Positions 1-64,000 of a DNA stretch of 64,000 nt are shown here, piece after piece. A program made the position numbers and the translations under genes. How positions within the stretch are numbered: the first letter of the stretch is position 1; every line of letters begins with the position of its first letter. The stretch spans positions 496,001 through 560,000 of the forward strand of contig JABSSW010000007.1 in the NCBI GenBank assembly GCA_018902385.1. The letters run 5' to 3'. The stretch comes from Physcia stellaris (taxonomy: Eukaryota; Ascomycota; Lecanoromycetes; Caliciales; Physciaceae). A model generated the notes under the pieces. That model saw nothing but the letters and a program-made list of their open reading frames with translations. It was not told the origin of the DNA and ran no database searches.

Positions 1-947
1 GAGTCTCCCCAAACCCACGCCGTCGACATCAATCGACGGTCCGCAACGGGAGGGGAAACTGTCCCACTCCCGGCGCCATGGCTTCTCCGTCTGTGGCGAT
101 GAGGTGAGTTGAGAATTCACTGGTCGATGCTCCATGCGCCTGGTGGATCCAACATCCGGGGACATTGCCCATCTGCAAGCCATGGATTGACGACGACGAT
201 CAACATCAAATCATATGGGACACTTGCGTCAGGGAATCGGAAAGTCTTTCGGGAGTGGGGTAGACTCATGAACGTCGTGCCGACGTTGCCCATAGCAGTA
301 TCGGAAACGTTTCAGGCCTTTGTGTAACGACGAGGCCGAGGACAATGGAATGGGTAGAATCGGACAGTCGTTGAGATCAACACCCAAGGTTGCAATAAGG
401 TTGCATGGAGGAGCGAGTTTTGGGGTCGAGGCACCGTTTCACAAATCTTCATCTCGCTCTTTCCTCTGGCACCGAGTCCAGCAGCTTGAATGCAGGCAGG
501 GTTGACTCGCCATACACCTGCATCCTCGTACACGTGCCCCTCGATACTCCAGAGGGTAAAACCGATTTCCCCATTGCTGCTGTGTAATTTGTGGTCGACT
601 CTGTGTTTCAAGCTTGCATATGTCGCCATGAATATCTACTTTTATTACACAGTATCAGATTCGAAACACTCGCCACGCTGCCATCCCAGCAGCGCCGCCC
701 CCAGACGAGAGTCGCACTATATAAAGGAGGCTATAGTCGGACTATTATCACCCTTCTGCTCCTTTCCCCCATCGCTGCGTGCGCCCTGTGCTTGTGAAAG
801 TATCGTCCATGTACATGGCCTGAGATCAGGTGGTTATCTACCAGTCTGAGGTTATGAACATTCCTTGCAATCTTTGCCGCCCACCGCCCGTCGTCTAGAT
901 CTCATGCCCTACCTCGCCTAGCTACGCCAACCATAACGGCTCATCCA
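1..947. other. Gene-free stretch downstream of TUP1
   Basis: No open frame here resembles a known protein. The longest frames are about 105-119 codons and overlap on both strands, as expected by chance. It probably holds the 3' untranslated region of the TUP1-like gene and intergenic DNA running out of the window. Confidence 0.5.
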
Positions 948-3300
948 CTAGATGTATTTGTACCTAGGGGAAGCTGATCAGCACGTGCACGGCAAAGCTG
1001 TCTGTAGTGGGATACTCACTTCCAAATTCTGGCACGCATATCACCGCTGCCGGTTGCAAAGAGTTCCCCAGTGGGACAAGGAGCTACCGAGATGACTGAA
1101 GCATAGCACATTAGTGGTTACAAGGATATTCGAGATTCCGCTGACACTGACCGGAGTTTTTATGTCCTTGAAGCATGAGGTGGCAATCGCCTGTGACAGG
1201 CTGCCAGAATTGAACGCCCCTGTCTTTGGATCCGCTCAACACCCACTTGCCATCCGGTGTGAGTGCAACGCTGAGAACAAAGTCCTTCCGACACAGATTA
1301 GTATCGCGATGAGTGTCCTAATTTGCGCCAACCTACCTTGTGGCCCTCAAACGTGCGAATGCATCGTCCTCCCCTTCCTCCAGAGTTGCCCATCATGCCA
1401 TGCCCTGAGCCTAATTCCCACATTTTGATGGTTTTGTCCAGACTTCCACTGACTAATGATCGGCCATCCGGAGCAAATGCAACAGAATACACGCTGTCTT
1501 TGTGACCTTCAAGTTGCCCATCCAGTCTCTCGACTAGCATGCCGTTACGCGTGTCCCACACACGCACACTCTTGTCCAGCGATCCGGCTGCTACAAAGTC
1601 ACCGTTGGGAGACATTGCGACAGTCGTCACACCATCTTCAATGACCAGGTTGAGAATCTCTCGGCCACTGTCGAGATCCCATACACGAACAGTACGATCG
1701 CCGCTACCAGAAGCGATATGCTTTCCGTTACGAGCGAAGTCAAGAGAATAGATATCCTGCTCATGTCCTGTGAATGTGTGCCGAATAGTGCGTGCCTCGA
1801 TATCCCAGACCTGTTTAACGTCAATCGGTCAACTCGGAGAATGCAAAATCCCTTCTTGGTCATGCTTACCCTAATCTGCTTGTCTTCAGCGCCGGTAGCA
1901 AGATACTTGCCGTCAGGACTAAAGCACACACTACGGATGTATAGATCTCCATCTTTGTCAACAGTCTCATCCTGGAGCTTGGTGATTTGACGGCCGGTCG
2001 AGACTTCAAAGATCTGGGCTGAGCGGTTGCATCCAGTCGCCACATACCGTCCATCAAGACTGAACCTGACGCAACATACTACGCTTTCATGATGAAGCGT
2101 GTGCATTATGTCCACATCTAGGACTCGGCGAATGCGAGGGTTGAAGACTGCGAACCAATCTTGGGCCTCGTGCTTTTGATGCGGAGGTAGAGTATCAGGG
2201 TCAAGGTCGGCCAATACGTTCCCAACGTCTGGGACTGACATTTGCTGGTGAGGAGGAGTTTGTCTCCCTAGACCACGAGGTGACCCTCTTTCAGGATATG
2301 CTATGGGCTGAGGCTGCTGTGGAGTTGCCGGTCCCGGCCCTGGAGGACCGGGTGGACCACGAGGGTTGCGACCTTTGCCGGGGCCAGGGGAGGCAATGAC
2401 CTGCGAATTTTGCCCTCCATAGCCTGATGAAACGAAGTCAGCCCTTAACCTTACGGACGAGTAATTGCTCTGCACTTCGGGCCACAAGCAGCTATGCACC
2501 AGATAGGGGAGATTTACCGTTGACGGGTCCACCTGGATAATTCTGGAATGGAGGTTGATGCAATCCTGGAGGTGGTTGGGGCATTTGATTCTGTGGAGGC
2601 CCCTGTTGCTGTTGTTCTTGTGAGAGTGGGACCAGACCTGGATTACCCTGACCAGGCGGATTTGCCATTATGCCACCGAAAAGATTGCTTGGGCCGTGAC
2701 CGATTGACGGGGGCTGATTCTGTGAGGGTCCACCATGTGGAGGTAGGCCACTGACACTCACGTGAGAGGGAGGACCACCGCGAGCTTCTAGCTCATGGCG
2801 CAAGCGATTAATATCGTCTTCATACCTGCATGCTAGCTTAGTGTCTTCTCTTCTTCTCAAAGTCTATTCGTGACCCTCTACCTCTGCTTCATATTGAGTT
2901 GAGCTTGTTCGAGGTTAAAAACCTTTTGCCTGACCATTTCCATTTCCTGCATCTGTTGCGCCACTATAGATTCGAAATGCCCTGTCAGCGTCTTTCTTAT
3001 GTCCTCAAAATTCATCCTGTCAAATCTGTTGACTGCTGCACAAGGTGGACATTTTATATGATAGAGGGGAAACCGAGCTTGCTGCTGCAGTATGTAGAGA
3101 AGTAACAAAGACACGGACGGGTGCATATTACAAAACCGTTGGGCAAATATGCTGGGGGTGCTAGCAAACTTACTGTTTCGCTCGTAATCCTCACTTTTGT
3201 TTTGCTGGCCTTCAAATTCCGCTCGAATTTGATCAAGCAGCTCGGTCAGACGACCGTTGGGCAGAGGAGCGGGGACCATCCCCCTGTGCGCATTGTACAT
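948..3300 (-). CDS. TUP1: TUP1-type general transcriptional corepressor (WD40)
   Basis: Eight exons read on the minus strand: 3300-3174, 3032-2882, 2825-2518, 2423-1870, 1810-1337, 1284-1152, 1095-1020 and 963-948. They sum to 1839 bp (612 aa). The N-terminus carries the Tup_N tetramerisation helix ([10 protein letters not shown], then [14 protein letters not shown]). A Pro/Gln-rich linker of about 180 residues follows. From about residue 300 a seven-bladed WD40 propeller begins, with repeats such as [20 protein letters not shown] and [10 protein letters not shown]. In fungi TUP1 works with SSN6/Cyc8 in the nucleus to repress glucose-, mating- and development-regulated genes. The start is the first ATG of the open frame; a TTG nine bases upstream is not used. 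The last coding exon is only 16 nt and ends WKYKYI. The acceptor of intron 1 is a CAGCAG tandem, so two isoforms differing by one codon are possible. Length and domain order match the family. Confidence 0.93.
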
Positions 3301-4300
3301 CTTGACCAAACTGTGACTTGGTCTTCACGGCGTGATCTTGTTACTCCAGGTCGGACGAATCCCCAATCCCGACACTCGAGTACAGAAATGAGTGGTGAGA
3401 GGTCGGTGGAGGACGCGGTATTTTGTCAAGTAATGAAATAGGCATGCGCTGGTGGCGCCGGGTGTGGATTCTCTCACCCGTCAGCCCAGGTGGCTCGTGT
3501 GGTAAGATTATGGTGGTTTGCGCCTAGGAGCTGGCGAAGTGGTGAGGATCGAGGTAGGTTCAGGATTGCCTCGCCTGCGCGGAACGAGTCGGGGGTGAAG
3601 GATGGAGTTGGCAGTGGTCGCAGTGGGTGCTGGTGCTTGTTTCAGAGGCAGCCTTGCAATGGGCGTGGATCGCTTTAAGCACAACGGTTAGCCGTAGTTT
3701 CAAGTCGCAATCAGATCTCGCGAAACACACATGCGTCAGATGAGGCTTAATATCGGAGAATTGGCACAACGGCGGATTCGGTGCGATTTGGTCGACCTTT
3801 TGGCCTGAAGAGACAAACGGGGTGACGGGGCAAGAGAATTGGAGGAGTCGAACTCTCTCTCTGCGAGGCACATCACACGCTTTGCCGGTTCGGGACCTTG
3901 GATATTATACTCTCACTAGTGCACGGGAGACGCACAGACGTGTGGCTATTAAAAATCAAAAGGGATAGCTCGCGTGGGGCTTTTTCGGCATGCGGGGATA
4001 TATTAACGGAGATGCGTGTAGATTACTTGAACCACAATGATTGTTGCGGTACGTAGGAGATACGATTGGCATCTCCCTGCGTCTGCCCCCGTTCTTCAAC
4101 ACCTATTGATCCGTGAACGCTCGATGCTCTGACATCATCTGTCGCTCGCTTGGCCCTAGGATATCCGCCTCGGTATTGGCGAGCAGTGATGCAAGGGTTC
4201 ATCCCATTTTTTTTGGCATCATAGATTATCTTATCTCGGTGCAAATCTTGTCAAAACCCCAATTCACTTCAAGTGACCGTAAATGAAATGACTCTCGGCC
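3301..4300. other. Intergenic region upstream of TUP1
   Basis: About 1 kb between the TUP1 start and the 3' end of the carrier gene, both on the minus strand. It should contain the TUP1 promoter and leader. No reading frame or RNA gene is supported. Confidence 0.5.
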
Positions 4301-5333
4301 TCATCCAGCCAAGAAGCCCCTTGACATCGCCATCTTCAGCTTCTCGGCCACCAGAAAGGTGACCCAGACGCTTGGCAGTACCCGTACGAGCCCGGGTCCC
4401 ATTCCCTTATAGAAGCCCCTGAACCCTTCTTTTCGCCGTATCTGCCTCACAACATCCCTAATACCTTTGTACTCGGTGCCTGCATCGTAGGTCTGTAGGC
4501 GTGACCTGACGACTTGGTACGGATACGTCGCGCTGGCAGCGATGATCTTGCCAATCGTGCTCATGATCAGAGTATCCATGGTGGTTGCATCTGCCCCGTG
4601 TTTCCTACCTGCTCGCCAGCTTTTGAGGGGCTCGTAGACTGCAAAGTAGACTGCGCCGTGTGAGACGCCGATGAGAGAGGGAACCAAGCCACGGTAAAAG
4701 CCTGGAAGGCCTTCCGATCGAAGGATTTGTCGCATACCGTCGAGAACGGATGTGTAAGCGCCCGGATACTTTGAGGAAGTGGATAACATGCGTGTCTTGA
4801 TGACCCAAATAGGGTTCGTACATAGATTTGTTAGTATCCCTGGTGAAGGCGGATCAGCCTGTGTTTGGCTTATTGAGGTTGGCGCAAAGTCTTACCAGCG
4901 GCGCCAGAGGCAAGAAAGTGGTCATAATATGACAACTGTTTGTCCGATCCGTAGTAAAGTCGGAGGGCGTCTTGCGCCTTCCCATACCACAAGAAGAACA
5001 CGCCCCAGCCTACGGCGTTGCCAATGACGTTGGGTGTGAAGCCGCGATAGAGGCCTCTGATCGTGCCATCTCGTCGAACAATGTCGCGAGCTATGCGAAT
5101 TGAGCTGCCAACTTGATTTGAGGAGGAACGATCGACTGTGGAATAGTCATCAGTATGCGACTATAAATATGAGAATATCTGTAGGTGACATCGTCGAGCC
5201 TCAGGTGGGGTTTACTCTGCAAGCGAGTCTTTACAACATCTAAAGGATGCCCGACAAGGGTAGACGCGATCCCCGCAAAGAAGCCTGCAATGGTGTCGAT
5301 GAGCGGCTTTGGGAGGGTTTTGATGTCGGTCAT
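4301..5333 (-). CDS. FLX1: Mitochondrial carrier, FAD/folate type (FLX1/SLC25A32-like)
   Basis: Three exons, 5333-5216, 5135-4896 and 4839-4301, total 897 bp (298 aa), the normal size for a mitochondrial solute carrier. Three repeats carry the carrier signature: GHPLDVVKTRLQ in repeat 1, TNPIWVIKTRML in repeat 2 and TYPYQVVRSRLQ in repeat 3. Repeat 2 and the third-repeat helix text (GLVPSLIGVSHGAVYFAVYE) resemble the yeast FAD carrier Flx1 and human folate/FAD carrier SLC25A32 more than the NAD or pyrimidine nucleotide carriers. Six membrane helices in the inner mitochondrial membrane are expected. The gene lies tail-to-head with TUP1 and head-to-head with URM1, sharing about 1 kb of upstream DNA. 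The family is certain; the substrate (FAD versus folate) is inferred from resemblance only. Confidence 0.85.
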
Positions 5334-6326
5334 AGTGAAAGAGTGACATTGGCGGAGCCGTGCAGGCTTGTTTACTTGGAAACGGCATGAGGGGTGATGT
5401 CACTAAAGCACTACCGGTAGTCGATATCATTCTGGGCACAATTGAGGAGGTGAATGTCAAATTGTTGTGCGTCTTCCTTCCCTTGATTATCTAGTATTCG
5501 CAGCACTACTTGAGTTTGTCTACCAAAATTGTTGCACCCCAACGCCTCGTCCATGCAATAAATACTGTACAGTTGATTACTTGTGGTCGTCCTGGCCTGA
5601 AAGACTGTGATCGTCAAGGGTAAAGGGTTCAAGGATTATCATCCTGTCGAGGAGGTGCTTGAATATTGGTCCGTCGTGAAAGCCTCCATAGTAGACGACT
5701 CTTCATTTGCCTTAAGCCAATGGCGAGATAAGTCTTGCGCTTGTCAGTAAAACCCTTTCTGCATGGAGCTACTGATCTTTCTACCGGATGAATGCGGGTT
5801 TCGGATCGCTCCTTGTATAGCCTGTGAAGTTTTAGGGAAAACACGGTGGTCGTGGTCTCTGCGCGAACGAACCAAGATATATGATCAGTGGGAGGTAGCC
5901 ACTATTTGTCAGCATGAGAGTCTGGAGCTTCCTGGGCCTGAGAGTTGTACTAATGAATCGCGACCCGTGAGACGTCAATGACTTTCGTTATTCTCTCCTA
6001 TGCTTGGGTCAGAGAAACAACTCCTATAGTGTGTTCTGGTCATCGTGGTACCTTTGTATCCTCTGATAGCTGGAAAGGCATGACGAGAGACCGCAATGTT
6101 GATCTGTTGGTGAAAGGTTATGTATTCAAGCGAGAGATGGCCAATTAATAGTTCGAACTCACCGTTTTTCAAGTATCTTTATCGTACATGGCAGGTTTTA
6201 GAGCTTTACATAGCTTCAACCCTTACCCTACTTGATATACGATCGGCACATGCACAATTCTAAAGTCAACCGAGTCGAATTTATATCAAGACCGCCCTTG
6301 AAATTGCAACAGCATTATTTTGAGTG
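5334..6326. other. Divergent intergenic region, carrier / URM1
   Basis: About 1 kb between two divergent starts. Only short overlapping frames of 60-75 codons occur, none protein-like. It presumably holds both promoters. Confidence 0.5.
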
Positions 6327-6747
6327 ATGGCTGAGCACGAGATTCCTATTGTTGTAGATTTCTTGTATGTTTAATCCCACGATGAAACCTCCTAGACGAC
6401 GATAGCTGAAATGAGTAGTGGAGGCCTTGAATCGCTCTTCTCGAATCAGAAACAACTCAAGCTTGCCTTGCCTGCCAAAGACGAAGCAGGCCGGCCAGCG
6501 AATATGGATTTCCTCATTCGCCAATTACATCAAAAGTATTTGCGCGGGCGGAAGGATTTCTTCATCGTTGACGATGCAGTGTTTGTATTTCTAGCTAATG
6601 GAGCTGTACAACCTATTGATCATGTCTAGGCGACCTGGCATTCTTGTGCTAATAAATGATGCCGACTGGGAGCTCGAGGGCGAAGGCAAATATGAACTCC
6701 AGAAAGACGATAACGTCCTGTTCGTGTCTACTCTCCACGGAGGGTGA
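6327..6747 (+). CDS. URM1: Ubiquitin-related modifier 1 (URM1)
   Basis: Three short exons, 6327-6364, 6416-6580 and 6630-6747, sum to 321 bp (106 aa), exactly the family size. Conserved text is [11 protein letters not shown] near the start, [17 protein letters not shown] in the middle and [16 protein letters not shown] before the end. The protein finishes VSTLHGG, leaving the C-terminal diglycine that Uba4 activates. URM1 is the sulfur carrier for 2-thiolation of the wobble uridine in tRNA-Lys, -Glu and -Gln, and is also conjugated to proteins under oxidative stress. The first exon contributes only 12 codons and a split one, so no single frame shows the whole protein. The exon 1-2 join gives VVDFFSGG, one Phe more than most relatives, so that junction is the least certain point. 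The gene is convergent with the kinase gene 129 bp downstream. Confidence 0.93.
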
Positions 6748-6876
6748 TGTCCTTGCAAACTCGATATTCTATTTCTGCAGGACGCTTCCCAGATCACTAG
6801 CACATACGCCAACAGCAGAGATAAAATTTACCCTCTGAATCCTATTTGATGCAGCGATAAAAAGCCATTGTGGCCT

Positions 6877-8954
6877 TCAGTCACGAAGGGCTCTTTCGAC
6901 CAACAACATTGAACCTACCCCTGGCTCCGCGGGTGTCTGACCGCCATCTCGAGGTGAACTGCGAGGCGAGTTTGGCCGCAACTGTGGTGTACCTAATCCT
7001 AGTGGCGTGACTGCACCGCTATTTGGTACACTTGGTGGCACTGGGATCTGGATGTCTTCAGGCGAGGGAGCAATTGTCTCGCCTGGTAGATCCGGTATCG
7101 ATATCCGAGTTGCTTCGTTCTGGTAACTTGCCGGAATGATTTCAACGATCTCATTACGAGGGAAAGATAACCCAGGAATGTCCGTAGCATTACAAGCCAT
7201 GAGGTACCCATACAGTACTCGAAGCACACTTTCATGTGCAATGATCAACAAATCGTTCTGCTCGCGTTCAAGTTCCAGTATGACCGGCTCCAGTCGAACG
7301 GCGAGATCGTGGTACGACTGCAATTCAATGAGCAATGCTCGATGATAAAGAAGAGAGACCGCACCTCTGCCCGTGGATATCGATGATGGTAAGGGTCAGC
7401 TTCGTGCTTGGCCACTTCTTCTGGATACTCCATCCTGATCCGCCTCTCCGACATCTTTTCGCAGACGCCTGGATTCAGCTGGCTCATCTGAGATCTCTGA
7501 CGTACTCGATAACCGAGTTCGAAAAGATATCGTGATGTTTCAACGGTTCTACGCCGAGTCGAAGTCCAAACCGTAAGACGCTTGAGCGGCACATCAGGTC
7601 CACCATCGATAAGAGCCTGTCTCTCGGCATCTCTATGGCGTATCAAAGCATCTCCCATCTTCTTTGCGTAATCCCTACCTTGCTCTGACAATGTGGCATC
7701 GGCTTTGTACGAATCCTCTTCCCTGGATTTACCGGCCTTCTTAGTGTTAGCAGATTGGCCGATGATCGATTTCCAATTCTGGACAGCGTACCCGAGCGAA
7801 ATATGTGTGCCTCGTCTTGATGTGCAAATTCAGGAGGTAGAAGACAATTCTGTGGGACAAATAGCCGAAAGAGCAATTGTTGACACTCAGTCTTTGCCCA
7901 GCGTTGATCATCTGTGGATGTCGTCAGTCGCAAGTCGCAAGTTAACGGAGCTTTCAATTCACGTTGTGTAAGGGCAGTCAGACCTTAATGTAATTGAGCT
8001 CAGACTCTTCCATGGTTTCAAAGTGTGGGATTTTGGCGCTCATCCTTGCCAGATAATGCTTGATAGCTTCCTCTTCGGACCAGCCAAGGTACTAAAACAT
8101 CTCAGTTGTCGTAATCGAAATGGTGGGGAAGCGGTTACATCAGGCGACGAGATTTTCACACTTCGCACATTTTCTTCAATGATTTTCTCATCGTTACAGG
8201 CTGATTCGATGAAAAGGGTCTTGGAAAGTGCTTGTTAGCCAAGTCTCAGTATCCTTGAAAATCCCCACCTCAATATCCTGCTTTGCGAACTCCTTTGCGA
8301 GGGATCTTCTGCCAGCTGCCGTTGGGTTGACTGCATCATATATGGCGACCTGACCGTTTTCGTTATTCAGAAAATGGTAGATATCCTCTCTGCATTTTTT
8401 GAGTATTTTCTGGCGAAGAAGTACTGAGCTGGCCGAGGCTGGGCACATTTGTATGAGCTATAGCTTCCTCGCGGTAAATCGATGTGGTTCGCATACCATT
8501 CACGAAAAAGTAATCGTCTGGAAGATTCTGCCCCGGCCCAATACTTTCTCTGCGATAGTCGCCCAAGTGAAATACACGCGTTTTGACGCCAAGCCTTCAT
8601 GCTAGAGTCAGACCTCGGGGGCCAACTTTTACATCCTGATGTTGAAATGGCAGGACGTACCATCTGAGGTAGCGTGCCAGGGCAACAGAGATATGGCTGT
8701 AATTGTCCAACGTCAGCAAGCTATGTTTTCCGGCAGGTTGCAGATCTCACCCACGTCTTACCCCTTGCTGGTAGACCAACAGTTGCAATGGCAATTCGAC
8801 CGGAATGAAAAAGCCGGCCGGACTCAGTGCTGTACAGTTGAGCAGGGGCTAACTCTCCAGTGGCGGGCAAGTCGTGAATCGCATCGACAAAAGTGCTGGA
8901 TTTTCTACGGAAACGTGGGGAACTTATGGCAACGTCTGCGGTTCTGTGGGGCAT
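6877..8954 (-). CDS. 6-phosphofructo-2-kinase / (degenerate) fructose-2,6-bisphosphatase
   Basis: Nine exons: 8954-8755, 8696-8661, 8594-8497, 8438-8269, 8219-8139, 8091-7984, 7911-7792, 7736-7365 and 7317-6877. They total 1626 bp (541 aa). The kinase half has the P-loop GLPARGKT (residues 60-67), HLGDYRR, LLRQKILKKCREDIYHF, the Walker-B-like VAIYDAVNPT and IISSPDY-type text. The phosphatase half keeps GVCEKM and the second histidine in IIAHESVLRVLYGYL. However, the RHGE motif that carries the phospho-accepting histidine reads FARAGKS, with Ala272 at the His position, so phosphatase activity should be lost. This resembles yeast Pfk26, where that His is also replaced. The product should make fructose-2,6-bisphosphate, the activator of phosphofructokinase, in the cytosol. 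A Pro/Ser-rich tail of about 70 residues follows. The start at 8954 is the first ATG in frame; a further upstream exon cannot be excluded. Confidence 0.9.
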
Positions 8955-9495
8955 CGTAACAGGCGATCAGCAACAGATACCGATCGTAGGATATCAAAGG
9001 CCGGCTACGGTTCGCAGTGATTGAGTAGATAGAATAGCAGTGAGGCTTACAACAGAGTGTCCATGCTTCGGTGGAGGGCTCGTATGAGCTTAGGAGCGAA
9101 AGGAAAGACAAGATACTTTAGCACTAGAGATTACACTCCACGAAAAAGTGTGCAATCAAGGTAATTCGGGAATGGCTACAAACCTAAGCAACGTCGGCGT
9201 TGGAGGTGCCTCGGGTGCGTGGTGTAAGTGCTTATCGATAGAGAAGGGCGGGCGATAGATGCTAGATACGCAACATGCAAAGCTTAGCCTGCGTCTTAGC
9301 GTCTAACCCAAGCTGTCTCCTAAAAGTTCAAGTACAAGTACGAGTGATACAAGTCGTCATTTTTCATCCATCATCGAGTTCGTCTAGCCCAAACCTACCG
9401 CGACCTCGTACCTCCCTTCCCTCTACAGTCGAGTCCAGGCTCTGAAGGGCGAGGTCGGAAAGACTTCGCGCAGGAAGGCTGCGCGCTGCAACACA
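8955..9495. promoter_or_regulatory. Divergent promoter region, phosphofructo-2-kinase / TOM40
   Basis: 541 bp between two divergent start codons. It should contain both promoters and leaders. No individual site is claimed. Confidence 0.5.
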
Positions 9496-10694
9496 ATGGC
9501 CGACCTCAAGGTCATCCCAGTGGATGCTGTCAGCAGTAACCCCATAATGCAGACGCTGCGGAATGCTTACCTGTCTTTCTCGGAAAGGAGAGATGCACTG
9601 GGACTTTCAAATCCCGGCACTGTGGAAAATGTCGATCGAGAGGTTAAGAAAAATGTCTTTCTCACGAATTTCACCTTCAGTGGGCTCAGAGCGGACTTGA
9701 CCAAACCCTTCAGCATGACGCCCTTGTTCCAAGTTGCGCATGCTTTCTCAATGGGATCGCAAGGTCTGCCGCCATACAATTTCACTGCCATGTACGGAAC
9801 GGACAAGGTATGCCGACTTAGGCCTTCCAAGTGGATCAGCTATGCTAAGTCTTGACATAGGTCTTCATGCAAGGAAACGTTGATAACGATGGACAATTAT
9901 CTGCGCGGACAAACTACAAGTGGAACAACTGGCTTGTTACGAAGGCAGATACCCAGATAGCTCCTGGACCTGGCCCAGCTATGCTCCAGCTCGACAACGA
10001 GATAACTGGGAAAGACTTCTCCGCAGGTCTAAAGGCCGTGAACCCATCGATAATCGAGGGTGGAGTTAGCGGAATCTTCATTGGCAGCTATTTACAGTCT
10101 TTGACGCCGAGCTTAGCCGTCGGGCTCGAGGCTGTTTGGTCCAGAGCTGCACTCAATGCTCCGCCGGAAACTGCAGTGTCATACGTTGCCAAGTACAGAG
10201 GGTTAGACTGGATAGCAAGCGCGCAATTACAGCCGCAAGGTGCTGTGAGTACGTCATATTGGCGGAAATTGACCGACAGAGTCGAGGCTGGGGCCGATCT
10301 CAATCTTCAATTTGCGCCTGGCTCCGGTGGACGAGGAGGTTTGATGGGTGGTGCTATGCGTAAGGAGGGCACGGCCACCTTGGGCGCAAAATACGACTTC
10401 AGAAACTCCACATTCCGGGCGCAAGTTGATAGTACTGGGAAGCTAAGTTGCCTGCTAGAGAAGAGGGTTCTACCGCCTGTGCAATTGACCTTTGCCGGGG
10501 AGATCGATCATTTCAAGGTCAGTGCACACGATTTCTGCGTGTCCAAGATAGCGAGCGTTATGCTGATCTACGTACACGTGCAGCAACAAGCCAAGATCGG
10601 ACTTGCTGTCTCCATAGAGGCTGCCGGCGAGGAGCTAATGCAACAGCAAGAGCAAGCCGGGGGTAACGTAGCACCACCAGCCGTACCGTTTTAA
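9496..10694 (+). CDS. TOM40: Mitochondrial outer membrane import pore TOM40
   Basis: Three exons, 9496-9807, 9861-10517 and 10584-10694, total 1080 bp (359 aa), typical for fungal Tom40. A short N-terminal segment ([18 protein letters not shown]) precedes a Porin_3 beta-barrel. Recognisable family text includes [77 protein letters not shown] and [20 protein letters not shown]-like strands. The protein ends with a Gln-rich tail. Tom40 is the general entry channel for nuclear-encoded mitochondrial proteins. The ATG at 9496 opens [11 protein letters not shown] and is the first ATG of the frame. The gene is intact and is divergent from the kinase gene. Confidence 0.94.
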
Positions 10695-13600
10695 CACATT
10701 CGCCCACCTACGACGTGAACTCTAACTCATCTTATTCTCCGAGACCACGCACGGACATATACCCATCCACTCCACCCATTCTCCCTTTGTCTTAGTATAC
10801 ATACTCGCATTGGCGATGCATGCTGGTGCAGGCCTCAAGTCTCAGTCAGAAATGAGCGATACCCTTCAGTCTATCAAATCTGTATGAAATAGGAGTCTCA
10901 TCTGGTTGGGATCTCGAATGATCTTCACGGGGGGGGCGATCTCGGGTGATGGCATGCCCAAATCCAGCGTACTGTACAAAATAAAGCGTGCGTCACTTCG
11001 GGAGTCACTGCATATGCCGTTTTTTTACGGCTTGCACATAGGAAACAATAATGGATAGCACTTTAAATCTGACTGTTGACGATCGTCCAGAAGGTTGTGA
11101 CATTTCTGCAATATCCCCCACGGCCTACACGGGGTTTGTAAAGCGGTTCCAAAGTCTATTCAGCGCAGCAAAATTTGTGCTTGTCCACAGCTGGCCCTGA
11201 TATCTAGTCTCTGGCTGTTGATAATCAAATTGTGACACAGACACTTTGTAAAAATGGCGCGGATCTGACTGAAGTACGCACCTTGTGTGACTGTGGCATT
11301 GTGGTGGTTGCGGGTTCCTGGAGCTCGGACCAAGCGTTCTCAACGATCGACGTGCGTTTGTAGTAAGGTAGTAAGACGGCAACATGAACAATGCTATCCG
11401 TGCTTGATAGTTGACCTTGGATCAAGCCGGTCTGCTGCAGTCAGCACGCTCATCGTCCGTTCCTGCAATCCGCCCTTCCCAGAGGATGCGACGGCCGTCC
11501 CGTTTCCATGGCGTACCTGGTCATACTCAAATGCAGGTCCCAAGGTGTGTAGAACCACGATCCTACCGCTTCCGAGGAACAGCAGTCCTTTGCTAGCGAT
11601 GTTCTAACTTCGGAACCAGTGGGAATACTACGAGTGTGGGCCGGATGCCAGGTGTTCAAGGCGGTTACGGATGACAGCTTGGCCGTGTATACACAGAATC
11701 TCCCAACTAGCTCCTCCTCCGGCAGATGGTGCCTCTGAACGTGTTCAGACCGTATTGATCCTGCACGATCAGTTAGACATCACATATATCGACCGAGTGA
11801 GCCTATATCGGGAAGCAGCTAGACCAGCAATATGGCTTGTGCACCTCATAGATGCCTCCGATGCGGGTGATGAGTCCAGCAAGAAGGCGACAGAAACCTG
11901 TTCATGCTTCATACTTTCCAATCTAGGCTACGGAGGCGCGGCGCGTGGTGGTCGTAGGGGGCAGGTGGAGACATCCACTCTTGAGAATTCTCCTGCTGCA
12001 TCTGCCCAGATCGGAGAGGTCCACTTTGTCGAGGTGCCTGCTGACTCTCGTAGTCACGCTCATTGCCTTGGGGGTCTACCCTTCAACGGAGGCGGCCCAC
12101 GTCATTCGCATTTAGCGCAGCCAGAGCTGTTACAGACCAACGCATTTATCCGAAGAGTGTTTCAGAAGAGGGGCAGACAGATTGTGAAAGCAAATGGATA
12201 AATGCTGAAAGCTATTCGCAACATTTGCCAGATAAGATAATCAACACTGCATCCCACTCGTCCCACGTCCGAGTGCAACAAAGGTAAAATTGGAGCCCGA
12301 GGGACGCACGACATCCCAGGCCCCTGAGCCTTAGCCTTCAACAAACTCCATCGCTAAATTAGTGATTGGTGGACTATACAGGAGCAGTGAAGCTTAACTG
12401 CGTCACGGGGTAAAGCTCGCCTCTGTCGTGTGCATTTAGCGAGCACTTTCTTCGGAGAGCTCCCAGCACGCATATGAAATCCTTCCCTTGACCCTTGTGC
12501 GCCCATCCATCCTCCGCCATGCTGATCCTTTGCGGAACACTACCTTCACCCGCCATCGTTCAGAGAGTCGCTTCGGGCTGTCGTCATGGAGTCCGGAGGA
12601 GGAGGTCGAGGACTCGTAGGGAGCGGTGGTTTTAAGAGTGGAGCCTCGATCAGCAATTACCTAGGCTCGTCCATAAAAGGCCAGACACAGACAGAGCTCA
12701 AACGCTGGCCCTGTTCCTGCGGCCGCGTGAAAATGTATCCAATTGAATGCTCCCAAAATGCTCCCATGACCCATTCATCTCAAGCCTCCTCACTCTGGAT
12801 CCAACCTAGCGCTGCCAGCCGAGAAAAATAACTTCCTCCCCAGTTCCCACCGAATGCTGCGACTTTCCCAATGCCCATATATCGCAAAAGTCCCGTCTTG
12901 AGGAAGCGAGACGAGCAAAAACCATCCAGGAACCAGCCGTCCTCTCCTGATCTTCAATCTGCACCCGTCTCGCGCACTGACCACGCTCACGGGATCCCGA
13001 GGTCTATCCATCGCTACACCCCATAAACTCAATCCATCCCTCAGTGAGAATCAGCTGTTCTTAGGTTGTGGCTTGCCGCTGGCGCCCGCAGCTCCCCCTC
13101 TTGTTGTCTGCTGTTCTGAAGAAGGCCATTGCCGGCAAGAGAAGCACCCTTCCGCTCGAGTCATCAAAGCTGCTGGGTGTTCACTGTGTGTTCACTGCAG
13201 CTGCAGAGCGCTCAGCCTCATTAAATTCCAACAACTCCCCGAACAAGCTTTCCATTCACCTAGAGACACTCCTTCTCAACTTCAACATAAACTACAGTAG
13301 AACACCTCGACCTCTCCTGGAACCTCCTCACACCATCTCTGCTTGTGTCCCAGTCATTTCACAGCCATTTTGCAAAAGTCATACTGCAGTATCCCTTCTC
13401 AGTAGCTCTTAAAATCAGTCCCGCTACTGGCTTTTCCAATTTCTGTCTGCCTTCTTTCCCAGAAGCACAGTACCAGACACCGGTGGAGCATCAACTTCGA
13501 CGTCGATCGGGCATCCTTACTGGGTTACAAATTTCCCTACCCAGGCTAGAGCAGGAGAAGCACATAAAGGCTGTGGCATATTTGGTTGGGGCTTCTATTC

Positions 13601-13928
13601 TGCCCCGGGTCCTCGACGTCAGGCACTCCCCTTGGACTCCAAGGTACACGGTTTCCACCACGGCTCTCATCCCGGCGCCAACATCATACTGGCCCCAGAA
13701 GACGTTGCCTGCTGACCGGGCACACTAGTCCAGAAGAAGCCTGCCCGCCTCACGCATAAACTTCACCTCACTTCCTCCAACTTCTTCCTCCCAGTCCACG
13801 GAGTTCGAACATCGCCCAGAACGGACTCCCCAAAGTACCTCAGCAGATCGCGTCACCAAATACTGAACGCCAGTCCACCTTACAGCCGATAATAACACGA
13901 GTGCGTATCTTGCTTGACGTACCTCAAT
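10695..13928. other. Long gene-free region upstream of GSK3
   Basis: A 3.2 kb stretch with normal base composition. The longest frame is 176 codons on the plus strand (11,671-12,201). It is low in recognisable motifs and overlaps other frames, so I do not call it. The last kilobase is pyrimidine-rich and could be a long GSK3 leader, possibly with an untranslated intron. No tRNA, repeat or transposon is recognisable. Confidence 0.45.
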
Positions 13929-15450
13929 ATGTCGAGCTCAAATCGTCCGCAGGCCCTAGGAGGGCTGCGTATGGGTGGTCAGTAAAGAACCTCTTTCGCA
14001 AGAACATGTGCCGTTGCTCACTACATACCAGAGGTAATTCGCGAAAAAGTGCAAGATGGCGTGACAGGAGAAACTCGAGAGATGCAGTACACGCAATGCA
14101 AGATTGTTGGAAACGGATCATTTGGGGTGGTCTTTCAGACAAAGCTCTCTCCGAACGGGGAGGATGCTGCCATCAAGCGTGTCTTGCAAGACAAGCGCTT
14201 CAAGGTGAATGCCGTCGAAGTACACGGATTTCGAATGCGGAATATACTAATATGAGTAGAACCGTGAATTGCAAATTATGCGCATTGTCCGCCACCCTAA
14301 CATTGTAGAACTCAAAGCGTTTTACTACTCGAATGGCGAACGGGTGAGTGAAAATTTGGCGGTTGAAACCGAACACAGTAGGCTGACATTGAGAACGAGG
14401 CGCAGAAAGATGAAGTCTTCCTTAACCTTGTGCTTGAGTTTGTGCCTGAGACAGTATACCGCGCCTCTCGTTTCTTCAACAAGATGAAGACGACCATGCC
14501 GATTTTGGAGATCAAGATCTATATTTATCAGCTCTTCCGCTCACTTGCGTATATCCACTCGCAGGGCATCTGTCACCGCGATATCAAGCCACAGAATCTA
14601 CTACTGGATCCTGCCAGCGGTGTGTTGAAGCTCTGCGACTTTGGGAGTGCAAAGATTCTTGTGGAGAATGAACCCAACGTTTCCTACATCTGCTCGCGCT
14701 ATTATCGCGCTCCAGAGTTAATCTTTGGTGCCACCAATTATACCACAAAGATCGGTAAGTCTAGTCCGGATCTCAAGCTTCAAGTGTGCTTTGCTGATAC
14801 TTTTGATGCAGATGTGTGGTCAACTGGGTGCGTCATGGCGGAGTTGATGCTGGGCCAACCTCTTTTCCCGGGTGAGTCTGGAATTGACCAGCTCGTCGAG
14901 ATCATCAAAGTCTTGGGCACTCCCACCCGCGAGCAGATTCGTACTATGAATCCCAACTACATGGAGCACAAATTTCCCCAAATAAAGCCTCATCCCTTTA
15001 GCAAAGTAAGCTGTTGTTCTACTCTCGTTAGTAATGTTTCCTCTGACGCGCCTCCTTAGGTCTTCCGTAAGGCGTCGGCTGAAGCTATCGACCTCATCTC
15101 CGCCTTGCTTGAATACACACCCACTCAGCGTCTCTCGGCAATCGATGCGATGTGCCATCCATTTTTCGACGAGCTTCGCACTCCAGGGTGCCGTTTCCCA
15201 GATTCTCGTAATCCAAACGGTGCTTCAAAGCCTTTACCCCGTCTATTCGATTTTACAAAACATGGTAAGCTCACTTTGCGATTATGGTCGTAAGCTTCCT
15301 ACTGACAACATCACAGAATTGTCCATCGCTCCGGAGAAGAACACACGTCTCGTTCCTCCTCACGAACGCGCAAATCTCACTGCCCGTGGAATTGATCTCG
15401 ATAACTTTGTCCCTCTCCCAAAGGACGAGATGCTCGCCCGGCTCGACTGA
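13929..15450 (+). CDS. GSK3: Glycogen synthase kinase 3 homologue (serine/threonine kinase)
   Basis: Seven exons, 13929-13977, 14032-14204, 14260-14343, 14406-14754, 14812-15005, 15060-15264 and 15317-15450, total 1188 bp (395 aa). Visible kinase elements are [10 protein letters not shown] (glycine loop), the Lys in [18 protein letters not shown] with the catalytic Asp at about residue 161, and CDFGSAK with DFG at 180-182. The GSK3-specific activation-loop tyrosine lies in [14 protein letters not shown] (Tyr196). [23 protein letters not shown] follows in the C-lobe (longer than a minimal motif but diagnostic). GSK3 in filamentous fungi affects development, stress response and metabolism. The first exon supplies only 16 codons; a GTCAGT donor there gives the conserved junction MGEVIREKV. 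The gene is intact and ends about 0.9 kb before the AT-rich transposon island. Confidence 0.95.
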
Positions 15451-16338
15451 AACTCTCTCCAGCCACGTGATACGATAACGAAGTTTACGCCATTACGCTG
15501 CCAGCGATATCGATGCCGGCGTCGGACCGGTCATCCTATTTCAAGCACTTTTTCATGGGTATAGAGACATTTCAGACCTCTCGGTCTGTAACGTGGACAC
15601 GATGGAACAAAAGTGCGGGCTGCTTTTCATACGCAGCCAAGGTCTTACAAGGAAAAGCAGGGGAGCAAGACGTGGTTTGCTTGATCGGGGTTCACAAGGC
15701 CTACGAAGAGCTTGAACTGCTGGTGGGGAAGTGGAGAGTAAATCTCAACGGGAGTTATGTGCATCCCTTACGGGAGGCTGGACGACCTACCTCCTTTGAG
15801 GGTTGAGCGATGGTGCGCGCAGCAATCTTTCAGTTCGTCCCCTTGGCATAACAGCCCAAATTCCCCTTTACACTTTTAAATGAGCGTTTGTTACTCTCTT
15901 CTCTCGGAACACTATACCAACAACTTCTCTGCTGCGCAGAAGGTCCTGCCGGTTACGAGGCAGCAGTGGACAGGACAGTGCTAGTAACTAGAGATTGCAA
16001 ACTTTCTACCTCACGCTCCCCGTACAAGACTTGGTTTATGATACATCTAACCTGTGATCGGCTGACTACTTCATGAGACTCGCTTTGCGCTCGATGGAAA
16101 GCCTCGCCAAATAACAATGTATTTTTAGCTTCTAGATTGATGTAGTCGCGAACATCCTTGCAAACACGGCGACAATAGCAAGCCATTCCTGCTTGAATAC
16201 GCATGGCTGATATCGATATTGGTAACGGCACAAATCGAAACCGAAAAGTTCAACTGTACTCTAGACGCTCTACCTATTCTCCGTAGCAAATACTATCTTA
16301 AATTGCCCTTTTTCCACCACTTCACGTGCATTTGCAAA
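15451..16338. other. Region between GSK3 and the transposon island
   Basis: About 0.9 kb of normal composition, with CpT and ApG common, up to the exact LTR boundary at 16,344. No gene is supported. It presumably holds the GSK3 3' untranslated region. Confidence 0.5.
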
Positions 16339-16343
16339 GCTTG

Positions 16344-16496
16344 TGTTACAGGTATGTAGGATGCAACGTGCTTATATTCATGATAATATTGTCTATCGTA
16401 CATGTGATGAATGTGAATTATTGTACAGAGTTTGCACGCTAATTTATAATAAAATAACGTCTTGACATTGTTTTTGATAATAAATTTATTTCAACA
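16344..16496 (-). repeat. LTR of Copia A, outer (3' LTR)
   Basis: 153 bp, starting TGTTACAGG and ending TTTCAACA. It is less mutated than its partner at 21,428. It keeps two AGG, one GAG and several CT dinucleotides that the inner copy has lost. An A-run on the minus strand, the likely mutated polypurine tract, lies immediately inside. Confidence 0.9.
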
Positions 16497-16534
16497 TTTT
16501 TTTTCGAATTTGCAAAAATATAAAATCATGATGT

Positions 16535-17196
16535 TTAATTCATTTCGAACATGTCGATAAATCGTTGATATTTGAACGAAAATAAAAATTTGATGAAATC
16601 GTCGATTGACATGATGTCGATCGTTATATATTTGAATTCAATGCGATTTTTTTTAATTTCGTTTTTTATATAATGATATACAATATCGACGTGTTTGATG
16701 CGATTATAATGTATCGAATTTTCATTGAATGTTTTGACGTTTTGATTGTTCGTATTTATCAATATTTTGACGTAATTGTTCGATTGATTTTGAATTCGTA
16801 AATTAACGAATAATTGTTTGAATTAAATAATTTTTTGACGATAAATGATATGATCATATATTCGACGACGCAAATAAACGTGATTACAATAAATTGAAAT
16901 TTTGACATTCAATTTATCGAATCGTCGTTTAATAAAAACAAATATGTTTCGATGAATTTTTTAAAAATTTTGTCACGAATTCAATTTGCATCGCAATATG
17001 TTTCGATGTTTAATTTTTTGTTGAAATTATCGTCGTAAATTATGCAAAAATTAATCATGAAATTGAAATAAATTATAACACGTTTGATTGTTTTGATATG
17101 ATTAAAATTGAAATTTTGAACAAATCGATTGATTATAAAAATCGCATTCGTTACATTTGATTTAATTTTTATCATTGCAAATATGATTGAATTCAT
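16535..17196 (-). pseudogene. Copia A RNase H remnant
   Basis: Minus-strand frames retain Copia RNase H text: FAMIKIKSNVTNAIFIINRF (compare the family's YAMLGTRPDIAYAVSVVSR) and HVDIVYHYIKNEI, the remnant of the conserved HIDVRYHFIR-type motif. Stops separate the pieces. The composition is biased to Ile, Asn, Phe and Lys by mutation. Confidence 0.75.
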
Positions 17197-17611
17197 TATT
17201 GTTTAATATTGTTTGATATTTTGATTGATAATTTGATTAACGTTGAAAATTGAATCAAATGATTTTTTATGAATATTCGAATTGATTTTGCATTTTGTAA
17301 ATCGAATTTTTTAACGACGCGTTGAATATATGTTTTTTAATTAAAACGAATTATGTGCATTTCGTCATTTTTGAAAATGATTATATCAAAATAAAAATTT
17401 ATTGATTCAAAATCAATCATGTCGAAAACGTTATTGAATTTTGTTTTTGTTTTGTTAATCATGATTTTATTGAAAACAATAATTTTGATATTATCGATTC
17501 ATGTAATAATAATAAAATTTTTAAAATCAACATTCGTGACGAATATGTTTTGATTCGCGTCGAAAAAATTGAAAATTAATTTTTGTAAAAAAATTCGAAC
17601 AAACGTTTATA

Positions 17612-17809
17612 TCAAAATTTGAATGATTGTTTCAAATTATACAATATTTTGTTCAATTTGCAAATAATTTTGTCATTGTCACATTCAATCGAATATTTAA
17701 CGTAAATATTTGAATTAATGAATTCGTATAAAAACGTAATTTTCACGTTCATTTGTTCAATTTTCAAATTCAAAAAAACGACAACGACGAATAAAATTCG
17801 AAAAATCAT
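17612..17809 (-). pseudogene. Copia A reverse transcriptase remnant
   Basis: The frame contains KIEQMNVKITFLYEF and CKLNKILYNLKQSFKF. These match the Copia reverse transcriptase motifs around Q-MDVKTAFLNGEL and KLKKSLYGLKQSPR. Upstream and downstream parts are broken by stops. The same domain recurs in mirror position in copy B at 33,267-33,464. Confidence 0.8.
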
Positions 17810-18282
17810 TGATTTGACGACGAAAACAAAAATTTGATTAAAATCAATGTCATATTATTGTAAAAAATTTTTGACATATTATTTAATTTTGTATTGTATT
17901 ACAACGTTATCGACATTGCGTTTAAATTTATAAATTCATTTATCGTTCAACGATTTTTTTTATCGAACGTGAAATTTATTAGATTTCAAATGTGATTTTT
18001 CAATAAAAAATCGAGTTTTTTTTTTATTGTTTTTAATTATTATGAAAAATGAAAATTTCGTACGACGTCGTTATAATTATTTGATTTTTTTCGTCGATCG
18101 TCAACATTGTTATAAATTTTTCAAACGAAAAAACGTCGATGTTTTCGACGTAATCGATCAACAATAAAACGAAATTGATTGTATCAAATTCAACGTTTAC
18201 AATTGAAATTGATTGAAAATCAACAATGTTGTCGAACAAAACAATTAAATCATTTGAATTTGAATTTCAATTTGCAAACAAT

Positions 18283-18873
18283 TCACGCATTGCTAAATAA
18301 AACATCGTGAAATTGACAAAAATTATAACATTGTAAACGATAAAATTCATAAAAAAAATTATTCGAATTGTTTTTTGTTTGAACGTATTGTAACGTATTT
18401 TTGTAAAATTTTTGAAAATTTTTTTGTTGTTGTGACGTCATTGATTTTTGTATAATAATATTTGAAAATTTGATTTTGATATGTGATCGAATTTCAATGT
18501 TTTGAAAAATTTGAAATTGAATTTCTTGCTTTTTTGTCGTGAATTTAATGTGAATAACAAAAAAATTTATCATTGTTGAATTAACAATTGATTCGATAAA
18601 ATTTTTATCGAATTCGATATTAATTTTTGATGTTAATTTATGATCGTAAATATCGAAATTTTTGACGCGTTCGATTTTTTGACTAATCGATATGTAAATT
18701 CGATAAATGATGTTATCGTCATATTCGATGAAAATTTTTTTTTCGACGTTCGATTTAAAATGATTTTTGATTTTTTTGTTGATAACAACGTAAACGATTG
18801 ATTCGAATAAATACATGTTCGTCAATTTCGAAAATTGTTCGTAAATATTTTCGAACGATGATTGATTTTTCAA
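18283..18873 (-). pseudogene. Copia A integrase C-terminal remnant
   Basis: A 196-codon frame with FESIVYVVINKKIKNHFKSN followed by IFIEYDDNIIYRIY. This corresponds to the Copia integrase tail (FG-x-V-IPKEKR-KLDPK-x-IFVGYD-x-YRVW). It is the longest surviving frame of copy A. It continues as the linker towards reverse transcriptase. Confidence 0.75.
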
Positions 18874-19965
18874 ATACGAAATTAAACGTCGATTTTTGAT
18901 ATACGTTATTGCATATGTGATGTTTGATCACAAAAAATTCGATATATTTTTCGTTAATAACGTTGTTTTGATTATGATAATAAAAATGCGTTAATATGTT
19001 TCGATTACATCATTGACGTTTTGAACATTTGTTGAAATTGAATTGAATTGATATTTTGATTGTCAAAATAATTGATTGATTGCGTGTTGCGAAATTCGTT
19101 GTCATAATTTGTACGTACGATTTTGACGTCAACATCGAATTGACGTTTGATTCAATTGATATATTTAATAAAACATTGTGTCATTCGTGTTTGTTTTTGA
19201 CGATGTATATTTTCGTTTAACGTAATTTGTTATCGATAATATTGATATAATAACGTTAATTTTCAAAATTTTCGATCGTTATTGATATTAAATCAATGTA
19301 AATAATATGAAACGTTTTTTCGACATGATGAATATTTTTTTTTATTCGATTTTTTTTGTTTTGATTAATTTGCAAACATCACAATGATTATTTTTGCAAT
19401 CGTTTTGATAAAAATAATTCAATTTTTTAAATATTGACGTAATAAAAAAATTCATGTAATTCAAATTTCGATATCATACGATAAACGACAATAATAATGT
19501 TGTTGACAATGCAATCATTTAATGTAATTGCAATTTCAAAATGTATAATTCGTTGTTTTGCAAAAAAACATATTCGATTGATTTGTTTTGATGTTTGAAA
19601 ATGTAATTTTCAATATTTCAATAAACGTTTTGTTTTTCGAATATTGATATTGACAACAAATTTGTTGACGAATTTAACATATAAAAAATTGACAAATCAA
19701 TGAATTGATCATTTGCATTGTTGTAAAAAAAAACGAACAATAATTTGATTTTTTTTTTCAACAATAAAACGAATTTTGTTTGCAATTACAACATGTTCGA
19801 TGTGAAACATGAAAAAATATATAAAATTTCGATTTTTGCACACATGAATATTGACGTTCGAATTTGTATATCACAATATATCGTTGATTGAATGATTAAT
19901 GAACAAAATTTATTTTCAAAATTCAATCAACGACGTTGATTGTTATTATGAATTTTGAATTTTTT

Positions 19966-21424
19966 TCAAAATTTTGTCGTATGAATGATCAAATATGTTT
20001 TTGTCAATTCATTTTTTGAAAATGTTTTTAAATGATTATAATAACATTTTTCAAAATCATGTTTAATGAAATCGTTGTTTATGTATTTTTGATGCAAAAA
20101 AAAATCGATGTATTCAAATTTTGATGTATTAAAACGAATACGTTTAAATTTTTCGAAACGATCGACGATCAATGCAATTAAATTTGATTTTGTTATCGTA
20201 TCGATAATGATTTTAACGAAATTCAAAAAAAAATTTCGATTTCGATGAAATTTGTGTTTTCGAAAATTCATTCGTCACGTTGACGAATCACGAAATAATT
20301 GAAATGAATTAATTTGTGCATTTTGAACAACAAAATATTTTGATAAAATACGTCGACAATGAATTTCGAATCAATTTTTTCGATAATCAATTGATTGTGT
20401 AATGATTCGACGATTTTAATATAAAATTCGACGTTCGTTAAAATGACAAATCGATCAATGAAATCGAAAATGATATCGACGAAAAAAACAAAAATATTTT
20501 TTGAAACGTTTTGTTATTTTTGTTCAATAAATCAATGATGTTGAATTCGTTATGACAATAATAAAAAAACAATAATTGACGTTCATTGCATTGAACAAAT
20601 AAAAAAAAAAAATTTATTCAAATTTCATTCGTGTTTTTCGACGATAATGATGAAATTCGTAAATTTGATTTTCGTTTTTGCATCGATAAAATTTCAATCG
20701 ATATTTTTGTCGTGTAAAAATTCGACGATAAACATTAATTTTATTGATAAATTGATTGTTCAATAAAATTATTCAACGTAATTGATTCGAAAATCGTTTT
20801 TGACGTCGATTTTTCAATTAAAATATTGTTTTGATTTTGAAATGAAAACGACAAAATTGTGAATGATATTTGACGTAATCATTGTGATATTTGAATTTAA
20901 AAATTTGAATCGTATAAATGAAAAAAAAAAAAAAAACGTATATGATTCGTGAAATCGTGTAAAACGTGTAAATTTCATGTCGTATTTGTTTTTTTTTTTT
21001 TTCATTTCGTAACAAATGAATTCGAAACATCGATTCGAAATAATGACGAATTCATTGAATTATCGAATCGTATATGTGAAATTTCGTGTTTTTTGAAAAC
21101 GTTTTTATTGAAATCGAATAATCGATCGTGCGTTCGAATTTGACGTTCGTTTAAACGATAAATGACGTTTTAAATCGATCGACGTCGATGTTGATTTTTG
21201 AATTTTTGAAAAATTAAATAACGATCGTTAAAATAAACAATATGCATTTTATTGACGACATTAAATGACGATAAATTCGTTGTAAATTCAATTTGATATT
21301 TTCGAATTTGATTGTCGTTTAATTTATCAAAAATTTTTCGATCGATGCATGAAATCAATGTTTGAACATTGTAAAATAATATGAATCGATTCGAATGATG
21401 TTTGACAAACATTGTCGAATTCAT
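19966..21424 (-). pseudogene. Copia A gag region remnant
   Basis: Broken minus-strand frames (19,966-20,271; 20,814-21,005; 21,170-21,424) occupy the gag position next to the 5' LTR. The first contains FEKCYYNHLKTFSKNE, which may be a decayed zinc knuckle. Assignment rests mainly on position; the same pieces recur inverted in copy B. Confidence 0.5.
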
Positions 21425-21427
21425 AAT

Positions 21428-21581
21428 TTGTTACAAATATGTAAAATGCAACGTGTTTATATTCATGATAATATTGTTTATCGTACATGTGATGAATGTG
21501 AATTATTGTACAAAATTTGCACGTTAATTTATAATAAAATAACGTTTTGACATTGTTCTTGATAATGAATTTATTTCAACA
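21428..21581 (-). repeat. LTR of Copia A, inner (5' LTR)
   Basis: About 154 bp, starting TGTTACAAA and ending TTTCAACA. Compared with the outer LTR, about 12 substitutions are seen by hand. Eleven are C to T before a pyrimidine (or the strand equivalent) and one is in CpA/TpG. Confidence 0.9.
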
Positions 21582-21600
21582 ATTTGTGTGAAATATTGAT
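21582..21600. repeat. 19-bp spacer with two target site duplications
   Basis: The spacer reads ATTTG-TGTGAAATA-TTGAT. Its first five bases are the right target duplication of Copia A (left copy GCTTG at 16,339-16,343). Its last five are the left target duplication of Copia B (right copy CTGAT at 34,787-34,791). Every mismatch is ApG to ApA or CpT to TpT. The original locus therefore had the two insertion points 9 bp apart between duplications. Confidence 0.85.
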
Positions 21601-21797
21601 TGTTGAAATAAATTCATTATCAAAAACAATGTCAAAACGTTATTTTATTATAAATTAACGTGCAAATTCTGTACAATAATTCACATTCATTACATGTACG
21701 ATAAATAATATTATCGTAAATATAAACACGTTGTCACATATACGATAAATAATATTATCATGAATATAAACACGTTACATTTTACATATTTGTAACA
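21601..21797 (+). repeat. LTR of Copia B, inner (5' LTR)
   Basis: 197 bp, TGTTGAAAT to TTTGTAACA. It contains two tandem copies of a 44-bp segment that occurs once in the LTRs of copy A. It is strongly mutated relative to its partner at 34,590. Confidence 0.9.
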
Positions 21798-24200
21798 AAT
21801 TATAAATTCGACAATGTTTATCAAATATTATTCGAATCGATTCATATTATTTTACAACGTTCAAACGTTGATTTCATGTAAATCGATCGAAAAATTTTTG
21901 ATGAATTAAACGACGATTAAATTTGAAAACATCAAATTGAATTCATAACGAATTTATTATCATTTAATGTCGTCAATAAAATGCATATTGTTTATTTTAA
22001 CGATCGTCATTTAATTTTTTAAAAATTCAAAAATTAATATCGACGTCGATCGATTAAAACGTCATTCATCGTTTAAGCGAACGTCAAATTCGAACGCACG
22101 ATCGATCATTCGATTTCGATAAAAACGTTTTCAAAAAACACGAAATTTCACATACACGATTCGATAATTCAATGAATTCGTCATTGTTTCGAATCGATGT
22201 TTCGAATTCATTTATTACGAAATGAAAAAAAAAAACAAATACGACATGAAATTTACACGTTTTACACGATTTCACGAATCACATACGTTTTTTTTTTTTT
22301 TTTCATTTATACGATTCAAATTTTCAAATTCAAATATTACAATGATTACGTCAAATATCATTCACAATTTTGTCGTTTTCATTTCAAAATCAAAATAATA
22401 TTTCAATTGAAAAATCGACGTCAAAAACGATTTTCGAATCAATCACGTTGAATAAACAATCAATTTATCAATAAAATTAATGTTAATCGTCGAATTTTTA
22501 CATGACAAAAATATCGATTGAAATTTCATCGATATAAAAACGAAAATTAAATTCACAAATTTTATCATCGTCGTCGAAAAACACGAACGAAATTTGAATA
22601 AAAATTTTTTTATTTGTTCAATGCAATGAACGTCAATCATCGTTTTTTTATTATTGTTATAACGAATTCAACATCATTGATTTATTGAACAAAAATAACA
22701 AAACGTTTCAAAAAAAATATTTTCGTTTTTTTCGTCGATATCATTTTCGATTTTATTGATCGATTTGTCATTTTAACGAACGTCGAATTTTACATCAAAA
22801 TCGTCGAATCATTACACAATCAATTGATTATCGAAAAAATTGATTCGAAATTTATTATCGACATATTTTATTAAAATATTTTGTTGTTCAAAATGCACAA
22901 ATTAATTTATTTCAATTATTTCGTGATTCGTCAACATGACGAATAAATTTTCGAAAATACAAATTTTATCGAAATCGAATTTTTTTTGAATTTCGTTAAA
23001 ATCATTATCGATACGATAACAAAATCAAATTCAATTGCATTGATCGTTGATCGTTTCGAAAAATTTAAACGTATTCATTTCAATACATTAAAATTTGAAT
23101 ACATCGATTTTTTTTTGTATCAATCAAAAATACATAAACAACGATTTCATTAAACATGATTTTAAAAATGTTATTATAATCATTTAAAAAACGTTTTCAA
23201 AAAATAAATTAACAAAAACATGTTTGATCATTCATACGACAAAACTTTGAAAAAAACTCAAAACTCACAATAACAATCAACGTCGTTGATTGAATTTTGA
23301 AAACAAATTTTGTTCATTAATCATTCAATCAACGATATATTGTGATACACAAATTCGAACGTCAACATTCACGTGTGCAAAAATCGAAATTTTATACATT
23401 TTTTCATGTTTTACATCGAGCATGTTGTAATTGCAAACAAAATTCGTTTCATTGTTGAAAAAAAAAATAATCAAATTATTGTTCGTTTTTTTTTACAACA
23501 ATGCAAATAATCAATTCATTGATTTGTCAATTTTTTACATGTCAAATTCGTCAACAAACTTGTTGTCAATATCAACATTCGAAAAACAAAACGTTTATTG
23601 AAACATTGAAAATCATATTTTCAAATATCAAAACAAATTAATCGAATATGCTTTTTTGCAAAACAACGAATTATACGTTTTGAAATTGCAATCACATCAA
23701 ATGATTGCATTGTTAACAACATTATCATTGTCGTTTATCGTATGACATCGAAATTTGAATTATATAAATTTTTTTTTATTACGTCAATATTTAAAAAAAT
23801 TGAATTATTTTTATCAAAACGATTGCAAAAATAATCGTTGCGATATTTGCAAATTAATCAAAACAAAAAAAAAAATCGAATAAAAAAAATATTTATCATG
23901 TCGAAAAAAACGTTTTATATTATTTATATTGATTTAATATCAATAACGATCGAAAATTTTGAAAATGAACGTTATTATATCAATATTATCGATGACAAAT
24001 TACGTTAAACGAAAATATACATCGTCAAAAACAAACACGAATGATTACAATGTTTTATTAAATACATTAATTGAATCAAACGTCAATTCGATGTTAACGT
24101 CAAAATCGTACGTACAAATTATGATAACGAATTTCGCAACACGCAATCAATCAATTATTTTGACAATCAAAATATTAAATTCAATTCAATTTCAACAAAT
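21798..24200 (+). pseudogene. Copia B 5' half (gag to integrase start), degenerate
   Basis: This half is a mirror image of 19,000-21,420. For example, the frame at 22,197-22,451 has FYTISRITYVFFFFFIYTIQ, matching the minus-strand frame at 20,818-21,030. The sequence reads through to TTTCAACAAAT at the Gypsy insertion point. No intact frame remains. Confidence 0.75.
24196..24200. repeat. Gypsy target site duplication, left
   Basis: CAAAT immediately before the Gypsy LTR. The partner CAAAT is at 32,047-32,051. The uninterrupted sequence of copy A (minus strand near 19,020-19,035) reads TTTCAACAAATGTTCAAAAC with a single CAAAT, confirming the empty site. Confidence 0.9.
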
Positions 24201-24414
24201 TGTAAAAAGATATACGACTGAATGATCAAATGACTACAAACAAACGCAATGTTTACGAAACGATGATGAATCATCGTGATAACATTATAAATAATGATAA
24301 AATTGAATCGTGAAAACGAAAAAAAGTGAAAATTTTCGAAATGTTATATTTTATCGATCAAGACGTTAAATTCGATCAAATTAACGTGTTTGACGATTTT
24401 GACATGACATGACA
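24201..24414 (-). repeat. Gypsy LTR, left (3' LTR)
   Basis: 214 bp, TGTAAAAAG to GACATGACA. About 18 differences from the right LTR are seen by hand, of which about 14 are in CpT (ApG) context. A run of A on the minus strand next to it is the likely polypurine tract. Confidence 0.9.
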
Positions 24415-27200
24415 ATTGTTTTTTTTTTTAAAATTTTGATTTTCAAAATCGAATCGTCGATGTTTTTTTTGCGTGTAATTCATTCGATTTTTCAATTTTT
24501 TCGTTTAAAAAAATTTCGTGAAAATAATTTTTTGCGTGACGTCAAATTTTGCGCGATTTTCAATTAAAATTTTTTTGTAATTTTCAATGTTGATGTTCGC
24601 GATCATGCGATAATTTTTTTGTTAATCGTGATGTTGTCATTTGAAATGTATCACGACATTCATGATACACGACACGAATATGTTCAAATCAATATTTGTT
24701 CGAATCATCAATACATTGTTGTTTTTGTTGAACAGACGAGAACAAACGTTTTTGCGACGTTTGTCTTTCACGAACTCAATTTTTTTGAACGTAATTTTTG
24801 ATTTTCGAGCACGTTCTGTTCTTTGACATTGAAATAAGCAATTTAAATCAATTTTTGTATGATTCAAATGATTTAACGATAAAACGCTGAAATTAAGATT
24901 TTTTAATTTTAGAAATAGTCGTTCAAATCGATTTTTGAACAATGTTTTTTTGTTTTTTGTTTCGTTTTTTTTTTGTTTTAAAGACGATTTTTTTACGTTT
25001 TATTCGTGTCATTTGATTTTACGCGTGATAATTTATTCGTGTCAAAATAAAACATAAAATTTCAATTTGATTTTTATTTGTCATCGTTCAAATGATTTAA
25101 TGATAAAACGCAAAAATGAAAATTTTTTAATTTTTGAAATTGTCGTTCGAATCGACGTTTGAACATCGTTTTTTTGTTTTTTTGTTTTTCGACTTGTGTT
25201 TTGATGACGATTTTTTTGCGTCATTTCAAATATAAATAAATTTGTTTTGATTTTCATTCATTTTTATTTTTACATGATTATTTTCATTATCAATGACAAA
25301 TGTTCATTGTAATTCAAATGATGAAATGTTTATTGTAATTCATGAATCGATAACGTGACGACGATTTCATTCATTGTTACGTTTTCAATGTGAAATAGAA
25401 AAAATTAATTTTCAATTGTTCGAATCGACATTAATTTGTCGTCGTTGAACAAACGTTTTGTCGCGTTCGTTGTATGATTTTTTTTCGTTTTATTTGCGAT
25501 TCATCGCGTTCGTCGTTTGTTTTGATAAATGTGTTAAACATTTAATTAACGTTTTGACGCGTACACAAAAATTCATTGCGATCATTTTTTCATTTTTTTT
25601 CTTTAATATTTCTTTGAAACAGTTTGATAAAAATGTTTTTCGCGTTTAAATTGTGTTTTGTTGACGTTGACAATTTGTACAATATCAAAATTGTCAACAA
25701 TAAATTTATTATTTTTTTTTTTTTGATTGTTGTTACTGAAACACGTAATGATTTCGCGTGACGTCAAAATCAAAACTGTAAATTTGATTTGATTTCGTGA
25801 TTTCGTGTATTAATTTTTTTAGTTTTTTAAACGTGTTGTGAACACGTTTCGTGTAAAATGTTATATGAAATACGTCAAACGCAAATTTGACGATGTCGAA
25901 CATGAAATATGTATTTTGCGTTTTCAATTGATCGCGTTGATTTGCGCAATGTTTTCGATCGTTTCACGACGACAAATGTTTTACGTGCGTGTCGATTCGC
26001 AAAGTTTTGTACGTTAATTTTTTTAAATATGTTTGTCGAATTTAATAACATTTAATGATTTTGACAATTGCAATAAAATATAAACGCGACAATTTGATGT
26101 TCAATTTGCAATTGCGTTTGAAAAATACGATTGTGAAAATTCAACAACATTTTACACAACAAAAAAATCAAATCAACATCGTTTTATTGAGAATTTGTTG
26201 TTGCGTTTGAAATTTCGACTCGTCGACATCAATCAAATTTTACGTTTTATGATCGACTCGTTTCGCGTCAATGAAAATTTTTCAATTATGCGTTTCGCGA
26301 ATTTCTCGAATGAAAAAAAAAATGAAAATCAGATTTCGATTGATGTTGAAATCATGAATTTCGACGACAATGACGTCGAATAAACGTGATGATCGTTTTT
26401 GAACATTATTTTTATCAAAATCGAACAAATCGTAATCAATCGAAAAAGTCGATACGATAAAAGCGAAAATAAAATTCAAAACGATGTTCATTGTAATTCA
26501 CAAATTTTGATTTGTGATTTTTTTAACACAAAAACGACGACGAGTTGAAAAAACATCGCATGAAAAAATTAATTGATAATTTCAACATGTTTATTAATCA
26601 TTTGTACATATTCAATGCAACGACACAATTATTAAAAAAATGAACTTTATTGACTTTATTACATGTGAGACAATTTATTGTAAAAAAATTCGCATTTTGC
26701 GTTTTTTTTGTTACAAATCGTCGTTTTTTTTTCTGAATTTCAATTTGATTTCGCAAAATTTCGTTTGAACGATCGTTCTTTTTTTTTGACGAAAAATGAC
26801 AATTGAATTTCGACACGTTTTCGTTTGAACGTCGTCAACGTTTCGTCGACGTTATTCAAATTTTTTTTTTAATTCATTTATCATCACATGATGAATATTC
26901 TTTTCAGCGAATCAAATATCGAAACATTTTTTTTTTCACGTCGAAAATTTTTTCTATTTTTCATTTTTCGTGATCGTTTATCAAAATTATTTTCGCAAAC
27001 GATTTTGTGAATTCGTTGATATGATATTTTTCGAATAAAAACACGTGAAATATTGAATGAATGCGTCATTTGAATGACAATTTTAAACGATAAATTTGCG
27101 TGTCGACAACGTTTTTTATTTCAAAAAATTCGATGTATTTGTCGAACAGTTTTTTTTTTTGATCGCATTTGTTTTAAATTTTTGATCGACAACATGATTT
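24415..27200 (-). other. Gypsy 3' region without recognised domain
   Basis: This stretch between the integrase remnant and the 3' LTR holds only short broken frames on both strands (for example 24,637-24,942 minus, 101 codons). I recognise no chromodomain, envelope or nuclease motif. Mutation has been too heavy to judge whether an additional gene was present. Confidence 0.4.
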
Positions 27201-27243
27201 TGTTTTTTACATTGTATGTTTTCGCGAATGTTTTTTTGTTGAT

Positions 27244-28554
27244 TCATTTTGTTTGCGTTTCATTATTGTGTTTCAAATTTTTTTGTAATTTTTTTCGCTT
27301 ATCGAACAAATTTTGAAATTTTTGTTTCGTCGTCGAAATGTTTTGTTGAACAAAATCGAATTTGAAATTGAAATTTGAAATGTATTCGAACAAAATTTCA
27401 AACGAAATTAATTCAATAAACGCGTGTTTCGCGCAATTGTATACGAAAACGATCATTAACAACAACGAAATTCAATTGTTTTGTTTGTGATTGCAAAAAC
27501 ATCGCAAATAATATTCAAAAATTTGATTTTGTTTTTTTGTTTGATTATTTGTTTGTGAATGAAAAACGATATTAAATTTGCGTTTAATTTTCGCGTGATA
27601 ACACAATGTTGATCAAAAATTGTTTGTGAACAAAAATTCACGATTTGAAATTATGTTTTTCGATAAATCATATTTCAAAAAAACGTCGTCGAAAAACAAA
27701 TCACACATTTCGTTTGTTTTCATGATGAATTTGATCGAAACGTAAATCGTCATTTTGATGTATCGATTTATTATTATCATGATCGAATCGTAAATTTTTT
27801 TGCGTCATTTATTGAATGAAAATTTTGTGATCATATCAATGATAATTTTTTTTCATGATTTTGTCGACATCGACAATTTCGACAATTTTTCGTAAAAACG
27901 ATAATGATGAATTTTTGTTTTTTGACATATCGCGCATTTTTTGATGTATTTTTCGATGTTTTTTCGCATATACATTCAATAAAATTTTCGTTGAATGAAA
28001 TCAACGATTTTTTCAATTTCGAAATGTTTCGCAAAAAAATCGTCGTAACAACGTCGCAAAATTTCGATTTTTAAATTTGTTTCATTTGATACATATACAA
28101 CATGTTAATATCGTAAAATATTGTTCGAATTTAATGTTCAATTTTTAAATTTTTTGTCGTTTCGTATGAACGCGCGACGTTTTACGCATTCATTGTCGAA
28201 TATTTGCAATTTTTCAATTTTGTTGAAAAATTTTTGAAATGAATTTTCGTACGAATTTTTTTTGTCACACGTTTTAACAGTTTTTTTTCGACGCATTGTT
28301 TGCAATATCGCGACAATTTCGTTTTGAGAATTTTTTTTTGAAAATTTTTCGTCAAAAATTTTTTCGCATTGTTCAAATTTCGTTGAAAACGCGATATTGA
28401 CAATTGCGATGTTTCGAAATTTGTTTTGTAACGTGAACAAACAAATATTATCGTTTTCATTTTCGTTTTCGTAATTTGAGCGTCGAAATGATTCGTTTGT
28501 TGAATTGAAATTTTCATTTTTGTATTTGATTTCAAAATCGTATTCGTTTAACAA
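27244..28554 (-). pseudogene. Gypsy RNase H end and integrase remnants
   Basis: The frame at 28,138-28,554 begins MLNEYDFEIKYKNENFNSTN, the decayed form of the RNase H/integrase linker (L-x-x-YDF-x-I-x-Y-x-PGK-N-x-AD-x-LSR). 27,831-28,034 may be the zinc-binding part of integrase. 27,244-27,465 has VYNCAKHAFIELISFEILFEY, matching the integrase core motif A-YN-x-x-H-x-S-x-G-x-x-PFE-x-x-YG (one residue over 20 is only given as an approximate frame). All pieces are separated by stops. Confidence 0.75.
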
Positions 28555-29242
28555 TAAAATTCATTTGATTTGTCGTTTGTTCAAAAACGTAATAAACATG
28601 AAATATTTCAAATTGTTGTAATTCGACATTACGATGATCGTGAATTGATTATTTTTTAAATAATGACGTTATTGTTTGAAATTTTTCACGATAACGAGCA
28701 ATTTTTGATCGTGCGTTGAATATTTAATTTCGACAAATATCATTTTTTTTGAATAAAAAACGACGAAATGTCATTGCGTTTGATTTTCGATGTCGAGATT
28801 TTTTATCAATTGCGAAATCATTTTCGCGATGACGAATTTTGAAACATCGATTTCAATCATTGTTCGATTATTGAAATCGAAATGCATCAACATGAACGTT
28901 TCGATGAACATGCGAATGAATTTTTTGAAAATTTTTATTGTTTCGTCGTTTCAAATGAATTCGTCGATTTGTTTTTCGTTTTTGTTATTTTTCAATAATT
29001 CGAACAGTGAACGCGACATTTTCGCGTATTTTACGATGAATTTTCGATAGAAATTTGCGAATTTCAGAAAAATTTGCAATTTTTTGAAATTGTCAAAAAT
29101 CGATCATGATTTGATCGAGTTTATTTTTTTCATGTTTATGACTATTTTTTTGTTATTGATGATATATTTTAGAAACTCGATAAATTTTTGCATAAATCGA
29201 CATTTGATCAGATTGACGAAAAAATTAAATTTTCGAAAACGT

Positions 29243-29985
29243 TTAAACATCGCTTTTACGTGACGTCAATTTTTTTTCGTTCGAAAATAAATCAAAATGT
29301 CGTTTAAAAATAACACACACAATTTGTTTATCAATTTTGCAAACATTTTGTTCATGAACGATTGAAAAATCGTCGACGCGTTGACAAAATCGAAAAACAT
29401 CACGACGTATTCGAAAAAATCGTATCGTGTTCGAAATGCGATTTTTCATTCGTCATTCGTTTTGATTTTTATACGATAATACGCGTTTTTCAAATTTAAT
29501 TTGATGAAATACGCGACGTTCATCAAACGATTCAATGTTTCATCGATCAACGATAATGAAATTCTGTTCTTAATCGTGATCGCATTCAAATTTTTGTAAT
29601 TCACGCAAAATTTTAAATTTTCATTTTTTTTGAAAATGAATAATATCGACGCGTCAACATCGACAATCGAATGTTTGATACGATTCAACGCAAAATTTTC
29701 GCGAATGTATTTTTGAAAAATTTTTAATTTTTTTTGAAACATATTGTACAGAAATTCGAAAAACGAAAATTTGTTCGACATTAAATCAATGACATGATCG
29801 TGTTCGTCGTGCGAAAAAAACGTGATCGTCGATTTGAAAAAAAACACATTTTCGAATGTTTGCAATTCGTTCGAAATTTCGATCGACGTTTCGTCGTTTT
29901 TTCGTATGATACATATCAACGCGTACATTGAAATGATGTTATCGTTCAACATTGTCGTGAAATTTTCGAAAATGTTTAATTTCAA
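29243..29985 (-). pseudogene. Gypsy reverse transcriptase remnant
   Basis: The 179-codon frame at 29,446-29,985 contains DHVIDL, FCVNYKNLNAITIKNRISL and LIDETLNRLMNVAYFIKLNL. This is the Gypsy reverse transcriptase core (DHAIDL...CVDYR-x-LN-x-x-T-x-K-NRYPLPLIDELLDRL...FTKLDL). The catalytic Asp of KLDL reads KLNL and NRYPLP reads NRISLS, so it is dead. The downstream frame to 29,243 continues the domain in pieces. Confidence 0.88.
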
Positions 29986-30352
29986 TCGATTTTTTTTGAT
30001 TGTGTAACGTCACGTTATCGTGAATCAATGTACGTGTGAATTGTTTTTTATTATTCATGAAAAATTCATTATCAAAAAATATATCAAGTTTTGAAACGAA
30101 TAAAATTTTTGCATCGAAATGAAAAAATTATTTTTGTTATCACGAACATTCATTTTCATTTGATACGTATTAATGAAAAATTTGTTTTCGACATCGAAAT
30201 TATTCATTTTCATGAACGTTTCGTCGATGTTTTGCAAATTTCATTTTTTCGTCAACGATTTCGAAATGCAATTTATGTTAACGATCGAATTCATGAAATT
30301 TATTTGCGATTGTCATTTTTCAAAAATATTGACGTTAATGCGAATAAATATA

Positions 30353-31760
30353 TTATTTGATTGAATTTTGTATAAATTCGTCACGACAACGACGATTATC
30401 GCAACAAATTTTTTCAATTTTTCGAATCGTTTTTGATTTCGATAAATTTTGAAAATGTTTTGTTTTTATTTTTGCGAATCGCATTGACGTCGACGATTGT
30501 TTTTTTTCTTGAATGAAAATAATTTTTTTTTTTATGTTTCGATTCATCGCAATTGTAACAATTTCGATTTTTTCTCGTCGACGAATCGACGTCGTCTTTT
30601 TTGTTTTTATCAGATTGATTTTTCGTCTTATCAAATTGCGCAAAAGAATTTTTTTTGACGAAATTTTTGTTTTTTTGACGTTCACGATTTTCGAACGAAA
30701 AAATTTGCGAAAATCGAAAACGTTTTGAAAATTCTTGATAAAATGACGATCGTTTTGCATTGACGATTTTGAACAAAATTTCTTGACGAATCGTCGACGA
30801 AATTGCATCGAATGTGATAATTTCTCGTAAAATATCGTTCAAATCATAAAGAAATTTGTTTCGTTTGATGTTTTCGATGACGTTCAATTTTGTTTTCAGC
30901 GATTCGAAATACGTCGCGAATTCATTTATCGTTTTTTTTTTCTTGTTTGACATCGTTATATTTCTGATTCACATCAAAACGACGAGTCTTAAAAAATTCG
31001 ACATCGTTGTAAAAAAATTTCGAAAAATACGATCACGTCATCATCAATTTTTTTCGATGTTAATTGATTTTCTGATGCGATTTTCATAATTCGATTGAAA
31101 TCGCATCAAGAAATTGTTGCGTTCAAACGATTTTGATACAACGTTTGAAAAAATAATTAAAATTTGCGTCGAAAATTCACACGACGTTTCGAATTCACGA
31201 TTGAAATTTTTTAATATTTTTGACGTTGTAAATGAATAAATTTTTGAATTTGAATTCGATAATTCGTCGAAAACGCGAACGTTTCGAAATAAATCTATTA
31301 CGAAATTTTTCGTTGTCGTTATTGTCATCGTCGTTTTCGTTATTGAAAAACGTTTGTGAACGTTTTCGTTTTTTTTTTTTCTCAACAGCGCAAATTGAAT
31401 TAATTTCGTTTTTTCGAAATGATGTTGTATCGAAACGTCTGATTTTCGTCAAAAACAATTTATATTCACGTTTGTTTTTCGTTTTTTTTCAATTATCGCT
31501 TGAATTGTTCGCAATTGTGCGTAATTCGTTTGATCATCGAATTCGAAATCGTCGACGTTCGTTGAAACGACGATAATACGTCGAAACAACACGCGAAAAA
31601 CAACAACAATGCGTTCGTCGTCTGATGAATTTTCATGAATTGAAATCAACTCGTCTCGTTGATCGATTTCAAATTGAAACGATTTCACGATCGTGTTGTC
31701 GAGTGATGATTGTTGAAACGAAATAACGATATTGTTTCGAATAATGAAGCGCAATGACAA
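30353..31760 (-). pseudogene. Gypsy gag remnant with zinc knuckle
   Basis: The frame at 30,414-30,953 has TINEFATYFESLKTKLN (gag capsid text of the type S-V-x-EY-x-x-F-x-x-L) and, near its end, CYNCDESKHKKKNY. That is a decayed CCHC zinc knuckle in which the last Cys is replaced. Frames up to 31,760 fill the rest of the gag position next to the 5' LTR. Confidence 0.7.
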
Positions 31761-31833
31761 CAGATGTTTTCGAAATTTTAAATGATGTTATTTGATCGAA
31801 CAATCGTTCACGAAAATTTAAACGATTCAAAAC

Positions 31834-32046
31834 TGTAAGAAAATATACGATTGAGTGATCAAATGATTATAAACAAACGCAATGTCTACGAAACGATGAT
31901 GAGTCATCGTGATAACACTGTGAATAATGATAAAATTGAATCGTGAAAACGAAAAAAGTGAAAATTCTCGAAATGTTATATTTTATCGATCAAGACGTTA
32001 GACTCGATCAGATTAGCGTGTTTGACGATCTTGACATGACATAACA
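31834..32046 (-). repeat. Gypsy LTR, right (5' LTR)
   Basis: 213 bp, TGTAAGAAA to GACATAACA. It is less mutated than the left LTR and keeps TCTACG, GAGTCAT, TTAGACTCG and CAGATTAGCG. Confidence 0.9.
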
Positions 32047-32051
32047 CAAAT
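32047..32051. repeat. Gypsy target site duplication, right
   Basis: CAAAT immediately after the Gypsy LTR, identical to 24,196-24,200. Copia B resumes with GTTCAAAACG. Confidence 0.9.
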
Positions 32052-34560
32052 GTTCAAAACGTCAATGATGTAATCGAAACATATTAACGCATTTTTATTT
32101 TTATAATCAAAATAACGTTATTGACGAAAAACATATCGAATTTTTTGTGATCAAACATCACATATGCAATGACGTATATCAAAAATCGACGTTCAATTTC
32201 GTATTTGAAAAATCAATTATCGTTCGAAAATATTTACGAACAATTTTCGAAATTGACGAACATGTATTTATTCGAATCAATCGTTTACGTCGTTATCAAC
32301 AAAAAAATCAAAAATTATTTTAAATCGAACGTCGAAAAAAATTTTTATCGAATATAACGATAACATTATTTATCGAATTTATATATCGATTAATCAGAAA
32401 ATCGAACGCGTCAAAAATTTCGATATTTATAATTACAAATCAACATTAAAAATTGATATCGAATTCGATGAAAATTTTATCGAATCAATTGTTGATTCAA
32501 CAATAATAAATTTTTTGTTATTCATATTGAATTCATTGCAAAAAAACAAAAAATTCAATTTTAAATTTTTCAAAACATTGAAATTCGATTATATATCAAA
32601 ATCAAATTTTCAAATATTATCATACAAAAATCAATAACGTCACAACAACAAAAAAATTTTCAAAAAATTTTACAAAAATACGTTACAATGCGTTCAAACA
32701 AAAAACAATTCGAATAAATTTTTTTATGAATTTTATCGTTTACAATATCATAATTTTTGTCAATTTCACGATGTTTTATTTAGCAATACGTGAATTGTTC
32801 GCAAATTGAAATTCAAATTCAAATGATTTAATTGTTTTGTTCGACAACATTGTTGATTTTCAATCAATTTCAATTGCAAACGTTAAATTTGATACAATCA
32901 ATTTCGTTTCATTGTTGATCGATTACGTCGAAAACATCGATATTTTTCGTTCGAAAAATTCATAACAATATTGACGATCGACGAAAAAAATCAAATAATT
33001 ACAACGACGTCGCACGAAATTTTCATTTTTCACAATAATTAAAAACAATGAAAAAAAAACTCGATTTTTTATCGAAAAATCACATTTGAAATTTAATAAA
33101 TTTCACGTTCGATAAAAAAAAATCGTTAAACGATAAATGAATTTACAAATTTAAACGCAATATCGATGACGTTGTAATACGATACAAAATTAAATAATGC
33201 GTTAAAAATTTTTTACAACAATACGACATTGATTTTGATTAAATTTTTGTTTTCGTCGTCAAATCAATGATTTTTCGAATTTTATTCGTCGTTGTCGTTT
33301 TTTTGAATTTGAAAATTGAACAAATGAACGTGAAAATTGCGTTTTTATACGAATTCATTGATTCAAACATTTACGTTAAATATTCGATTGAATGTGATAA
33401 TGACAAAATTATTTGCAAATTGAACAAAACATTGTATGATTTGAAACAATCATTCAAATTTTGATATAAACGTTTGTTCGAATTTTTTTTTACAAAAATT
33501 AATTTTCAATTTTTCGACGCGAATCAAAACATATTCGTTACGAATATTGATTTCAAAAATTTTATCATTATTACATGAATCGATGATATCAAAATCATTG
33601 TTTTCAATAAAATCATGATTAACAAAACAAAAACAAAATTTAATAACATTTTCGACATGATTGATTTTGAATCAATAAATTTTTATTTTGATATAATCAT
33701 TTTCAAAAATCGCGAAATACACATAATTCGTTTTAATCAAAAAACATATATTCAACACGTCGTTAAAAAATTCGATTTACAAAATGCGAAATCAATTCGA
33801 ACATTCATGAAAAAATTATTTGATTTAATTTTTAACGTTAATCAAATTATCGATCAAAATATCAAACAATATCAAACAACGATAAATTCAATCATGTTTG
33901 CAATAATAAAAATTAAATCAAATATAACGAATGCGATTTTCATAATCAATCGATTTGTTCAAAATTTCAATTTTAATCATATCAAAACAATCAAACGTGT
34001 TATAATTTATTTCAATTTCACGATCGATTTTTGCATAATTTACGACGATAATTTCAACAAAAAATTAAATATCGAAACATATTGCGATGCAAATTGAATT
34101 CGTGACAAAATTTTTAAAAAATTTATCGAAACATATTTGTTTTCATTAAACGACGATTCGATAAATTGAATGTCAAAATTTCAATTTATCGTGATTACGT
34201 TTATTTGCGTCGTCGAATATATAATTATATCATTCGTCATCAAAAAAATTATTTGATTTAAACAATTATTTGTTGATTTACAAATTCAAAATCAATCGAA
34301 CAATTACGTCAAAATATTGATAAATATTAACAATCAAAACGTTAAAACATTCAATGAAAATTCAATATATCATAATCGCATCAAACACGTCGATATCGTA
34401 TATATCGTATATCATTATGTAAAAAACAAAATTAAAAAAATCGCATTGAATTCAAATACATAACGATCGACATCATGTCAATCGACGATTTCATTAAATT
34501 TTTATTTTCGTTCAAATATCAACGATTTATCGATATGTTCGAAATAAATTAAACATCATG
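32052..34560 (+). pseudogene. Copia B 3' half: integrase, reverse transcriptase, RNase H remnants
   Basis: 32,169-32,357 repeats the integrase-tail text LFESIVYVVINKKIKNYF. 33,267-33,464 repeats the reverse transcriptase text EQMNVKIAFLYEF and LKQSFKF. A frame near 33,560-33,600 reads stop-IDDI at the Copia catalytic box, where TGA (33,577-33,579) stands in the position of the residue before [VI]DD. 33,615-34,097 is a 160-codon RNase H-side frame. The element is dead but less fragmented than copy A. Confidence 0.8.
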
Positions 34561-34589
34561 ATTTTATATTTTTGCAAATTCGAAAAAAA

Positions 34590-34786
34590 TGTTGAAATAA
34601 ATTCATTATCAAAAACAATGTCAAAACGTTATTTTATTATAGACTAGCGTGCAAACTCTGTACAATAATTCACATTTATCACATGTACGATAAATAGTAT
34701 TATCATGAATATAAGCACGTTGCCACATGTACGATAGATAGTATTATCATGAATATAAGCACGTTGCATCCTACATACCTGTAACA
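34590..34786 (+). repeat. LTR of Copia B, outer (3' LTR), with 44-bp tandem duplication
   Basis: 197 bp, TGTTGAAAT to CTGTAACA. Two copies of a 44-bp unit starting CACATGTACGATA lie in tandem. It is lightly mutated and retains AGACTAGCG, AACTCTG and ATCCTACATACCTG that the inner copy has lost. It is followed by the target duplication CTGAT (34,787-34,791). Confidence 0.9.
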
Positions 34787-34791
34787 CTGAT

Positions 34792-35116
34792 CGACATAGG
34801 CCGCTATGTATGAGTGAAGAGGATGACATATGTTTTGGGGACTAGAATGTGGCGTGGATCCTAAGGCCACCTCCCCAGTATTTATATCAACCACCACCGC
34901 ACTGCATCGAATTATTGCAAGGTGGAGTAGGTAGGTTGAGCTGCCCTCGTCCAATTAGATTGAACCTGTCGGTCGATGAGTTTAGGGGTCCAAAGACTTG
35001 GACGCCAAGGCTTCAACCGCCAAGCCTACATTAAATCAACGCCGTACCTGCCCGACCCGAGGACTGACAGGGCACTGATTGTTGGCCTATTTTTCCAGAA
35101 AGCACCCTCTCACGTT
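34792..35116. promoter_or_regulatory. CBP80 upstream region next to the transposon island
   Basis: 325 bp of normal composition between the last Copia target duplication and the CBP80 start codon. The promoter and leader must lie here or within the LTR. No specific site is claimed. Confidence 0.5.
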
Positions 35117-37927
35117 ATGGCAGATTACGACAGAAGGAACGGAGGAGGTCGTGGTGGATACAATAATCGAAAGCGGCGCTACAGGGGTAAATTGTCAAGC
35201 ACAGACTCAACCCTGGCTGCAGAGCTGACATGGCTGTTCTAGACGACGATGACTACGACCGTCGACCGCAGCGCAGGAAGTTCGAGGAGCCTGCGCACGT
35301 CAAAGTTCGCAAACTACTTCTCGGTATTGCAGGATCGGTAATAAAGCAGCATTAGCGAAGCCGAAGAGGTTCATGTGCTAACATCGCAACAGCCGGCGAA
35401 GACCGAGGATGAAATCAGCAGCATAGCAAAGCTCGTCACAGAGGGCTGCCAGGACGATCAATTACTTGCTACCTTCATCGAGCTTGCGGTGCAGCTGTGG
35501 GTTCCGTGCCAGTCGTGGTCTAGATGGCATTGCTGACAGCCCTTAGCATCGTCGAACAACCGTTGAAGATTCCTTTCGTTGCCGCTGTTATCCTTGTTCT
35601 CAACCCGCAGAAGCCGGAGATAGTGGGAGAGGTTCTTGCGAGAGCTGGAAGAGCCATACAGGAATATCTTGAAACGGGCGCATGGCGCGAAGTCAAGCTG
35701 GTCCTGCGATTCTTCGGCTGTTTACAAGGCTTACTGGACGGCGATGGGGTGTTCACAATCCTGGAAGAGCTGTTCTCTAGGGCCGCTGATCTACAGACTG
35801 CCTCGTCGGAAGATGTAAGATGATCAACGCGATAAATCTGTGCCCAAGCTAACCGTCACCCCTAGAGCTTAGGCCTCGAACTGGTCAAGATCATCCTCAT
35901 GACAATACCCTACGTCCTTGCGTCATCTGCGGCTGGGTTCGAGGAGCAGGCCTCAGGCCTTCTCGAGAAGACCGACATCATCGCCTCAGCACCTCATCCG
36001 CTAGTCACTCTGGTAGATCCTTACCCCGGATTTGGTGAGGAGGAAGTCAAAGAACCCCAAAGCGTCATTGGACTTCTACAGAGACAATTGCAAGCCGAGT
36101 CAACAACCGGATGGCAGCTGAAATGCCTGCCTCGTGCTTGGAAAATAGAGACTGGCGCTGGTGATACTGATGACGCAGCTACACTTACCAAACATACACT
36201 ACCCTCGGTTGCTGTTCCTTCTCCAGTACCTGCAGGCCCACGCCCTCGACTGCCGGAGATCTACTTTTCGGTATACGCGGACCAAGACATCGAGACAGTG
36301 CCCTCGCTTGAGGACATAGCGTCGTCCATACTGCGAGACTCTCTGATTGACACGATTAACGTCTTAGACTTCAACAGAAATGCTGCCGCCAAGTTCCTTA
36401 TCGAATTAGACTGCTATTTCGCACCGAATACCTTCGTTAAGAGGGCAACCCCTTTCGACCGCTTGAAAGATGTTGAAGCCGATGGCCCTACATGGAAGCC
36501 TGAAGATGTGGCGGTCGATGCTGTCTTCTCACAGCTGTTCCAATTACCAGCTCCAGAGCACAAACTGGTGTATTACCATTCAGTACTCACCGAATCCTGC
36601 AAATTAGCTCCCGCAGCCATTGCTCCAAGCTTGGGACGTGCGATCCGCTATCTCTACAAGAACATTGATTCGATGGATCTCGAACTGGAATATAGATTCA
36701 TGGATTGGTTCTCCCACCATCTGAGTAATTTTGGATTCACTTGGAAATGGACTGAATGGTAAGAGTTCCCGACTCGCTCGAGCGACTATACTGATCGACG
36801 ATAGGGTGGATGATGTTGGCCTCAATTTCGTGTTCCCAAAGAAAGCCTTCATGATGGGCGCACTAGAAAAGGAGATCCGGCTCAGCTTTGCTCAAAGAAT
36901 TCGCGGGACCCTTCCCGAGCCATACCAGCCTTTAATCTCAGAAGCGAAGGAGAAGGACACGCCTGACTTTAAGTACACTTCTGACCGTAAGTAGGTCTCT
37001 TGTGGATTCTTGTTCCGAGCCCTAACCGCCGCAGAAACACCATATGCCACTCAGGCTCGAGAGATTCTTCGCCTCGTGAAAGCGAAAGCCCCTGATAGTG
37101 AGATCGAGGAGCACATGAACTCTATCGAGACTGAGGCCGGCTCCCTTGGAGTTGAAGATCCATTGGTTCCATCTACCGACGCTTTGGTGACTTCCATTCT
37201 TTTCATGGGGTCGAAATCACTCTCTCACGTGCTTTCTTGTATTGAGCGCACTAAATCCTCATTGCTTGCCATTGGATCTAAGTCTGAAGCCGCGAGGCGA
37301 CAAATAATTTCCTCGGTCATGGAGTACTGGACCGAGAAGCCAGGAACGGGTGTCAATATTGTCGACAAGCTGCTCAACTACACTATACTAACCCCTAGGA
37401 GTGTCATCACCTGGGCTTTGAGTGATAAGCTTCACAAAGGTGAAGGCCTGTGTCATGCCCATACTTACGAGATGGTCAGTGTGACGTTGTTTAAAGTCAC
37501 CAACCGTGTCCGACAAATTGTCATAGCGCGTAACGTTCGCGGACTGCCGTTAGATCAGCGCAAGCTTCTCGATGAAACACTTCAGCGCGAGCAAGACGAG
37601 ATGCGGATACTCTTCGGTATCGTTGAGGATGCACTTATCGGAGTGGCGGATGGCTCGGTCGATGCGATGGCCGAAAGCCGTGATCAAGACGAGACAGCTG
37701 AGACTATGCTCAGAGCTTGGGGAGGTCGTTGGCTGAAGGTGTTCAGGCGGAAGATGTCTGTCGAGGAAGCCTGGGTATCAGAAATGCTTGAGGCTGGACC
37801 CAAAGGCGAAGAGATGGACGATGTGAAGACCGAGAAGCCAATCGAGAATGGGGTTTCAAACGGTGGAGGGTCCAACGGCTTGGAAAATGGAGCTACGAAT
37901 GCTGATATACTGGACGAAATATCGTGA
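35117..37927 (+). CDS. CBC1: Nuclear cap-binding complex large subunit CBP80 (NCBP1)
   Basis: Seven exons, 35117-35186, 35243-35337, 35393-35496, 35547-35814, 35866-36758, 36805-36986 and 37035-37927, total 2505 bp (834 aa), the normal size. The N-terminus is basic and Gly/Arg-rich (GGGRGGYNNRKRRYR), consistent with a nuclear localisation signal. A MIF4G helical repeat follows (EQPLKIPFVAAVILVLNPQK, EYLETGAWREVKLVLRFFG). Middle and C-terminal MIF4G-like domains contain YHSVLTESCKLAPAAIAPSL and SVITWALSDK. CBP80 with CBP20 binds the 7-methylguanosine cap of new transcripts and aids splicing, export and quality control. The third intron is resolved by a GTGGGT donor and CTTAG acceptor that give the conserved junction ELAVQLIVEQPLK. 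The start codon is only 325 bp from the hypermutated island, yet the gene is intact. Confidence 0.92.
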
Positions 37928-38307
37928 GGAACTGCACAGCCTCAGTATTATCGTCTTTTACGCTGTCTCTACGCTTAGCTGCGATGTTGCAGGGTCACTG
38001 TATTGTACTATGGCTGGACATGGGATACTCGGAGTGTTCATCTGTAAGAATATATCTAAGAAAAGGCAGCCATGTGGCACTGCTTGACTGTACCAGATAA
38101 GCTATGCTAGCACCGACGATACGTCTTGTGTCCCAAACACTTGTTGGTGAGCCATTGCTGAAGTATTGCATTCGCTCTTGCAAAAAGGGGGCCTGGAGCG
38201 CCAAGCCCAAAATTCGTACGAAAACCCCAACCCTCAGACCGGAAGCACAAACGGAAAAGCGAGATTCTTTTTGTTTATCTTAGGATACAGATCTATCTCG
38301 TCGCTAG
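37928..38307. other. Intergenic region CBP80 / ELP2
   Basis: About 380 bp between two plus-strand genes. It holds the CBP80 terminator region and the ELP2 promoter; nothing specific is recognised. Confidence 0.5.
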
Positions 38308-40851
38308 ATGGTAGAGATCCACTCAGATTACATTGCCTGTGGTGGCAGCAGACATCCCGCTGCAGCTGACTGGGATGAGTCAAGCGGCTTCCTCGCCTTC
38401 GGGTCAGACAGAAATATTGCACTATGGGAGCCACTGGTATATCATCATAGCCTATCATCTCCATTTCATGCTCATTCCGTAGACAGAATAAAGATACGCA
38501 AGGTGTAAAAGCCTTATTACGAGGCCATACGGACTCTGTGAACGCAGTCAGATTCGGCCAGATCGCTCGAAGCCAACAATCCATCATTCTCAGCGGATCC
38601 TCGGACAAAACCGTCCGAGTCTGGGAGTCATCAAGCAGTTCCATTTGCGGTTATCAAGTCGCCATTGTCTTGCAAGGCCATGCTAGCTCCGTCAACTGTC
38701 TGGCTTTCTGCCCAAGCAGAAATCTCATTGTTTCAGGCTCCGCAGACGGCGCACTCAAGGTTTGGTGGCTTCGTGTAACAGAAGAAAAACTTGAAGCTTC
38801 TCTTATCCAAACCGTGGAGACAGCGACTAAATTGCTACCACTGACCCTCGCCTTGAGTAATCTTGGAGCAGATTTGGATCTTGTTCTTGCAGTAGCCGGC
38901 ACAAAAGGCATTGTTCAAGTTTATGTTTGCAGAAGCGAGGAATCAGACTTTCATCTCCAAGCTACTCTCGTGGGTCACGAGAATTGGGTTCGATCTCTCG
39001 CTATCACGGCCGAAAATGGTAAAGAGGACAGTGATCTATTGCTAGCATCTGCTAGTCAAGACAAGTACATCCGACTATGGCGCATTCGTCATGACAAGAC
39101 ATCAATTACCAATGGCGGTACTACAAAAAGGAATTTCATGAGCTCTTTGTCAAATAAAGCTCACCGTCTTCAGGCTTCTAGGACCTCATATTCACTAACT
39201 TTCGAAGCTCTGCTACTTGGCCACGAAGACTGGATATACACAGTTCAGTGGCATGCAACAGGTGATAAGCTTCAGCTACTATCAGCTTCTGCCGACAATT
39301 CATTAGCCATATGGGAAGCCGAGGAAAGTTCAGGTATTTGGCTTTGCAACACTAGGCTCGGCGAGATCAGTTCGCAGAAGGGATCAACAACAGCCACGGG
39401 CAGCGCCGGCGGCTTCTGGATCGGTCTCTGGTCCCCGGACGGGAAAACTGTCGTAAGCCTGGGAAGGACGGGTAGTTGGCGACTTTGGAACCATGACAGA
39501 GACTCAGAACGCTGGAGTCAAGGGCTTGGCGTTAGTGGTCACGTTGGCGCCATTACGGATATCGCTTGGGCCAACGATGGAGCTTTCTTATTGTCTACAG
39601 GCAGCGATCAGACAACGCGATTACACGCGGCTTGGAAGCACGAGGATCGGAGCACGTGGCATGAGTTTGCGAGACCTCAGATACACGGCTACGATCTGAA
39701 CTGCATTGATACTATTGGGACTACTCGGTTCATATCAGGTGCAGATGAAAAATCACTACGCGTGTTTGACGAGCCCAAGGCAACCGCGGAGTTATTGCAG
39801 AGGCTGTGTGGTATTTCTACACCATCCGATCATGCACTGCCAGATGCGGCCAACATCCCAGCCCTCGGGCTGTCGAACAAGGCGGTCGAGGCAACTGATG
39901 CTGGGGGTCAGTCGATGGCGAGGCGAACCATGAAGGTACCCTGCATCGGCCATCGATTGGTGCCGCAACAACACTCAACTTACAGCACCCACCACTGGAA
40001 GACCATCTAGCTCGACATACACTCTGGCCAGAGAAAGAAAAGCTTTACGGTCACGGTTACGAGATATCTGCAGTAGCAACAAGTCACGATGGAAAGGTCA
40101 TTGCGACTGCATGTAGAGCGAGCTCTATTGATCATGCAGTGATACGCCTCTATGAGACGAGCGACTGGCGAGAAATCAAGCCTGCTTTGACAAGCCATTC
40201 TTTGACTGTGACATGTCTGAGGTTTTCTGAGAACGACAAATATCTGCTCAGCGTGGGTCGAGATCGACAGTGGGCTGTCTTTGAGAGAGATGTCATTAAT
40301 CTGGAGAGGTATAATCTGGCTGTGAGCAACGTAAAGGGACATAGCAGGATGATACTGAGTGCTAGTTGGGCTCCTTTCGCATTCGGAAGAATGTTTGTCA
40401 CTACCAGCAGAGACAAGACCGTCAAAGTGTGGGAGTTACAGGACAAAGAGGCTGGACTAGCATCAACGTGCCTTACGACGATGCACTTTCCCTCAGCAGT
40501 CACCGCAGTCGACACAGCTACAACAAACGAAGTCGGTGCGCTTGCGATTGCCCTTGGAACCGAGTATGGCCATGTCAGTGTTTCGATATTGACTCTCCCT
40601 CACATGGTGGTTCGCTCAACTCACAAGATCGCTGATGCGTAAGTAACAAACTTCACATGTAAGGAGGATCTATGCTAATGAGTGCCAGGCGGTGTCCGTC
40701 AAGATCAATCACGCAACTCGCTTGGAGGCCACAACATGAGCATTTGAAGGCCAACAAAGAAGCTGACACAAATCCTGTTCAACCTCTCGAACTCGCCATT
40801 GCGAGCGAGGATCATTCGTTGCGGCTGTTCACAGTGGGCTTCTCTACTTGA
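38308..40851 (+). CDS. ELP2: Elongator complex subunit ELP2 (WD40 double propeller)
   Basis: Exons 38308-38436, 38487-40638 and 40689-40851. Many WD40 repeats fill the protein, for example LRGHTDSVNAVRFG, SGSSDKTVRVWE, GHEDWIYTVQWHATGDKL, SASADNSLAIWE and TSRDKTVKVWE. ELP2-typical text includes ARPQIHGYDLNC, EDHLARHTLWPE and KLYGHGYEI. ELP2 scaffolds Elongator, which makes the cm5/mcm5 modification at wobble uridine of tRNA. The frame is offset between 39,907 and 39,986. Either a 50-bp intron (39,936-39,985, donor GTACCC) is removed, giving 797 aa, or one G is missing from the G5 run at 39,903-39,907, giving 814 aa. The second reading yields the family-like stretch TLNLQHPPLEDHL, so I favour it. 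Start: first ATG, opening MVEIHSDYIACGGSRH, typical of the family. Confidence 0.9.
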
Positions 40852-41078
40852 TAAAGAGCTCTGATCTCAGCACGACAACTCCAAGAAAACTAACCGATTC
40901 ATGACTCAAATTCCTGGCTAAAAGACATCATGAAAACAAAGCTCCGTCCTATGCATTTTAGCCCAGCAAGTTGAATTTGCTGGGCATAGGGTATCCAATG
41001 CTGACTGAATTCCAAAAACGCCTCGCTATGTTGTGGACTCAATACGTTGAAGTTATCGGGCCGAGGGTATCGTGTTTG

Positions 41079-42035
41079 CTACGCCTTCTTCTCGTTCCCA
41101 TACCCACCCTTACCCTCCAAACTCTCATACGTCTTCCCTTCGCTCGTTGCGCCATTTCTCGGTCCTCTCTCTTCAAGGTCATCCTTCAACCATGTAAGCA
41201 CGAGCTCACCGAGTTGGCTGTTCCCACTTTTTGGGACCGCCTCCACATCGAAGCTTCCAATAGGCCCCCATTCCTTCACTCGACCAAGATGCATATGCAC
41301 CTATAAGCCAGTCAGCTCTACTTAATCCCTCCAGAATGGCGTTCACGACTCACTAGATGACTCGGCCAGTTGTGCAGATTATCCAGTATATGGGTGGCAT
41401 ACACAATCGTACATGCCCTTCCCTCCGTCTCCGCCTTCAACCATTCTAGAAACCTACTCCGACTCAATAAATCCAGATCAACCGTGATCTCATCCAGCAG
41501 CAACACCGTCCACGGTCTCAACAACCCCATCGCCAATTGCACCCTCCTTCGCTCCCCATCACTAACAGCGTGCATCCTCCATTTCAAGTCAATGTCGAGG
41601 ATGTGGACCAATTCATCGCGCCGATCAGTGTAGTAATTCCCACCTACTGAAGCGAGAAGCGTGGGCACGTCGATATCGGTACGGACGATAGGGTTGAGAA
41701 CCCACTCTAGGCCGAGATAGGTGACGCCTTCGAGACCGTGCTTGAAGGGGTCGACGCCGGCTATGGAGACGGTGGAGGAGGGGGCGAGACGTTTGCCGGA
41801 GAGGAGGCGGAGGAGAGTCGTTTTGCCAGCACCGTTGGCTGGGATTCTTGATCAGAATCGGCGTTCTATTAGAGGCACGAGATTACTCACCGCCGATCAG
41901 GAGCGTTCGGCTGCCTGGTGGGAGATTGAGGATCACGTCCTTGAGACCGGAGGAGCCATCTTGAAAGGCGTAGGAGAGGTGGTTGACGTCTATGGATGGC
42001 CCTGGCACTTCTGAGTGGCCATTGATTTCAGGCAT
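41079..42035 (-). CDS. CAF16: CAF16-type soluble ABC ATPase (CCR4-NOT associated)
   Basis: Three exons, 42035-41891, 41838-41354 and 41300-41079, total 852 bp (283 aa). A single ABC nucleotide-binding domain without membrane segments is present. Walker A is [10 protein letters not shown] (residues 47-56), the signature is [16 protein letters not shown], and Walker B is [14 protein letters not shown]. The D-loop/H-loop side reads IVYATHI. The signature SDGERRRVQ and single-domain size match yeast Caf16, a CCR4-NOT-associated factor of ill-defined biochemical role. The short C-terminal extension (about 70 residues) is Gly/Lys-rich. The gene is convergent with ELP2 (227 bp apart) and head-to-head with MOD5 (456 bp). 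Confidence 0.9.
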
Positions 42036-42491
42036 GGAAAGCGTAGGCTCGATGAGGTGTTGAGTGTTAAGGTTTCAAGTGGAGAATCTGGAGAACTTCC
42101 ATGGATGGAAGTAGTCTTGAAGTCCTGAGCCCGTTACTCTGATGACTCGATGACTTCGCAGTGTGGGATGAAGCTGCTCCCTGCATTAAAGCCATGCAAT
42201 GATCGACAGCTAGGCATCTAATAAGATCTTCAGATCTCGGCTAACGGCGGTTAATACACGAGTAGCGTCCTCTCACCACATCTCGTCTTTGGCCTCGAGT
42301 AGAATTGTTGGGGCCCGTGTATGACATCTACATCAATTTTGCTTTCAATAAAGCTCAGAAGATAACCGTGCGCCAGACATGTACAATAGCCCGCAAGTTC
42401 GACATGGAACCATATCTGCAGGGAATTGCACGCAAAAGAGTCGGGCTTTACGATCGATAGACCACAGATGTTTAGGATCTTACTAAAATAT
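42036..42491. promoter_or_regulatory. Divergent promoter region CAF16 / MOD5
   Basis: 456 bp between two divergent ATG codons. It must contain both promoters. No individual element is claimed. Confidence 0.55.
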
Positions 42492-43900
42492 ATGTCGACT
42501 TCAACCACGAGATCGCGCCATCCTCTGATCGCCATTGTGGGTGCTACGGGTACTGGTAAATCGCAAGTAGGCGCTTCGCAGACAACCTCCAGTCTTTAGT
42601 CCTAATCGATCCACCAGCTTGCTGTATCTCTCGCTCAACGCTTCAATGGCGAGATCATCAATTGCGATGCTCTACAAATGTACAAAGGTTTGCCGATCGC
42701 GACCAACAAAATCTCACTCGAGGAGAGAAAGTCAATACCACACCACTTACTAGATTCCATAAGGTTGGACGACGGACCATGGACGGTCAGCCAATTTCTA
42801 CACCGTGCAAATAATATTATCGACGAGATAAGGTTGAAAGGCAGACTGCCTATTCTCGTTGGAGGGACTCATTACTACACGCAGTCACTCCTTTTCGAGG
42901 ATTTCTTACTCGAGGATGATTCTTCGCACATGCCCGCTGAGGAAATGGAAGTAAAATGGCCGATCCTAGCTGCTAGCTCAGAGGATATGTTGGAAGAGTT
43001 GAAGAGAGTCGATCCTGTTATGGCCAAGACCTGGCATCCTAATGATAATCGTAAAATTAGGCGGAGCCTGGAGATATGGTTAACAAAAGGCCAAAAGCCG
43101 TCAGAGGTCTATGAGGAACAAAAAGAGAAGCAGAAACAGCACTCGGTAGCTGACATTGCCCGACGCGGTAATGATGGCATAAGCCAGGATGGCGGGTGCA
43201 TGGCAGAAGACCAGGATTCAGTCGTGGATAGACCGAATGTGCTTCAATACGACCCCTTGATACTCTGGACGCACGCATCACCCGCGACTCTGCAATCGAG
43301 ACTCAATCGCCGCATCCAAACCATGCTAGACCAAGGCCTTCTCTCCGAAGTCGAAGCAATGTACCAATCTCTCCAATCACAAGAGTCGGCCGGCAAAGGA
43401 GTAGACCAAAGCCGCGGCATCTGGGTCGCGATCGGCTACAAAGAATTCATACCCTATCTCCTCGCTATCCAAAATGGCGAACCTACTCAGAAGCAGCTCG
43501 AGAAAATGAAACAAGAAGCCATCGAGAAGACTCAAATCCGAACGCGGCAATACGCTAGGAATCAGATTCGCTGGATTAGGACTCAACTGCTGCCTGCGCT
43601 TTCTGATAATGGGGCTGCGAAGAGACTTTTTTGCTGGATGGATCGGATATTTCGAAGTGGTCAACCAACGTTGAGGAGATTGCGAATCGCATCACATCAG
43701 CATTCTTGCAGCGCGCTGAGCTGCCCGATCCACGAGAGATCTGTCCAGCGGCAGGCGATATGCTTTCGATAGGTGGAAAGCAAGAAAGACGAATGAAGCA
43801 CTGCGAGGTCTGTGATAAGACTATGATGACCGACGACGCGTGGCGGGACCACGTTAACAGCATGAAGCACAAGAGGACTGCCAGGGCTAAGGGAGGTTGA
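42492..43900 (+). CDS. MOD5: tRNA dimethylallyltransferase (MOD5/MiaA), with apparent frameshift
   Basis: Exon 1 is 42492-42566 and exon 2 42618-43900. With one base added the length is 1359 bp (452 aa). The P-loop is GATGTGKS (residues 17-24). Next come GEIINCDALQMYKGLPIATNK (substrate region), PHHLLDSI and LVGGTHYYTQSLLF, all MiaA-family hallmarks, and then TRQYARNQIRWI. The C-terminus has a C2H2 zinc finger of spacing C-x2-C-x12-H-x5-H, as in yeast Mod5. The enzyme adds isopentenyl to A37 of tRNAs in cytosol, nucleus and mitochondria. The frame breaks at a T6 run (43,627-43,632). A seventh T restores the conserved KRLFLLDGSDISKW and links to the zinc finger. Without it the protein would end at 43,772 with a foreign tail. 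A sequencing error seems more likely than a true mutation, because the downstream frame is well conserved. Confidence 0.9.
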
Positions 43901-44824
43901 TTGGTTGTATGCATCCTTGATTCATCACTATAACCTCTGGGCTGCCCTATCCGACCAATAGGTGACTAAGCTGGAGTTGAAGGGATAATAGTCAGTCAGT
44001 CCTGTCTCAACGAAGCCACCTATCCTCGAATCACATAGCAGAGCTCGTTGTAGCTCATGGTTAGGCACCCTCCTCAATGGCTACCTCTACTTTCATTCTG
44101 GTCCGTCGAGCTGCTTGCGGCAATGTCTCCTCCACCACCTCGATGCGTTGGCGGTGCTCCCCCTCTCAAAGCTTGCTTGGCGCGTACGCCGAAGGCTGCC
44201 CAGGGCGACACCCCCAATCCGCACTATAATCTCAAACAAGTGAGGCAGCCGACTTTAGACTTCCACATACAGAACAAGAATGACTCTCTCCCCGCAAATA
44301 GGTCTAAGGTATCATGCAGGCTCTCATTGTACAATGTGTCCCCACACTTCCCCGGCCGCTTGCCCAGCGAACAGTAATTCCCTGGTTGCGCAGGGAGGCC
44401 GTATTCTGACATGACAAAATTTTTTAGTTTTAAGCATTTGGTAAGTAGGCACAGACCACCGAGAGTTCAAAGCTCCCCTGCTATACTTCCCCGCCAAAGA
44501 AAGCTCTTGAGTATCCGTATCTTCTTTATACAGGTATGCTCTGTGCCTCTCGCTTGTGATGAGAAACAGACAATAGCTATAGGCTCACTCAGGTTCAAGA
44601 AGGAAATTTAGAGGCATCGGCGGTAATAGATCAAATGATTCAAAGTATTTTCTCGACAAGATTATCTCTCTGTTCAAAATTCGATCTACGATTATCTCAA
44701 GATCACCCTTCTCATTGTAATTGCGGAGATTTTACGCTCATGGATTAGGAACCGTGCTCTCTTGCTGTATGTAGACGTCATCGATCGATTTTCGAACCGG
44801 AAGTACTCACTCTCCACGCATCCA
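43901..44824. other. Convergent intergenic region MOD5 / methyltransferase
   Basis: About 0.9 kb between convergent genes. Short frames up to 106 codons, none protein-like. Nothing else seen. Confidence 0.5.
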
Positions 44825-45625
44825 TCATCTCACCCTACAAACCCGAAACTCCAACCCCCTAGCATCGGCCCCCATCCACTCCACATCCTCCGCTTCCACC
44901 CCCCACCCCTGGACCAAATCAACCAAGCACCCCTCAACCGTCCACTCCGTGCCCGTCTCGACCCCTATCCTCCCCCACAGCTCCCGCCAACTCTCCAAAT
45001 TGTGGAAGAACCTCGTCGCCGCCGCCGCCGTCGATGTCGACGAAGTTCCAGCCTGCGCACCAGCCTTCTCCCCAGCCTGCAGGCTCCCAACCTGGCTCCC
45101 GACAACCCACGTCCCGGGCCTCGACAGCAGGGCCACATTCCTGCCGGCGCGCACCTGCGTCTCGCGGTCAATGAGATGCAGGACGTGGTTCAGGAGGATG
45201 ACGTCGATGCCCCTGCTCCCCTCTCCCTCCCCATGCCCCCCTCCCTATCCCCACCACCACCAAACACCCTCCCCACCAACCCCTCCCCATCCAACGCATC
45301 CGCCTCCACAAACCGCGCCCGGAGCCTCCCCTCGTCGCGAAAAAGCTCGTACCCCACCTCCCAGAGGCCAGGCACCAGGTCACACGCCAGCATGTTCTCC
45401 GAGGGCGCGCCGTCGGCGGCGAGGAAGCGGAGGCTTTGGCCGAGGCAGGTGCCGATGTCGAGCAGGGAGGCGCCGCGGCGCAGACGGGCGAGGAGCGCGG
45501 CGTAGGATGCGTGCGAGGGGGTGCGGGTCGATAGGAAGGAGAATTGGCCGATGCAGGGGTAGGGGCTGAGGGTGTAGGCTTTTGTGCGCTGGGGGTGGGG
45601 GAGGGCGGGGGTTAGTTGGTTGTTT

Positions 45626-45657
<32 letters not shown>

Positions 45658-45971
45658 GGAGGGGGAGGGGGAAGGGAGGAGAGGAGAGGGAAAATAAAGG
45701 GGAGGAGAGACGAGGGCAGGGCAGGGCAGGGCAGGGCAGTGGTGAGGGCGGATACACGATAGGGAGTGGGATCTAGGGTCGATGAGGAGCGAAAGCAAGA
45801 AGCTGAAAATCGAAAGGCAGAGGGGCTTACGATGGCGTGCAGATGGCTCTCGATGTCGGCGGGAGGGATGTGACTGTATTCTTCGAGGAGCTTTCTGGTG
45901 CGCGGCTTGAGTCGTGATCCTATCTCGGTTCGGTACCAGGGTGGAACGGGCGGGTTGGACTCGTTTGCCAT
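44825..45971 (-). CDS. SAM-dependent methyltransferase of the fungal secondary-metabolism type
   Basis: Exon 1 is 45971-45831 and the next exon starts at 45588. The N-terminus PPWYRTEIGSRLKPRTRKLL and the block SPYPCIGQFSFL are typical of fungal methyltransferases found beside polyketide and terpenoid clusters. Motif I is SLLDIGTCLGQSLRFLA, followed by LACDLVPGLWEVGYELFRD and VEADAL. The C-terminal part has DVILLNHVLHLIDRETQ and WVVGSQVGSLQAGE. A frame offset lies in a G-rich loop between 45,281 and 45,212. It is explained either by a 68-bp intron (45,213-45,280, donor GTTGGT; 278 aa) or by one missing G (301 aa). Intron 1 is unusually long (242 bp) and contains two microsatellites. The start could also be the ATG at 45,989. 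The substrate is unknown. Confidence 0.8.
45589..45830 (-). repeat. Microsatellite-bearing intron 1 of the methyltransferase gene
   Basis: A 242-bp intron (GTAAGC...CCCAG on the minus strand), about four times the usual intron size here. It holds a (GTT)n run of about ten units at 45,628-45,658 and a (GGGCA)n run of about five units at 45,714-45,739. Confidence 0.8.
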
Positions 45972-46472
45972 ATCTGTAGATATAATCATCGTATCAGCAG
46001 TGTCGAAGCGGCCGACTAGTGCTCTAGTCGTTCAAGGTCATTCAAAGGTGTGGTGGATGTGATCAGTTGGCCGAGTTCAGAGTTGTGGAGGGAGCTGGTT
46101 ATGTTTGATCTTTTGCGCTATTGTGAGAGGACACGGTGGTCACACTGTTCTTCTTGCTTGTTCCTCCTCCCTGCAGGACAAGAAGAGCCTAATGCAGAGG
46201 ACGAAGGGGGTTGGTTGAAATACGGTGGTAACGGGGCCGCAATGAGCGAAGCCAAAATCATGCAATCCTTATTATTAGATTATGAGGAAAATGAAACGCG
46301 TTTTATCGGGGAGGATGTAGCCTTCCACGACGTGCAAGGGATAATCATGCACTAAATTGTTGCACGAAATATCTAAAGATTGAATTCTTGGATGGATGAG
46401 TTTGTTGACTAGATAGAGTTCCCTCAATATATCTTCGAAGTTGTCTTGCTTCTTCTCTCAGTGTGTTGCACG
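45972..46472. other. Intergenic region methyltransferase / Pth11-like gene
   Basis: About 0.5 kb upstream of the methyltransferase start and downstream of the Pth11-like gene. A 101-codon plus-strand frame (46,050-46,355) has no recognisable feature. Confidence 0.45.
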
Positions 46473-47881
46473 TTACTTATAGATGCCCTCCTGTGTTTCA
46501 ATCTCAGTCTGCAGTATCTGATGTGATGACGCCGAGATAGGTATTGATCTACGGTAGTCAACGAGCTCATACCTGTCCCATGCCTTGATCTTTAAACACA
46601 TCGGGTACGTGATGCTGCTGCCTAGCAGCAGATGCTTCCTGGAGTTCGTAATAATCCCTCCGGGTCTGATTCGTCGCAGAAATTTCGACATCATCATTCT
46701 GCCACTCCTTCGTATTGGTTGCAGGCCGTCTTAGCAGGGAACGAAGAGACTTTGACCGGCTCGATACTGCATGGGCTACACGCTGGAAGACGCCTTTTAA
46801 GGTAGGGATCGTCGCGACTATGACTCCGAGATTCTCTTCCAGTCTGTATGAATGATTAGCCACACGGTGTTGGTAGGACGGACATGCTTAAGCCCCGCTT
46901 ACATGGTAAAGATCTCGGTGATTGCACTATCATCTAATCGAGGTACTGAGCAGATATGGCAGGACGCTAGAATGATGTACTCACGGATAGCGTTTTCTCC
47001 TTCGATGGTTGATAACGTGGCGAGTCTGACGATTGAGCATGCGGCTGTACTACCACATCTAGGTCAGACAGCATAGGTAACACAGACAAGAGACGCATAC
47101 AAGACTCCAAGCCCCATCAAGGCGGACAGAGCGTATTTTGTGCGCGTGCTCATCTGTAGCTTGAAGATGATGAAAGCGGGGAGGCTTGCGCAGAAGAAAT
47201 CTGTGAGCACGTTGTAGGCTTAAATCCAGTCAGCACATCTATCTCTGTCGTCTCGGGAGGAAGGGGGAGTGACCTCCAAGACCATAGTTTATTGACCACA
47301 GTTCATGCTTCGAGTAGCATTTTCCTTCGATTTCGAAATTATAGGCTGCCTTGAGGGGCCTGCATTGAAGTCCCCAGGCGAGGAGGAACGCCAGAGTAAA
47401 GACAGCTAGGCATGCTAGCACAACATAGATCAGGCGCCTCAGGTAGATGTGAGTCTGATTTAGCATGCGTAGTATGAACAAGCAAATGGAAATCTTGACT
47501 AGGCAGGTCGCCACGGTTGTTTGGAAGACAGCGATGATTGTCCATTTCAACCATTGGGATAGCTGCTTGGGGCTGACCTGTTCAACATGTCGCCCACCTC
47601 CGTAGTATACCTGGTAGCTATTTGCGATGGACCCGAAGATGCATACGAGCTAACATTGTAAACAGTAAGCATCGATCGTTATCAGTTTGTGAGGCAGATA
47701 TAGATTGCGTATCCTGTGCAGATATTGGATTTGAAAAACATACAGAAGCGACGGCAATTGTGTAGTCATCGCCTGACAGAGCTTTCTTTGAAGCTCGTGA
47801 GTGTATTCGGAGAGAGACTAGAACGATGCCCACAATGAGGGTTCCCCAAGAGACACCAAGGATTGCTTGGCCTTGGGTCAT
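46473..47881 (-). CDS. Pth11/rhodopsin-like seven-helix integral membrane protein
   Basis: Seven exons, 47881-47744, 47649-47274, 47218-47101, 47058-46985, 46945-46903, 46843-46573 and 46508-46473, total 1056 bp (351 aa). Hydrophobic helices fit the fungal rhodopsin-domain family: TLIVGIVLVSLRIHSR then SGDDYTIAVAS, VCIFGSIANSY, KWTIIAVFQTTVATCLVKIS, IYVVLACLAVFTLAFLLAWG, AYNVLTDFFCASLPAFIIF and LSALMGLGVLCGSTAACSIV. The motif RRL-IYVVL and the Cys in WGLQCRPL are usual for the family. Relatives include Pth11-type receptors and many uncharacterised proteins. A polar C-terminal tail of about 100 residues follows. The CFEM domain of classical Pth11 is absent. The 39-nt and 42-nt introns are very short. 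The ligand is unknown. Confidence 0.85.
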
Positions 47882-49489
47882 TTTCGAAAGTTGACGTTGT
47901 AGAAATGAATTGGGGGAATCTAGAAGAGCACTCTAGAAAGAATGATTATATTCATGATGAATCTCTTAGCTCGTGTCTTGAGTGTGTGCAACTGTCTAAA
48001 AGACAATGGAGTACGGGCGCGCCAATGGCAATCAAATGGCTCCATCAACTCCCTCGACCCATGCCGGTTCGCTGATCCTGAAGGTGTTTCGCATCCGAAT
48101 TGCGTGTGCTGGTAACTTGAGTCACCAGCCATTTTGGGATTTTAAGGTGTCAGGTTTGCCTCTCTGGATGGCGCCCGTTGATCACTGTACATTAGCCTGA
48201 TGCACTCTTACTTTTGCGAACGAAAATCGCAACAATTTGGTCCGGTTGCTCCTGTGCTATTAGCTCATCTGCTTAACACAGCCTTCCTGTTGCCCGATCT
48301 CACTGAATCATTGGTCGTTCGGATAAGCCCGAAGTACAAGATGGAGGTCTGCTACAGCCGCCTTCAAAATCCCTATGCAAGGCATTCGGGAAGGATGTAA
48401 AGGAGCCGGTGGGTCGGATCTTTCCAAGACGCCTTGAATCGAGCAGCTAGGTCGCGTTAGCAAAGAAAGCTATGAGTGGCTGACTTGGATTTGCTTATTC
48501 CCACGAGTCAGCTTAGCTTCAGCTTATGATGGTTAGAGGGTACACTTCGGTCGAAATTGGAACTGTCATCACCAGTCCACGGACGAATGAGGTGTGCACA
48601 CTTGACCTTGCTCTAAAACACCTACACCTCCTGGTCCACGCCGCACTTAGCTGATTCCTTTAAGGTAGTCATAGATAAGATTAATGGAGCACGGTGGAGA
48701 TACTCTTGCCTCTGAACATCTTAATATGTGGAGGGCCTGTCGTATCGCAGGGTACGGCTAGGAGATGATCGGGTCAGCCGCGGCGAAGCACATTCAGCAT
48801 ATGTGGAGTCATCTATTCCACACATGGAGTGCAGGTATTTGTGGAGACCGGGGCTGACCAGGTGTGAGAGCTGTTTAGCCAAATAAGCGCACCAATTAAT
48901 ATTGGCGGCAGCCAATCGATACGTCTAGTGTTGAAACCATCGATAAGGTTGCCTAATTAGTAAGGTATGTACTTTGTTTCAAGGCCCGTGCCGCCTCTTC
49001 CCGAGGCGAATCTGGCGCTGACATCACTCATGTTCGAGAACGTCAGCATTAGCCGGAGATATTCCCGTTGAAGTACCTCCGTCGTAGACAATCAAGGTAC
49101 ATGTAGGTTCAGAGTCATGCCGAAAGCCATGTCGCACAGAACTTATGCGCCGAACGCCAATATGACTCTGACAGCTGAAAATCCTATCCATCGAGGAGGT
49201 TGCAGCGACTGGTTCGACTCGACCCCTGGTGGAGTTCAGACCGTGCCTCTCAAATGGTCCAAATCACATCCATCCGGACTTCCTCAAACCAGATTCCAAT
49301 TTGCAAGCGCTGCGGTTATTGAGCATGACGCGTCTTGAGTAAGGCAACTAGCTGCCATGGCTGATGCTGTTGCCACACGCTTCAGTGTCCTCAATCGACC
49401 AAAACGTCATGTTGTATGAAAAGCACCTCTCTCCTCGATAAGTCGAATTCGTGGTCACGATCTTTCAACTTTATGTCCTAGGTCTTATC
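47882..49489. other. Divergent intergenic region Pth11-like / P450
   Basis: 1.6 kb between two divergent starts, with only short frames (60-75 codons). Around 48,796-48,825 the text ATATGTGGA...TTCCACACAT forms a small imperfect inverted repeat. No gene is supported. Confidence 0.45.
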
Positions 49490-51353
49490 ATGTCCCAAGA
49501 GTATAGCGGTATGCTGTTCAAGGTGCTGCAAGATGTCAACATTCCGACGATACTGCTTTTCGTCTCCTTGTTTGGGGTGTGTCAACGAGATCCGAAGCCG
49601 CAAGTTCTTTCTTCTTTTACTAACTTATGAAGCTCATAGCTTTCTGGACCTATCGTGTCACGCTTCACCCTTTGGCTCGGTACCCTGGGCCTTTTCTGGC
49701 CAAGTTTACGGACTTATATGGCGCTTATTGGGCTTCCCACGGTGTTTTGCACCTCAATATGTGGGCGACTCATCAAAAATACGGTAAATCCAACCGCGGA
49801 GCATGGGGATATAGCTGAAGTCAGGATTTCCAAGGGGACGTTGTGCGTTATGGTCCAAACCAGCTGCTTGTAAACTCAAATACTGGTCTTCATGGTAAGC
49901 ACTTCGACCTCAAATATCAAAGCATTACTAATTGCTGTTCCCTTTAGATATATACGATCATGCTAAGAATGTCAAAAAGTCCAAGGCGTACCAACCGATT
50001 GCGCAGACCATGGGTAGATGGACGGCTTTTTCTGCCATCGATAAATTCCTCTATCGTAGTAAGAGACGTGTTGTCCACCGATGGTTCTCAGACGATACCA
50101 TCAAGACCTTCTCACCAAAAATGCTGTCGTTAACTCGAACTTTCTGCTCTCAGCTACTGTTGGACGAGTGCATGGATCCTGGCGGGTGGACCAGACCCAA
50201 AGACATGCGAGATTACTGTGGGTCTGATAATTCCTCCCATAGATGTAGCGCTGACAGCTTAGGCCATTGGCTTGCATTCGATGTCATGGGTGAGTTTCTG
50301 GTTGGTCAAAAATACGGCACACTGAAAGACCCAACCAACCGGTTCATGATTGATACCATTCGCGACATGAATAAAAGAATAGGAGTGTACTCGCAAAGTC
50401 CATCCTTGATATACCTCGGTTTGGATCTGATCTGGAGCCCCATCACTCGCGATTGTAGACGGCATTGCATGAAGTGGATGAAAGCCATGAGAACCAACCT
50501 CATCAGCCAATACTACGATGGAAGCGCCATTCTTGATTCCACAGCAGTCAATCCGTCTCATTCCACCGAGAAGCTTGGCATGCCGATCGAGGATATAAGT
50601 TCAGAGGCTCAATTTTTAGTTGCAGCAGGTGATCATCCCAACCAAATTATCTTGCACTTCGCTCAAGTGTTCTTGGCTGATCTTGTCGACATTACTGCAG
50701 GAACGGAAACCTCGGCAACCCTTTTCGCCGCACTGTTTTTCTACCTGACGCACTACCCAACGGCTTATCGAAAACTAGCTGACGAAATTCGAGAAAGGTT
50801 TTCTGGTGTGGAACAAATCCATTCTGGACCAGCTCTGGCAACATGCATTTACCTATTCGCTTGCATCAACGAAGCCTTGAGAATGTCTCCACCTGCAGTT
50901 GGATCACATTGGCGAGAAGTTGAATCAGAAGGTCAATACGTTGACGGAAGCTTCATTCCTGGGGGCTATGACGTTGGGACTTGCATATACGCAATTCATC
51001 ATAACGAGGAATACTTCCCCAACAGCTTCGAGTTCCTGCCTGAGCGGTGGCTCCCTGGTTATGATATGACGGAGGAAAAGCTTACTGCAGCGAAAAAGGC
51101 CTTCAACCCGTTCTCCCTCGGACCTAGGGCCTGCATAGGTCGGTCACTGGCAATGACGGAGATCAGCGTGGCGCTAGCTCGAGTCATCTATTCCATGGAT
51201 TTCCGTCAGAGCGACGGACAAATCGGAGAAGTGGGCGAGGGCAGGCCTGGTGAAGGCAATGGCCGGCACAGGGTCAGGGAATACCAGCTCGCATCCCACT
51301 TGACCAGCTGGAGCTCAGGGCCAATGATTCAGTTTCGAAGACGGGATATGTAG
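49490..51353 (+). CDS. Cytochrome P450 monooxygenase
   Basis: Five exons, 49490-49576, 49633-49783, 49835-49894, 49948-50628 and 50701-51353, total 1632 bp (543 aa). An N-terminal membrane anchor (IPTILLFVSLFGLIAFW) is followed by the proline-rich hinge HPLARYPGPFLAKFTDLYGA. The I-helix is AAGTETSAT once a 72-bp in-frame intron is removed. The E-x-x-R is in NEALRMSPP, the PERF-like motif is PERWLPG, and the heme loop is FNPFSLGPRACIGRSLA with the cysteine ligand. It is a class II, ER-bound enzyme; the substrate is unknown. A 36-bp in-frame insertion-like segment near 50,229-50,264 is another possible short intron. It is followed on the same strand by a methyltransferase and a hydrolase. Confidence 0.9.
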
Positions 51354-51904
51354 GCAACATGTGGATGGCACCGAGTAGTTTGATTCGTCGAGAGCCTTTT
51401 TGGCGGACCAAATAGCTGTAGAAAATGCAATTGCGATACGTACAGGGGGTTTCGCCTCTCCCTCTGGTGATTTGTGTAACAATTCCATCTTAGTGTAGTA
51501 ATATGAAGCAAAGGCGGGTCATCATAGTCGATAGCCTTCAATTGGGAGGATTGCGGCACGTAGAGCCATCGACTCGACCGCGTCCGCATCTTTTGCGCTG
51601 AACTCCGATTGCTCGATTTTCGGCATTTAACCAGGTGGCAGGGCAAATCGTGCGGCCAGCATAAACTGCTGCAGGTGGGGCATGAACTTCGCCACAACTG
51701 AGCACATTCCTTTTCTGGTACTATGCTCGACCAATTAGCCGCTGATCGACAATATTGATCAGGTCGTTGGACATCTTCGGATGACTTCGACCAAAGCAGC
51801 TCTGTACTCCCAGGCAGAATCATGGACTTCTTCCGCACCAGAAACTTGACATCCGTCTTTCCAAACCCAGCTGTCTCGTCACTCAGTATCTGAGACAGCA
51901 CATC
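51354..51904. other. Intergenic region P450 / UMTA methyltransferase
   Basis: About 0.55 kb. A 190-codon minus-strand frame (51,329-51,901) spans it but has no recognisable motif and overlaps the P450 end. I treat it as chance. Confidence 0.45.
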
Positions 51905-53021
51905 ATGGAGGAGAAATACAATGACTACGTGCTGGGCCGTAATCCACAGGCGTCCGTAAGGTAAGCTTATCTACCCCGATCGATTCCAGGTCTTCAAGAT
52001 TCGACAAAAGAGACATGCCTAATTCGACTCACAAATCAGGCTGAACCAAGCACACCATTATTGGAAGGAGCAGAATGGCTATCTGCTGCATCCCAGCATA
52101 CCGGTTACGAAACCAGACCTCAAAATCGCAGATGTGGGAGCCGGTACAGGGTTGGTCCTGAACATGATGTTCCGTGGAGGATATATCAATGCCACACAGC
52201 TGACCATGCCTATTGAAGGATATGGCTCACAGAGCTTTCTAAAACCCTCCCTAGCTCCACTCAGCTAGATGGCTTCGACATTGATTTGACACAGGCCCCT
52301 CCAGCGGAATGGCTACCACCGAATGTGACTTTCCACAAACTTGACGCTTTCGAAAATTTGCCGCGGGATTTGATTTCCCAGTACGACATAGTCCACCTTC
52401 GTCTGTTCATTGTCCTTGTTCGGAACAATGATCCTGTCCCGTTGTTACGAAATTTGATTGAAATGCTAAGTAAGTAATCCCGCGAACTTAGTTGGTATTA
52501 TCGACAATATCCGCCGTCACCAGAGTTGACTAATTGCAAACTTTCCAGAGCCTGGCGGTTACATCCAATGGGACGAGCATGACCACGCCTCCCAGCGAAT
52601 CACGACTGTGGACCCTGCACGAACTGTGAAAGCAGTCCGGGCCTTCGTCGATTTTGTCAGGCCTCTCGATGCAGTGATGGGCCCTCGAACGTGCGTAGTT
52701 CCCTGGCTCGCTTAGTCGCCGCTGACTGCGATTTGTAGCTGGGTATCAAGGCTGGCCGACACATTCGCGGCGCAAGGTCTCGAGGGACCGCGATTATATC
52801 GCTACCCGCTACCACCTGAGTTGTATAGATATGATACGGACAACGTGCTATCGATTTATGAGGAAATTAGCAGAAAAATTCTCGACCGAAGAGGCAAAGG
52901 GGAGGGGGAAGAGTTGAGAAAATTGATCTCAGCAGCTTTCGTAGAGTCCCAGCAAGGGGTAGCAATTTGTCATGATAAGGTCGTTGTGATCGGGCAAAAG
53001 CCTCGTCGTACAGATCCGTAA
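51905..53021 (+). CDS. UMTA-type SAM-dependent methyltransferase
   Basis: Five exons, 51905-51960, 52040-52150, 52219-52469, 52549-52690 and 52739-53021, total 843 bp (280 aa). The start MEEKYNDYVLGRN is followed by RLNQAHYYWKEQNGYLLHPS, typical of the UMTA family. Motif I is IADVGAGTGIW, then LPSSTQLDGFDIDL, the post-I text HKLDAF, YDIVHLRLF and the post-motif EPGGYIQWDEHD-like block (KPGGYIQWDEHD after splicing). UMTA-type enzymes methylate small molecules in fungal secondary metabolism. Exon phases are all consistent. The gene lies between the P450 (551 bp upstream) and an alpha/beta hydrolase (369 bp downstream), all on the plus strand. The substrate is unknown. Confidence 0.88.
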
Positions 53022-53390
53022 GGGATATGGTCAAAAAAGATTATTCCATGTCAGCGGACGTGGACCGTATTTTAGTCTTCCGATGTCGTTACTTGCGGGG
53101 GACTTGCCCATTTCTACTCTATGCTTTCGCCAACCAACGGAGTGTTTTGAATTCGAGCCATGTTAAAACACTCTAGATTCAGGGCAGTAACTACCGGAGG
53201 TACGGAGGCACGATTATCCGAACCTAGTTCTACGGAGTATGTGCTCCGTACCTCCGTACTTGACGGTTTTATTCATCTTCGCTGCACCTTCCACAAACAT
53301 GCAGTGTCCTTATCTCTGTGGTACTCTTTTTTCAATTTCAAACTCTGACCTCACATATCTCTCTAGGGCTCGTCAACATGCTTCCAAGCC
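53022..53390. other. Intergenic region UMTA methyltransferase / hydrolase
   Basis: 369 bp. It holds a GC-rich inverted repeat at 53,192-53,258 (separate entry) and the promoter of the hydrolase gene. Confidence 0.5.
53192..53258. repeat. Inverted repeat with TACGGAG/CTCCGTA cores
   Basis: The left arm TACCGGAGGTACGGAGGCAC (53,192-53,211) pairs with the right arm GTGCTCCGTACCTCCGTA (53,241-53,258), with two unpaired bases. Another TACGGAG at 53,231-53,237 can pair with CTCCGTA at 53,244-53,250. It may be a regulatory palindrome or the remnant of a small inverted-repeat element. Confidence 0.7.
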
Positions 53391-54844
53391 ATGGTGTCCC
53401 CAAACATCCTCGCCGAGCTTGAGCTCATTCGAAAAGACCTAGAATTTCGCATATTCGACCCCAAGAACAGGCTTTCGGTCTCAAAACGCCAGGAAAGCAG
53501 CGCAGCCGACCCTGCAGCGAAAGGTCCGTTATGGGTCAGTAGGGTCAGCCTACCGCCCTCCGACGAGGACGACGTTCGTCAAGCCTTATTCTCCACCATT
53601 GACAGCTTATGTACCGAGAACGAGACGTACTCCAAGCCAGTGGTTGCGCCAGTGCTAGGAGAATGGGTTGGCCACCGGTGCAATGTAGACAGCCAAGCAC
53701 CTGAGCCCTGCATCTCCGAGAAGGAGAAGTATATTGGCTTAATGAAGGATGTCAGCAGTGACGTTACGATGCTCTATGTTCACGGCGGGGCTTTCTAGTA
53801 CGCTGCCCCGTCCTCACTGATCCTTGCCTCCATCAGTCGTTCCTCGATGCTCTTTGAGATTTATCAAAGTCCTCTTACATTTTGACTAGCTCCGGCTCTC
53901 CAGCGCAGTCCCGTCCTTTGACCAGCAAGCTCACGAGCCTCACCGGTGGACGATGCTTCTCGTTGAAGTATCGCCTCTCTCCACAACACCCATTTCCGGC
54001 CGCATTACTCGACCTCTTGCTCGCCTACCTCTCTCTCCTCTATCCCCAAGCATCGCCATCAACATTCCATACACCCATACCTGCCCACACTATAGTCCTC
54101 ACAGGCGACAGCGTAGGCGCAAACCTCTGCCTCGGCCTAACCCAAACCATCCTCTCGCTCTCCCGCCACCAATCCTCCACCCCACCAACCATCCGCTGGA
54201 ACAGCGCCGAGAGAGCCCTCCCTCTCCCCGCAGGCCTAGCCCTGATCTCGCCCTGGATCGACCCGACCTACTCCCTCCCCTCGCACACCACAAACCGCGA
54301 ATCCGATTATTTGCCTCCGTACTCCATCGCCTGGCGCGCCGACTTCCCGCACTGCGCCGCCTGGCCGAGCGATCCGCCGCGTGAGGATCTCTACTGCGAG
54401 GCCTCATGCCTCGTGCACCCGCTCGTCAACCCCGCAGCCGCGACGGACTGGCGCGGAACGCCGCCCGTGCTCGTACTCTGCGGCGAAGAGGGGCCGAGCG
54501 ATGGGGTCAAGGTGCTCGTGAGACAGCTCGATGGGCAGGGCGTCAAAGTGCGTTGGCGCCAGTTTGAGCGCATGCCGCATGTTTTCGTTTCCTTGCTGGG
54601 GCGGTTAGAGCATTCCCGCCTCGCGGTCGGGGAGTGGGCAAGGTTTTGCGGGGAGGTTGTGAGAAGTCCGGATGGGGTGGGGAGGGAGGGGTGGTTTGTG
54701 AGGGTGAAGGATTTGAGGAGGGAGGTGGTGGAGGTGCGGGACTTGACAAGGTTGACGAGGGAGCGGGCGCTGGCGTTGATGCGGAGGGCGAGGGGGGAGA
54801 GGAGGGTTGTGAGACGGGGGATTGGGAGGAGGGCGAAGATGTGA
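53391..54844 (+). CDS. Alpha/beta hydrolase fold-3 esterase/lipase
   Basis: Two exons, 53391-53797 and 53890-54844, total 1362 bp (453 aa). The oxyanion-hole motif is YVHGGAFY, completed across the intron. The nucleophile elbow is LTGDSVGANLCL (GDSxG). LKYRLSPQHPFPAALLDLL is typical of the hormone-sensitive-lipase group. The later block VLVLCGEEGPSDGVKVLV supplies the acidic residue and RMPHVFVS the histidine. The C-terminal 70 residues are Arg-rich and outside the fold. The ATG at 53,391 is the first in frame; an ATG 13 bp upstream is in another frame. The third position is strongly G/C-biased in exon 2, so long antisense frames appear and are ignored. It could act as a steryl-acetyl hydrolase or a cluster esterase; the substrate is unknown. 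Confidence 0.88.
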
Positions 54845-56060
54845 GGAGATGGTGGGATGTTTGGATCGGTGGTAGGAGATTGGGTCCAAAGCATTGCATC
54901 CGAAAACGACCTCAAGTCCATCACCACGAGACTTTTCAAAATCTATCTCATGAATGCGATACGAGACTCGGGTCAGTTTCATTGGTGAAAAGCCTGGTTC
55001 GCAATATCAATATCTGGGCCCATTTACATCTTCTACACAGCGATTTACTCCCATTCTTCACTTCCCTCCTTTCTCCCCTCACCTTCCTCACTCCCTCAAT
55101 CTCCAAACATCCCCCAGAACCCCTCCTGTTTATCCCCTCAAAGCCCACTCCTCACACCTCGTCTTCGGGCTCTATATCCCACAATTTCCCCACCCCGACT
55201 AACTTTAAAATTGCTGTTGATGGCCAAAAGTTTTAATGTCGCATCTCGGCGAGGGGGATTTCTCGTACTTTTAGTTCTATATCACTGCTTTGCCTGTCTG
55301 ATTCCACTTGCCCGACTCCTCTTACCTGAGTCTTTCCTGCTTGACTCTACCCTTTCACTGCCTATAATGAATCTTTGCTCAAGAGTTAGGGAATGGGGTA
55401 AGGGTCGGTAGAAGGGGTTAAGAGAGGGAGGAGGGGGAGGAGTCAGATCTGCGAGTGTTGATATAAGTATGATAGTAAGAGTGGGGTAGGGTTTCGAGAT
55501 GAGATTCGGCTTTGTTTGAGGGGGGTCGAAAAAGAAGGGAGGGGGAGGGGTCTAGGTAGGGACGTGATGCGGTGGAGAGGGAGATTGTTTGGGTTGGGGT
55601 CTGTGATTGGATTTGGAGTTGGGGGTTTGAAGTATGTTAGATTGGCTTAGCTGATTGAATGGAAGTTACGCGAACTTGTTTGATTTAGAGGAATTTGGAT
55701 GTGAGGTTTTAGAGGAGATTCAATTGTTTGCGCGAACTTGTTTCGAGATGGAGAAAGGACGAAGGAGATAAGCCGAAGGAATGAAGGGATTGAGATGCGA
55801 GAGATTGTTATTGGAAAATTGGGGAAAGTTGGGTCGTTTTTCATTATTTGTACTTACTTGAAGTGACTTCTCAAGAAGTTTATTGAAAAGAGAAAAAAAG
55901 AAGAGGAGAATAACAAAAACATCCAAGATCGATTCGGAAACTGGCATCTAATCCAAAACCCTCTGCTGGAGAGTGTGATGCCCAAGGCATTTAACGGGAT
56001 GCGAGAGTATGACAAGTCGTCTACCCTATCGAAGACAGCAAACCCTGGCTGTAAGTACTT
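54845..56060. other. Gene-free region between hydrolase and RAI1
   Basis: 1.2 kb between convergent genes. The first part is pyrimidine-rich; 55,390-55,640 is purine/T-rich on the plus strand. No protein-like frame or transposon is seen. Confidence 0.5.
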
Positions 56061-57724
56061 CTAGTCTGCACCGACAGCGGGCTGAGCACCCTCCAAACCC
56101 TTCGTGCGCCACTCCACGAATGCCGGACAGAGAATATCCCCGTATCCCGACTCTTCGTGCTTGAAGACTTCGACGACGGGACTTCTCTCCCGCCTCCTGA
56201 TGCGCCAGACGCCGCCTTCGGTGATTGTTGCTTTGAGCCCTGCGTTAGGTTAGCATCTCCTCCTCTCTTCCTCTCCTCCTGCCTTTTCGCACTGATATTT
56301 AGCGCCCACCAAAAAAAGAAAGCTGAACTCACATTCCAAAACCCCGCCGCAAACCCAACACAAACATTCCCATCCCAGCTCCCCTTGCCCTTATTCTTCA
56401 CCATCCCCGGGATAGCGCCCGTCTCCAGCTCCTCCAGCCTCTCCAGTATCCCATCCTTCGACCGAAACCCAACGATGATTTTGGGGACCCCGAGGAGAAA
56501 AGATTGGATCCAGAATTTGAGCAATTTGCGCTCGTATTTCTGCATGTCGCGGTCCGATTGAGGCGTTGCGGATGTTTTCAGCTCGACCCAGTTTATGGGC
56601 TGCGCGGGGTTGGCGGGTTTGGAATCCCAGACTAGGGATGGGGTGAGTGGGCTCAATTGTAATTTATCATGGAGGTAAGGGCTGGGAGGATGATATGGAC
56701 GAGAAAGCACTTACCGGCGTCGACTTCGCCACCGATGATCAGCTTCGATTTCCCGATGCCGGTCTTTACGATCGAGCAGTACTGGGCGTAATTATTTACG
56801 ATTTCGTTTTCGCGGTTTTCGATCACTTCGCGAGGTGTTGCGGCCCAGGTATCGGGGATCAGCGATAATGTCTCGAATTTGTAACCTGCGATGCTCGTTA
56901 GCAATGATTCGTGCGACTTGGGTTGGCCAGGCGGAATACCCCAGTAGCTCATCATATCCTGCGATGGGCCCCCGAACTTGGACGGCTGGCCGTGTTGCTC
57001 CATCCTGGAAGATAATTTATGCTCATGGTTCTCCTCGATGAAACTTCAAATTTTCAGTACCTACCTCTAATACATCTAGACGAGACAGAAAAAGGTGGGA
57101 AACTTACATGGTACCCTTCGATTACCTAACTGTCAGCAAACAGCATACCTTGACTATTTAGTAACCGCAGGCTTGCGAACTTGGAAACAGGTGGCATTCA
57201 TCTCGAAACTACTTTTGTGAGGCACGGATCGGAAATTCGGTAGGACGAATTCATACCCGTTCATGTTGTCATACGGTATGGCCATGATCTAGATATGAGT
57301 CAGACTTTGTCCTCAATTCCTAGGATTTCGGGGTTTGAGAGGTAGGCCAAGAGATGATTTACCTTTGTCATCATGCCACGCCAAGTAATAAAATCAGCGG
57401 TGCATCTCGTTCCGGTCCGCTGCTCGAGATCAATGATGGTCTTGAGGAGACCGTCGAGGTGGTCATCAGCGGTGTCGTCGAGCTGCTGAAAGGTGTTGAA
57501 GCCCTTGGAGAGGTCTGCGCCAAGGGTTGGAGGGTAATAGTAGCGTAGTGACCGTTCGTCGAGATGGAATTGATGCTGGTCGTCGTAGGAGAAGTATGCT
57601 ATTTCCTGAGTACTATTTAGCTAGATACCTGGACTTTCAGGATTTCCCGACAGACTTTTGGCCTTCTGATAGCTGCATTGGAGCCAGTAAACCTGCTCGA
57701 GGGTTGTATTTCAAACCAACTCAT
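56061..57724 (-). CDS. RAI1: RAI1/DXO decapping and pyrophosphohydrolase enzyme, with apparent frameshift
   Basis: Nine exons: 57724-57656, 57605-57363, 57288-57257, 57208-57181, 57115-57108, 57043-56940, 56885-56715, 56631-56333 and 56239-56061. With one base added they total 1134 bp (377 aa). Family text: MSWFEIQP start, EIAYFSYDD, SLRYYYPP, FITWRGMMTKIM, FEMNATCFQGTIFIEENH, MMSYWGYKFETL, the metal-site GGEVDAVWD, NWVELKTS, FWIQSFLLGVPKIIVGFR, and VWRIRRRE near the end. RAI1 removes defective 5' ends (pyrophosphate, unmethylated or NAD caps) and in fungi partners Rat1/Xrn2 in the nucleus. Exon 5 is an 8-nt microexon. At the end of exon 8 the frame is off by one; a fifth A in the run at 56,338-56,341 restores FLEWLKATITEGGVWRI. 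Confidence 0.9.
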
Positions 57725-58216
57725 CGCAAAGGTAGCCTATTATGCTATTGAATTATCTGCTATCCGCCATGCTGAGTTCTGAGGAACTATATTATATGTT
57801 CAAATCAAGCCCCAAGAGCCACCATGTTTGGATGAAGGATTGAAAAGCGTGCGTTTTTGTCTGGAATAGCATTCATTTGGTTCTTTGGCAGGTGTAACCG
57901 AGGCTAATCCATGGCAATCGGCTCAAATTACCATGACTTTGTCAAAGTGTCTGTGCCCGTTCAGTGTCAGAGACAGCTGAGTGGGCCTTAGATACCGAGA
58001 GTAATAATAAATAAAGCTAAGTGATTCGTAGGTCATTCTTTACTTCACCCTTAGAAGCACATGATGCATAAGTAGAAGAATACAAGATCTGGCTGAGGCG
58101 ATCGGCCGTCCATGCTGTTACTCACGAAATCCTTCAGCTCCCATCTTGCAATCAAAAACTTAGCCATTCAATGTGGCACGTATTGAAATTGTAGCCGGAA
58201 GATTGTCTTGATGAAG
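57725..58216. other. Intergenic region RAI1 / DUF7918-like gene
   Basis: About 0.5 kb between two minus-strand genes; the RAI1 promoter should be here. Nothing else seen. Confidence 0.5.
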
Positions 58217-59626
58217 TCAATCCAGCTCAATCACAGTCTTTTGGCGCTTTGCAGCACGCTTACCCGATCCATCTGCTCTTACGGCACCTTCCTCTTGTTT
58301 GATCCCCTTTAGGCTCTGTTCAGGTTTAATACCAGATACTACTGATGGTAAATCTGGGCTACCGCTAGTATCTCCCGTCATCGTGGCTGAGTTGGTGATC
58401 ACCGAAGATGAAGAAGCGGCGTTACTAAAGTTCCCAAACATAGTGGCCAGTTGCTCATTCATTTGTTTCATAACAGCAAACCCTTGGGCCATCTGGTCGA
58501 ATTTGCGCTTGAAATCTTGATTCTCGTCATCGCGGCTGCGTAGTTGCTCAACTTGTTTCTATAGCCGGTAAGTTTGCATACAGTTGTAGCTTTCGTCAAC
58601 GTACACGTAGGGTGGCAATCTCGTCTTCCTTACTGCTATCTAGTCCTGCGACTACACGCTCCTCACTTCCGTGGCTACCACGAGTCTCAAGAGAAGAGAC
58701 TTCCTTTGGAGAACCCCCTTCATCCTTTGGGATACAGCCGAGCTGTTTCAGGCCCACTAACGAGCTGTCAGTCAATCTTTGGGTGAGTGGCAGGAAATGG
58801 GCCACTCACAATCATCCCGATACCTAAAGACGAACCGCGCAGGTTGACACCCACGCGCAGTATATGGTGAATATTCATAATCTATTGTCAACCGTGGGGC
58901 AGGGGCGGGAGTATGAGAACCCGGACTACGTTTAGCAGTCAGCATTCGCCAAACTCGTAAGGCCAAATTCGAACGAGCTTACACCATTGCTTGTCGAATG
59001 TGTTGGTCTTTCACGATGTCTTTTGCGTAGGCCAATGACGCCAAGGGTTTGTAAAAATTTAAACTCTTGACTTTGGGGCGTTTGAGTTTTTTGGCTCGCA
59101 CTCGACTGACTACAACAACAATACGTCCCATCTTCTCGGCTTGCTCCACGGCATTTTCCTTGTCAATATCGATAGTTTCATCTGTGGAAATTAAGATATT
59201 GCCTCTTCGATGCACGCTACTTGGTTTGATCCACTTACCCACGCTCAAGGATCCAAATGAGAAAGACACCATGGAATGCTGTTTTCCGTCCGTGTTCAAG
59301 ACATTGTGAAGAATGAAGGGTTTGCCTTTGGAAATATTCGCAGCGATCCATTCTTCATTGTAGTATTTATTGAAGCTCACTGTGTCGTTGTCAATGCGTA
59401 AGGAAACCTTCAGCGTATTGGCGGCAAACAACTTGAAAGATGGCTTAAGGTAGACCTCCACCTGGAACTCTTGGTTTGGTTTGGCCTCGATGTACCTCTC
59501 TGCCAGCCACTCGTGGGAGCTGGCGCTTGGTTTGGGATTCGGGTACTCTTTAAACGCTTCTCCGGGAGCAACTCCATCGGTCGGTTTGAGGGCCACCCTA
59601 ACCTCAAAATCTTTTAGAAGGACCAT
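58217..59626 (-). CDS. Uncharacterised fungal protein, DUF7918-like
   Basis: Four exons, 59626-58983, 58925-58810, 58756-58605 and 58558-58217, total 1254 bp (417 aa). The N-terminal two thirds look like one beta-rich domain: ERYIEAKPNQEFQVEVYLKP, KVSLRIDNDTVSF, WIKPSSVHRRGNI, then YEYSPYTARG and ARFVFRYRD. This arrangement recalls the DUF7918 family common in filamentous ascomycetes, whose function is unknown. I judge this from overall resemblance only. A Ser/Glu-rich linker and a helical KQVEQLRSRDDENQDFKRKF segment follow. The C-terminus carries a basic stretch GKRAAKRQKTV that could be a nuclear localisation signal. All exon phases fit and the gene looks intact. No role can be assigned. 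Confidence 0.8.
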
Positions 59627-60641
59627 CGTGTCGTGTAGTATAATAGACTAGTAGTACTAGCAGCGGGGACTGAATCTATGTCTGCTAGAATTGTGTGTTG
59701 TATGATAGAAAGTACAAATGTCTCATGCGCCGCTTGCTCGAATATCGTTGAGTTGAAACTCACTGATACGTCTTAAAGGCGTTGCTGTTCGTGATTCGAA
59801 GATCACCAATACGTTCTAGGTCTGTCAGCGACGTGAGCAAAGGAATGATCTGAAGTTCATAGCAATCAGATGCAGTAGCTTACTCAGTGTCTGTTAAAGT
59901 ATCTCCATGATGACAAAGATTGTGTATCATGAGATCAGTCAGAGATTTGAAAGACGTAGAAGATTGAAGTCAGAAGTGAAGTGAAGTGAAGTGAAGTGGA
60001 GTTAAATAAGATTAATCAGGCCGAAAGAAAAGCCGAATGATCCGAATAAGATGAAGCCGTCGGACCGCCTGATGCGTTTGTGGAAAACCGACTCTGGAAC
60101 CTTTCGATCGCAGGCGTGGAAAAGCAACGTGATTGACAGACACTTCAGGAATTAGTCCATCTACTGTATATTTTCCCTGCAGCAGCGCTGCAGCTTTGGT
60201 GAGTGTGCTAGAAGAAATTATGGATTACATCTAGAGAGGTGAAATGCATGAGGCCGCGACAGAAGTAAGAGAATCCACTTAGTACAATCTCCTCGCTCAA
60301 TTATGCTTACTATCTTACTATAGACAGCCCATAAGCATGTTACGAGCAATCTACTCGAAAGATCCAAACGCTGCATCATTGTCCTCTGAGCACCGTAACC
60401 AGAAGAGGCCAATTCGCTTCGTCTCTCGGTACGCTGGTATCGCTCGCCCCCATCCATATGCACGCTATGCTGTGAAACCGCGAAAGAAAGACGCTCCCAA
60501 AGTACCAACACCCAACCACGCAACGTGCAGCAATCAGCAACATATGAATGCCCACACTTAATATTACAAGAACGTAAAATATACAAAGCGAGTAGTACAA
60601 ACTACCGCGCCAAGGCAAGGAAAGACAGGAAGCATGCACAA
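59627..60641. other. Intergenic region with a short tandem repeat
   Basis: 1 kb between two minus-strand genes. 59,974-59,998 is a tandem AAGTG repeat of about five units. Frames of up to 122 codons overlap on both strands and are not protein-like. Confidence 0.5.
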
Positions 60642-63600
60642 TTAATCGGATAAGTCAACGACGACAGGCCTGCTTCTCGTTCCCTCGGGGCTTGGTGGAC
60701 TGAGGACCGTCGTCGGTGTTCCCGGTTTGCTCTCTCCATCCGGTGGCTCTTCAGGTATGGGCTCCTGACTTCGTTCGCCAGGTGGCGAGAGCATCGAGTC
60801 TCTATCGTCGCCAGCGGCGCTGCTTGAGCCCGCACCTCTTCTTCTTCGTCTTTGTCGCCGCTCATCATCGGCGCTTTCCCGCCGTCTTCGAACTCGAAGG
60901 CTACCATCCCCCCTGACAGGAGTTGGCTCTCCTTCCCCATCGCCTCGTAGACCTTGCAGCATGCTTGCCGCTCGGTCCGCAATATCTTCTCCTTCGCTAA
61001 TCGTGGCCATTTCAGCACTCCGGTCCACAGCGCCTTCGCTATCTTTGGTACTGCCAGGGCTAAGGACACTCTTCTCTACTTCCTCGTCTTCATTGCCGCT
61101 TTTGGTCAAATCGCCAATGTCTGGGATCTCCTGGCCACTCGCGACTCGTATTTGATGCCTTTCCTTGAGTCTGGCTCGTTTCCGGCGGTCTCTGGTATCT
61201 CTGGCTTGTGGAGCAGCAGCGCGCAGTTTCTCGAGCAACACGTCCATTGCACCGGTAGACGAAGGTGACACAGTACCGTCTCCTTGACTTGAGTTCGCCG
61301 ACGCTGGATTGACCGCCTTGGCGTTCATCCGTTTACGTGCCATGGATGCTTCATTTTTGCGGCGAGTATCTTCCATGGCAATGTTTTTCTCTTTGGATTT
61401 CTAGGTTTGATCAGTATGGCTACAAGGCGATACGAGAATGTCAGGAATGCTTACCTTCCATTCGGTTACGAACGCTGCTAGCTTAGCGAAGAAATCGCGG
61501 CGAGCATTGTCATCGGCACTATCCTCGCCGTAAAAAGTCATTATATCGTCATATTCCCGGATCATGTTCTCCAAATATATCTGCATTCCCTCGGCTTTCC
61601 GTCTGGCCTCCTTCATAGATCTCTGTACAACTTGGCTGACACGGTCCTCCGGATGAAACTTCTTCGAGTCACTTAGATTGCCAGAGTCAAGCGACATTTG
61701 CACGTTCTTGATGTTGTCGATATAGCGTTTTGCATCGAGCTGTAGCTGCTCAACGTTGAGCTTCTGTGCCGCCACAACGCCGCCAATCTCGTCCACGAAC
61801 CCCTCCCATTCGGGATACTGATTGCGCACAATCCGTTCGACAAGATCCGCGAACGTGGATTCATTCTTATCGTCTTTGACCATACCAAGGCGACCTAGAG
61901 AACTAAGCTTGAAACCCGTCGCTTGTTTGTTAGAGTCGTTCATGTAATTGCCAATGTCGAGTATCAGTCCAAGGACATTCATCAGGGACACCGAGTCTCG
62001 TAGGGACTCGGAAACCCTGACAACCTCTTTAAGGTGGTTCGCGATCTCGTCATATTCAGACTCAAAAGTTCGTGTTAATGCCAAAGCGCGCATTCTTGAC
62101 TTCCAGTAATGGCGAAGCTCAAACGCAGTCTGTAAGTATATTTGATCCTCACGGGTAAGTTCCTGCGGGTCTTGCTCTCTAGCCGTATTTGTAGCATCGG
62201 GTCCTGTCCAGTCCTTGCTATAGGGAGCCATGGACTTAGCAATGTTGTCGGGAACAGTGCACAAATCATCCTTTTGAAGGAAATCCATTACAACGTTATT
62301 GTCAAGGACGTCTTTGTCGCAATGTATTATCATGCGGATAACTTCGTCGACAGAAGCCTGAGAAAACTTTGCTAGTGAGATTTGGAAGTTGCGCATGAGG
62401 TCGGATGAGATAATTTGCTTCTTGTCAGACTTTTTGCCTCCACCACCGCCAATTTTCTTGATTTCTTTGGCAAGGAAAAGTTTCTCAACTTCATCCAGAA
62501 CACCCTTCTTCGACAATTCCATATACTTCTCCTCTTTCGATGCAGCGGTAGGAGTATGTGTGGCCCAGACAGTGACTTGAGGCGCATCGACCTTCTCCCA
62601 ATGGAGGGCCTTGAGCTTCTTCTTGGGTCGAATGAAAGGGAGGCCAAGGGTAGGAGCAGAATTGTAATGATGTTGCGGATGAGGAAGATAGCCACCTTTC
62701 ATTGCTCCAGGGAGTGGAGGCGCACCAGGCGTAGGCGGAGGTGGCGGACCCATTGATCCAAAGCCACGAGCTGATGATGGTGTTGCAGGGGTCCCTGGCA
62801 TTGGCGGAGGAGGAGGTGGTGGAGGAGGTGGACCGGAGGCAAAGCCCGGCATCGCGGGAGGAATTGCAGAAGGCGTTATTGAAGGAGGCGGCGGAGGGGG
62901 AGGTGGAGGAGGTCCGGATTCGAAACCAGGCATAGTCGCTTGGGGAGCTTTGATCGGAGACTGTGGTGGCAAAGGCGGAGGAGGTGGAGGGGGCGGAGGA
63001 GGCGGTGGAGCCACTTCCGCGACGACCGGGGTGATCTTAGGTTCCGGTCTGGGAATTTCTTCATCTGATGGCGTTCTGGGCACATTGGACTCAAGGCTGG
63101 GATGCGACGGCCCAGTAGTAACACCGTCACCCTCTGAAGCTTCATCTTCACTAGCATCGTACCGCCTGACCTTGGCAGCAATTTCGCCCAAGAGTCCTGT
63201 TGCTTGCTTAGTGTTCATCTGAGGACGTCTCATCTCAATTAGTCGAGGCTTCTCATATATGACTGCATCGTCTCCTTCGCCCTCGACCTTGTAATTGAGC
63301 TCCTCGCTAGCTGCCAAAGCGTCTGCCGCAGCTCGCCTTGGCCCCTTGAACATCTTGCTGCGTGCTGTCGCAAAACTGCTACCACTGAAGCTTCTTGGCT
63401 TGAAGTCCTCTTCTTGGCCATCCATTTGTTCACGAAGCTCTCGAAGACGATCAGACGGACTTGCTTGTTGCCAGACTTTGCCTTCAAGCTTGCATTGAGT
63501 CTTTGCCCGCTCAAGCTGTGTCTCCAGGCGAGACATGAGTGCTTCGCGATCAAGTATACCCTGCATCTTCTTCGGATCTGTGGTTGCTAGAGTTTCTGGA

Positions 63601-64000
63601 ACGCCCTTCTTTGCCACACTTGCAGCAAAATCTTGTGCGTCTCTCAGCATTAGGTAGAGTTCCCTTGTCTCTAGCTCATTCCGCTGAAGCTCTTGTGCTC
63701 TTATTCGTTGCAGATCTGCTAGTTCGGCTTTCAAAGCCTCATTTTGCCGGCTCTGAAGCTCGATAATGGCGGCTTGCTCCTCCACTTGCTTCTGCATTTT
63801 AGCTACCAGACCGTCTGCGCCCATCTCTATCCTGGCTCGCATTTCATCCCTCTCAGCCATCGCTGAGTCGGCGATCTGCCGAGCCTCGACAGACTCATCA
63901 AGGGCTTGACGGGCTTCCGAATCAGTATGTAGTCTATCGAGGAGGCTTTGAACAGAGAAATTGAGACTTTGCTTGAGATCCATGTCTGGTAGCCTCCGAT
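60642..64000 (-). CDS. Formin (SepA/Bni1 type), C-terminal part; 5' end beyond window
   Basis: Exons 61400-60642 and 61455 to at least 64,000; the frame stays open to the window edge, so the N-terminal GTPase-binding/FH3 region is missing. The visible part opens with LKQSLNFSVQSLLDRLHTD and a long coiled coil (AAIIELQSRQNEALKAELAD). An FH1 domain follows at about 62,690-63,020, with four runs of 5-12 prolines. The FH2 actin-nucleating domain starts KKKLKALHWEKVDAPQVTVW and includes DLGLILDIGNYMNDSNKQATGF-like text (GNYMNDSNKQATGFKLSSL). The C-terminal 250 residues hold charged, Arg-rich stretches in the place of the DAD autoinhibitory region (DVLLEKLRAAAPQARDTRDR). SepA-type formins build actin cables and the septal ring in hyphae. 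The apparent ATG at 63,983 is internal. Confidence 0.93.
62690..63020 (-). repeat. Proline-codon tandem repeats in the formin FH1 domain
   Basis: GGAGGTGG-type repeats on the plus strand encode the poly-proline tracts of FH1. Two near-identical units (MPGFESG and MPGFASG followed by ten prolines) suggest an internal duplication. Confidence 0.8.

Follow-up and report, generated by a model that had tools for sequence, protein, structure and literature searches.

Loss of CpC and CpT from the repeated DNA of Physcia stellaris: a probable RIP-type defence with the usual fungal context reversed

Background

According to a survey published in 2025, which covered 1,239 fungi, RIP-like defences have a preference for CpA in common (PMC12543289). 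RIP in Neurospora crassa depends on RID, with a DIM-2 branch for older repeats. The context order is given as CpA>CpT>CpG>CpC for Neurospora and as CpA~CpG>CpT>CpC for Trichoderma reesei (both PMC5496416). CpT to TpT and CpA are both main targets in Magnaporthe oryzae, Botrytis, Sclerotinia and Anisogramma according to the accounts consulted (PMC4352252; PMC10998396). RIP has been reported in other lichen fungi. The repeats of Endocarpon pusillum, with a TA/AT value of 1.47 and a substrate value of 0.70, are of the CpA type (PMC3897900), and Cladonia rangiformis is described as having AT-rich mutated repeats with sharp edges together with RID and DIM-2 homologues (PMC12542154). In Rhizoctonia solani AG8, SNPs at CpC are reported to lie closer together than those of the other three CpN classes (PMC4014442). 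RIP led by CpC was not found described in the open-access literature searched.

The DNA described here, called the window, is a stretch of 64,000 nucleotides of the Physcia stellaris genome (contig JABSSW010000007.1, positions 496,001 to 560,000). CpC and CpT are together written CpY, and CpA and CpG are written CpR.

Results

The window contains a CpY-depleted island of 18.4 kb (16,344-34,786) that is made up of two Copia elements and a nested Gypsy-type element. Copia A (16,344-21,581) has LTRs at 16,344-16,496 and 21,429-21,581 and a target duplication that reads GCTTG at 16,339-16,343 and ATTTG at 21,582-21,586; the RVT_2 match within it is on the minus strand. Copia B (21,601-34,786) belongs to the same family in the opposite orientation, with LTRs at 21,601-21,797 and 34,590-34,786 and a duplication of TTGAT at 21,596-21,600 and CTGAT at 34,787-34,791. 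It is split by the Gypsy-type element (24,201-32,046; LTRs 24,201-24,414 and 31,834-32,046), which is flanked by CAAAT at 24,196-24,200 and 32,047-32,051, contains an RVT_1 match and takes its label from the first-pass annotation. At the left edge of the island (16,344-16,509) CpY sites persist to 16,461 with none beyond, and at the right edge (34,642-34,786) they return outward from 34,642.

The first-pass annotation described CpT and CpC as destroyed and CpA and CpG as spared in the island, and the recomputed counts for 16,344-34,786 agree: CC 3, CT 72, GG 2 and AG 71 against CA 1064, CG 1116 and TG 1204. In the island core (16,500-34,500), with expected counts derived from base composition, CC was observed 0 times against 268 expected and GG 0 against 303, while CT (63/862) and AG (60/830) are at 7% of expectation. 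CA (1031/781), CG (1101/285) and TG (1173/917) are not depleted. All 16 C and all 12 G between 22,681 and 22,800 obey the rule, as had been stated. The GC content of the core is 25.2%; 25.5% is predicted if CpR cytosines alone remain. The CpY-loss pattern was not seen in the 1 kb windows outside the island within the 64-kb window. The standard RIP indices of the core (product 0.45, substrate 1.29, composite -0.84) would score it as un-RIPped, and the first-pass annotation was right to warn that such indices give a false picture here.

Comparison of the LTR pairs shows the change in place. The Copia A pair (153 bp) has 12 substitutions, 11 of them CpY changes; the Copia B pair (197 bp) has 20, of which 14 are CpY changes; and the pair of the Gypsy-type element (214 columns, with one further indel) has 18, again with 14 CpY changes. 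The earlier hand counts (11 of 12, about 14 of 20 and about 14 of 18) gave the same figures. The target duplications GCTTG/ATTTG and CTGAT/TTGAT are mutated in the manner already described, and that of the Gypsy-type element (CAAAT/CAAAT) has no CpY site in it. As read from the sequence, these differences place the mutation after insertion of the elements. An original lack of CpC and CpT in the elements, like an assembly artefact, draws on nothing beyond the pattern itself. Both readings were rejected as having a negligible chance, on the changes in place in the LTRs and duplications, on the normal CpY of the intact relatives that this genome also holds and on the source of the published assembly, described as Nanopore and Illumina reads from an axenic ascospore culture (PMC7513301).

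An unmutated copy of the window's own Copia family was not found among the matches listed, and the direction of change was therefore followed in a second Copia family with unmutated copies in the same genome. From the intact copy L035 to the mutated copy L043, C has become T at 355 of 371 CpC and 319 of 429 CpT, against 27 of 489 CpA and 10 of 408 CpG; CpC and CpT were converted 13 to 39 times as often as CpA and CpG. The main mutated contexts of the pair are CpC and CpT, not CpA, and the intact copy, with its 371 CpC and 429 CpT in about 3.5 kb, is not poor in CpY; neither of the two outcomes that the first-pass annotation had named as refuting its reading was obtained. Six intact-mutated pairs all concur, with converted fractions of 0.88-0.96 for CpC, 0.50-0.74 for CpT, 0.055-0.079 for CpA and 0.025-0.062 for CpG, and these counts support the interpretation first offered, of a cytosine-mutating process with CpY preference. 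An alignment of the Copia family with 30 rows has T in 85% of the cells at CpT, 80% at CpC, 16% at CpA and 12% at CpG. Conversion is graded among copies, and CpA content drops slightly while CpT goes to zero (Spearman 0.71). The sparing of CpA is relative; CpA and CpG also mutate, at a low rate. Clustering of CpT conversion in L042 and L043 is weak at most, and strand blocks were not seen.

The context table shows that the 3' neighbour sets the mutation, with the 5' neighbour of little weight and both strands alike. As expected of RIP, the changes are C:G to T:A transitions that affect both strands and lie mainly in repeats; the CpA preference that is its usual, not universal, hallmark is absent from the Physcia stellaris repeats. 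An AID/APOBEC-type cytidine deaminase editing retroelement DNA could also give C-to-T changes on both strands of retroelements. Enzymes of this type read the 5' neighbour, and the mutation of DDE_1 elements likewise argues against them. APOBEC_N and APOBEC2 gave no six-frame match in the genome, in a search that ignored introns and lacked a positive control scoring above the cut-off. Such editing is very improbable and was rejected, since the 5' neighbour does not set the context. UV damage in a sun-exposed lichen would favour dipyrimidines such as CpC and CpT; TpC is one too, yet TCA (11/131) and TCG (2/144) are nearly unchanged in L043. With TpC barely changed, unique flanking DNA untouched and mutation confined to repeats, UV damage was rejected as scarcely credible.

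The same mutation is found elsewhere in the genome on Copia, RVT_1-bearing and DDE_1-bearing elements. It is confined to repeated sequence, as in RIP, and stops at element ends: pooled over 31 of 36 ends, those with a normal outer flank, CpY makes up 0.50 of all C in the 50 bp that adjoin the elements on the outside, against 0.05 at a depth of 200-300 bp within them. A CpY-poor near flank occurs at two of these 31 ends (L009 and L011 start), and mutation is weaker at the inner edges of elements.

Most scored transposon frames contain stops, the stop-free rows being 4 of 137 for RVT_2, 10 of 150 for RVT_1 and 1 of 10 for DDE_1. The 838 stops in transposon frames genome-wide comprise 695 TGA, 137 TAA and 6 TAG. 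The coding effect is unusual: in a codon-level comparison of two copies, tryptophan codons account for 38 of the 39 new stops, 37 of them TGA, and 37 of the 38 aligned TGG codons have turned into TGA.

Three Copia copies of 5 kb, 94-95% identical, are intact and unmutated, and stop-free RVT_1 and DDE_1 copies exist too; some repeats therefore escape mutation. The own LTRs of the three intact copies differ at 7 of 130, 8 of 147 and 10 of 146 columns with no CpY excess. LTR dating of these copies was dropped, as the differences recur between copies, show no CpY excess and give no age. A direct repeat of at least 80 bp was not found in the three loci as bounded, because the bounds start within the 5' LTR.

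A search for RID/Masc1- and Dim-2-like methyltransferases, proposed in the first-pass annotation, found a DIM-2-like gene and two RID paralogs, RID-A and RID-B, so that the genome has the RID/Masc1 class of gene associated with RIP. RID-A is an extra, DmtA-like RID paralog in a clade that includes Physcia and Heterodermia. In the alignment of 42 of 44 sequences, the RID-A clade has D306F in 11 of 11, N309K in 10 of 11 and H299Q in 11 of 11, while the other RIDs have D in 31 of 31, N in 31 of 31 and H in 26 of 31. The changes lie just past the catalytic PPCQ motif, and none of the other RIDs in the comparison departs from D306 or N309.

Discussion

The pattern is best explained, with good probability, by a RIP-type defence of Physcia stellaris that is directed at repeats and turns C into T with the context order CpC > CpT >> CpA, CpG. 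The transition type, the context, the involvement of both strands and the sharp limits at element ends are established by sequence comparison. Such a process would target repeated DNA on both strands and pick cytosines by the 3' neighbour in that order. The mutator would be an enzyme of the C5-cytosine-methyltransferase family, probably of the RID class, and would be active during the sexual cycle, like its Neurospora counterpart; a methyltransferase-like enzyme is consistent with the 3'-neighbour rule and with the DIM-2-like and two RID-type genes. The three untouched Copia copies and the stop-free RVT_1 and DDE_1 copies speak against a simple form of this reading, as do the low-rate mutation of CpA and CpG, the 137 TAA stops and the two ends with CpY-poor flanks.

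Heterochromatic methylation of the DIM-2 type, in which transposon CpY sites are methylated and the 5-methylcytosine is slowly deaminated with no RIP event involved, is a less probable account, at something like one chance in a handful. The DIM-2-like gene, the graded conversion among copies and the intact repeats, which a slow process would permit, are in keeping with it, as is the CpT preference of DIM-2 given in a review (PMC13297926). That same preference fails to predict CpC first, and the lack of spread into flanks and the weaker mutation at inner edges are more in line with a process guided by homology than with chromatin that spreads, without being decisive.

The RIP-type process favoured here shares with Neurospora crassa the repeat-directed C-to-T change on both strands and the presence of RID and DIM-2 homologues, but CpC comes first and CpA and CpG last. 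Trichoderma reesei is alike in repeat-directed C-to-T change after a cross, with a context order that is reversed in Physcia. CpT to TpT is shared with Magnaporthe oryzae, Botrytis, Sclerotinia and Anisogramma, where CpA is a main target and the accounts consulted report no CpC signature. AT-rich mutated repeats occur in both Endocarpon pusillum and Physcia, whereas the published index values of the former (1.47 and 0.70) contrast with 0.45 and 1.29 in the island. Cladonia rangiformis resembles Physcia in its AT-rich mutated repeats, their sharp edges and its RID and DIM-2 homologues. The GC peak of about 16% given for Cladonia rangiformis lies under the 25% floor that a CpY-only process would be expected to have. 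The basidiomycetes Microbotryum and Rhizoctonia solani AG8 have a non-CpA context like Physcia, yet are described as CpG-biased, and CpG is spared in Physcia. The SNPs of R. solani AG8 are reported as no denser in repeats, whereas the Physcia mutations are concentrated there.

RIP itself is already known; the Physcia stellaris signature is a reversal of the usual fungal context rule, and the genome breaks the shared CpA rule almost completely. Since the standard RIP indices give no RIP for the island, similar genomes may have been missed. The near-digital rule (CpY lost, CpR kept), the intact references in the same genome and the two RID paralogs make both the RIP context and the mutator enzyme testable. 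RID-A may supply the unusual context and is its likeliest carrier, at a little under an even chance; the mutator might just as well be RID-B or the DIM-2-like protein. It is tentatively proposed that this second, DmtA-like RID of Physcia and Heterodermia, with its catalytic loop rebuilt, switched RIP from CpA to CpC and CpT; the grouping of the gene with the DmtA line of Eurotiomycetes would reflect either transfer or an old paralogy that was retained. If true, this would be the first indication of which residues set the context of RIP.

Structure of the island

Copia A and Copia B belong to the same family and lie in opposite orientation within the island; a Gypsy-type element sits inside Copia B. 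The target duplications of the two Copia copies are separated by 9 bp, and at 21582-21600 two insertions of the same family in opposite orientation are found about 20 bp or less from each other. The LTRs differ by 44 bp in length within the family, being 153 bp in Copia A (16344-16496) and 197 bp in Copia B (21601-21797). An internal direct repeat of 120 bp is found in the Gypsy element (24839-24958 and 25063-25182, 81% identity, spacing 224). The first-pass annotation described C to T hypermutation with loss of CpC and CpT (together CpY) and sparing of CpA and CpG (CpR), and this is borne out by counts in the core of the island (16,500-34,500), by the LTR pairs and by the target duplications. 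Because the target duplications are themselves mutated, the change came after insertion.

Context of the mutations

An intact copy of a second Copia family, L035, was used as search query and as ancestor-like reference. Of the 45 rows found, three are full-length and unmutated (L035, L036 and L037, which occupy the loci also labelled L039, L040 and L041). Among the other 42, a single 432 bp fragment reaches 92% identity and all the rest lie at 68-78%. The two top-scoring mutated copies, L042 and L043, were retrieved for comparison; since they score highest they belong to the less mutated copies. The context rates agree in all six pairs of intact and mutated copies: the proportion changed to T is 0.88-0.96 for CpC, 0.50-0.74 for CpT, 0.055-0.079 for CpA and 0.025-0.062 for CpG, with a T to C background of 0-0.049. 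Intact copies compared with each other have C/T differences at 8/490 and 13/488 CpA sites and at 7/408 and 18/407 CpG sites, so the loss of CpA in the mutated copies is barely over background and that of CpG is near it. Sorted by 5' base, the L035 to L043 rates range over 0.92-1.00 for CpC and 0.66-0.86 for CpT, and do not exceed 0.08 for CpA or 0.04 for CpG; the two strands are similar (321/372 and 353/425). CpY against CpR gave a Fisher odds ratio of 124.

For the family in the window, a genome search with Copia A gave 39 rows including the query; three are parts of Copia B, and some of the remaining rows are parts of a single copy. In 30 aligned rows, columns with two states (C/T or G/A) and at least four rows were kept and all others dropped. 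All CpT columns (532/532, T in 85% of cells) and all CpC columns (27/27, T in 80%) are polymorphic, as are 583 of 796 CpA columns (16% T) and 248 of 639 CpG columns (12% T). The CpC columns are few because most such sites are T in every row and therefore invisible. That CpA and CpG columns are partly T makes the rule a strong difference in rate and no absolute bar. For an intact element that keeps its CpR cytosines alone, the predicted GC content is 25.5%, against 25.2% in the island core.

Stop codons and extent in the genome

The lichen fungus Physcia stellaris belongs to the Physciaceae (Lecanoromycetes, Caliciales). The assembly analysed, in which the window is 496001-560000 of contig C7, has 43.97 Mb in 147 contigs. 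The published totals are somewhat larger, 46.57 Mb in 184 scaffolds, with 43.32% G+C, and were obtained from an axenic ascospore culture with Nanopore and Illumina sequencing (PMC7513301). The word RIP is absent from the available text of that paper.

In matched frames, TGA, TAA and TAG stops number 401, 101 and 3 for RVT_2 (137 rows, many drawn from the same few families and hence non-independent), 250, 33 and 3 for RVT_1 (150 rows scored of 527 candidates) and 44, 3 and 0 for DDE_1 (10 rows). RIP of the CpA type would yield TAA and TAG stops, whereas here they are mostly TGA. Aligned TGG codons in L042 and L043 became TGA in 37 of 38 cases and TAA in one, a predominance caused by GpG changing to GpA; one CAG became TAG, and none of the aligned CAA or CGA codons in these two copies was turned into a stop. 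CpC occurs 0-2 times per 500 bp in four more mutated stretches, two of DDE_1 and two of RVT_1; two copies free of stops are normal in composition. With G+C at 43.3%, flanks at about 50% and islands at about 25%, island-type sequence may make up about 30% of the genome.

Element edges and intact copies

Edge profiles were made for 36 ends from 28 of 30 retrieved Copia loci, the two Copia B halves being excluded. Scored on the stretch 250-1500 bp away, the outer flank was normal at 31 ends and abnormal at five. Pooled over the 31 ends, the fraction of cytosines in CpY context is 0.50 from -50 to 0 and falls inside the element to 0.40 (0-50 bp), 0.24 (50-100), 0.21 (100-150), 0.10 (150-200) and 0.05 (200-300). 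Two of these ends (L009 and L011) have a near flank that is poor in CpY. Homology-guided action would produce such a pattern, with mutation confined to the repeat and weaker towards its ends.

The three intact 5 kb Copia copies that escape mutation have 94-95% identity (L039, L040 and L041, with L050-L052). Comparing the 5' LTR with the 3' LTR of each copy shows 7/130, 8/147 and 10/146 differing columns, mismatches that give no age for these three copies. Several of the differences recur across copies, as though the 5' and 3' LTRs were two types.

Comparison with published RIP contexts

In the available text of the papers cited here, the order is CpA>CpT>CpG>CpC in Neurospora and CpA~CpG>CpT>CpC in Trichoderma (PMC5496416). 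Magnaporthe, Botrytis and Sclerotinia are reported to mutate CpT along with CpA, and truffle and basidiomycetes to have a CpG context (PMC4352252); in Anisogramma both CpA and CpT are targets (PMC10998396), and the CpA preference is said to be shared (PMC12543289). The contrast with Physcia stellaris is softened by the statements that CpT to TpT dominates in the control fungi of one study (PMC7882544), that Neurospora Tad1 has high CpT loss by RIPCAL (PMC2621366), that CpA comes first with CpT raised in Neurospora rRNA pseudogenes (PMC5555474) and that Monilinia has CpA-type and double mutations (PMC8959702). DIM-2 is described as preferring CpT (PMC13297926). The available parts of PMC11969663 and PMC13207899 contain no dinucleotide rule for RIP. 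RIP with CpC first was not found in the open-access literature searched. The CpC SNPs of Rhizoctonia solani AG8 are more tightly spaced than those at CpA, CpG or CpT (PMC4014442 Table 2), although a section heading in the same paper names a CpG bias.

Methyltransferase genes

A PF00145 profile search of the genome, done in six frames without introns so that an intron-rich or divergent methyltransferase may escape it, found three genes. One, named DIM-2-like, matches over residues 220-905 (E 2e-181) PDB 9bap, which we take to be Neurospora DIM-2. The other two are of the RID class. RID-B has an EQT motif and relatives across named Lecanoromycetes, and its catalytic half matches G7Y79_00005g016670 of Physcia stellaris at 100% identity. 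RID-A (locus L001, contig C6) has an EET motif and 507 amino acids when spliced by eye.

A tree was built from 53 catalytic domains, four of them shorter than 250 residues. In it the RID-A clade has eight rows including Heterodermia (support 100/100, stem 0.79). It joins the Eurotiomycete DmtA with support of 100/99 (93/99 in an earlier tree) and is separate from the long RIDs and from the short form found in Teloschistales, Lecanora and Psora. This grouping with DmtA and not with other lichen RIDs may reflect an old paralog or a transfer.

Residues were compared between 11 rows of the RID-A clade and 31 other RID rows. The clade has Gln at position 299 (11/11; His in 26 and Lys in five of the others), Phe at 306 (11/11; Asp in 31/31), Lys at 309 (10/11; Asn in 31/31) and Leu at 314 (11/11; Phe in 29/31). 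Of the ten positions specific to the clade, five fall within 299-314, 7-22 residues past the catalytic Cys 292, where M.HhaI has its DNA-facing catalytic loop. These residues make RID-A a candidate for the enzyme behind the unusual CpY context.
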